Shown here in pieces: positions 1-64,000 of a DNA stretch of 64,000 bases. The position numbers and the translations under genes were made by a program. Below the pieces are notes generated by a model. That model ran no database searches. It was not told the origin of the DNA and saw only the letters and a list, made by a program, of their open reading frames with translations. The DNA is from Alphaproteobacteria bacterium. GTDB taxonomy: Bacteria > Pseudomonadota > Alphaproteobacteria > SMXS01. Position 1 is the stretch's first letter. Every line of letters begins with the position of its first letter. The stretch is taken from assembly GCA_028284945.1 (NCBI GenBank), contig JANQQJ010000033.1:124001-188000 (forward strand), written 5' to 3'.

Positions 1-197
1 GTGGTGACGAAGGCCGGCCCCTGAACGAAGCCGATCTGCAGATCGGTGAGGCCAAGATCGTGTTTGATGGGCTCGGCCAGCAGATTGAGAATTTGCCGGT
101 CAATAAAGGACAGAATGAACGCCAGCAGCAAAAGGCCGGTAATCATCCAGGCGCGCGCGGGGCTTGGCCAATCTTGTTCAGAGGGCGCAGCTGTCAC
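1..197 (-). CDS. MFS transporter, N-terminal part (cut by window edge)
   Basis: Reading the minus strand from a GTG at 195-197 gives about 65 residues running off the left edge. After about 16 polar residues comes one hydrophobic membrane segment, then the motif FIDRQILNLLAEPIK and LGLTDLQIGF, typical of the first helix and loop of major facilitator superfamily permeases. An in-frame stop lies upstream with no ATG in between, so GTG is the best start, although no strong ribosome-binding site precedes it. The AEC transporter gene ends 87 bases upstream on the same strand, so the two could be co-transcribed. The substrate cannot be told from this fragment. Confidence 0.75.
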   Translation of the reverse strand, partial: MTAAPSEQDWPSPARAWMITGLLLLAFILSFIDRQILNLLAEPIKHDLGLTDLQIGFVQGPAFVT

Positions 198-284
198 CGC
201 GCGTCGCCAACGGTCAAGTTTTGCAAATTTCTCCCCTTCTCGGCAGTCACTCTATCGAAGGGGGAGGGCGTGTCAAAGGCGGGA

Positions 285-1238
285 TCAAAGATTCAGTAGA
301 AATATCAGCGGGATGGTCACGAGGCTGAGGAAGTAGGTGGCGATAACGAGATTCGAGGCCACGGCCCCGTCGCAGCCATAGCGGGCGGCAACAACGGCAG
401 CGATCGCACCGGACGGCATTGCAGCCTCAAGAACAAGAATCGCGCGCTCCGTATCGTCCATGTGGATCACGCCGGCGGCAAAGCCTGCAGCGGCCGGCTC
501 CACAATCAGTTTCAGGCTGCCGACCAGAAGCAGTAGAGGGAGCAGAACCTTGATACTGACCGGCCGCAGCATTAGTGCGATGCTGAACGCCACGAGAAGC
601 AGCAATGAGTCACTGGCGACTTGCAGCGGCTGGGCCAGAATCCGTCCGACCCAGTTCTCTGTCGGCAATCCCGACCATGAAATCGCAAGGCCGATGAGCA
701 AAGCAATGAACATGGGCGATGAAAAGAAAGCGCGGGCAGGGCTCGCCGATCCATCGCCCAGCCGGTCGCCACCGCCGAAATAGCTCGAGACCAGCACACC
801 GACGGTGAATACGGGGATGATGGCACCAACCTCGCCAATGATGAGGGCATCCATCAGCGCATGAGGATCGTTCGGGAAGATCTGTTGGACAAAGGCATAG
901 CCAAGAGTCGAAGAACTGCCGAAGGCGGAAACCATAACAACGGCACCCAGAATAGGCTTCTCGAGCCGCATAAGGTGACCAGCCAGCCACGCAATGGCGC
1001 CGACCAGCAGGACTGAAAAGAACATCAGCGCGGCACCGGGAAGGTGGTGCAGACCAAGACCCGGTGGTTGGGCTAGGTTCACAATGATCAGCCCGGGCAG
1101 CGCGAATTCGGTAACCAGCCGGTTGAACAGGTCCCGATGGCTATCGTCGACAACCCCGCGACGCCGCAGCCATAGAACCGCACCGATCAGAACGACCAGG
1201 ACAATGATCGCCTCAATCAGGGTTTGAAGATGTGCCAT
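285..1238 (-). CDS. AEC family transporter (auxin efflux carrier-like permease)
   Basis: The 317-residue protein is almost entirely hydrophobic, with about ten predicted membrane helices in two five-helix halves. It has AEC-like features, including an N-terminal LWLRRRGVVDD loop after the first helix, LPGLIIVNLA in the second, and a C-terminal half with EAAMPSGAIAAVVAARYGCD. The length fits the family (about 310-320). In bacteria these proteins export or import small carboxylates such as malate or malonate; the substrate here is unknown. A polar loop at about residues 150-165 (SSYFGGGDRLGDGSASPAR) separates the halves. The gene is divergent from proS across a 486-base gap. Confidence 0.85.
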   Translation of the reverse strand: MAHLQTLIEAIIVLVVLIGAVLWLRRRGVVDDSHRDLFNRLVTEFALPGLIIVNLAQPPGLGLHHLPGAALMFFSVLLVGAIAWLAGHLMRLEKPILGAVVMVSAFGSSSTLGYAFVQQIFPNDPHALMDALIIGEVGAIIPVFTVGVLVSSYFGGGDRLGDGSASPARAFFSSPMFIALLIGLAISWSGLPTENWVGRILAQPLQVASDSLLLLVAFSIALMLRPVSIKVLLPLLLLVGSLKLIVEPAAAGFAAGVIHMDDTERAILVLEAAMPSGAIAAVVAARYGCDGAVASNLVIATYFLSLVTIPLIFLLNL

Positions 1239-1724
1239 CTTGCCGCCCGTTTGTTCCCGGAAGCCGGTATCGACGTTCCGGGGCCCTCTTCATTTGATTA
1301 AGGCTATGCGCTTGGTACAAAAAAGAAAAGCAAGGCGCGAAGCCTTGCTTTTCTCTTTCGTGTTCGTTTCCCGGCGCGCTTTTTGCGCTGCCTTGGTCTT
1401 TCTAAGTCCCCTCCCACAAGGACCGGCCCTCCCCAAACTTGGGCCACCCCGATATTGCTCGGAGCTTTTCTCTTCATGGCCGCGATTACATTTTTGTTGC
1501 GGCTCGTTGTTGAGGAAAAGTTAGGTGATTCACCTTGCTGTGTCACCGGCACAACAGCGTTTTTCATCAAGTTCCGGTGCATTTCTGGCAACCTGTGGCA
1601 TAAATCACACACAGCCGTTTTCAGCGGAGAAATGCGAAATAGCACAGGCATTCGATTGATATGACGGGCCTTGCTGCCTAAAGTCCGCGGCTGATTGAAC
1701 TAGAAATATCAAGAGCCGAAGCCA
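1239..1724. other. 486-base intergenic region between divergent AEC gene and proS
   Basis: No convincing coding sequence is seen on either strand; the small open frames lack protein-like composition. It must hold the promoters of both neighbours. Its clearest feature is a strong hairpin (1324-1354). No tRNA, SRP RNA or riboswitch signature was recognised. The hairpin lies upstream of both flanking genes, so it ends neither of them. An unrecognised small RNA in this gap is possible. Confidence 0.5.
1324..1354. terminator. Strong hairpin with A/T-rich arms, terminator-like
   Basis: A perfect 13-bp stem, 1324-1336 pairing with 1342-1354, encloses the loop GCGAA. The outer stem is A on the left and T on the right, so the structure would read as a Rho-independent terminator on either strand. 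It lies about 370 bases before proS and about 85 bases upstream of the AEC start, so it may end a short transcript in this gap or insulate the divergent promoters. Confidence 0.6.
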
Positions 1725-3029
1725 ATGCGCCGATCGTCTTTCTTTCTTCCCACATTACGGGAAAACCCCACCGAGGCTCAGATTGTCTCGCACACGTTGA
1801 TGCTGCGTGCGGGCATGATACGCCAGTCCTCTGCCGGGATTTACTCGTGGTTGCCGATGGGGCATCGGGTACTGAAAAAGATCGAACAGATCGTCCGCGA
1901 GGAACAAGACCGGGCAGGGGCGCAGGAATTGCTGATGCCGACCATTCAGCCAGGCGAGTTGTGGCGTGAGAGTGGCCGGTATGACGACTATGGCAAGGAG
2001 ATGCTGCGCATCGTCGACCGCCATGACCGCGAATTGCTCTATGGCCCCACCAATGAAGAGATGATCACCGAGATCTTCCGGGGCAGCGTGCGCAGCTATA
2101 AGGACCTGCCGCTTAACCTCTATCACATCCAATGGAAGTTCCGGGACGAGATCAGGCCTCGTTTCGGCGTGATGCGGGGCCGGGAATTCCTGATGAAGGA
2201 CGCCTACTCCTTTGATCTGGATAAGGATGGCGCGCGCAAATCCTATCTCGACATGTTTGTCGCTTATCTGCGGACGTTTGCGCGGATGGGCGTGCGGGCG
2301 GTGCCCGTGCGCGCGGATTCAGGCGCCATCGGCGGTGATATGAGCCATGAGTTCCACATTCTAGCCGATACGGGCGAAAGCGAGGTCTATTACGACGCGG
2401 CGTTTGATGGCTATAGCCTGGAACAGATGGCCAATGCCGATCTGGCGCTGGTTGAAGAGCTGGAAGGCCTTTACGCGGCCGCCGATGAAAAGCACGACCC
2501 TGATAATTGCCCTGTCGAATCGGATCAACTGCAGCACCGCAAGGGCATCGAGGTGGGGCAGATTTTCTATTTCGGGACCTACTATTCCGATCCGCTTGCG
2601 GCGACCGTGGCCAATCAGGATGGCGAGAGTGTCCCCGTTGAAATGGGGTCCTATGGCATCGGTGTGTCGCGTCTGGTCGGCGGGCTGATCGAGGTCAGCC
2701 ATGACGATAAGGGCATTATCTGGCCGGATCCTGTGGCGCCGTTCAATGTCGCGCTGATCAATATCCGTCCCGCCGATGATAAATGTGCAGCAGCGGCGGA
2801 TGATCTCTATATCCAGTTACAGAATGCTGGACTGGATGTGCTTTACGATGACCGGGAAGAACGCCCAGGTGTCAAATTCGCCGAGGCTGATTTGATTGGC
2901 CTGCCGTGGCAAATCATCATTGGCCCGCGCGGGGTGGAGAATGGCGTGGTTGAAGTAAAGCGCCGGGCAACAGGCGAGACCGAAGAACTGACGCCGGACG
3001 CTGCCCTCAACAAGGTATCGGCTACCTGA
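1725..3029 (+). CDS. proS: Prolyl-tRNA synthetase (short alphaproteobacterial type)
   Basis: The enzyme charges tRNA-Pro with proline in the cytoplasm. The 434-residue length matches the short ProRS of alphaproteobacteria, which lacks the large editing insertion of the E. coli type. Class II motifs are visible: [23 protein letters not shown] (motif 1 region), [25 protein letters not shown] (motif 2 and loop), and [16 protein letters not shown] (motif 3). The C-terminal anticodon-binding domain follows ([21 protein letters not shown]). The stop overlaps the next start as TGATG, so proS, lolC/E and lolD probably form an operon, a common alphaproteobacterial arrangement. Confidence 0.97.
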
Positions 3030-4288
3030 TGATTGCACCGTTCGAGTGGATGCTTGCAGCGCGATATCTGCGCGCGCGCCGTAAGGACGGATTTATCTCG
3101 CTGACTGCAGTGCTGTCGGTCGTCGGCATCATGCTGGGCGTGGCGACGTTGATCATTGTGATGTCGGTCATGAACGGCTTCCAGAAGACGCTGATTGATC
3201 AATTGCTTGGATTGCGCGGCCATATCTTGATCCAGAGCACGGTTGGCCCGCTGTTCGATTACGATCCGATTGTCGAAAAGATTCGCGGTGTCGACGGCGT
3301 CGTCGATGTCAGGCCCATTGTCACCGGCCAGGCGTTGGCGGTCGGTCAACAATCCGCTGGTGTCGTGGTACACGGAATTACGCGTGAGGATCTGCTTCGG
3401 CATAGCCTGAATGAACCTAACGCCCGTGGTGACAGTAAGGTCATAGAGGGCAGCCTTGATTTCTTTGAGCCAGGAGACTCCGTCGTAATCGGCAAACGGC
3501 TCGCGGAATCATTGGGCGTGTCGGTCGGTGACGTGTTGACGCTGGTCTCACCTCAGACGACCGATACACCTTTCGGCTCGGCGCCCAGAATGCGCGACTA
3601 TCAGATCGTCGCGATCTTCAATATCGGCAATGTGCTGTTTGATTCCGGCTATGTCTTCATGCCGCTCGAAGATGCTCAAACCTATTTTCGTTTGAAGGGT
3701 TTAGTAACGGATGTAGAGGTTGTTCTTGAAGATCCCAGAATGGTCAACGAGGCGCAGGTCCGGGTCAGTCAGGCTGTGGAACGACCGCATCGTGCCCTGA
3801 ATTGGGAGAACCTCAATGCAAGCCTAGTGAGTGCGTTGCAGGTCGAACGCAACACTATGTTCGTCATTCTGGTTCTGATCATCCTGGTCGCAGCATTCAA
3901 CATCATGTCCAGCCTGATCATGCTGGTGAAGGACAAGGGCCGGGATATCGCCGTGCTCCGTACTGTCGGAACCACCCAACGGTCGATCATGAAGGTCTTC
4001 ATCATCTGCGGCGGCATTCTGGGGACTGTCGGTACTCTGCTGGGCTTTGTCATCGGCATGTTGTTGCTTGAATACCGGACGCAGATTCTGACCTTTTTTG
4101 GCAACAGTCTCGGGGTGCAGTTCTTCCCGCCCGAAGTCTATGGAATCGAAGGATTGCCTGCTGCGGTCGATCCGGTTGAGGTGGGCTTTGTCGTTGGGAT
4201 CGCCTTGGTACTCAGCCTGTTGATGACGATCTATCCGTCGTGGCGGGCGGCGCGGCTCGATCCGGTGGAGGCGCTGCGCTATGAGTGA
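3029..4288 (+). CDS. lolC: Lipoprotein-releasing ABC transporter permease, LolC/LolE family
   Basis: This inner-membrane permease extracts outer-membrane lipoproteins and passes them to the periplasmic chaperone LolA. The 419 residues show the MacB-type layout: an N-terminal helix after FEWMLAARYLRARRKDGFISL, a large periplasmic domain, then three C-terminal helices ending in YPSWRAARLDPVEALRYE, the FtsX/LolE hallmark. Only one permease gene is present, as in most alphaproteobacteria, so it probably acts as a homodimer with LolD. The start overlaps the proS stop, and the end overlaps lolD by 8 bases. Confidence 0.95.
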   Translation: MIAPFEWMLAARYLRARRKDGFISLTAVLSVVGIMLGVATLIIVMSVMNGFQKTLIDQLLGLRGHILIQSTVGPLFDYDPIVEKIRGVDGVVDVRPIVTGQALAVGQQSAGVVVHGITREDLLRHSLNEPNARGDSKVIEGSLDFFEPGDSVVIGKRLAESLGVSVGDVLTLVSPQTTDTPFGSAPRMRDYQIVAIFNIGNVLFDSGYVFMPLEDAQTYFRLKGLVTDVEVVLEDPRMVNEAQVRVSQAVERPHRALNWENLNASLVSALQVERNTMFVILVLIILVAAFNIMSSLIMLVKDKGRDIAVLRTVGTTQRSIMKVFIICGGILGTVGTLLGFVIGMLLLEYRTQILTFFGNSLGVQFFPPEVYGIEGLPAAVDPVEVGFVVGIALVLSLLMTIYPSWRAARLDPVEALRYE

Positions 4289-4961
4289 TGCAGCGCTTCA
4301 GCTCAAAGACATCCACAAGGGATTCGATGTGGGCGACGGGCATCTCGATGTGTTGGCAGGCGCCAACCTTGATGTCGCTCACGGTGAAATCGTCGCCATG
4401 GTGGGGCCGTCGGGATCAGGCAAATCGACCTTGCTGCACATTGCCGGCCTGCTCGATACCGCCGACCGGGGTGAGGTCGTCATCGACGACGAGGCGTGTT
4501 CCGGTCTTTCCGACCGGCGCCGTACGACCATAAGGCGCAGCACCGTTGGCTTCGTCTACCAGTTCCATAACCTGCTGCCGGAATTCACCGCGCTGGAAAA
4601 CGTCATGTTCCCCCAGCTTGTGGCGGGGGCCAGCCGCAGTGCCGCTAACGATAAGGCGGCGTCACTGCTCGACCGTATGGGGCTTGCCGGCCGCCTGGAA
4701 CACCAGCCGTCCCAACTGTCCGGCGGCGAGCAGCAGCGAGTCGCGATCGCGCGCGCCCTGGCCAACGACCCCCAGGTACTGTTGGCCGACGAGCCCACAG
4801 GCAACCTCGACGAGGGAACAGCTGACATGGTTTTCGGCGAACTTCTGCGGGTTGCGCGCGAAGACGGGGTCGCCGCATTGATCGCGACCCACAACACTGC
4901 ATTGGCAGACCGGATGGACCGCCGTATCGTACTGCACGGAGGGATCATCGAAGCAGGGTAG
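4281..4961 (+). CDS. lolD: Lipoprotein-releasing ABC transporter ATP-binding protein
   Basis: LolD is the ATPase that drives lipoprotein release by LolC/E. The 226-residue protein has Walker A (GPSGSGKSTLL), Q-loop, the LolD-like VYQFHNLLPEFTALENVMFP segment, signature LSGGEQQRVAIARAL, and Walker B LLADEPTGNLDEGT followed by the switch histidine in ATHN. It overlaps the permease gene by 8 bases, so translation is coupled. Its retention shows that an outer membrane receiving lipoproteins is present, which matters given the missing lipid A genes further along. Confidence 0.96.
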   Translation: MSDAALQLKDIHKGFDVGDGHLDVLAGANLDVAHGEIVAMVGPSGSGKSTLLHIAGLLDTADRGEVVIDDEACSGLSDRRRTTIRRSTVGFVYQFHNLLPEFTALENVMFPQLVAGASRSAANDKAASLLDRMGLAGRLEHQPSQLSGGEQQRVAIARALANDPQVLLADEPTGNLDEGTADMVFGELLRVAREDGVAALIATHNTALADRMDRRIVLHGGIIEAG

Positions 4962-4972
4962 GGAGGTGCGGC

Positions 4973-5377
4973 ATGAGTCCTGATTCCATCAATTGGCTTG
5001 CTGTGCTGGCGAGCGTGGTTGCGATGCAGGTCATCGGGACCCTGTGGTACTCACCTGTGCTGTTTGGCAAAGCCTGGCAGAAGGCCGTGGGCATGGGGCC
5101 TGATGACAAGCCCGCACCCGGCAAGGCGATTATTAATGCCATTGTTATGGCGCTCATCACATCCATTGCGATGGCCCTATTGGTGGGTTGGACGGGCGCC
5201 GCCGGTGTCGGGCAGGCGCTGACATTGGGAGTGATCGTTGGCGTGGGGTTCTGCATTGCAGTCATCGCCACCAATTCGGCGTTTGAAGGCCGCCCGGCTG
5301 CCTTGGTGTTGATCAATTCCGGCCATTATCTGGCTGATATTCTTGTGATTAGTCTCATCCTGACTCTATGGAAGTAG
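4973..5377 (+). CDS. DUF1761 family small membrane protein
   Basis: The 134-residue protein has four predicted membrane helices. It carries the DUF1761-type N-terminal pattern, in which NWLAVLASVVAMQVIGTLWYSPVLFGKAWQ places a tryptophan-tyrosine-serine-proline motif after helix 1. The function of this family is unknown. It starts 12 bases after lolD and ends 8 bases before dnaE, so it appears to sit inside an operon. Family assignment is by memory of the pattern, not by search. Confidence 0.75.
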   Translation: MSPDSINWLAVLASVVAMQVIGTLWYSPVLFGKAWQKAVGMGPDDKPAPGKAIINAIVMALITSIAMALLVGWTGAAGVGQALTLGVIVGVGFCIAVIATNSAFEGRPAALVLINSGHYLADILVISLILTLWK

Positions 5378-5384
5378 CCATTCT

Positions 5385-8300
5385 GTGAGCACCGCCGAAT
5401 TCGTTCACCTTCGTGTCCATTCCGCCTATTCGCTGTCTGAGGGCGCCATTCATCTGAAACAACTGGCTGCGCTGTGCGAACAGCATCAGATGCCTGCGGT
5501 TGCCGTAACCGATACGGACAATCTGTTCGGTGCGCTTGAACAGTCGGTGACGCTCTCGGGCGCCGGGATTCAGCCGATTATCGGCTGCACTGTTCATGTC
5601 GTCGAGGATGCGGATGCCAAACCAGGCAAGGATGCCGACGAAGGCGCACCAATCGTGCTGCTGGTTCAAAATGATGCGGGCTATCGCAATCTCGCCAAGC
5701 TGGTCAGCGAAGCCTATATGCTCTCGGACGGCAGCACGCGGCCGCAAATTCCGTTGGCGCATGTGCTTGAGCACAATGAAGGCCTGTTGCTGCTGACCGG
5801 CGGCCCGGAAGGCCCGGTAGGTCAGCACCTGGCGCGTGGGCATAGTGACCAGGCACGAAGTCTTCTGATCGCAATTCGCGCAGCGTTCGGTGACCGGGCC
5901 TATGTCGAAATCATGCGGCACAATCTTGAAAGCGAAGCGCTGACCGAGGCTGGTTTTCTCGATCTGGCTTACGACCTCGACATGCCGCTTGTCGCTACCA
6001 ATGACGTCTATTTCGCCACGCGGGACATGTATGAAGCGCATGACGCGCTGCTGTGCATCGCCGATAGCGCCTATGTCGGTCAGACCGACCGGCGCCACGC
6101 GACGCCCGAAAGTTATTTCAAGTCCGCTGATGAAATGCGGATGCAGTTCGCCGACCTGCCGGAGGCGATCGACAACACGCTTGTGATCGCCAAACGCTGC
6201 GCGTTCAAGGTGCCACTTCTTGACCCGATCCTGCCCAGTTTCGTCCAGGATACGGACGAGGCCGATGAGCTTCGTATTCAGGCAGAGGAAGGGCTGCGCG
6301 AACGCCTGAAAACCTCGCTCGACGATGCTGAAATTGACAGTGATCGCGAGACTGCGGAGAAGCCCTATTGGGACCGTCTGACGCATGAACTGGATATCAT
6401 AATCAGAATGAAGTTTCCGGGCTACTTCCTTATTGTTTCAGACTTTATTAAGTGGGCGAAAGAGCATGAAGTGCCGGTCGGCCCGGGCCGCGGGTCGGGT
6501 GCCGGATCGGTCGTTGCCTGGGCTTTGCAGATCACGGATCTGGACCCGCTCAAGTTCGGCTTGCTGTTCGAACGGTTCTTGAACCCAGAGCGTGTTTCGA
6601 TGCCGGATTTCGATATCGATTTCTGTCAGGACAAGCGCGATCAGGTCATCCGCTACGTACAGGACAAATATGGTCACGACCGGGTCGCCCAGATCATCAC
6701 CTTTGGAAAGCTGCAGGCACGCGCCGTATTGCGGGATGTCGGACGGGTACTCGAGATGCCCTATGGGCAAATCGACCGATTGTCGAAGATGATTCCGAAC
6801 AATCCGGCTAATCCGATGACCTTGGCGCAGGCTATTGAGACAGAGCCTCGCTTACAGGAAGAGCGCGACCGGGATGAGAATGTCGCGCATCTGCTGGAAA
6901 CCTCCCTCAAGCTGGAAGGGCTTTATCGGCACGCCTCGACCCATGCGGCGGGTCTGGTGATCGGTGACCGGCCATTGGATGAGATCGTGCCGCTTTACCG
7001 CGATCCGCGCTCACCGATGCCGGTGACGCAGTTCAACATGAAATGGGTGGAACCTGCAGGGCTGGTAAAGTTCGACTTTCTGGGCCTGAAAACGCTGACC
7101 GTCATCGACCGGACGGTCAAGCTGCTCAAGGATCGCGATATTGACGTGGATCCGGCTTTCCTGCCGCTTGGGGATCCAAAGACCTTCGACATGCTGGGCC
7201 ATGGCGACAGCGCCGGCGTGTTCCAGCTTGAAGGGTCGGGCATGCGCGATACGCTGCGCCAGCTCAAGCCCGATGCGTTTGAGGATATTATCGCGCTGGT
7301 GGCGCTCTATCGGCCCGGGCCGATGGACAACATCCCGACCTATATCAAGCGCAAGCACGGCGAAGAACAGCCTGAATATCTGCATGAGTGGTTGAAGCCG
7401 GTGCTGGAAGAGACCTACGGCGTCATCATCTATCAGGAACAGGTGATGCAGATCGCCCAGATATTGGCGGGTTACAGCCTGGGCGAAGCCGATCTGCTGC
7501 GCCGCGCTATGGGAAAGAAAAAGCCGGAGGAAATGGCCGCTCAGCGGGAACGCTTTGTGACAGGTGCGGTCGAAAAGGGGGTCGACCGGGGGCAGGCGTC
7601 GTTCATTTTTGATCTGGTCGACAAATTCGCCGGCTACGGCTTCAACAAGAGCCATGCTGCCGCCTATGCCATGGTCTCCTATCAGACCGCCTGGCTGAAA
7701 GCGAACCATCCGGTTGAATTCCTAGCGGCGTCCATGACGCTCGATATGGGCAATACGGATAAGCTCAATCTGTTCCGCCGTGAGCTGGACCGGCTGGACA
7801 TTCCACTATTGCCGCCCGATGTGAACAAGTCCTCAGCAACCTTTGCCGTTGAACAGGTAGAGGATGGCGTTTGGGGTGTCCGCTATGCGCTGGCTGCGAT
7901 CAAGAATGTTGGCGCGCATGCCATGGAAGCGCTGGTCGCAGAACGCGACGAAGCGGGAGAATTTGCTGATCTGGCGGCCTTTGCGCAACGGGTCGATCCC
8001 AGGCAGGTCAATAAACGCCAGTTGGAAAACCTGGTGCGGGCGGGGGCGCTCGATAGCCTCAATGACAACCGGGCGCAGACCTTTGCAGCCGTCGAAACGG
8101 TCCTGCGGCACGCAGCGACCGCGGCCGAGGATCGGGAATCCGATCAGGTGGGATTGTTCGGCGACGCAGAACCTGCGATGGCCGCTGCCGCGCTGAAGCT
8201 GCCTGATATTCCGGATTGGAGCCGGTTGGAGCGCCTGAAGCAGGAACTGGACGCGATTGGCGCTTATCTGACTGAACATCCGCTGGAAGCCTATGCGAAG

Positions 8301-8849
8301 GCACTTGCCCAGCAGGATGTTTTGCCCTGGACTGAGGCGCTGGCGCGGATGCAGCAGGGGACGACGGGGCTTCGGCTTGCCGGTGTCATCACGCGGGTGC
8401 AGGAGCGCAAGTCTCAAAAGGGCCGCCCGTTCGCCTTTGTCGAAATGAGCGACCCGACCGGCAATTTCGAAGTGACCTTCTTTTCCGAACTGCTGACAGG
8501 ATCGCGCGAAATTTTGCAGACCAATTCCAGCGTTGTTGTGTCCGTTGAGGCGCGGATGGATGGCGACATGCCTAAAATGGTCGCGCAGTCGATCCGCAGC
8601 ATCGATGATGTTGTGGCAGACGCCAGCGCGGGCCTGCGCCTGTTTGTTGACAGTGAAAAACCATTGCCCAACGTCCGTGACATGCTGGCCGAGGGCGGCC
8701 TGGGTAAAGGTTACGTCTATGTCGTTCTCAAATTGCCAACGCAGCAGCGTCAGGTTGAGTTGACCTTGCCCAGCCGGTACAAGGTTTCCCCCACCTTGCG
8801 GGACCAGCTTGAGACGGTTCCCGGCATCCTCGAAATTCAGGATATCTAG
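5385..8849 (+). CDS. dnaE: DNA polymerase III alpha subunit
   Basis: This is the replicative polymerase subunit. The 1154-residue protein begins with a PHP domain (FVHLRVHSAYSLSEGAI), followed by the palm with the aspartate-rich PDFDIDFCQDKRD (around residue 405). The fingers contain GRGSGAGSVVAWAL, and YRPGPMDNIPTYIKRKHG and GYGFNKSHAAAYAMVSYQTAWLK are also present. The C-terminal part holds the OB fold (LRLAGVITRVQERKSQKGRPFAFVEMSD). The GTG start at 5385 gives the standard N-terminus. Length and motifs are those of DnaE1, not the ImuB-associated DnaE2. Confidence 0.97.
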   Translation: MSTAEFVHLRVHSAYSLSEGAIHLKQLAALCEQHQMPAVAVTDTDNLFGALEQSVTLSGAGIQPIIGCTVHVVEDADAKPGKDADEGAPIVLLVQNDAGYRNLAKLVSEAYMLSDGSTRPQIPLAHVLEHNEGLLLLTGGPEGPVGQHLARGHSDQARSLLIAIRAAFGDRAYVEIMRHNLESEALTEAGFLDLAYDLDMPLVATNDVYFATRDMYEAHDALLCIADSAYVGQTDRRHATPESYFKSADEMRMQFADLPEAIDNTLVIAKRCAFKVPLLDPILPSFVQDTDEADELRIQAEEGLRERLKTSLDDAEIDSDRETAEKPYWDRLTHELDIIIRMKFPGYFLIVSDFIKWAKEHEVPVGPGRGSGAGSVVAWALQITDLDPLKFGLLFERFLNPERVSMPDFDIDFCQDKRDQVIRYVQDKYGHDRVAQIITFGKLQARAVLRDVGRVLEMPYGQIDRLSKMIPNNPANPMTLAQAIETEPRLQEERDRDENVAHLLETSLKLEGLYRHASTHAAGLVIGDRPLDEIVPLYRDPRSPMPVTQFNMKWVEPAGLVKFDFLGLKTLTVIDRTVKLLKDRDIDVDPAFLPLGDPKTFDMLGHGDSAGVFQLEGSGMRDTLRQLKPDAFEDIIALVALYRPGPMDNIPTYIKRKHGEEQPEYLHEWLKPVLEETYGVIIYQEQVMQIAQILAGYSLGEADLLRRAMGKKKPEEMAAQRERFVTGAVEKGVDRGQASFIFDLVDKFAGYGFNKSHAAAYAMVSYQTAWLKANHPVEFLAASMTLDMGNTDKLNLFRRELDRLDIPLLPPDVNKSSATFAVEQVEDGVWGVRYALAAIKNVGAHAMEALVAERDEAGEFADLAAFAQRVDPRQVNKRQLENLVRAGALDSLNDNRAQTFAAVETVLRHAATAAEDRESDQVGLFGDAEPAMAAAALKLPDIPDWSRLERLKQELDAIGAYLTEHPLEAYAKALAQQDVLPWTEALARMQQGTTGLRLAGVITRVQERKSQKGRPFAFVEMSDPTGNFEVTFFSELLTGSREILQTNSSVVVSVEARMDGDMPKMVAQSIRSIDDVVADASAGLRLFVDSEKPLPNVRDMLAEGGLGKGYVYVVLKLPTQQRQVELTLPSRYKVSPTLRDQLETVPGILEIQDI

Positions 8850-8850
8850 T

Positions 8851-9612
8851 ATGTCAGACGACATTCCATACGCCTCGACCATTCTGCTCCTGCGCGACCG
8901 GCCCGAAGAACTTGAAGTTCTGATGGTGCAACGCCACCGGAACATGAAGTTCATGGGCGGGGCGCTGGTGTTTCCCGGCGGTAAGGTTGACGCAGCAGAC
9001 GAGGCCGCGGTGCCGTTTACGACCGGCAATAATGATGATGAGGCGATCCGGGTTGCAGGGATCCGCGAAGTCTTTGAGGAATGCGGCATCCTGATGGCCC
9101 GCGAACGCGGTGATGGCTCGTTCATCAGTGATGAGCACCGTCATGAAGTCGCCGTCCGCCACCGCGAACGCCTGGACAAGGGTGAAATGTCCATGGCGGA
9201 GTTGGCAGAGGCAGAGAACCTTGATTTCGCAACGGAAATGCTGGTGCCTTTCGCGCACTGGATCACCCCGCCGGGGGCACCGCGTCGGTACAATACGTGG
9301 TTTTATGTAACGCGTGTGCCCGAAGACCACACGCACGCCCATGACGGCAATGAGTCAGTAGATTCGGTCTGGATCAAGCCGTCCGTGGCGCTGGAAGACG
9401 AGGCGGCGGGGCGGCGGGAAATCGTCTTTCCGACGCGGTTGAACGTGGCCAAACTTGGCCGTAGCAAGACCGTCGATGAGGCGCTCGAGGCCGCACGCAA
9501 TTCCACCATCGTGACAGTGTTGCCCGAGATGCGTGACGGCAAGTTGCACATTCCAGCCGAAGCCGATTACGACCTCACCGAAGAATCGGTCGAACGCGCT
9601 TTCCATAAGTAG
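8851..9612 (+). CDS. NUDIX hydrolase
   Basis: The 253-residue protein starts at ATG 8851, one base after the dnaE stop. An upstream TTG at 8809 lies inside dnaE and is less likely. The Nudix box is interrupted by an insertion: GGKVDAADEAAVPFTTG is separated from AGIREVFEECGI, which keeps the REVxEExG catalytic core. The C-terminal region (LPEMRDGKLHIPAEADY) resembles the NUDT19/acyl-CoA type of the superfamily. Members hydrolyse nucleoside diphosphates linked to other groups, often CoA or ADP-sugar derivatives. The substrate here is not determined. Confidence 0.85.
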   Translation: MSDDIPYASTILLLRDRPEELEVLMVQRHRNMKFMGGALVFPGGKVDAADEAAVPFTTGNNDDEAIRVAGIREVFEECGILMARERGDGSFISDEHRHEVAVRHRERLDKGEMSMAELAEAENLDFATEMLVPFAHWITPPGAPRRYNTWFYVTRVPEDHTHAHDGNESVDSVWIKPSVALEDEAAGRREIVFPTRLNVAKLGRSKTVDEALEAARNSTIVTVLPEMRDGKLHIPAEADYDLTEESVERAFHK

Positions 9613-9793
9613 CCCTCCAACCCGTCCAAACCCCTTGCAATCCACGGGCCATCCCGCTAAACCCCCGCGCATCACTCACGTGGGGACTGCGGCATGGGCG
9701 TGTTGCCTTGTCGTTCCGGTGCTGATCCAAGAATGATTTCGATGGTCGGCTTCTAACCCTGCGGCGGATTAACCGGTAAAGGAGACTGCAGAC

Positions 9794-10738
9794 ATGGCTC
9801 TGCCCGACGTCAATATGCGCCAATTGCTTGAAGCAGGCGTTCATTTCGGACATCAGACGCACCGCTGGAATCCCAAGATGTCAGAGTACATCTTCGGCGC
9901 CCGCAACAAGGTGCACATCATCGATCTTTCAGAAACCGTGCCGCTGTTGAACCGGGCCCTGGTCGCGGTTCGCGACATCACTGCCGGTGGCGGCCGTGTT
10001 CTTTTTGTCGGCACCAAGCGCCAGGCATCTGAAGCTGTGGCAGAAGCGGCCAAACGTTGCGGTCAACACTACGTCAATCACCGCTGGCTCGGCGGCATGC
10101 TGACCAATTGGCAGACGATCTCGAAGTCGATCAAGCGGCTGCGGTCCCTAGAAGAGCAGATTGAAGGCGGCGATACCGGCCTGACCAAGAAAGAGCGCCT
10201 GCGCATGACCCGCGAGTATGAAAAGCTCGACCGGTCGCTGGGCGGCATCAAGGACATGGGCGGCTTGCCGGACTTGCTGTTTGTGATTGATACCAACAAG
10301 GAATCGATCGCGATTGCCGAAGGCAATACTCTGGGCATTCCGGTCGTGGCCGTGCTGGACACCAATTGCGATCCTGATGGCATCGACTACCCGATTCCGG
10401 GAAATGATGACGCCAGCCGGGCAATTCATCTCTACTGCGATCTGATCTCCGGCGCTGTGCTGGATGGCATTCAGCGCGAACTGGTCGCCGAAGGCGTCGA
10501 CATTGGCGCATCGGAAGAACCGCCGGTCGAAGAGTTGCCGGCTGAGCCGGCTGCCGAAGAGGCCGCACCCGCTGAAGAGGCAAAGGCTGAAGCGCCCGCA
10601 GAAGAGGCAAAGCCAGAAGAGGCAAAGGCGGAAGAGGCACCTGCTGAAGAAGCCGAGGCAGAGGCAGCCGCCGAAGAGCCCGCCCCGGCAGAAGAGGCGC
10701 CAGCGGACAGCGGTGACGGGGACGAAAAGAAGGACTGA
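9794..10738 (+). CDS. rpsB: 30S ribosomal protein S2 with long acidic tail
   Basis: S2 is an essential small-subunit protein. The first ~235 residues are canonical ([71 protein letters not shown]). A roughly 75-residue tail of alternating Glu and Ala/Pro, ending in GDEKKD, makes the protein 314 residues long. Acidic S2 extensions occur in alphaproteobacteria, but this one is long and low in complexity. The start follows AAAGGAG. The gene leads the rpsB-tsf pair. Confidence 0.97.
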
Positions 10739-10765
10739 TCCTCTCTTTTCACTGAACCTTAACGC

Positions 10766-10784
10766 GGGCGGCCTAGAACCGCCC
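10766..10784 (+). promoter_or_regulatory. Hairpin between rpsB and tsf
   Basis: GGGCGG (10766-10771) and CCGCCC (10779-10784) form a 6-bp stem with a 7-base loop 27 bases after the rpsB stop. No T-run follows, so it is not a standard terminator. It may be a processing or attenuation structure adjusting S2 to EF-Ts ratio. Confidence 0.35.
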
Positions 10785-10821
10785 GAAGACGACGACATTC
10801 AAATTCGAGAAGGACTGGATC

Positions 10822-11745
10822 ATGGCTCAGATTACTGCCGCCCTGGTTAAGGAACTCCGCGAGAAATCCGGCGCGGGTATGATGGACTGCAAGAAGGCGC
10901 TGACCGAAACTGACGGTGACCTGGAAGCAGCAATTGACCTGCTGCGCCAGAAGGGCCTGGCGACGGCAGCCAAGAAGTCCGGCCGTGTCGCATCCGAGGG
11001 GCTGGTTGCCATTAGCACCGGGGGTGAATCCGGCGCCGTCGTTGAGGTCAACTCCGAAACCGACTTCGTTGCCCGCAATGAGCAATTCCAGGAATTCGTC
11101 AGCACTGTCGCTGATCTTGCGCTCGCCAATAATGGTGATCTGGACGCTGTGATGAAGAGCGGCTATCCGGGCGAGAACCGCACGGTTGAAGAGCAGTTGA
11201 CCAACTTGATTGCGACCATCGGTGAGAACATGTCTGTGCGCCGCGCAACATCGATCACGGTCGAAAACGGGGTTGTCTCGCAATATATCCACGGCGCCGT
11301 TGCTGAAGGCTCGGGCAAGATCGGCGTGATCGTCGGTCTGGAGTCAACGGGGGATGCCGGTAAACTGCAGGAGTTCGGCAAGAAGCTCTCGATGCATATT
11401 GCGTCGTCCCATCCGCAGGCTGTTTTGGCCGATGAACTCGACGCCGATGTGGTTGAACGCGAACGGACCGTTCAGGTTGAAAAAGCGCGTGAATCCGGTC
11501 GCCCCGACGATATCATTCAGAAGATGGTCGAGGGGCGCATGCGCAAATTCTATGAGGAAGTCGTGCTGATGTCCCAGACTTGGGTGCACGACACCGATCT
11601 GAATGTCGAAAAGGCTGTCGCCAATTTTGCCAACGAGCTGGGAACGGCGGTAAAGGTCACCGGATTTGCTCACTTCATCCTGGGTGAGGGGATCGAGAAA
11701 GACGACGACGACTTTGCTGGTGAAGTCGCTGCAATGGTGAACTGA
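10822..11745 (+). CDS. tsf: Elongation factor Ts
   Basis: EF-Ts is the nucleotide-exchange factor that recycles EF-Tu. The 307-residue protein opens with ITAALVKELREKSGAGMMDCKKALTETDGDLEAAIDLLR (UBA-like domain), continues with EVNSETDFVARNEQF, and has MHIASSHPQAVLADELDADVVERER in the dimerisation region. The AGAAGGA ribosome-binding site lies 8 bases before the ATG. It is downstream of rpsB and before pyrH, the standard bacterial order. Confidence 0.97.
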   Translation: MAQITAALVKELREKSGAGMMDCKKALTETDGDLEAAIDLLRQKGLATAAKKSGRVASEGLVAISTGGESGAVVEVNSETDFVARNEQFQEFVSTVADLALANNGDLDAVMKSGYPGENRTVEEQLTNLIATIGENMSVRRATSITVENGVVSQYIHGAVAEGSGKIGVIVGLESTGDAGKLQEFGKKLSMHIASSHPQAVLADELDADVVERERTVQVEKARESGRPDDIIQKMVEGRMRKFYEEVVLMSQTWVHDTDLNVEKAVANFANELGTAVKVTGFAHFILGEGIEKDDDDFAGEVAAMVN

Positions 11746-11894
11746 CCTGTTTTGTGCCGGCTGCCCCTAACGGGGCTCAGTCTCGACACATTGATGTAAT
11801 ATCGGGACTACAGTTGCCCGAAACTCCGGTGTACAGTTGCGCGCCGCTGGGTTGAGGCAGAAACGCGTTATCACGCTGCTTCCGGCGTTTCGTC

Positions 11895-12629
11895 ATGATG
11901 GGGGTCACCTTGGAACCTGCGCCCAACTATCGCCGTGTCCTGCTAAAAGTCTCGGGTGAAGCCCTGATGGGCGACCAGACCTATGGCATTGATTTGGCGA
12001 CGGTTAATCGAATCGCCGATGATGTCCAGGCGGTGGTGCGTCAGGGTGTTCAATTGTGCCTAGTTGTCGGTGGCGGCAACATTTTCCGTGGATTGTCGGG
12101 CGCGGCGCAAGGGATGGACCGGGCCAGTGCCGACCAGATCGGCATGCTGGCAACCGTCATGAACGCGCTCGCCCTGCAAAACACCATGGAAAACAAGAAA
12201 ATCGAAACGCGGGTCCTTTCGGCGATCCCGATGTCGACCATCTCTGAACCCTATATCCGCCGGCGGGCTATCCGGCACATGGAGAAAGGCCGCGTGGTGA
12301 TTTTCGCTGCAGGAACCGGCAATCCCTTCTTCACGACGGATACGGCTGCGGCCCTGCGCGCGGCTGAGATGAAATGCGATGCCCTGCTGAAGGGGACGCA
12401 AGTGGATGGTGTTTATTCGGCAGACCCAAAAACTGATCCTGATGCAGAGTTTCATGAAACACTGAACTATATGGAGGTGCTGTCGCGCGACCTGAAAGTC
12501 ATGGACGCCGCGGCTATCTCATTGGCCCGTGAAAACAACATCCCTGTTCTGGTATTCTCCATCGGCGAAAATGGTGGACTTGCCCGCGTGCTGTCGGGGC
12601 GGGGCCGGTATACAACCATTAGCAACTAG
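11895..12629 (+). CDS. pyrH: Uridylate kinase (UMP kinase)
   Basis: PyrH phosphorylates UMP to UDP as a hexamer. Family motifs include [61 protein letters not shown] and [21 protein letters not shown]-like sequence. The 244 residues are of normal length. Two tandem ATG codons (11895 and 11898) are both possible starts. The 149-base gap after tsf suggests a separate promoter. Confidence 0.96.
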
Positions 12630-12638
12630 GGAATCGAC

Positions 12639-13202
12639 ATGGCCGAAGACGACATTGATCTCGACGATCTGGAGCGCCGCATGAAAGGCGCCCATGATGT
12701 TTTGATGCAGGAATTCGCCGGCCTGCGGACCGGACGGGCGTCGGCCTCATTGCTCGACCCCATTATTGTTGATGCCTATGGCAGTCAAATGCCGATTTCG
12801 CAGGTCGGTACAGTCAGCGTGCCCGAAGCCCGCATGATCAGCATCCAGGTCTGGGACAAAAGCCTGGTGGCTGCGACGGAAAAGGCGATCCGCAATTCGG
12901 GCCTGGGGCTGAACCCGGTCGTTGACAGCACGCTGATCCGGATTCCGATCCCCGAACTCAACGAAGAGCGGCGTACCGAACTGACGAAGGTGGCCGGGCG
13001 TTATTCCGAGCAGGCCCGGGTGGCTGTCCGCAATGTCCGCCGGGATGGGATGGATTTGCTGAAGCGCTTGGAGAAGGCTGGCGACATCAGTCAGGACGAT
13101 CAAAAAATCTACGCTGATGAGATTCAGGAAATGACAGATCGCCTGATCGCGCAAATCGATGAGGCGCTGGCGACCAAAGAATCGGAAATCATGCAGGTCT
13201 AG
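12639..13202 (+). CDS. frr: Ribosome recycling factor
   Basis: RRF splits post-termination ribosomes together with EF-G. The 187-residue protein has the expected RRF features: [55 protein letters not shown], and the [20 protein letters not shown] helix. It starts 9 bases after pyrH, and its TAG stop abuts the ATG of uppS, consistent with one transcript. Confidence 0.97.
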
Positions 13203-13940
13203 ATGCTGGAAGCTCAACCCATCGCAGAGCCGCAGATCGTTCCGCGGCATATTGCCATCATCATGGATGGCAACGGGCGTTGGGCGCGCAAGCGGCGCTT
13301 GCCTCGGGTAGAGGGCCACAGGCGGGGTGCGGACGCCGTGCGCCGGACGGGTGAAATCTGCAAGGAGCTTGGGGTTTCGTGCCTTACCCTGTTTGCCTTT
13401 TCGTCGGAGAATTGGAACCGGCCCGCGGCTGAAGTGGACGATCTGATGGGGCTGTTGCGGCACTATCTGCGCCGGGAAATCGGCGAACTCGAGCGCAATG
13501 GTATTCGCCTGAGTGTGATCGGCGACCGGACCCGCCTGCCGCAGGACATTATCGATCTGATCGACGAAGCAGAGTTCCGCACGCAGTCGAATTCAGTGAT
13601 GCGTCTGACCATTGCGGTCAGCTATGGGGCACAAGATGAAATTGTCCGTGCCACGAGAGAAATCGCCGCTGCCCATGCGCGGGGCGAACTGTCCCTGGAT
13701 GAAATCGACGAACAGGCCTTCGCATCCCGCCTCTATACCGCCGATATTCCGGACCCGGATTTGATTATCCGCACCAGTGGGGAACAGCGCCTCAGCAATT
13801 TCATGCTGTGGCAGGCCGCTTATGCCGAACTGCTGTTTGTTGACACCTATTGGCCTGACTTCGATAAGTCGGCGCTGCTGACCGCCATCGCTGAATATAA
13901 CGCCCGGGAGCGGCGATACGGTGCCCGGCCGGCCCGCTGA
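13203..13940 (+). CDS. uppS: Undecaprenyl diphosphate synthase
   Basis: This cis-prenyltransferase makes the C55 lipid carrier for peptidoglycan and other surface glycans. The 245-residue sequence has HIAIIMDGNGRWARKRRLPRVEGHRRGADAVR (catalytic Asp and substrate loop), FAFSSENWNRP, and the C-terminal DLIIRTSGEQRLSNFMLWQAAYAEL signature. It follows frr without a gap and overlaps cdsA by 20 bases. Confidence 0.97.
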   Translation: MLEAQPIAEPQIVPRHIAIIMDGNGRWARKRRLPRVEGHRRGADAVRRTGEICKELGVSCLTLFAFSSENWNRPAAEVDDLMGLLRHYLRREIGELERNGIRLSVIGDRTRLPQDIIDLIDEAEFRTQSNSVMRLTIAVSYGAQDEIVRATREIAAAHARGELSLDEIDEQAFASRLYTADIPDPDLIIRTSGEQRLSNFMLWQAAYAELLFVDTYWPDFDKSALLTAIAEYNARERRYGARPAR

Positions 13941-14763
13941 CACAAGCCCCGAGAGACGCCGGCCCGCCGCCCCACAACAACTGCTCCTTCGGACAGTGTC
14001 GACGCTGGTCATGGCGCCGCTTGCGCTGTTATCGGCGTGGTATGGTGGCTGGTGGTTCGCCGCGCCGCTCGCGGCCATCGGCCTATACGGCATCTTTGAA
14101 TGGAACCGGATGGCAGGCGTTTCGTCACCGGCAATCCTGATCATTAGCGGGGCTGCGTTGGCGGCGGGCTGCTGGGTTTTGATCAACATGTCAGGTTTGA
14201 TGGGGCTGGCTGTCCTTGCGGCATGCGCGGCTTTGACTGGACTTCTTGCGCTGAGGCGCGGTCCGGCGGTTTGGCCGCCTGCCGGCCTGATCTATTTGGG
14301 CGGTGCGGTTTTGAGCCTTTTGTGGATCAGGGAAACACAAGGGCCTTTGGCGACGTTTTGGGTCCTGTTTTTGGTCTGGGCATCGGATATCGGCGCCTAT
14401 ATAACTGGGTCGCTTCTGGGCGGGCCGAAGCTGGCGCCGCGATTAAGCCCGAGTAAAACGTGGAGTGGGCTGATCGGCGGCAGTTTCACGGCGGCTCTGG
14501 TCTCGGCGGTATTCGGTGTTCTTGCTGGCCTGGGTGGGGCAGTCGAACTGGGTGCAGCCGGGTTGATTCTGGCCTGCTGGTCGCAACTTGGGGATATTGT
14601 GGAGTCGACGATTAAGCGCCGCTTTAAGGTTAAGGACAGTGGCCGGCTGATCCCCGGTCATGGTGGTGTTCTTGACCGCATCGACAGCCTGGCGTTCACC
14701 GCGCCATTGATAGCAATCGCGCTATATCTGTCCGGTTGGCTTGGAGCCTCGCTCTATGGCTAG
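13921..14763 (+). CDS. cdsA: Phosphatidate cytidylyltransferase
   Basis: CdsA makes CDP-diacylglycerol for phospholipid synthesis in the inner membrane. The 280-residue multi-helix protein carries the CTP-transferase signature near its end (KRRFKVKDSGRLIPGHGGVLDRIDSL) and the upstream SPSKTWSGLIGG segment. It starts at a GTG inside the uppS 3' end and overlaps dxr by 8 bases. This tight overlap is usual in alphaproteobacteria. Confidence 0.95.
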   Translation: MPGRPADTSPERRRPAAPQQLLLRTVSTLVMAPLALLSAWYGGWWFAAPLAAIGLYGIFEWNRMAGVSSPAILIISGAALAAGCWVLINMSGLMGLAVLAACAALTGLLALRRGPAVWPPAGLIYLGGAVLSLLWIRETQGPLATFWVLFLVWASDIGAYITGSLLGGPKLAPRLSPSKTWSGLIGGSFTAALVSAVFGVLAGLGGAVELGAAGLILACWSQLGDIVESTIKRRFKVKDSGRLIPGHGGVLDRIDSLAFTAPLIAIALYLSGWLGASLYG

Positions 14764-15925
14764 TTCAGGAAAAGCGCGGCGCACGGTTTCGCTGCTGGGG
14801 TCCACCGGGTCCATCGGCTGCAGCACCCTCGATCTTATTGGCCGTGACCCGGATGCCTATGACGTTGTTGCACTGACGGCGCGGTCAAACATCGAATTGC
14901 TGGTCGACCAGGCCAAGCAGTTCAGCCCACAAATGGTGGCCATTGCCGATCCTGATCTCTATCAGCCCCTGAAAGATGCCCTAAATGGCAGCAACATCAT
15001 GGTTGCCGCCGGGCCGAGCGGCCTTGTTGAAGCCGCAGAGCAAAATTCAGATTGGGTAATGGCGGGGATCGTCGGCTCTGCCGGACTATGGCCGACATTG
15101 GCTGCTGCACGGCGTGGCGCAACCGTGGCCCTGGCCAACAAAGAGTGCCTTGTCTGCGCCGGTGACTTGTTTGTGCGTGAGGTGAAGGAAAGCAACGCAA
15201 CCCTCTTGCCCGTCGATTCCGAACATAATGCCATATTCCAGGTGTTTGACTTCGACCGCCCGGAATCCATCGACCGGATCGTTCTGACGGCGTCCGGTGG
15301 GCCATTCCGGGAACTCGCCTATGCTGAAATGGCGGATATCACGCCGGAGCGCGCGGTCAAACATCCGAACTGGGCCATGGGTGCGAAAATATCCGTGGAT
15401 TCCGCGACACTGATGAACAAAGGTCTTGAAGCGATTGAGGCCTATTATTTGTTCCCGATTGAAAAAGACCAGATCGACATCATCATTCACCCGCAATCGA
15501 TCATCCACAGCATGGTCGCCTATCGCGATGGGTCGGTGCTTGCGCAACTGGGTGTTGCGGATATGCGAACCCCGATCGCCTACACGCTGGCATGGCCGGA
15601 ACGCATTCAGACTCCGGTGGAGCGTCTTGACCTGGCCGAGGTCGCGACGTTGCAGTTCGAAACCCCTGATTTATCTCGTTTTCCGGCGCTTCGACTGGCC
15701 CGTGAAGCCTTGCAAACCGGGGGCGCCGCTCCTACTATCCTGAATGCAGCCAACGAAGTCGCTGTTGAGGGTTTCCTGCAGCATAAAGTGGGGTTCCTCG
15801 ACATCCCAAGGATTGTCGAGACGGCTTTAGAACGCATGGAACTCGCAGCACTGAATTGTTGGGATGATCTTGAGCAGGTAGATCGCGATGCCCGTGCCCT
15901 GGCGAGCAGCCTGATTGCCCAATAA
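14756..15925 (+). CDS. dxr: 1-deoxy-D-xylulose 5-phosphate reductoisomerase
   Basis: Dxr catalyses the committed step of the MEP isoprenoid pathway. The 389-residue protein (from ATG 14756, which overlaps the cdsA stop) opens with the NADPH-binding SLLGSTGSIGCSTLDLI. It contains LANKECLVCAG, LPVDSEHNAIFQ, ASGGPFRE, NWAMGAKISVDSATLMNKGLE and IIIHPQSIIHSMVAYRDGS. It works in the same pathway as the fused IspDF at the other end of the window. Confidence 0.97.
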   Translation: MASSGKARRTVSLLGSTGSIGCSTLDLIGRDPDAYDVVALTARSNIELLVDQAKQFSPQMVAIADPDLYQPLKDALNGSNIMVAAGPSGLVEAAEQNSDWVMAGIVGSAGLWPTLAAARRGATVALANKECLVCAGDLFVREVKESNATLLPVDSEHNAIFQVFDFDRPESIDRIVLTASGGPFRELAYAEMADITPERAVKHPNWAMGAKISVDSATLMNKGLEAIEAYYLFPIEKDQIDIIIHPQSIIHSMVAYRDGSVLAQLGVADMRTPIAYTLAWPERIQTPVERLDLAEVATLQFETPDLSRFPALRLAREALQTGGAAPTILNAANEVAVEGFLQHKVGFLDIPRIVETALERMELAALNCWDDLEQVDRDARALASSLIAQ

Positions 15926-15952
15926 AGCGAATCGCCGGAGAGACTAAAAAGA

Positions 15953-17056
15953 ATGGATATCTTCAACTCCGTTGGCATCTCGATTGTTTCGTTTATCGGG
16001 ATCTTTTCCGTCCTCGTCTTTATTCATGAGTTTGGACATTTCTGGGTCGCCCGGCTGTTTGGTATCCGCGTCGACACCTTCTCCATCGGCTTCGGCCCCA
16101 CTTTGCTCCGTTGGACCGACGCGAGGGGCACGGACTGGCAGATTTCCGCGCTTCCACTGGGCGGTTACGTAAAATTCTTTGGTGATGCGACCGGCGCCAG
16201 CAATCAGGACGAAGATCTTGACGAGATGGCACAAGAAGATCGTGCCGACTGTTTCCACTTCCGTCCGCTCTATCAACGTGCGGCCGTTGTATTTGCCGGC
16301 CCGTTGGCGAACTTCCTTCTGGCGATAGCCCTGTTTGCAGGGGTCTTTATGACCGTCGGGCAGGCGTACACGCCGCCCATTATTCACGACATTGTTGCCG
16401 ATTCCGCAGCTGCTGAAGCCAAGTTCCAACCCTTCGACGAAATCGTCGATGTCGATGGCATCTACGTCGAGACCTTTGAAGAAATGGCACAGCTCATCGC
16501 GATGAATCCGAACCGCGAATTGCGATTCGGCATAATTCGCGACGGTGCCGAAATTGATGTGATGGCGACGCCACGGGGGGTATTGCAGGACACGTTGACC
16601 GGTGAGCAGATTGTCGGACAGCTCGGCGTGATGCGGCCCGCGCAGGAGCACGTCATGCGTGGCCCGGTTGAAGCCTTCTGGTATGCGATTCTGGAGACCC
16701 GCAATACGGTGGTCCTGATCGGCCGCACATTAAGCGAGGTGGTGACCGGGGTTCGATCGGTAAAAGAACTGGGTGGGCCGCTGAAAATCGGCCAGGTTTC
16801 GGGTGAGGTGGCCAAGATCAGCCTGGTGGCCGTTTTGACCTTTGCGGCGCTGCTATCGGTCAATCTCGGCCTGATTAACCTCTTGCCGATTCCGATGCTG
16901 GACGGCGGGCATCTTCTGTATTACGCCTACGAAGCGGTCAGGGGCCGCCCCTTAGGATTGAAAGCGCAGGAATATGGCCTACGGATGGGGCTCGCCTTTG
17001 TTCTTGTTTTTATGGTCGTTGTGACTTGGAACGACATTGTTCACCTCGTCTCCTAA
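15953..17056 (+). CDS. rseP: RIP zinc metalloprotease RseP
   Basis: RseP is a site-2 intramembrane protease that cleaves membrane-bound regulators and leftover signal peptides. The 367-residue protein has the zinc site HEFGH near the N-terminus (VFIHEFGHFWVARLFGIRV). A PDZ-like domain sits in the middle, and the LLPIPMLDGGHLLYY motif, giving the third zinc ligand, is in the C-terminal membrane part. It sits between dxr and bamA, as in most Proteobacteria. Confidence 0.96.
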   Translation: MDIFNSVGISIVSFIGIFSVLVFIHEFGHFWVARLFGIRVDTFSIGFGPTLLRWTDARGTDWQISALPLGGYVKFFGDATGASNQDEDLDEMAQEDRADCFHFRPLYQRAAVVFAGPLANFLLAIALFAGVFMTVGQAYTPPIIHDIVADSAAAEAKFQPFDEIVDVDGIYVETFEEMAQLIAMNPNRELRFGIIRDGAEIDVMATPRGVLQDTLTGEQIVGQLGVMRPAQEHVMRGPVEAFWYAILETRNTVVLIGRTLSEVVTGVRSVKELGGPLKIGQVSGEVAKISLVAVLTFAALLSVNLGLINLLPIPMLDGGHLLYYAYEAVRGRPLGLKAQEYGLRMGLAFVLVFMVVVTWNDIVHLVS

Positions 17057-17096
17057 ATCTTAATCAGTAGCGGATCAGGAATGATCAGGTAGAGGA

Positions 17097-19439
17097 ATGC
17101 GAGCGATCAATTTCAGATTTCGGATACTTGCCGTTGCGCTCTTCGTCGGGCTCTTGCCATCGCTTGCGGCCGCTCAAAGTGGGGTGATCATTACCGCCAT
17201 CCGCGTCGAGGGTAATCAACGTATCGAAGCAGATACGGTTCGCTCCTATATGCTGATCGCGCCGGGTGACCGATACTCCGCCGATATCGTCGATGCGTCA
17301 CTAAAGCGGCTGTTTTCGACGGGTCTGTTTGCTGATGTGACCATCACGCTTGAAAACACCATCCTGCAAGTCAGCCTGCTTGAAAACCCGATCATCAACC
17401 GGATCGCGTTCGAAGGGAACGACAAGCTGGACGATGACGAACTGCGCGAAGAACTACAATTGCGGCCGCGCATCGTGTTTACCCGCGCCAAGGTGCAGGC
17501 AGATGTTCAGCGGCTGGTGGAACTGTATCGCCGGTCCGGGCGGTTCGCCGCGACGGTTGAGCCCAAAATCATCGAATTGCCGCAGAATCGCGTAAACCTG
17601 ATTTTTGAGATCAGCGAAGGTAAAAAAACCACTGTTCGCCGCATCAACTTCATCGGTAACGAAGCCTTTTCCGACGGCGACCTTCGTAGCGAGGTGGCCA
17701 CGCGAGAGGCGCGCTGGTGGCGTTTCCTGACGTCTAACGACACGTATGATCCGGATCGTTTGCTGTTTGACCGCGAATTGCTGAGGCAATTCTATCTGCA
17801 ACGTGGCCATGCGGACTTCCGTGTCATTTCCGCCTATGCCGAACTGAGCCGGGACCGAAAGCACTTCTTCATCACCATCACGATGGAAGAGGGCGATGTT
17901 TATCGCGTCGGTGAACTGGATGTGGAAAGCCAGATTCCTGATCTTGATCCCGATGACCTGCGCGAACTGATCCGCAACCGGCCGGGCAAGAAATACAACG
18001 CCCAGGAAATCGAACAGACCATTGAGGCGATGACCGAGGCCGCGGGTGAGCTGGGCTATGCCTTTGTCAATGTCCGGCCGCGGATTCAACGCGATAAGGA
18101 AAACCAGATCATCGATATCACCTACCGGGTGTTGGACGCCCCACGGGTCTATGTCGAGCGCATTGATATTGTCGGTAATGTCCGGACTTTGGATAAGGTG
18201 ATCCGCCGCGAATTCCGCCTGGTTGAAGGCGACGCGTTCAACACGTCGCGGCTGCGCCGTTCGCGGTTGCGGGTGCGCGGGCTGGGCTATTTCGAAGAGG
18301 TCGAAGTCGATCAGGTCGAAGGCAGTTCGCCGGACCGGGTCGTGATCACGGCAACCGTGCAGGAACAGTCGACCGGTGAACTCAGCATTGGTGCCGGTGT
18401 CTCTAGCCGTGAAAATCTGATTGGTGAAATCAGCATCCGAGAGCGAAACCTTCTGGGTAAGGGGCAGGACCTGCGGCTGTCTTTGGCGGCATCAAGCCGT
18501 CGGCAGCAGGTTGATCTTGGATTTACCGAACCCTACTTCCTCAATCGAAACCTGGCAGCCGGGTTCGACCTGTTCCACAGACGGTCGGATTTCCGGGAAA
18601 GTTCGTTCGAGCAGACCTCGACGGGCATGAACCTTCGGGCTGTCTTTCCGCTGATTGAATATCTGTCGATGGGTGTGCGCTACGTGGTCAGGTACGACAA
18701 GACCGTTGATCCGTTTGAGACCGAAGAGGATCCGATTGGTTCGGTGTTTATTGATACCGAAAAGCTGCTGACATCCTCCGTTGGTTACACCCTGAACTAT
18801 GATGTCCGCGACGACAGGCTGAAACCGACCCGAGGCTTCCAGATCGTCCTGTCGCAGGATATTGCCGGTGCCGGCGGCGACGTGCGGTATCTGCGCACCC
18901 GGCTGAATTACGATTGGTTTATTCCCCTGGGCTTTATCGGTGAAGACTGGGTCTTCAACGTCTCGCTTGAAGCCGGGCATATCTTCGGCCTTGGCCAGGA
19001 TATCCGAATCAACGAGCGTTTCTTCCTCGGCGGAAGCCGCTTGCGTGGCTTTGAACAGGCCGGTGTCGGTCCACGGTTGGCCGGAACCACCGATAGCTCA
19101 TTGGGCGGCAACACCTTCTGGGCCGGGTCCCTGGAGGTCTTTATTCCCTTGGGTGCGGTCGAAGAGTTTGGTATTACGGCCAGCGCTTTTGTTGACTTTG
19201 GTACCGTCTACGGCGTCGATCAGGTGGTCGATGGGTTCCTTGAAGGGATAGACGAAGACGGTAACGTGGTCACAAGGGAGCCCGTGCTGGGGACCGGAAG
19301 TATCCGGATATCCGCCGGTGTTGGCTTCTCCTGGAAATCACCATTCGGCCCGATCCGCTTTGACTTTGCGAGAGCCATCAGAAAAGAACCTTTCGATCGG
19401 ACAGAGTTCTTCCAGTTCAACGTAGGAACGAGATTCTAA
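17097..19439 (+). CDS. bamA: Outer membrane protein assembly factor BamA
   Basis: BamA is the Omp85-family core of the machinery that folds beta-barrel proteins into the outer membrane. The 780-residue precursor has a signal peptide ending in SLAAAQS. Five POTRA domains follow (for example IRVEGNQRIEADTVRSYM and INFIGNEAFSDGDLRSEV), then the barrel with ERNLLGKGQDLRLSL, RDDRLKPTRGFQ and FFLGGSRLRGFEQAGVGPR (the VRGF-type motif). The chain ends in an aromatic residue (FNVGTRF), the usual barrel signal. Its presence shows the cell builds an outer membrane. Confidence 0.97.
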   Translation: MRAINFRFRILAVALFVGLLPSLAAAQSGVIITAIRVEGNQRIEADTVRSYMLIAPGDRYSADIVDASLKRLFSTGLFADVTITLENTILQVSLLENPIINRIAFEGNDKLDDDELREELQLRPRIVFTRAKVQADVQRLVELYRRSGRFAATVEPKIIELPQNRVNLIFEISEGKKTTVRRINFIGNEAFSDGDLRSEVATREARWWRFLTSNDTYDPDRLLFDRELLRQFYLQRGHADFRVISAYAELSRDRKHFFITITMEEGDVYRVGELDVESQIPDLDPDDLRELIRNRPGKKYNAQEIEQTIEAMTEAAGELGYAFVNVRPRIQRDKENQIIDITYRVLDAPRVYVERIDIVGNVRTLDKVIRREFRLVEGDAFNTSRLRRSRLRVRGLGYFEEVEVDQVEGSSPDRVVITATVQEQSTGELSIGAGVSSRENLIGEISIRERNLLGKGQDLRLSLAASSRRQQVDLGFTEPYFLNRNLAAGFDLFHRRSDFRESSFEQTSTGMNLRAVFPLIEYLSMGVRYVVRYDKTVDPFETEEDPIGSVFIDTEKLLTSSVGYTLNYDVRDDRLKPTRGFQIVLSQDIAGAGGDVRYLRTRLNYDWFIPLGFIGEDWVFNVSLEAGHIFGLGQDIRINERFFLGGSRLRGFEQAGVGPRLAGTTDSSLGGNTFWAGSLEVFIPLGAVEEFGITASAFVDFGTVYGVDQVVDGFLEGIDEDGNVVTREPVLGTGSIRISAGVGFSWKSPFGPIRFDFARAIRKEPFDRTEFFQFNVGTRF

Positions 19440-19440
19440 A

Positions 19441-20031
19441 ATGACAAAAACAAGCTTTATGCGAACTTCCGTCGCCGCGCTGACCATGCTGGTCATCAGT
19501 GGCATTGGGGCGACCGCGGCGATTGCGCAGAGCGCACAAACCGCCAAGATTTTGGTTGTCGAGATCGCTGAGATCACCCGCAGCTCGCTTGCCGGCAAGG
19601 ATCTGACACAGCAGATCGAAACCCAGAGCGCCGAACTTCAGGCTGAGCGCGACCGCCTGCAGCAAGAGGTTCGTTCCCAGGAACAGGAACTGATCCGTCA
19701 ACAGCAGATCCTGGCCGCTGATGCGTTTGAAGAACGCCGCCGCTCCATGGGGCAGAGATTTGCCGCCGCCCAGTCAGATTATGAAGACAAGGTACGCCGC
19801 TTTCAGATCGGCGCCCGGAAGGCCGAGCGCGAATTGCAGAGCGCGCTGACCCCGATCTATCAGGAACTGCTAAACAAATATGGCGCTAATCTGATCCTGG
19901 AGCGCAGCACGCTGGTCATGACCGGCTCTGGCTTGGACGTGACGCGTGAAGTCGTTGAGCGGCTCGATCAATCCGTTTCCAACATCAAACTCGACATCCC
20001 GGCGCCGGGGACCTCGACCAGCGGTCTCTAG
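19441..20031 (+). CDS. skp: Skp/OmpH family periplasmic chaperone
   Basis: The 196-residue protein has a signal peptide (cleavage near AAIAQS) and a long, highly charged coiled-coil centre (QSAELQAERDRLQQEVRSQEQELIRQQ), the OmpH/Skp pattern. It escorts unfolded outer-membrane proteins to BamA. The start is one base after the bamA stop. In many relatives lpxD follows immediately; here a terminator follows instead. Confidence 0.9.
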   Translation: MTKTSFMRTSVAALTMLVISGIGATAAIAQSAQTAKILVVEIAEITRSSLAGKDLTQQIETQSAELQAERDRLQQEVRSQEQELIRQQQILAADAFEERRRSMGQRFAAAQSDYEDKVRRFQIGARKAERELQSALTPIYQELLNKYGANLILERSTLVMTGSGLDVTREVVERLDQSVSNIKLDIPAPGTSTSGL

Positions 20032-20056
20032 AACCAGGAAAACCCAGAAGAATTGG

Positions 20057-20096
20057 GTCCCTTGCGCCTGAACAGGGCGCAGGGGACTTTTTCTTT
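20057..20096 (+). terminator. Rho-independent terminator after skp
   Basis: GTCCCTTGCGCC (20057-20068) pairs with GGCGCAGGGGAC (20076-20087) with one G-U pair, followed by TTTTTCTTT. This ends the bamA-skp transcript 26 bases past skp. It occupies the place where lpxD normally stands and separates fabZ from the bam operon. Confidence 0.88.
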
Positions 20097-20150
20097 GCGT
20101 CAAGTTTGCTATTAAGGGGGCGAAACGTTGTTGATTGCGGGGCCGGTGGA

Positions 20151-20624
20151 ATGAATGCCTTAACCGAGGCTGATATTATTGAGACATTCGACCTGGAGCG
20201 GATTAAGCGGCTTATCCCACACCGATATCCGTTTCTACTGATCGACAAGGTGCATGTGTTAACCCGCGGCGAAGTGGCTGTGGGCATCAAGAACGTCACC
20301 GTCAATGAGCCCTTTTTTCAGGGGCATTTCCCGGAAAAACCCGTTATGCCCGGTGTGTTGATCGTCGAAGCGCTGGCACAGACCGCAGCAACCATGGCGA
20401 TGGACGTGCTGCTGACCGACGATGAGGCAGCCTATGTCTATCTGACCGCCCTGGACAACGTGAAGTTCCGCCAGCAGGTCGTGCCGGGCGACGTGATCGA
20501 ACTCTACGTGACCAAGGAGCGCGCCCGTTCAACCCTGTGGCGCCTGGCCGGAGAAGCAAGGGTGGATGGCAAGGTGGTTGCTCAGGCAGGGCTTTCCGCT
20601 GTGATCGAAAAGCGACCGCTTTAG
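20151..20624 (+). CDS. fabZ: 3-hydroxyacyl-ACP dehydratase FabZ
   Basis: FabZ dehydrates beta-hydroxyacyl-ACP in fatty acid elongation. The 157 residues from ATG 20151 include IKRLIPHRYPFLLIDKV, the catalytic His in FFQGHFPEKPVMPGVLIVEALAQTAA, and VKFRQQVVPGDVIELYV. In most alphaproteobacteria fabZ lies between lpxD and lpxA. Here it stands alone between the skp terminator and the convergent gltA gene 22 bases away. Confidence 0.96.
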   Translation: MNALTEADIIETFDLERIKRLIPHRYPFLLIDKVHVLTRGEVAVGIKNVTVNEPFFQGHFPEKPVMPGVLIVEALAQTAATMAMDVLLTDDEAAYVYLTALDNVKFRQQVVPGDVIELYVTKERARSTLWRLAGEARVDGKVVAQAGLSAVIEKRPL

Positions 20625-20646
20625 CCGAGACTAAGCCGAATACGCG

Positions 20647-21945
20647 TTAGCCCCGGGCGTCAAGGTCCACATAGCTGCGTTTCGTCGCACCGGTATAGAG
20701 CTGCCGGGGCCGGCCGATCTTCTGCATCGGGTCCTCGATCATCTCGTTCCACTGTGCGACCCAGCCGACGGTACGGGCCAGAGCGAACAACACGGTGAAC
20801 ATGCTGGTCGGGAAGCCCATCGCCCGGAGGATGATGCCGGAATAGAAGTCGACATTCGGGTAAAGCTTCTTTTCGACGAAGTATTCGTCTTCCAATGCGA
20901 TCCGTTCCAGCTCCATCGCCAGATCGAGTAACGGGTCATCGGTAATGCCCAGTTCGCCCAGCACTTCATGGCAGGTCTGCTGCATCACACGCGCGCGCGG
21001 ATCGTAGTTCTTGTAGACCCGGTGACCGAAGCCCATCAGGCGGAAGGGGTCGTTCTTGTCTTTTGCCTTGGCGATGAATTCCGGGATCTTGTCGACGGAG
21101 CCGACTTCTTCCAGCATTTTCAGCACGGCTTCGTTGGCACCGCCATGCGCGGGGCCCCAGAGGCATGCAATACCGGCCGCAATACAGGCGAAGGGATTGG
21201 CCCCGGACGAGCTGGCCAGGCGGACGGTGGATGTTGACGCGTTCTGCTCGTGATCGGCGTGCAGGATGAATATCCGGTCCATGGCTTTAGAGAGCGTCGG
21301 GCTGGCTTTGTACTTCTCCGCGGGAACGGAGAACGTCATATTCAGGAAATTCTCGGCGTAGGACAGGCTATTGTCCGGGTAAATAAATGGCTGACCCGCT
21401 GAGTACTTGTACGCCATTGCCGCGATGGTCGGCATCTTGGCGACCAAACGGAAGGACGCGACCATCCGCTGGTGCGGATCGTTGATGTCGGTGCTGTCAT
21501 GATAGAACGCAGAGAGTGCGCCGACGACGCCGCACATGATCGCCATTGGATGGGCGTCACGCCGAAACCCACCGTAGAAGTTGATCATCTGCTCGTGCAG
21601 CATGGTGTGGTAGGTGACGTCGTGCACGAACTGTTCATATTCGGCCTTGTTCGGCAATTCTCCGTTGAGCAGCAGGTAAGAGACCTCAGGGAAATCGCTC
21701 TTAACGGCGAGTTCTTCAATCGGGTAACCGCGGTAGAGCAGAACGCCCTCATCGCCGTCGATATAGGTGATTTTTGATTCACAGGACGCTGTCGACGTAA
21801 ACCCCGGGTCGTAGGTGAAAAAGCCGGTATTGCCGTAAAGCTTGCTGACATCGATAACCTGTGGACCGACAGAACCGCCCATAATCGGCAGATCAATCTC
21901 CTGATCGCCAGCTACGAGTTTTGCTACCTGTTCGTTATCGCCCAT
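20647..21945 (-). CDS. gltA: Citrate synthase
   Basis: This enzyme joins acetyl-CoA and oxaloacetate in the TCA cycle. The 432-residue protein is a type II (hexameric) citrate synthase with [68 protein letters not shown], and the C-terminal [13 protein letters not shown] with active-site Arg. The N-terminal beta domain ([37 protein letters not shown]) is also normal. It is convergent with fabZ. Confidence 0.97.
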
Positions 21946-21990
21946 GTTCTATCCCTTCGCTCCTAGCGCACCCCTGATAAAGGGGGCGAT

Positions 21991-23409
21991 TTATTCTGTT
22001 TGATCGGCAATCCTTGCGAGACTCTCGTCGCGGCCAAGGACCACCAGAACATCGAAAATGCCCGGCGAGGTCGTTCGTCCACACAACGCAGCCCTTAAGG
22101 GCTGGGCGATTTTGCCGAATTTCAGGTTTTCAGCGTCGCCTAGATTGCGCAGAGCGGTCTCGAGAGAGTCGACCGTCCAGTCGGGCAGGGACTGTAATGC
22201 GCCATGCATTCGCCCCAGCAATGTACGTGCGTCAGTATCTAGCAGTTTCTGGGCTTTCTCGTCCACCTCAAGCGGTCGTTTTGCGAACAGAAATCCTGCT
22301 GCATCGGTCAATTCAACCAGGGTTTTAGCCCGTTCTTTCAGGCCCGGCATTGCTTGAACAAGGCGCGTCTGTTCATTTTCGTCCAGCGCATGGCCTGCGT
22401 TTGTCGATAGTTCCTTGGCGACCAGAAGCGCAAGGCGGGTGTCGTCGGCTTCGCGCATGTAATGCCCGTTAATCGATTCCAGCTTGGCGAAATCGAAGCG
22501 GGCCGGCGATTTGCCGACCCCATCCATGTCGAACCATTCAATGGCCTGGGCGGTAGAGAAGATCTCGTCGTCGCCGTGTCCCCAGCCAAGCCGCAGCAGG
22601 TAGTTGCGCAGCGCTTCGGGCAGATAGCCCATCTCCTGATAGGCCTCGACGCCCAGCGCCCCGTGCCGTTTGGAGAGTTTTGCCCCGTCCGGGCCATGAA
22701 TCAGCGGCACATGGCCGAAGGTCGGGACATTCCAGCCCATAGCGGCATAGAGCTGATATTGGCGGAACGCGTTGGTCAGGTGATCGTCGCCGCGGATGAC
22801 ATGGGTAATGCCCATGTCATGGTCATCGACGACGACAGAGAGCATATAAGTCGGTGTTCCATCAGCCCGCAGCAGGACCATGTCGTCCAATTGGTCATGT
22901 GCAATGGTGACCGGCCCCTGAACCGCATCATCAATCGTTGTTTCACCGGCTTGGGGGGCTTTGAACCGGACCACCGGGTCTACGCCCTCTGGCGCCTCTG
23001 ATGGGTCACGGTCACGCCAGCGCCCGTCATATCGCATTGGGCGGCCCTCAGAGCGGGCCGTTTCGCGCATTTCGGCCAATTCTTCCTTCGAGGCATAGCA
23101 GTGATAGGCTTTACCTTCTGCCAGAAGTTGGTGGGCGACGGCGGCATGGCGTTCCGCACGCTTGGATTGGTAGATGATTTCGCCGTCCGGATGCAGGCCC
23201 AGCCAGTCCATGCCATGCAGAATGGCGTCGACGGCTTCCTGGGTTGAGCGCTCCCGGTCGGTGTCTTCGACCCGAAGCAGAAATTGGCCACCATGGTGCC
23301 GCGCGAACAGCCAGTTAAACAGCGCCGTCCGGGCACTGCCGATATGCAGAAATCCAGTCGGCGAGGGGGCGAAGCGGGTGACGACGGTTGCGGTGGGTTC
23401 TGCGGTCAA
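21991..23409 (-). CDS. gltX: Glutamyl-tRNA synthetase
   Basis: GltX charges tRNA-Glu. The 472-residue class I synthetase has the HIGH motif as [21 protein letters not shown] and the KMSKS motif as [13 protein letters not shown]. The [20 protein letters not shown] segment is typical. The all-helical anticodon-binding domain is complete. It is 45 bases upstream of gltA on the same strand and divergent from comEC. Confidence 0.97.
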
Positions 23410-23515
23410 AAACGGGCTCCAGCAAAGCAGATCAGGGTGATGGTTCGGCGATGCCTTTTACCACAGATGGCAAACCGCACTACACTTTTGGCAGGCGCCA
23501 TAGCCGGAGATTGAT

Positions 23516-25651
23516 TTGTCTACCCACGTCGATATTCGTGGTTTTATTTCAGGACCTTCGCGACAATCGTTGATTGCTGGCCTGAGCAACCGATTCGCCA
23601 TTGAACGGGATCGTTGGCTGCTTTGGCTGCCGGTTGCGATGGGCTGTGGGATCGCCATCTATTTTGCCTGGCCGGCCGATCCGGGACTTGTCTTGCCCTG
23701 CAGTCTGGTTGGTGTCTTCGCCGTGGCGGCCGTTCTGTTGCGGGGCGGCGCGCGCCTCGGGGCTGTCCTCGTTTTGGCGATGGCAGTCGGTTTTGCTGCC
23801 TCAGCGGTGCGCAGTGCCTATGTCGCGGCGCCTGTGATCCTGGAAAAGAAGCGTCCTTTGACAGTTCAGGCGACCGTCGAGCGTGTGGAGCGTTACCCGG
23901 CGGGTGACACTAGGATCACCCTTAGAGCGCTGGATTTAGAAGGGTTTGAAGAAAATGCGACGCCCGAACGCATCCGATTGCGGGTTAGAACCAGGGGAGA
24001 GGCGGTCGAGCCGGGTAACCGGATTGAGATCCGGGCGGTCCTGATGCCGCCTCCACCACCGGTCGCGCCGGGGTCGTTTGATTTTGCGCGCAAGGCCTGG
24101 TTTGAACGGCTTGGCGGGGTCGGGTTTGCGGTGTCCGGCGCAACTGTGCTGGCTGAACAGCCCACGGAGACCGGCATTCTGGATGGATGGCGTCTGGCCC
24201 GGTTTCGCGACAGTTTGGCACAGCGCCTGGCCAAACAGGCGCCCGGCGACGGTGGCGCCGTTGCTGTCGCTTTGATGACCGGAGAGCGCGGTCTGATCCC
24301 TGAGAAGATTGTTGAAGACCTGCGGGCAGCCGGACTGGCGCATTTGCTCGCAATCTCCGGCCTGCATATCGGCCTGATGGCAGGATTGGCATTCTTTGTG
24401 GTTCGTGCCGGCCTGGCGCTTGTACCCAGCCTTGCGCTTCGATATCCAATCAAGAAATGGGCCGCAATTGCAGCAATTTGCGCTGCGTTCTTCTATCTGA
24501 TGGTCAGCGGTGGAACTGTTCCAACGCAGCGCGCTTTCGCGATGACGCTGATCGTATTGATGGCTGTTTTGATCGACCGATTGGCCATCACCATGCGGCT
24601 GGTCGCCATGGTGGCTGGCGCCATGTTGCTGCTGGCGCCGGAAAGCCTGCTTAATGTCAGCTTTCAGATGTCCTTCGCTGCGGTTATCGCCTTAGTGGCG
24701 GTCTATGAGCATGCGCGGTCGCACGGCTGGCTGCCGGGGCGTGGCGATGGATGGACCCGCCGGATCGGTATCTATTTCCTCGGTGTCGCGATCACCAGCG
24801 TCGTGGCCGGCCTGGCGACGGGGTATTTTGCTGTCGTACACTTCAATCGGTTCGCCAATTATGGCCTGCTGGCCAATATGCTCGCCGTTCCGGTGATGGG
24901 GTTGTGGATCATGCCCTGGGCCATGGCCGCCTTCCTGTTACTGCCATTTGGCCTGGAAAGTTGGGCGTTGGTGCCGATGACTGCCGGGATTGAGCTCGTG
25001 GCTGATATTGCTGCGTGGGTGGCGGCGATGCCGGGTTCAGTGGGTTACATAGCCGCTGTACCAACCGCGGCGACCGTGTTGATCACATTGGGGAGCGTCT
25101 GGCTGTGTCTGTGGCAGCGCGCCTGGCGGTTGTGGGGGATGGTGCCGATTATGGCCGGTTTGGCCTGGGCAGCGGCCTCGGAACCGCCGGATATCCTGAT
25201 CGATGAGCAGGCCAAGCTGACTGGCATTCGCGCCGCAGACGGATCGCTTATGCTGAATAGCGTGCGGCGTTCGTCCATGGCCGTGGATACCTGGACCCGC
25301 CGCAGCGGGCAGGGAGGGGCGCTGAAATGGGCTCCTGACGACCTTGATGGCCCTCTTTCCTGCGATGCCAGCGGTTGCCTATACCGAGCACCCTCCGGTC
25401 AGCTCGCAGCGCTGGTCCGTGCACCGGATGCGCTTGGTGAGGACTGTGCTCGTGCCGATGTCGTCGTAAGCGCCGTGCCGGTTTTTGGACGCTGCAAGGG
25501 TCCCGAAACGGTTATCGACCGGTTCGACCTCTGGAGAGAGGGCGCCCATGCCCTGTGGTTTACCGCGTCCGGTGTTCGCATTGAAACCGTCGCGCAGCAT
25601 CAGGGCAGGCGCCCCTGGTCGCGCTATGCCCGGCGTCAGCCAGAATTTTAG
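23516..25651 (+). CDS. comEC: ComEC/Rec2 family DNA-uptake channel protein
   Basis: ComEC homologues carry incoming single-stranded DNA across the inner membrane in natural transformation. The 711-residue protein has an N-terminal DUF4131-like domain and a central competence domain with [18 protein letters not shown] and [12 protein letters not shown]. The TTG start is supported by GGAG six bases upstream. The C-terminal ~150 residues show no metallo-beta-lactamase HxHxDH motif, as in many alphaproteobacterial members. The stop overlaps that of lexA by 4 bases. Other uptake genes are not in the window. Confidence 0.92.
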
Positions 25652-26346
25652 TACTGGCGCATCAACCCGACGAGACGCCCCTGAATCTTGACCTGATCAG
25701 GCCCGAAAATCCGGGTTTCATAGGCAGGGTTGGCCGCTTCGAGCGCGATAGAATGGCCCTTACGGCGGAGTTTCTTGAGTGTCGCTTCCTGGTCGTCGAC
25801 CAATGCGACCACAATGGACCCGTTATCGGCTGTGTCGCAGCGTTCAATGATGACTGTGTCCCCGTCATGAATGCCGGCATCGATCATCGAATCGCCAGAC
25901 ACTTCAAGGGCATAGTGCTCGCGGCTCGATAACATGCCAGCCGGGTATCCCACGGAACGGTCGTTGTTTTGAAGCGCCTCGATTGGCGTACCGGCAGCGA
26001 TTGCCCCGTAGAGCGGCACATCGACCACGCCATCGGTGACAGCGCTGCGCAGGGACTCCCGCCGGGATTTGGCGAAATCCGGCGCGACCACGTTGGACGC
26101 CGGGTCAGAAGGGGGCTGGCCGCTGGCATCCGGCAGTTTCAGGACTTCCAGCGCGCGGGCACGGTGGGGCAGGCGGCGGATAAAGCCCCGTTCTTCAAGC
26201 GCCGTGATCAGCCGGTGAATGCCAGACTTGGATTTGAGGTTTAGCGCTTCCTTCATTTCTTCGAACGAAGGGGAAATCCCCGTATCTTCAAGACGTTCGT
26301 GAATGAAGCTGAGTAACTCGTGCTGCTTGCGCGTCAACATGGCCAT
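25648..26346 (-). CDS. lexA: LexA repressor
   Basis: LexA represses SOS genes and cleaves itself when RecA is activated. The 232-residue protein has an N-terminal winged helix ([33 protein letters not shown]), the scissile Ala118-Gly119 in YGAIAAG, and the Ser153 (GDSMID) and Lys191 (ATLKK) catalytic pair. It is preceded by a LexA box (26377-26391), so it should be autoregulated. It lies downstream of moeA on the same strand. Confidence 0.97.
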
Positions 26347-26376
26347 CTCCCAAAGGGGAACAAACGATGGCCATAT

Positions 26377-26391
26377 GTTCTAGTTTAGTTC
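26377..26391 (-). promoter_or_regulatory. LexA (SOS) box
   Basis: GTTC-N7-GTTC (GTTC at 26377-26380 and 26388-26391) is an exact match to the alphaproteobacterial LexA operator. It lies 30 bases upstream of the lexA start, between moeA and lexA, indicating autorepression. Confidence 0.93.
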
Positions 26392-26401
26392 TTTTTTTGC
26401 G

Positions 26402-27616
26402 TCAACCGGAAACGCCAACCTGTTGGTTCAGGGGCAAGATGGTGACCATGTCCCCGGTCTTGGCGGGTTCTGCATGGGGTGGCCGGATAACGAGCGCATC
26501 GGCTAGCGCAAAGAGAGAGAGGACGGAGCTGTCCTGCAGGTCGAAAGGCGTGGCGACGAGATTGCCGTCGGCATCCCGGCTCAGTTTGGCGCGCATGTAA
26601 TCCTCCCGCGCCTTATTGGCGGGCAGGTCCCGACCGAGCGTGGCCGTCGCGCGTGGTAGTTCCGCAGGCTCTACGCCCAGCATGGAGCGGATCAGGGGGA
26701 CAAGGAACAATGTCGCGCAAACCATTGCAGAGACGGGATTTCCCGGCAGTCCGAGCATCAATGCGTCGCCGAACCGCCCAAAGATCAGCGGCTTGCCGGG
26801 CCGCATGGCGATTTTCCAGAAATCGACCTCCAGGCCGATGTCACCCAATACCGATTGGACCAGATCGTGCTCCCCGACGGAGGCGCCACCGACCGTGACC
26901 AGGATATCTGAGCCCTTGGCGCCCTCTGCAAGCGCTTTCAGTGAGGCTTCGTTGTCCCGGGCGATGCCCAGATCAAGTCCATCGCCACCATGGGCGTCGA
27001 TCAGGTTCTTGAGCGCGATGGAATTGGAACTGATGATCTGGTTAGGACCTAACGGCTCGCCCGGACGAACCAACTCGTCTCCGGTCGCCAGAATGGAAAC
27101 CCGGGGCCGACGCCGCACATCCACCCACGGCAAGTCCATGGAGGCCAGCAAACCGGTATCTGCCGGGCTGAGGACCCTGTTGGCCGCAAGGAGCGCCTGT
27201 CCGGCGCTGAAATCGACGCCAGCGCGGCGGATATGCTGGCCTGCACGGGGGCTTTCCGTAACCTTAATGATGTTTCCGTCGGCCTCGGTATCCTCCTGCA
27301 GCACGATGGCGTCCGCGCCTTGCGGCACCGGGCCGCCGGTAAAGATGCGCACCGCCTCTCCGGGGCCGACGGTGCCATCATAGGCGCCGCCTGCAGGCGC
27401 ACGGCCGACCATGGTGACTGTGGCTACGGTTTCCAGATCGGTGGCCCGGACAGCATAGCCGTCCATGGCAGAGACATCGGCGGGTGGCTGCGTTCGCCTG
27501 GATATGGCGTCACGCGCCAGAACGCGGCCCATGGCCTCGCTCAGGCCGACACTTTCGCTTGGCATCAGGCGCGCCTGGCCGGTGATCCGTTCTAGTGCTT
27601 CCTTGACAGGGATCAT
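26402..27616 (-). CDS. moeA: Molybdopterin molybdenumtransferase MoeA
   Basis: MoeA inserts molybdate into adenylated molybdopterin to complete the molybdenum cofactor. The 404-residue protein shows AMDGYAVRATDL, RIFTGGPVPQGADAIVLQED, RVSILATGDELVRPGEPLGPNQI, TVGGASVGEHD and the MRPGKPLIFGRFG...GLPGNPVSAMV region. It starts one base after moaC ends, on the same strand. The window has no molybdoenzyme. Confidence 0.96.
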   Translation of the reverse strand: MIPVKEALERITGQARLMPSESVGLSEAMGRVLARDAISRRTQPPADVSAMDGYAVRATDLETVATVTMVGRAPAGGAYDGTVGPGEAVRIFTGGPVPQGADAIVLQEDTEADGNIIKVTESPRAGQHIRRAGVDFSAGQALLAANRVLSPADTGLLASMDLPWVDVRRRPRVSILATGDELVRPGEPLGPNQIISSNSIALKNLIDAHGGDGLDLGIARDNEASLKALAEGAKGSDILVTVGGASVGEHDLVQSVLGDIGLEVDFWKIAMRPGKPLIFGRFGDALMLGLPGNPVSAMVCATLFLVPLIRSMLGVEPAELPRATATLGRDLPANKAREDYMRAKLSRDADGNLVATPFDLQDSSVLSLFALADALVIRPPHAEPAKTGDMVTILPLNQQVGVSG

Positions 27617-28093
27617 TCAGGCCGCCTCGTAATCGCCTGATTTTCCGCCGGATTTGTGGATTAGCCTGATGTCACCGATCTGCATGCCACGGTCGACGGC
27701 TTTACACATGTCATAGATGGTGAGTGCGGCGACAGAGACCGCTGTCAGCGCCTCCATTTCAACGCCTGTCTTTCCGGAAACTTTGACGGTTGCCTCGATT
27801 TCAACAGCAGCTGTTGGCTCACTGCAGGCCAGATCCACGCTCACCTTATTGAGCGCTAGTGGATGACAGAGCGGGATCAGGTCCGATGTCCGCTTTGCAG
27901 CCATAATGCCAGCCAGCCGGGCCACGCCCAGGACGTCACCCTTTTTGTGATCACCGGCCAGGATCATGGCCAAGGTTTCTGGCTGCATGGTGATCCGGCC
28001 CTTGGCGACGGCGGTGCGTTCAGTGATGTTTTTGGCCGACACATCGACCATGGCGGCGTTCCCATCGGCATCGAAATGGGTCAGCTTGCTCAT
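27617..28093 (-). CDS. moaC: Cyclic pyranopterin monophosphate synthase MoaC
   Basis: MoaC, with MoaA, converts GTP to cyclic pyranopterin monophosphate, the first stage of molybdenum cofactor synthesis. The 158-residue protein begins [18 protein letters not shown] and has the conserved [17 protein letters not shown] and [25 protein letters not shown] segments. It overlaps trpC by 4 bases and abuts moeA, the standard trpC-moaC-moeA order of the class. Confidence 0.97.
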
Positions 28094-28887
28094 GCGGCCT
28101 GGCCAAGCAGCGCGGCGGTCGCATGGGTCACATCCGCCTCGCGCATGAGTGACTCGCCGACAAGGAAACAGTTGATGCCATAAGACCTTAGGTCAATAAG
28201 GTCATTGTGATTGTTAATGCCGCTTTCGCCGACAATCGTCCGGTCTGCTGGAATACGCGACGCCAGATCGCGGGACGTTTGCAGGTCGACCGTTAACGTT
28301 TTCAGATTACGGTTATTGATCCCGACAAGGTCACAGTCGACGAGCAGGGCACGGTCCAGCTCTTCCGCATTATGGACCTCGATCAGGATATCCATGCCCC
28401 AATGGCGCGCGGCAGCCGCCAACTCTGCGGCCTGTGCGTCTTCAAGCGCTGCCATAATCAGCAGAATACAATCCGCCTGGATCGCCCTTGCTTCGGCGAC
28501 CTGATAGGGGTCGAGCATGAAGTCCTTACGCAGCACCGGCAGGGCGGCGGCGTTGTGCGCGGCGGTAACATAGGCGTCAGCCCCCTGGAAATAGGGCACA
28601 TCGGTCAAGACAGAGAGGCAGGTAGCGCCGCCGGCCTGATAGGCGCGGGCCAGCGTATCCGGATCAAAGTCGGCGCGGATTAACCCTTTTGACGGGCTGG
28701 CTTTCTTGATTTCCGCGATCAGACCGAATGCGCCTGCTGCGGCCTTGGCTTTCAGACTGGCGGCAAAGGGCCGGACCGGATCAGCGGCCCTGGCCTGGTT
28801 TTCGACCTCCTGGAGCGGCACAGACTGCTTGCAGGCTGCAATATGCTCCAGTTTATCGGCACAAATTTTCTGCAGGACGTCGGTCAT
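28090..28887 (-). CDS. trpC: Indole-3-glycerol phosphate synthase
   Basis: TrpC closes the indole ring in tryptophan synthesis. The 265-residue TIM-barrel protein has the catalytic lysines in [11 protein letters not shown] and [12 protein letters not shown]. It also has [24 protein letters not shown] and [15 protein letters not shown]. It overlaps trpD and moaC by 4 bases each, so trpG-trpD-trpC-moaC-moeA is one transcription unit. Confidence 0.97.
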
Positions 28888-29900
28888 GAAGCGTTCGATT
28901 CTTTGACGAGACGGGCCAGGGTTGCCGATGCGGCACCGGAATCTATCGCTTTTGCGGCCTGTTCAGCGCCCGATCTAAGATCATCAGCGCGGTCGGCGAC
29001 GATCAGTGCAGCAGCGGCATTCAGCAATACGATGTCGCGATAGGCGCCCAGTTCGCCGGCCAGAACCGCCCGGATGGCCTGGGCATTCTCTTCCGGCAAT
29101 CCGCCTTTCAGCGACTCTTCGGTGGCAACCGCCAGTCCTGCATCCCCAGGGGATACGGTGAACGTAGAAACCTTGCCGTCCTTCAACTCGGCGACGAACG
29201 TCGCCCCGGTCGTGGTAATTTCGTCTAATCCGTCAGATCCATGGACCACCCAAACACGTTCTGAACCCAGATTGCGCAGCACATGGGCCATCGGCTCGAC
29301 CCACTCTTCAGCGAAAACACCGATCACCTGGCGTTTTGCCCCTGCGGGATTTGAAAGGGGGCCCAGCAGGTTGAAGATTGTCCGTGTGCCCAGCTCGGCG
29401 CGCACAGGCCCAACATGCTTCATCGCGCCATGGTGTTTTTGAGCAAAGAGAAAGCAGATACCGGCGTCGGTGAGACAGCGTTCAACCACCGGAATCGAGC
29501 AATCGATATTGACGCCAAGATGGCTCAGCACCTCCGCCGAACCGGACTTGGAGGAAGCGGCTTTGTTGCCATGTTTGGCTACGGGCACGCCGCAGGCCGC
29601 AACCACAATGGCGGCGGCGGTTGAAATATTATAGGTGCCTGAGCCATCGCCGCCTGTGCCGCATGTATCGACGGCGCCGTCCGGCGCATTGATCCGGTTT
29701 GCCTTGGCACGCATGACGCGGGCAGCGGCTGTGATTTCGTCAACCGATTCACCCCGAACCCGCAGCGCCATCAACAGCGCGCCGATCTGCGCGGGTGTCG
29801 CGTCGCCGGACATCATGATGTCAAAGGCAGTTCCGGTTTCATCCTCGCTGAGGCGGGCGCCGGTTGCGGCCTTGGCAATAATGGACTTCAGATCGCTCAT
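28884..29900 (-). CDS. trpD: Anthranilate phosphoribosyltransferase
   Basis: TrpD transfers phosphoribose to anthranilate. The start at ATG 29898-29900 overlaps the trpG stop (ATGA), giving 338 residues; a longer frame upstream is inside trpG. Conserved pieces are [49 protein letters not shown] in the PRPP site and HKMK-like [30 protein letters not shown]. It follows the usual trpG-trpD-trpC order. Confidence 0.97.
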
Positions 29901-30484
29901 CAGGCGGCATCCCGGGTCTGGGCACGAGTAATAAAGTTTCGCAGCAGGTCGTGCCCACATTCCGACGCAATGCTTTCAGGGTGGAACTGCACGCCATGGA
30001 CCTCGAACTGTTTATGTTCAACGCCCATGATGATGTCATCCTCTGTCCAGGCGGTAATGTCGAAGCAGTCGGGCAGGGAAGCGCGCTCGGCTATCAGCGA
30101 ATGATAGCGGGTGCCTTCAAAGCGTTCCGGGAGCCCGTGAAATATACCTTTCCCGCTATTGATTACCGTACTCACCTTGCCATGCATCAAAGTGGGTGCG
30201 CGCACGATCTCGCCGCCGAACGCCTGCACAATGGATTGATGCCCCAGACATACGCCCAGCAGCGGTACCTTGCTGGCTGCGGCCTCCACCAGATCGAGGC
30301 AGATGCCTGCCTCATTAGGGGTGCACGGACCGGGCGACATAATGATCCCGGTAGGCTTTAGCGCCAGCACCTCCTGCGCTGAGATCTCATCATTTCTGTG
30401 GACGACAAGCTCCGCACCCAGTTCCGCCAGATAGTGGAACAGGTTGTATGTAAAGCTGTCGTAGTTATCGATCAGGACAAACAT
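29900..30484 (-). CDS. trpG: Anthranilate synthase component II (glutamine amidotransferase)
   Basis: TrpG supplies ammonia from glutamine to TrpE. The 194-residue class I amidotransferase has the oxyanion [11 protein letters not shown], the nucleophile Cys in [10 protein letters not shown], and the [12 protein letters not shown] end with catalytic His and Glu. ATG 30484 is preferred over TTG 30487. TrpE, its partner, lies about 3 kb away on the same strand, with three opposite-strand genes between. Confidence 0.97.
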
Positions 30485-30591
30485 CAATCCGGCCTTTGGT
30501 TGCGCGTCTTATATAGGCGATCAAGCACAGGAATGTCAGCAAAACGAAACCGGCATTGCATGGCGGCGGGCAGGAGGCGTAGAAATGGGCC

Positions 30592-31608
30592 TTGCCCCGC
30601 AAACGTCGAAAATCCCGGATAACCCGCTCCAACCTCCCGCTCATCCTGGCGGGCGTATTTGTTGTTGGTGCAGCAGTTCTGTTTCTGACCGGTGGTGATG
30701 AAGACGATGGCGTGCCGATCCCGGTTACGGTAGATGACGCCCCGACGCCTCAGCCAGAGCCGGACGTCATGCCGGATAGTGCGGGTGACCCCATCGGTGA
30801 CCTGATTGCGTCGTTGGACCCTGAGCCGGATGTCCAGACCGCAGAAAAACCCACTTGGCGCAAAAATGCGGTGGCCGCGGCGCCCGACGATGGACGGCCG
30901 ATGATCGCGCTGGTGATCGATGATGTGGGTCTGAATGAGGAACGGTCCGCTGATACGATCGCGCTGCCGGCGCCGATCACGCTGGCTTTTTTGCCTTATG
31001 CGGATGATTTACGAGCGTTGACCAAAAAAGCGCGCAGAGCAGGGCACGAGACCATGGTGCACGTCCCAATGGAGCCAAGCAGCGCGACTGTCGACCCGGG
31101 GCCCCATGCCATGCGTGTGGGCTTAAGCGATAGCGAACTACGCCAACGCCTTGCCTGGAACCTGGATCGATTCGACGGTTATGTGGGGTTCAACAACCAT
31201 ATGGGCAGCAAGTTCACCGCCGATAGTGCGGGTATGCGTGTCGTGATCGACGAGGCGAAGCGCCGCGGCCTGTTGTTTCTCGATTCACGCACAACAAAAG
31301 AAACCAGGGGCCGGGAATTGGCGGAACAAGCGGGTGTGCCGGTTGTGGAACGCCAGGTCTTTTTGGATAACAAGGTCGAGGCCGCGGCCGTTGAGGCCCA
31401 GCTGAAACGCATGGAACAGATTGCCCGCGACAAGGGTGCAGCCTTGGCCATTGGGCACCCGCACGCGGTGACCATCGCGGCACTTCGAAACTGGCTTCGG
31501 CAGAATACCGAATTTGCCGTTGTCCCTGTTTCCGCTCTGGTAATGCGCGGTGCAGGCACCAATGGCGGCGCCGTCGACCCGGCCTATTCGGATGAATTGG
31601 GTTACTGA
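30592..31608 (+). CDS. Divergent polysaccharide deacetylase family protein
   Basis: The protein (338 residues) starts with a basic segment and one membrane anchor (LPLILAGVFVVGAAVLFLTG), then a Pro/Asp-rich linker. The YibQ-type divergent polysaccharide deacetylase domain follows: MIALVIDDVGLNEERS, ITLAFLPYADDL, GHETMVHVPMEP, GFNNHMGSKFT, LLFLDSRTT and AIGHPH. Members are thought to act on cell-envelope glycans. The start is unclear. TTG 30592 is the only in-frame option after a TAG, but a good AGGAGG (30572-30577) is spaced for ATG 30585, which is in another frame and stops after about 35 codons. A frameshift near the 5' end is possible. Confidence 0.87.
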   Translation: MPRKRRKSRITRSNLPLILAGVFVVGAAVLFLTGGDEDDGVPIPVTVDDAPTPQPEPDVMPDSAGDPIGDLIASLDPEPDVQTAEKPTWRKNAVAAAPDDGRPMIALVIDDVGLNEERSADTIALPAPITLAFLPYADDLRALTKKARRAGHETMVHVPMEPSSATVDPGPHAMRVGLSDSELRQRLAWNLDRFDGYVGFNNHMGSKFTADSAGMRVVIDEAKRRGLLFLDSRTTKETRGRELAEQAGVPVVERQVFLDNKVEAAAVEAQLKRMEQIARDKGAALAIGHPHAVTIAALRNWLRQNTEFAVVPVSALVMRGAGTNGGAVDPAYSDELGY

Positions 31609-31662
31609 TTATCGGTTACCTAGGCTACGGTTCCTGGAGCGGTTGAAGCGGGGGATCCTACG

Positions 31663-32955
31663 ATGAATGTCGTCAATCCGTATCGAGAGTTTGTAGAGAC
31701 GCCGATTGAAAAGGCGCCAGAGCCTGACCTCGGCGCGGCGATTATTCCCAAAGAGCGCTACACATCCAAGGCGTACATGGCGCTTGAGTGGGAGCGGATA
31801 TGGACAAAGGTCTGGCTGGTTGGGTGCCGTGAGGAAGAAATCCCTGAAGTCGGCGACTACATCACCACGGATATCGGCAAAGAGTCGCTGCTGATTGTCC
31901 GCGGTGAGGATATGCAGGCGCGGGTCTTCTACAATGTTTGCAACCACCGCGGAAACCAGGTGAAGTTTGATGACTGTGGTAATTCCAGGACGCTGCAATG
32001 CGCGTATCATTTCTGGGAATATGCGCTTGATGGCACGTTGATCAATGTGCCGGATGAGGAAGATTTCACCCAGGGGTGCCCGAAAGAACAACTTGGCCTA
32101 AAGGAAATAAAATCAGGAACTTGGGGCGGTTTTGTATGGTTCAACTTGAATCCTGATGCAGAGCCACTTCAAGATTATCTGGGCATCATTCCGGGGCACC
32201 TGAACGCGTACGAATTCGAAAACCTGGCCATGACCATGAACGTCACGGTCGAATGGGACTGCAATTGGAAGACGTCAGTGGATGCCTTTAACGAGGTTTA
32301 TCACACGCATTGCATCCATCCTGAGCTGTCGTACCAGCATGACGATATCAACCTGCAGATTGATCTCTATGAACGCCATAGCCGGTATCTGATTCCGTTT
32401 CAGGCGCCCAGCCCGCGCATCGACGACCCGTTTGATGAGGTGCCGCCGGCGATCGCAGCGGGGATGAAGGCGATTGGCATGGACCCGGCAGCCTATGGTG
32501 GGCGCGTCGGCGAGGTGCGTCGGGATTATCAACTCAAGAAGCGCGAGGTCGGTACGGATCGCGGCTTCGACTATAGCCGCCTGTCTGACGATCAGCTTTC
32601 GGACGACTACCACTATATGATCTTCCCAAACATCACGATGAACATCTTCGTCGACCAGCTTCTCTACTTCCGGCAACGGCCGCATGAGAGTGATCCCGGC
32701 AAGATGTATTATGACGTGCAGACCTTCGCTCGCCTGCCCAAGGGGTCACCCAGGCCGCCACTGCCGGATCATGAGCAGTTTAGACATGGTGAGCGGTCAT
32801 TGGGGCTGGTGCTCGACCAGGATTCGGTCAATCTTCCACATGTCCAAAAAGGGATGAATTCCAGCGCCTATGAGGGGCTTTGGATTAGTCATCAGGAGCG
32901 GCGGATTCGCCACATGCACAAAACGCTCTCGGACTATATTGGCGGGGCGAACTAA
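31663..32955 (+). CDS. Aromatic-ring-hydroxylating dioxygenase alpha subunit (Rieske oxygenase)
   Basis: The 430-residue protein has a Rieske [2Fe-2S] site with Cys93-X-His95 and Cys113-X2-His116. The mononuclear iron site is seen as NWKTSVDAFNEVYHTHCIH, with His214 and His219 as ligands and Asp207 bridging. This is the large-subunit layout of Rieske oxygenases that insert oxygen into aromatic or other hydrophobic substrates. The next gene, 11 bases on, is an NTF2-like protein of small-subunit size. No ferredoxin or reductase is nearby, so electrons must come from elsewhere. The substrate is unknown. Confidence 0.9.
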   Translation: MNVVNPYREFVETPIEKAPEPDLGAAIIPKERYTSKAYMALEWERIWTKVWLVGCREEEIPEVGDYITTDIGKESLLIVRGEDMQARVFYNVCNHRGNQVKFDDCGNSRTLQCAYHFWEYALDGTLINVPDEEDFTQGCPKEQLGLKEIKSGTWGGFVWFNLNPDAEPLQDYLGIIPGHLNAYEFENLAMTMNVTVEWDCNWKTSVDAFNEVYHTHCIHPELSYQHDDINLQIDLYERHSRYLIPFQAPSPRIDDPFDEVPPAIAAGMKAIGMDPAAYGGRVGEVRRDYQLKKREVGTDRGFDYSRLSDDQLSDDYHYMIFPNITMNIFVDQLLYFRQRPHESDPGKMYYDVQTFARLPKGSPRPPLPDHEQFRHGERSLGLVLDQDSVNLPHVQKGMNSSAYEGLWISHQERRIRHMHKTLSDYIGGAN

Positions 32956-32966
32956 GGGAGGTTTTT

Positions 32967-33443
32967 ATGGACGATCTGCAACGCCTGTTGGCGATCGAGG
33001 ACGTACGGCAACTGAAGGCACGTTATTTCCGGGCCATCGACACCCATGACTGGGATTTGTTGGTAACAGTTTTTGCCGAAGATGCGGTGTTTGATTTCAC
33101 CCAGGCCAATTTCGATCCGAACTTTCCTGACCCCGACCGGGTCGTGACTCCGCCGGTCCATGGACGCGCAGCCATCGTCGATGCGGTCAGAACAGCGCTC
33201 AGTGAAGCCGCCAGCGCGCATCACGGCCACCTGTCTGAAGTTGAGATCACGTCTGAAACAACGGCTAAAGCAATCGTCCCCATGGAAGATAATGTCCGTA
33301 ATGTGAGTGGTGCGGTCGACTTCCAGCTGAGGGGCTATGGTTATTACGAAGAGACCTATGAGAAGGTTGATGGCGCCTGGCAGATCAAGTCGTCATTTAT
33401 TCGCCGCCTTTGGGTCGACCTGGATGGGCGAACGAAGGTCTAA
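32967..33443 (+). CDS. NTF2-like (SnoaL-type) protein, possible oxygenase small subunit
   Basis: The 158-residue protein has the alpha+beta cone pattern of the NTF2/SnoaL superfamily: LLAIEDVRQLKARYFRAIDTHDWDLLVTVFAEDAVFDFT and the C-terminal YGYYEETYEKVDGAWQIKSSFIRRLWVDL. Rieske oxygenase beta subunits share this fold, and it directly follows the alpha-subunit gene after an AGGGAGG site. It could equally be a separate SnoaL-like enzyme acting in the same pathway. Confidence 0.8.
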   Translation: MDDLQRLLAIEDVRQLKARYFRAIDTHDWDLLVTVFAEDAVFDFTQANFDPNFPDPDRVVTPPVHGRAAIVDAVRTALSEAASAHHGHLSEVEITSETTAKAIVPMEDNVRNVSGAVDFQLRGYGYYEETYEKVDGAWQIKSSFIRRLWVDLDGRTKV

Positions 33444-33479
33444 GCACTTACTCGCCAACTAATCCTGGCGCGTCCTTAA

Positions 33480-33563
33480 CCGTTCGTGCTGAGCGTGTCG
33501 AAGTACGAACGTCCAAATTCCGTTCGATTGGACCCTTCGACGGGCTCAGGGCGAACGGAATTT
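33480..33563. repeat. Palindromic repeat, family copy 1
   Basis: The element begins CCGTTCGTGCTGAGCG and ends CTCAGGGCGAACGG, with the inner half GTCGAAGTACGAACG. AAATTCCGTTCG (33515-33526) and CGAACGGAATTT (33552-33563) are exact inverted copies. It lies between the convergent NTF2-like gene and trpE and could act as a two-way terminator. Related copies are at 48860, 53989 and 54913. Confidence 0.88.
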
Positions 33564-33607
33564 AGAAAATGAGAATAGGCGCAGTTGATCCGTTGGCCGG
33601 TCAACGG

Positions 33608-35128
33608 TCACTGCCCCCGGCCAGGGGTGGCCGCAAAGCGCACGGCCTCGTCAGCAGCGCGGATCAGCGCGCGGGCCTTGGCGCGGCATTCATTGTCTTC
33701 ATAAACCGGGTCGCTGTCGGCGACGATGCCGGCCCCGGCCTGAATATACATGGTCTTGTCTTTGACGATAGCGGTGCGCAGTACAATGGCCGTATCCATC
33801 GTACCCCCGGCGGAAAAATACCCGACCCCGCCGGCATAGATGCCGCGTTTTTCCCGCTCCAGCTCATCGATGATTTCCATCGCGCGAACCTTTGGTGCGC
33901 CGGAGACCGTACCCGCGGGGAACCCGCCGCATAGTGCATCGATGGCGTCATATTTCGGGTCGATCTCACCGCGCACATTCGAGACGATATGCATGACGTG
34001 GGAATAGAGTTCGACGAAGTTCTTTTCCGTGACCTCGACCGTATTCGCCTTGGACACACGCCCCACATCGTTGCGGCCCAGGTCTAGCAGCATGAGGTGT
34101 TCGGCCAGCTCCTTGGGGTCGGCCAGCAGACTGGCTTCGATGTCCTTGTCTTCGGCCGGCGTTTCACCGCGGGGCCGGGTGCCGGCAATCGGCCGGATGG
34201 TGACCTCGCCATCGCGCAGCCGGACCAGGATTTCCGGGCTGGAGCCAACAACCGAGAACCCGTCATAGTCCATATAGAACATGTAGGGCGACGGGTTGGT
34301 TCGCCTTAGCGCGCGATAAAGGCTGAAGGGTGGGAGTTCGAACGGGATCTCGAACCGCTGCGACAGGACCACTTGAAAAATATCGCCTGCGGCAATGTAT
34401 TCCTTCGCGCGTTCGACCATGCCCAGATACTCATTGCGCGGCGTATTGGACGTTGGTTCCGGCAGCGGCTCCACATCCATGCCTTCGCTGTGACCCACCG
34501 GCAGCGGGTTATCCAGCGCGTCGATTGCCAGCCAGATCCTGTCCTGAGCCTGGCTATAAGCCGCCTCTGCGGTCAGGCCGGGCTGTGGCCGCACCGGCGT
34601 GACCAGTGTGATAACGTCTTTGACGGAATCAAATACGGCCATCAGGGTCGGGCGCAGGAACATGCCGTCGGGCACGCCCAATGCATCAGGGTTCTGGTCG
34701 GGCAGGCGCTCCATCAATCGGACCATGTCATAGCCCATATAGCCGACAAGCCCGGCTGCCATGGGCGGGAGTTCATCCGGCAGGTCGATCAGGGATTCGT
34801 CGAGCAGCGCCCGCATTGAATCGAGGCTGCCCGGTTCCTCCGCCTCGAAGGCATCGGGATCGTGCAGGGCATGCCGATTGATTTCTGCGCTATCGCCCTG
34901 GCAGCGCCAGATCAGGTCCGGCATTAGGCCGATAATCGAGTAACGGCCTTTGGTCGCGCCGCCTTCGACGGATTCAAGCAGAAAACAATGTGTGCGGTCT
35001 TGCGTGAGTTTCAGAAAAGCCGAAACCGGCGTTTCCAGGTCAGCGACAAGTGTGGTCCAGACGACTTGAGCCCGGCCGCTGGTATAGGCGGGCCGGAACG
35101 CGTCCAATGCGGGGGCGATTTCGCTCAT
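33608..35128 (-). CDS. trpE: Anthranilate synthase component I
   Basis: TrpE makes anthranilate from chorismate. The 506-residue protein has the chorismate-binding signatures PSPYMFYMDYDGFSVVGSSPEILVRLRDG, TIRPIAGTRPRG, HLMLLDLGRNDVGRVS, GGFPAGTVSGAPKVRAMEIIDELE and GIYAGGVGYF. The feedback-sensing motif LLESVEGG is present at about residue 50. It is separated from trpGDC by a three-gene plus-strand insertion. No leader peptide or attenuator was seen in the 43-base gap upstream. Confidence 0.97.
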   Translation of the reverse strand: MSEIAPALDAFRPAYTSGRAQVVWTTLVADLETPVSAFLKLTQDRTHCFLLESVEGGATKGRYSIIGLMPDLIWRCQGDSAEINRHALHDPDAFEAEEPGSLDSMRALLDESLIDLPDELPPMAAGLVGYMGYDMVRLMERLPDQNPDALGVPDGMFLRPTLMAVFDSVKDVITLVTPVRPQPGLTAEAAYSQAQDRIWLAIDALDNPLPVGHSEGMDVEPLPEPTSNTPRNEYLGMVERAKEYIAAGDIFQVVLSQRFEIPFELPPFSLYRALRRTNPSPYMFYMDYDGFSVVGSSPEILVRLRDGEVTIRPIAGTRPRGETPAEDKDIEASLLADPKELAEHLMLLDLGRNDVGRVSKANTVEVTEKNFVELYSHVMHIVSNVRGEIDPKYDAIDALCGGFPAGTVSGAPKVRAMEIIDELEREKRGIYAGGVGYFSAGGTMDTAIVLRTAIVKDKTMYIQAGAGIVADSDPVYEDNECRAKARALIRAADEAVRFAATPGRGQ

Positions 35129-35171
35129 CTCTGCACCAACCGGATAGGTCTGTCATAAGACCCACGCTCCA

Positions 35172-37076
35172 TTACTGCTGGGTGTTCAGCATCTGCGAAA
35201 TCAGAGCCGGATTCCGCGATGTTGAGTGTTCGTCATAGATATGCGCTTCAAACTGCAGGAACACGTCATTGCGCAGGCTTTGCTCTATCGCCTGACGGGT
35301 TGCCGCATAGGATTCGCTGTCCCGGTCAATCGCGGTTTTGCGTATGCCGGTTAGTTTCGCGATGACAAATCCGTTGCCGAAGGCATTCAGGCCATTGACG
35401 ATTTCGCCGTCCTTCGCGGCGAACATGTTATTGACGATATCCAGACTGAACGGTGCGGGCCGGTTTTGCAGCGTCCGGTAGAAGGGTGAGGGCGTTGTTG
35501 TCAGCAGCGCGCCGACGCTCTCAGCAGCCTCACGCATGTCTTTTCCGGCGCGAACTTCTTCCGCCAGGTTTTCAGACAGGTCTTGTGCTGCTGTCTGGCG
35601 GGCATCGGCATACCACGCATCTTCGACCTGCCGTTTCACGTCTCTAAACGGGCGTGGTTCCGCGGGCGTGATGTCGTCAACACGGACGACAAAAAAACCA
35701 TTGTCGCCGTCTTCCTCCAGATCGAGGAATTCGTCGACGCCACGGGCAAAGGCCGAATCAAAGAACGCCGCGGATGCCGGTACATTCGTGACCACGTCAC
35801 CGCGGCGGTCGCGGCCCTCGCGGCTGACTTCTTCGATCGTTATTGCCTGAAGCGACAGCGTATCGGCCAGGTCTTCAACAGTCGCGCCGGCGGTCAGTTC
35901 TTCGTTAGCCAGGGCCACCAGATCATCCAGTTTGTAGCCGGCTTCGCGTTCGGTCACCTCGGCAACGATTTCCTCGCGGACATCTTCCAGACTGGTTGTC
36001 TGCGTGCCTGTGATTTCGTCGACCTGAAACACGATCCAGCCAAGCGCGGTCTCTACCGGTTCGGTCGCGGTACCTTCGGTGGCATTAAACGCAGCATTGA
36101 CCGCATCGTCGCCGAGATACTCCACCGCACCCCGGTCTACGCTGCCCAGGTCGACTTCGGCGCGGGACAAGCCTGCATCCGCTGCCAACTCAAAGAAGTC
36201 GGCGCCGCCAACGGCTGCGTTATAGACGTCGCGCGCCTGTTCCTCCGACTGAACCGTGATCTGCTTGAGCGCCCGTGTTTCGCCGCCGCCAAATTCGTCC
36301 AGGCGGTCGTTATAGGCTTCTTGAATCAGCTCTTCGGTGATCTCCACCTGGTCGGCAACGTCTTCGGGTTGGAGGGTCAAATAAGTCAGCCGCCGATATT
36401 CGGGCCGCATATAGTCGTCCTGGTTGGCATCGTAGAACGCCTGAAGTTCCTCATCCGAAGGGCGGGGAATGTCTGTGATTCCGGCTCCTGAGACGACGAA
36501 ATATTCCGCCGTCCGGCCTTCCGTCTGGAATTCGTAGAGCGCATCGATCATCGCCTGCGGCACCACGACACCGTCGATCATGGTTTCGACCAGATCCGCC
36601 CGGGCCAGATCTTTGCGGACTTCGCGCTCGAAGCTGGACGTCGTGTGCTGGCGATTGCGCAACTCCAGTTCATAGGTGACTTTGTCGAAATTGCCGTCGG
36701 GATCGACAAAAATCGGCAGGCGCTGGATCTCATCAGCGACGCGCTTGTCAGAGACGCGCAGACCCGTATCAACCGCGCCCTGATCCAGTGCGGCGGCCAG
36801 GGTCAACCGGTCCAGAATGGCTGTATCGAGGCCGTCTGCAACGGCGTCATCGACCGTGTAGGGGCCCTCACGCTCGCTCTGCAGGCGGGAGAATTCCCGG
36901 TTGAACAGACGGCTATATTCCTGTTGCGTGACCCGTTCGTCGCCAACGCTCGACACTGCCGACGCGCCACCGAGAGTGCCGGTTTGAACGCCCCAGAGCG
37001 CAAAGCTGGCGATGATCAGGATCAGCAGAATTCGCACGGGCCAGGAATTGGCGCCCTCGCGCATGGCTGTCAGCAT
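35172..37076 (-). CDS. ppiD: Peptidyl-prolyl isomerase-type periplasmic folding factor (SurA N-terminal domain, PpiD-like)
   Basis: The 634-residue protein has one N-terminal membrane anchor (ILLILIIASFALWGVQTG), a SurA-N-like chaperone region and a rather divergent parvulin domain (RALKQITVQSEEQARDVYNA). PpiD sits at the inner membrane next to the Sec translocon and helps exported proteins fold. It is upstream of trpE, as in many alphaproteobacteria, and divergent from tpiA. Confidence 0.92.
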   Translation of the reverse strand: MLTAMREGANSWPVRILLILIIASFALWGVQTGTLGGASAVSSVGDERVTQQEYSRLFNREFSRLQSEREGPYTVDDAVADGLDTAILDRLTLAAALDQGAVDTGLRVSDKRVADEIQRLPIFVDPDGNFDKVTYELELRNRQHTTSSFEREVRKDLARADLVETMIDGVVVPQAMIDALYEFQTEGRTAEYFVVSGAGITDIPRPSDEELQAFYDANQDDYMRPEYRRLTYLTLQPEDVADQVEITEELIQEAYNDRLDEFGGGETRALKQITVQSEEQARDVYNAAVGGADFFELAADAGLSRAEVDLGSVDRGAVEYLGDDAVNAAFNATEGTATEPVETALGWIVFQVDEITGTQTTSLEDVREEIVAEVTEREAGYKLDDLVALANEELTAGATVEDLADTLSLQAITIEEVSREGRDRRGDVVTNVPASAAFFDSAFARGVDEFLDLEEDGDNGFFVVRVDDITPAEPRPFRDVKRQVEDAWYADARQTAAQDLSENLAEEVRAGKDMREAAESVGALLTTTPSPFYRTLQNRPAPFSLDIVNNMFAAKDGEIVNGLNAFGNGFVIAKLTGIRKTAIDRDSESYAATRQAIEQSLRNDVFLQFEAHIYDEHSTSRNPALISQMLNTQQ

Positions 37077-37123
37077 TCGACGGTGTCTCCTGAAGCTCTT
37101 GTGGCTTCGTTAGGGTCTCAATT

Positions 37124-37148
37124 GGGCGCGCATCATAGTAAGGCGCCC
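37124..37148. promoter_or_regulatory. Inverted repeat between ppiD and tpiA
   Basis: GGGCGC (37124-37129) and GCGCCC (37143-37148) flank a 13-base loop in the 178-base gap shared by the two divergent genes. It could be an operator, but nothing else supports this. Confidence 0.25.
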
Positions 37149-37254
37149 TATGGGCCGCAACTAGTCCTGATGTAGCGCTCTTTTTGACGCATTCCATGGC
37201 ATTCTGCGTCCGCCTTTGCTATCCGAACACGGCAACGATCCAAGAGAGGGCAAG

Positions 37255-38013
37255 ATGGCAAATTCGATCACGCCGCTGGTGGCTGGCAACTGGAAAATGA
37301 ATGGCATGATTGCCAGCAGTGACGAGGCCCGGGCCATGGCCGCCGGGCTGGCTGACCTCGCTGATCCCAAGTGCGATGTCCTGATCTGTCCGCCAGCGAC
37401 CCTTATTGGATTTCTGGCCCGTGTTCTTGGTGAAAGTGCGATTTCATTGGGGGCGCAGGATTGCCATCCGCAACCCGGTGGCGCGCATACAGGCGATATC
37501 GCGGCTGAAATGTTGGCCGATGTGGGCGCGACAACCGTCATTGTTGGCCATTCCGAGCGGCGGCAGGATCACGGCGAGACAGATGCGCTTGTGGCATCCA
37601 AGGCACAGGCTGCTTGGCGGGCTGGATTAAAGGCGATCATCTGCGTGGGCGAGAGCGAAGCCGAGCGTGACGCCGGCGACGCGCTTACGGTTGTGCGGTC
37701 TCAGCTAGAAGGGTCTGTGCCACCTGAAGCGACAGCAAGCGATACCATCATCGCCTATGAGCCGATCTGGGCAATCGGAACCGGCCGCACACCGACGCCG
37801 GCAGATGTCGCCGAGGTCCATGACGCAGTGCGGGAGACGCTCAAAGAGTTGCTGAGGCCTGAAGGTGAGGGGATGCGTATTCTATACGGCGGATCGGTCA
37901 AGCCCGGCAACGCGGCTGAATTAATGAGTGCGTCTAATGTCAATGGTGCGCTGGTCGGCGGCGCGAGCCTCAAGGCCGAAGACTTTTTGGGAATTATCCG
38001 GGCCTATAGCTAG
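37255..38013 (+). CDS. tpiA: Triosephosphate isomerase
   Basis: TpiA interconverts DHAP and glyceraldehyde 3-phosphate. From ATG 37255 (GAGAGGG upstream) it has 252 residues. Active-site pieces are AGNWKMNG (Lys), VGHSERR (His), and [16 protein letters not shown] (Glu and flexible loop 6). The last 45 codons plus stop (37876-38013) are repeated at 40458-40595 with ten differences, all silent. This 3' end may therefore be of foreign origin. In related genomes secG normally follows directly. Confidence 0.97.
37876..38013 (+). repeat. 3' end of tpiA, first copy of 138-bp direct repeat
   Basis: The 138 bases from the Arg codon of [12 protein letters not shown] to the stop match 40458-40595. There are ten mismatches, all at third codon positions and none changing an amino acid. 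The repeat edges are sharp: no clear similarity continues upstream or past the stop. Confidence 0.95.
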
Positions 38014-38228
38014 CAGTCAGCCTTGCGAGGCAGCATCTCTGTCTCAGCCAGATTGCTCGTGTTGGGCTCCCGTACAACTTTGCTGTTGGCGGTGGGACGT
38101 ATAAACTTTCGCCTTGTATCAACCCTAGCGATTCCGTGGCGAGCCTTTCAACCAAGTCGTGACGTTTGGATGATTGGCGATAGTTTAGCAAACAAATTGA
38201 TGACCTAATTGGCGTCGGATAATCACCA

Positions 38229-39632
38229 GTGAGCCATATCCAGTTCGAAACCCTCGGCAATGCCATTGTCCAAGTTTATGAAGATGGCCGGCCTATTTTG
38301 GTCACTGACCCATGGCTGGTCGGCACCTGTTATTTTGGCAGCTGGGCCCACGATCTACCGCCCACCCAATCCCAGATCGACCGGGCCATCGCATCAGATT
38401 ATGTGTGGATCTCGCACGGTCACCCGGACCATCTGCACCCGGAATCACTCGCGCTATTTCCCAAATCAACAAAGATTCTGTTGGCGGATCACTACAATCC
38501 TGAGATCGCCGACGACCTGCGGGCTGAGGGTTTTGACGTAACCGTCTTGAAGTACCGGGAGTGGTTTCACGTCGGCGCTACTGTCGAAGTCCTAACAGTC
38601 GATAATGAAAATCAGGATTCGATCCTCGTGATCCGCACCCCCGACGCGCTGATCGTAAACGCCAATGACTCGCCCTATAATGGCGAATTCTCATTCCTCA
38701 AAAAGCTCGTCAACGAGACCCCTTCCAACAAAACGTTTTTGCTCGCCTTATGTTCTATCGAGGCCGACATGGTGAACTTTGTCGACGCGGCTGGAACGCC
38801 AGTGCCCCGTGATGTGACGACCAACAAGAGGTACATGATTGAGTCACGGGCGCAGATGGCAGAAAGAATGGGCGTGCAGCACTTCTGCTGTTCCTCGTCA
38901 CAACATCTCTATGTTCGCCAGGATTCGATCTGGGCCAACGATCTTCGAATCTCCTGGCAGGACATGCAGGCCCACTGGTACAGCGATCAGGTGAGGCTTG
39001 TTGAACCCTACGTAACGGTCGATCTCGACACGCTTGATATCGTTCCCAATCACCCTTCCCACGAAACAGACCTAAGCCGGATAACACAGCAGACGGGAGA
39101 TGATGATTGGGCCGACCGGTTAACAGCTGCAGAGTGGGAACAGGTTTGGGGCTTCCTTCGGCGCATCGAGACCCTGAAGGGTGTGGCTGATTTCATCTCG
39201 TTCACGGTTGGTGGCGAAAAGCGGACATTCTATCCGACGGGCGAGAAGGGGCTTCCGCGGTCAGACAGGCAAAAGGGTGTCCACTTCATGATCCCCCGGC
39301 AATCCCTTATGGATGCCGTGTCATCCGGCTATTTTGATGATCTGCTGATCGGCAATTTCATGAAGACCGAACTTGTTAACATGAAGCTTTACCCGGATTT
39401 TTCACCGCGATTAACGAAGTTTGGTGGCGGGGCAAAGGTTCGCACACATGCAGGCATGCGCCGGATGTGGTGGCGTTATTTCAGACGAAATCCCTTGGCC
39501 TACCTCGGCTGGCGAATGGGTATGTGGCGAAAAGACAGGCTGGTCCCCACGGTTCGCGAATTTGCAGATAAGATCGGGCTTAAATCAACGATGAGGCGTG
39601 CCTATCGGCGCGTCTTCAGTGAGCCCCTGTGA
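38229..39632 (+). CDS. MBL-fold metallohydrolase, CMP-sialate hydroxylase/UlaG-like
   Basis: The 467-residue protein (GTG start) opens ETLGNAIVQVYEDGRPILVTDPWLVG and has the metal motif SHGHPDHLHPES (HxHxDH). The next region, VNANDSPYNGEF, and the overall length recall the metallohydrolase half of CMP-N-acetylneuraminate hydroxylase and UlaG-like enzymes; no Rieske domain is present. The C-terminal ~80 residues are very basic (RRMWWRYFRRNPLAYLGWRMGMWRKDR). Such proteins are often found with surface-sugar genes. It lies in the accessory segment between the two tpiA ends. The function is not established. Confidence 0.7.
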   Translation: MSHIQFETLGNAIVQVYEDGRPILVTDPWLVGTCYFGSWAHDLPPTQSQIDRAIASDYVWISHGHPDHLHPESLALFPKSTKILLADHYNPEIADDLRAEGFDVTVLKYREWFHVGATVEVLTVDNENQDSILVIRTPDALIVNANDSPYNGEFSFLKKLVNETPSNKTFLLALCSIEADMVNFVDAAGTPVPRDVTTNKRYMIESRAQMAERMGVQHFCCSSSQHLYVRQDSIWANDLRISWQDMQAHWYSDQVRLVEPYVTVDLDTLDIVPNHPSHETDLSRITQQTGDDDWADRLTAAEWEQVWGFLRRIETLKGVADFISFTVGGEKRTFYPTGEKGLPRSDRQKGVHFMIPRQSLMDAVSSGYFDDLLIGNFMKTELVNMKLYPDFSPRLTKFGGGAKVRTHAGMRRMWWRYFRRNPLAYLGWRMGMWRKDRLVPTVREFADKIGLKSTMRRAYRRVFSEPL

Positions 39633-39692
39633 TTTTTGCCATCCATCGTGCTAATTCTTTGATCATCGGCGTGATGCTTGAACGGATAGTCC

Positions 39693-59580: not shown

Positions 59581-59814
59581 ATGAACACGGTCTTTATTCT
59601 TTGGCACGTTCGCAAAGACGATGAGTATGGTGACGATGCCAAACTGATTGGCGCTTACTCCAGCAAGCGTGAGGTCCGGGGCGCTATTGAGCGCCTAAAA
59701 GACCAGCCGGGCTTTTGTGACTATCCCGCAGGATTTGAGTCGAGTGAGTACGAAATCAATAAGGATCATTGGACCGAGGGATTTGTGACTGTCTACTACT
59801 CTGAGGAAGAATGA
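59581..59814 (+). CDS. Small cytoplasmic protein, DUF7336-like
   Basis: The 77-residue product has the pattern FILWHVRKDDEYGDDAKLIGAYSSKREVRGAIERLKDQPGF, then DHWTEGFVTV, which I recall from a family of short bacterial proteins of unknown function. It has no signal peptide. It follows coq10 by 35 bases and precedes another hypothetical gene, so it appears to belong to an accessory insertion between coq10 and cinA. Confidence 0.65.
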   Translation: MNTVFILWHVRKDDEYGDDAKLIGAYSSKREVRGAIERLKDQPGFCDYPAGFESSEYEINKDHWTEGFVTVYYSEEE

Positions 59815-59853
59815 AATTTCCTCGAGAGGCGTGTCACCAGTTGGCGATTTATC

Positions 59854-59876
59854 AAATCAGCGACTGCATCAGCATT
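59854..59876 (+). repeat. Short direct repeat, copy 1
   Basis: This 23-base stretch (core TGCATCAGC) matches 60363-60385 at 20 positions. The two copies lie after two neighbouring hypothetical genes. It could be left from duplication of an intergenic unit or be a conserved non-coding element. Confidence 0.5.
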
Positions 59877-59917
59877 GAGAGATGATAACACTGTCGCATT
59901 CCAGTGGGTGAACAGCC

Positions 59918-60352
59918 TTGAGCACTGATCAAATTTCCCCAGATCAAATGTTCCCGGCCGTTTTAGAGGTTTGTCCATCTTTTGAAACCAAATGGCTTGA
60001 ATTCTTAGAGGATTGGCAGAACGAGCCGGGGGAACCACCTTATTATGTTGCACTTGGTGATTTGGCCCGACATCTCGTCGCTTCACTTGACCGTGGAGAG
60101 ACGGACGATTTTCCCGCTGTTTTCGCGTTGGTTGAAAAGTGGCATGTAAAAGGGAACGCCTACGTCCGTGAAGCAGCGACAATTGGTCTTTTGGAGGGAA
60201 TCCAGAACAATCTGAGTCACGACTTTGACGCGGCGACTGAACGCTCTCAAGAATTCGAGGCCTTTCTTGGTCCAGAGTCACTACGTTGGTGGCGGAAACT
60301 CTACAAATTTTGGGAAGGAGATTCGAAAGCTCTTCGAGATGATGGAGGCTGA
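59918..60352 (+). CDS. Hypothetical protein, DUF7674-like
   Basis: The 144-residue acidic, helical protein (MFPAVLEVCPSFETKWLEFLEDWQNEPGEPPYYVALGDLARHLV, AATIGLLEGIQNNLSH) resembles small proteins sometimes annotated DUF7674, some of which look like immunity-type proteins. TTG 59918 is the likely start because a stop precedes it in frame; ATG 59948 is an alternative. No toxin partner is visible. Confidence 0.6.
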   Translation: MSTDQISPDQMFPAVLEVCPSFETKWLEFLEDWQNEPGEPPYYVALGDLARHLVASLDRGETDDFPAVFALVEKWHVKGNAYVREAATIGLLEGIQNNLSHDFDAATERSQEFEAFLGPESLRWWRKLYKFWEGDSKALRDDGG

Positions 60353-60362
60353 ACTTTCTATA

Positions 60363-60385
60363 AAATGAGCGATTGCATCAGCTTT
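60363..60385 (+). repeat. Short direct repeat, copy 2
   Basis: It matches 59854-59876 at 20 of 23 positions (core TGCATCAGC), 11 bases after the DUF7674-like stop. Confidence 0.5.
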
Positions 60386-60475
60386 AGAGCTGTTTCCATC
60401 GGCCGTCTACATTACCCAAACAGAATAAACAGTTTACCACGGAAAGTATGGTTTTGCTGTCACTCCCCTGATCGC

Positions 60476-60493
60476 ACACAATCGCAATTGTGT
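60476..60493. promoter_or_regulatory. Inverted repeat upstream of secreted-protein gene
   Basis: ACACAAT (60476-60482) and ATTGTGT (60487-60493) form 7-base arms with a 4-base spacer, 48 bases before the ATG at 60541. It has the look of an operator. No regulator can be assigned. Confidence 0.35.
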
Positions 60494-60540
60494 TGCAAGG
60501 CGCTGCATGAACACACGTCAAAATAGAAGGGGTGACGAAT

Positions 60541-60981
60541 ATGACGGGCAAATTCTGCTTAGGCTTGGCACTCGTGTTTTCAGGAATTCTTCTGGTTTCG
60601 CCAGCGGCTGACGCAGCCGACAATCTGAAACATGACTTCTGTACGGAGACGACTGAGAACTGTGTCACTGTTCCGGTCTGGAACGTGTCGGGGGCTACGG
60701 TTACTAAGACAAAAGTCACGCAGCAATCTACAGGGGTGACCACCTGTGAGGAGATTTCAACAACAGTGAGTGAGAACCTGCAGGGTGGCGACGGTGCTTT
60801 GAGTGGCAAATTCACATTCAGAGGCGACGCCAAGTGCAGATATCACGTCGTCTACACCACGACAAAAGGCTGCATAGGCGATAAGGAAGCGAAGGTACGA
60901 CCGGACGATATGGAAAAGAAAAAGAGTGTCTGGCTCGACAAAAATTGCGGCACGCTTAAAGCATATGTTTCGAAAGACTGA
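60541..60981 (+). CDS. Small secreted protein, unknown function
   Basis: From ATG 60541 (AAGGGG eight bases upstream) the 146-residue precursor has a signal peptide (LALVFSGILLVSPAADAAD). Six cysteines are spread through the mature part (HDFCTET, ENCVTV, TTCEEIST, AKCRYHV, KGCIGDK, KNCGTL), with beta-rich stretches between. It is similar in size, export and cysteine content to the products at 55116 and 55904, but alignment by eye is weak. It is convergent with cinA. Confidence 0.65.
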   Translation: MTGKFCLGLALVFSGILLVSPAADAADNLKHDFCTETTENCVTVPVWNVSGATVTKTKVTQQSTGVTTCEEISTTVSENLQGGDGALSGKFTFRGDAKCRYHVVYTTTKGCIGDKEAKVRPDDMEKKKSVWLDKNCGTLKAYVSKD

Positions 60982-60986
60982 ACCGG

Positions 60987-61475
60987 CTAGATCAGTGTCT
61001 TGATCAGTTTCAGCGCTACCTCGACCGATTTTTCGCGCACCACGGATCGGCCAAGGTCGCCGAATTCGTGCCGTTCGTGCACCACGTCACCGCCTTTGCG
61101 GGCCGCGGCAAAGTGAACCAGGCCAGCGGGTTTTCCAGGGCCCGCGCCGCCGGGACCGGCAATCCCGGTGATCGCGACGGACACATCGCAGCCTGAGACC
61201 TCAAGCGCACCGGTGGCCATGGCGCGGGCGACGGGCTCGCTGACTGCGCCATGTTCTTTCAGCAGCGTTTTCGGGACGCCCAGATGGTCGCGCTTGGCCT
61301 CATTGCTGTAGGTTGCAAATCCCCGGTCAAACGCCTTTGACGACCCGGGCACCTCGGTGAAACAGCCCCCGACAAGCCCGCCGGTGCAGGATTCAGCGGT
61401 CACCAGTTTCAGGCCCTGCGCTTGGGCGCGGGCCAGAATATCTGCGGCAAGATCGAAGAGATATTGAGGGATCAT
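60987..61475 (-). CDS. pncC: CinA C-terminal domain protein, nicotinamide-nucleotide amidase PncC family
   Basis: The 162-residue protein is the stand-alone CinA C-terminal domain: LKLVTAESCTGGLVGGCFTEVPGSSKAFDRGFATYSNEAKRDHLGV with the catalytic Ser of AESCTGG, and SVAITGIAGPGG. It deamidates NMN in NAD recycling. It is 13 bases downstream of pgpA on the same strand. Confidence 0.94.
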   Translation of the reverse strand: MIPQYLFDLAADILARAQAQGLKLVTAESCTGGLVGGCFTEVPGSSKAFDRGFATYSNEAKRDHLGVPKTLLKEHGAVSEPVARAMATGALEVSGCDVSVAITGIAGPGGAGPGKPAGLVHFAAARKGGDVVHERHEFGDLGRSVVREKSVEVALKLIKTLI

Positions 61476-61488
61476 AAAGTACCTTCCG

Positions 61489-61986
61489 TCAGGCGGTCGC
61501 GGTCCATGGCGTACCGAGCGTCATCAGAAATACCTGCATTACCAACAGGGCATAGACGCCTGCGGCAAGATCATCCTGCATGATGCCCAAACCGCCTGTG
61601 CCGTGCTTGTCCAGATGATCGACCGGCCAGGGCTTGAAGATATCGAACACGCGGAACGCCACAAAGGCCAGCAGGTATAGCCACCAGACGGGTGGCAGGA
61701 ACAGGCAGGCGATCCATTGTCCAGCCACCTCGTCGATTACCACCTCGCCGGGATCATCCCCGTCCAGCCTTGCTTCATAGTGACCCGCCGCCCACCAGCC
61801 GACGAAGAACACCGCAATCGCGGCCAGCAAGAGCACCGCGGTGCCGCGTTCGCCAAATCCGGTCTGGATGAAATAGGCCATCACGACCGCAACGGCCGAG
61901 CCCCAAGTTCCCGGTGCTTTGGGAAGCAATCCGACCCAGAACCATGTCGACAGAATGGTGGACGGATGCATCGGATGAATTTTCAT
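61489..61986 (-). CDS. pgpA: Phosphatidylglycerophosphatase A
   Basis: PgpA dephosphorylates phosphatidylglycerophosphate to give phosphatidylglycerol. The 165-residue membrane protein has STWFWVGLLPKAPGTWGSAVAV at the N-terminus, DGDDPGEVVIDEVAGQWIACLFLPP with catalytic acids, and VFDIFKPWPVDHLDKHGTGGLGIMQDDLAAGVYA. It overlaps ispDF by 4 bases. Confidence 0.95.
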   Translation of the reverse strand: MKIHPMHPSTILSTWFWVGLLPKAPGTWGSAVAVVMAYFIQTGFGERGTAVLLLAAIAVFFVGWWAAGHYEARLDGDDPGEVVIDEVAGQWIACLFLPPVWWLYLLAFVAFRVFDIFKPWPVDHLDKHGTGGLGIMQDDLAAGVYALLVMQVFLMTLGTPWTATA

Positions 61987-63122
61987 GACAGCATCACGGT
62001 GGCAACGGCCTGCGCCGCGATGCCCTCACCGCGGCCGGTGAAACCGAGTTTCTCCGTCGTAGTAGCTTTGATATTGATCTGTCCCGCCTTGATCTGAAGC
62101 ATTGCGCTAAGCGAGTTGGTCATGGCGGCCACATGGGGCGCGATCTTGGGCGCCTCGCAGATGATTGTGAGGTCGACATTGCTGATCTGGCCGCCGGCAT
62201 CGGCGATGAGCGCGACCGCTTTTTCCACGAATTGGCGCGACGCAGCCCCTTTCCACTGCGGGTCGCTTGGCGGAAAGTGCCGTCCGATATCGCCGGCGCC
62301 GATCGCGCCCATCAGCGCGTCTGTCAGGGCATGCAGCGCCACATCTGCGTCAGAATGGCCGATCAGCGCTTGATCGTGCTCCAGGCGCACGCCACAGAGC
62401 GTCACGTGGTCTCCGGGTCCCAACCGGTGTACGTCAAAACCCATGCCGGTTCGCGCCGTCACGGCGTTGGCCGAGAGCGCAGTAATGTCTTCCGGAGTGG
62501 TCACTTTGATGTTCCGTTCGTCTCCATCTACGACATGGACGTCCATGCCTGCTGCATGCGCGACCGCGGCATCATCGGTTAAGTTAGCGGTATCAGCCAA
62601 ATCATGATGCGCCTTCAGAATAGGGTCAAACCGGAACCCTTGCGGAGTCTGTGCACGGCCCAATACCTCCCGGTCCACGTCACCGCTGACAATTTCGCCC
62701 TCAATCTGCTTGATGGTGTCTGTGACTTTGATAACCGGCAGGACCGCATCATGCGCCCTCAAACCCTCAACAACACGGTCAATCAGCGCTGCGGAGATAA
62801 AGGGCCGGGCGCCATCATGGATCAGCACAGCATCCGGCGGGTCATCCGCAAGGCGCTGCAAGCCCATAAAGACTGATTGTTGACGGGTTTCGCCGCCGGG
62901 GCAGGGGGCTTGGGTTTCCAGGCCACCAATCGCCTCATCATAAAGCGCCCGATCGGCGGGATTGATGACCACCTGCACCCGATCAATGGCGGGGTGCGCC
63001 TCGAACGCCTCAACCGTCCGGCGCAGGATGGATTTGCCGGCAACGCTCACATACTGCTTTGGCAGAGGGGTGCCGGCGCGGTGACCGCGGCCTGCAGCGA
63101 CGATGAGAGCGGCAACACGCAT
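61983..63122 (-). CDS. ispDF: Bifunctional IspD/IspF of the MEP pathway
   Basis: The 379-residue protein from ATG 63122 joins two MEP-pathway enzymes. Residues ~1-220 are IspD, the MEP cytidylyltransferase (ALIVAAGRGHRAGTPLPKQYV, VLIHDGARPFI). Residues ~225-379 are IspF, the MEcPP synthase (RTGMGFDVHRLGPGDHVTLCGV, GHSDADVALHALTDALMGAIGAGDIGRHFPPSDPQWKGA). The fusion is common in alpha- and epsilonproteobacteria. A longer frame upstream is rejected because the IspD start is standard at MRVAALIVAAG. Dxr is the same pathway. Confidence 0.97.
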   Translation of the reverse strand: MRVAALIVAAGRGHRAGTPLPKQYVSVAGKSILRRTVEAFEAHPAIDRVQVVINPADRALYDEAIGGLETQAPCPGGETRQQSVFMGLQRLADDPPDAVLIHDGARPFISAALIDRVVEGLRAHDAVLPVIKVTDTIKQIEGEIVSGDVDREVLGRAQTPQGFRFDPILKAHHDLADTANLTDDAAVAHAAGMDVHVVDGDERNIKVTTPEDITALSANAVTARTGMGFDVHRLGPGDHVTLCGVRLEHDQALIGHSDADVALHALTDALMGAIGAGDIGRHFPPSDPQWKGAASRQFVEKAVALIADAGGQISNVDLTIICEAPKIAPHVAAMTNSLSAMLQIKAGQINIKATTTEKLGFTGRGEGIAAQAVATVMLS

Positions 63123-63260
63123 GAGACGTTCAAGCACTTGATCGATAAAGTTCTTGTCATGGTGTGGGGGAGTTTTTATCACCCGTCAACCTTGGCTTGC
63201 CCCTTGAACCGGCAGGCGTGTTTGCTTAAAGCATATGCACCGGAAAGCACTGCTTAGATT

Positions 63261-64000
63261 ATGACCATCAACATTGGCCCCATTATGATCGATGACCCTG
63301 TCATCCTGGCTCCCATGTCAGGTGTGACCGACATGCCGTTTCGCCGGTTGGTGAAGCAGTATGGCGCCGGGCTGGTCGTATCCGAGATGATTGCCAGTGA
63401 GGCGATGATCCGGGCCACGCGGCGGTCGATGAAGATGTCGAGCAACTGTGCCGAAGAGGGCACGATGTCTGTTCAGCTGGCTGGTTGCGATCCGAAAATC
63501 ATGGCTGAGGCCGCCAAGCTCAATGAGGACCGGGGCGCGGCCATCATCGATATCAATATGGGGTGCCCGGTCAAAAAGGTCGTCAACGGTGATGCAGGGT
63601 CTGCGCTGATGCGCAATCTGGACCACGCCAGTGCCATCATCGAAGCCACGGTGAACGCCGTTTCCGTGCCGGTGACGCTTAAAATGCGGACGGGTTGGGA
63701 CGATTCCAGCCGTAATGCGCCTGAACTGGCGCAGATCGCCGAGGCGCACGGGATCAAACTGATCACAGTACATGGCCGCACCCGTTGCCAGATGTACAAG
63801 GGCCATGCGGATTGGTCCTTTGTATCAGAGGTCAAGAAGGCTGTTTCAGTACCGGTCATCGTCAATGGTGACATTAACACTTTCGATGATGTCATTGATG
63901 CTCTTGAACAATCTGGCGCAGACGGTGTGATGATCGGGCGCGGCTGTTACGGCAAACCATGGTTCCTGGCGCAGGTAATCCAGTTTTTGCGCACGGGCGA
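63261..64000 (+). CDS. dusB: tRNA-dihydrouridine synthase B (cut by window edge)
   Basis: The frame from ATG 63261 is open to the right edge (about 246 codons). It has the Dus/NifR3 motifs [62 protein letters not shown] (catalytic Cys), [34 protein letters not shown], and [13 protein letters not shown]. It reduces uridines in tRNA using FMN. It is divergent from ispDF, as in many alphaproteobacteria, where ntrBC follow. Confidence 0.95.

Follow-up and report, generated by a model that had tools for sequence, protein, structure and literature searches.

Absence of the lipid A pathway and retention of a sphingolipid-linked LptF/LptG type in a family of Alphaproteobacteria

Members of the Sphingomonadaceae and Erythrobacteraceae are known that lack lipopolysaccharide (LPS) and bear glycosphingolipids (PMC7956469). 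In Caulobacter crescentus, a sphingolipid cluster (CC_1168-CC_1152) includes LptC2, LptF2 and LptG2, and a role for this type-2 LptFG has been proposed earlier (PMC11324152). In the current study, we describe an alphaproteobacterial family that shares features with both. Like the first group, its genomes lack the lipid A pathway, contain serine palmitoyltransferase (SPT) and keep the outer membrane machinery; unlike that group, it lies outside their order, although sister to it on our tree (the order includes such lpx-less genomes). Like C. crescentus, the family has ceramide genes together with a linked type-2 LptF/LptG pair and a flippase. However, while Caulobacter retains lipid A and has a second LptFG set, this family keeps the sphingolipid-linked type alone.

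Vacant gene slots in and around the window

The window, the whole 64,000-nucleotide stretch that was analyzed, comes from a 3.56-Mb genome (44 contigs, 99.13% complete; G000). In Tepidicaulis marinus (L020), the canonical alphaproteobacterial block reads bamA-skp-lpxD-fabZ-lpxA-lpxI-lpxB-gltA, and the canonical lpx gene order is kept in most of the lpx-positive loci compared. The window has the same flanks and the same order of remaining genes but is without all four lpx genes. Its relevant features are as follows.

17097-19439, plus strand: bamA, outer membrane protein assembly factor, a 780-amino-acid reading frame
19441-20031, plus strand: skp, periplasmic chaperone, assigned by position and by 45-48% identity to Skp of two family members (L011, L055)
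20032-20150, plus strand: vacant lpxD slot, occupied by lpxD in lpx-positive relatives; contains a hairpin
about 20151-20624, plus strand: fabZ, 3-hydroxyacyl-ACP dehydratase, with a FabA-like domain (PF07977, 115.8 bits; cut-off, 23)
20625-20646, plus strand: vacant lpxA-lpxI-lpxB slot of 22 bases, where most lpx-positive relatives have all three genes
20647-21945, minus strand: gltA, citrate synthase, bounding the vacant slot on the right; its identity to Tepidicaulis GltA is 78% across the matched part
43099-44724: pyrG
44725-44889, plus strand: vacant kdsA slot between pyrG and eno, read from the reading frames
about 44890-46161: eno

The BamA protein is 71-72% identical to that of two family members and 45-60% identical to that of other alphaproteobacteria, and its presence indicates that the outer membrane has been kept. 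Between skp and fabZ lies a terminator-like hairpin (15 pairs and a T-run, 20055-20089); a 900-base scan gave 4 terminator-like matches, against 0.9 expected from shuffled sequence. fabZ, retained for fatty acid synthesis, converges with gltA across the 22-base gap. Within the window, lpxD was not found between skp and fabZ, nor were lpxA, lpxI and lpxB found between fabZ and gltA. An earlier note on this DNA had described both the skp-terminator-fabZ-gltA layout and the loss of these four genes from the block, and the coordinates, the hairpin and the two vacant slots bear it out. It had also reported kdsA gone from its usual place, which in alphaproteobacteria is between pyrG and eno; at that locus, the one checked, the gap is indeed empty. 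Three genes that do not belong to the usual block (38014-43098) lie between a tpiA-like gene (37216-38013) and pyrG (43099).

Outside the window, lpxC is absent from the ftsZ-bamD(-recN) slot in this genome and in a sister genome (G002), and lptF-lptG are absent from their usual slot beside lptD (lptD-surA). All four usual slots (lpxD, lpxAIB, lpxC and lptFG beside lptD) have closed up, with their neighbors intact.

Lipid A genes across the family and its relatives

In profile searches, LpxC (PF03331), LpxB (PF02684) and WaaA (PF04413) were found in none of 10 family genomes, including that of the window; the LpxB and WaaA controls were positive, and the same search found LpxC in 43 of 60 genomes. 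One of the family genomes without these three proteins consists of two contigs and is rated 100% complete. A composite tblastn query (LpxA, LpxD, LpxK, LpxI, LpxC and LpxB, with a piece of FtsZ as control) was run against 19 lpx-less genomes (nine of the family, including the window's, and ten others) and four lpx-positive controls. All six Lpx proteins were absent from all 19 genomes, the best matches being to hexapeptide repeats at 33 bits or less, whereas FtsZ was recovered from every lpx-less genome tested and the Lpx proteins from the four controls. These weak LpxA/LpxD-like matches were dismissed as cross-matches of hexapeptide repeats. From these gene absences, the best reading is that the cell makes no lipid A.

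The condition extends well beyond the family. MAGs labeled Kordiimonadaceae and Emcibacteraceae show the same vacant slots, have no WaaA and contain SPT. In the sister order, to which genomes with these two labels belong (the order of G064, one of them), LpxC scored above the cut-off in none of the 70 genomes of an even sample, for most of which LpxC alone was tested; a single match of 20.8 bits was below the cut-off of 27 and was dismissed. By its coordinates, G079 in that sample is identical to G021; the window's family lies outside the sister order, and G021 is related to G000 only at the level of class. Two further genomes outside the sister order, G046 and G071, also are without the pathway.

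A tree built from 12 concatenated proteins of 48 genomes (4069 columns; unrooted, under a simple model) has the family and the sister order together on the same side of a branch supported at SH-aLRT 100, and G046 and G071 elsewhere. Because these two stand apart from the family and sister order, three changes of state are needed. (An earlier tree with beta- and gammaproteobacterial outgroups, in which long branches were drawn together, was replaced by this one, which has no outgroups.) Most likely, a single loss in the ancestor shared by the family and sister order removed the lpx genes along with the type-1 lptFG genes described below, and on the tree the lineages of G046 and G071 lost the pathway independently. 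BamA and LptD are kept and SPT is present in the lpx-less lineages (the family, the sister order and the two separate losses). The loss of lipid A is thereby pushed back beyond the Sphingomonas-like families, to an older ancestor, and two separate losses are added.

The earlier note had supposed a free-living cell with an outer membrane but no conventional lipid A, in which four lipid A genes had been removed while fabZ was kept, and had named an intact lpx/waaA set elsewhere in the genome as a finding that would contradict this. Profiles and tblastn found no such set, and BamA and LptD are retained in a genome where the lpx and waaA genes are absent throughout, which supports the predicted envelope. 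The removal itself, however, is neither recent nor local, as the whole family shares it.

A different state is seen in G015 (1.7 Mb, same class, rated 99% complete), where LpxC, LpxB, WaaA, LptD and LptFG are all absent and no SPT scores strongly. Here the loss of the surface-lipid system is of another kind and goes further.

Sphingolipid genes and the two types of LptFG

One contig of the window's genome (C23) encodes, in this order, an acyl-AMP ligase, an NAD-dependent epimerase-family protein, an acyl carrier protein and SPT, and carries a diacylglycerol-kinase-like protein as well; the order matches that of the aasR-cerR-acpR-spt ceramide set (PMC11324152). With a score of 626 bits, the SPT exceeds the curated NF047599 cut-off of 500, and its best PDB matches are serine palmitoyltransferases. 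A second contig (C25) encodes a weakly GNAT-like protein, a fatty acid hydroxylase, a polysaccharide-type flippase, LptG and LptF. The GNAT-like N-acyltransferase is probably the ceramide synthase, a putative assignment made by position only. Although the SPT half and the LptFG half are on different contigs here, they form a single cluster in sisters whose contigs are long enough. Sphingolipids had been offered as one possible surface lipid from the window alone, and the SPT and ceramide gene cluster found here support that suggestion.

For the survey of the class we used an SPT-only profile, since NF047600 alone also matches related enzymes. Apart from lpx-less genomes, G035 and G036 alone had strong SPT orthologues (at least 540 bits). 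A small Fisher test of SPT in lpx-less against lpx-positive genomes (P = 0.0014, one genome per family) ignores relatedness and is only illustrative. Most of the Kordiimonad-type genomes G063 to G067, G069 and G070 have two SPT-like genes with strong scores, located on separate contigs or at separate loci, and only one of the two adjoins lptFG. A conserved protein without a Pfam family (L082:10643-11722, minus strand; counterparts in L092, L095, L192 and L196) always lies beside SPT or a lipid-kinase-like gene and has a motif like ILFYGSCL; it is perhaps a candidate for the headgroup-adding enzyme.

LptD is retained in all 10 family genomes. In the lpx-positive genomes where both were located (G062, G072 and G073), lptFG adjoins lptD. 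By comparison, no more than about 10 kb separates lptFG from SPT in the nine remaining genomes of the family, in seven genomes of the Kordiimonad type and in G021, G046 and G071. In the sister order the two are linked in 32 of 39 sampled genomes (five are unlinked and two undecidable), and at least five lpx-less genomes of that order have lptFG far from SPT yet of type 2.

The types were defined by trees of LptF and LptG containing 60 and then 85 sequences, the larger omitting one very long sequence from the second pair of G031; the sampling included no Caulobacter sequence. Each protein forms two clades (SH-aLRT 96-99 in the 85-sequence tree). Type 1 comprises sequences from lpx-positive genomes, the first pair of G035 and that of G036 included, and among the genomes in the tree it is the only type in those that have lpx genes and no SPT. 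Type 2 comprises every sequence from an lpx-less genome in the tree, SPT linked or not, and the second pairs of G035 and G036; no type-1 (LPS-type) set was found among the lpx-less sequences placed there. G035 and G036, which have LpxC, SPT and more than one lptFG pair, are the two genomes with both types; they mirror the two-pair state of Caulobacter, for which they stand in on the tree. The second pair of G036 adjoins a lipid-kinase gene resembling that of the sphingolipid cluster.

Several lpx-less genomes hold extra type-2 copies. In the window's genome (L108, G000:C7:102001-118000, about positions 5861-13078), as in G008 (L111) and G007 (L112), a second, divergent type-2 pair adjoins a gene resembling ketoacyl synthases, together with genes for a fatty acid hydroxylase and for a protein that resembles the presumed ceramide synthase. 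In part of the family, this could be a second sphingolipid-like export locus.

A proposed sphingolipid outer membrane

We propose, with a probability of roughly 0.82, that these cells build their outer membrane on a sphingolipid exported by type-2 LptFG and LptD, lipid A being absent. The analysis shows which genes are absent and which are present, that the outer membrane machinery is retained, how the genes are linked and that LptF and LptG each split into two clades; from this we infer the lipid product, its location in the outer leaflet and its carriage by LptF2G2-LptD. Ceramide would be made by the acyl-AMP/ACP ligase, the dedicated acyl carrier protein, SPT and the epimerase-family reductase, the linked GNAT-like N-acyltransferase probably acting as ceramide synthase. 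The linked flippase and type-2 LptF/LptG then would pass the ceramide lipid to the retained LptD translocon, and the outer leaflet would carry a sphingolipid consisting of ceramide with a phospho- or glyco-headgroup.

The retained LptD could have another substrate. An outer leaflet of sphingolipid might be supplied by some other route, while LptD and type-2 LptFG carry different cargo, such as a capsule lipid or another glycolipid. The route of sphingolipid to the outer membrane has been stated as not known (PMC11324152), and both the lpx-less genomes in which lptFG is unlinked to SPT and those with extra type-2 copies would fit such an arrangement. We nevertheless consider it rather improbable, given that type-2 LptFG tracks SPT across the class, in lpx-less and lpx-positive genomes alike, and is absent from the lpx-positive, SPT-less genomes placed in the tree.

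It is very improbable that the lpx genes have merely been relocated, or have fallen into a gap of the 44-contig, 99.13% complete assembly, in a cell that makes ordinary lipid A. LpxC, LpxB and WaaA normally are encoded at separate loci, and all are missing from ten family genomes, the complete two-contig one among them; the composite query likewise failed to find six Lpx proteins in nine of these, and the four usual slots are closed between intact neighbors. Unless all family assemblies share identical gaps, the genome-wide searches already refute this explanation. A loss through general reduction of the genome, of the kind known from intracellular Rickettsiales-like lineages, is just as improbable, for although some small genomes of the class (G026, G028, G032 and G033) also are without LpxC, the family genomes, at 2.2-4.1 Mb, still encode BamA, LptD and biosynthetic functions.

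Returning to export of the sphingolipid by type-2 LptFG and LptD, we favor, with less assurance, a broader evolutionary view in which LptF2G2 and LptD form an exporter dedicated to sphingolipid, which came to occupy the Lpt bridge at each loss of lipid A, of which there would have been at least three in the Alphaproteobacteria. The family and its sister order would have been free of lipid A since their common ancestor, and lineages with both lipid A and SPT would represent a two-exporter intermediate.

While LPS-less Sphingomonadaceae already were known, the additional lipid A-less lineage and the clean partition of LptFG types are new here; both were unreported in the literature searched, although priority is uncertain, as most subscription journals lay outside that search. 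The partition (type 1 with lipid A, type 2 with SPT, and both where both occur) constitutes natural evidence for the cargo of each exporter. That exporter type tracks the sphingolipid genes hints at how cells without lipid A build an outer membrane.
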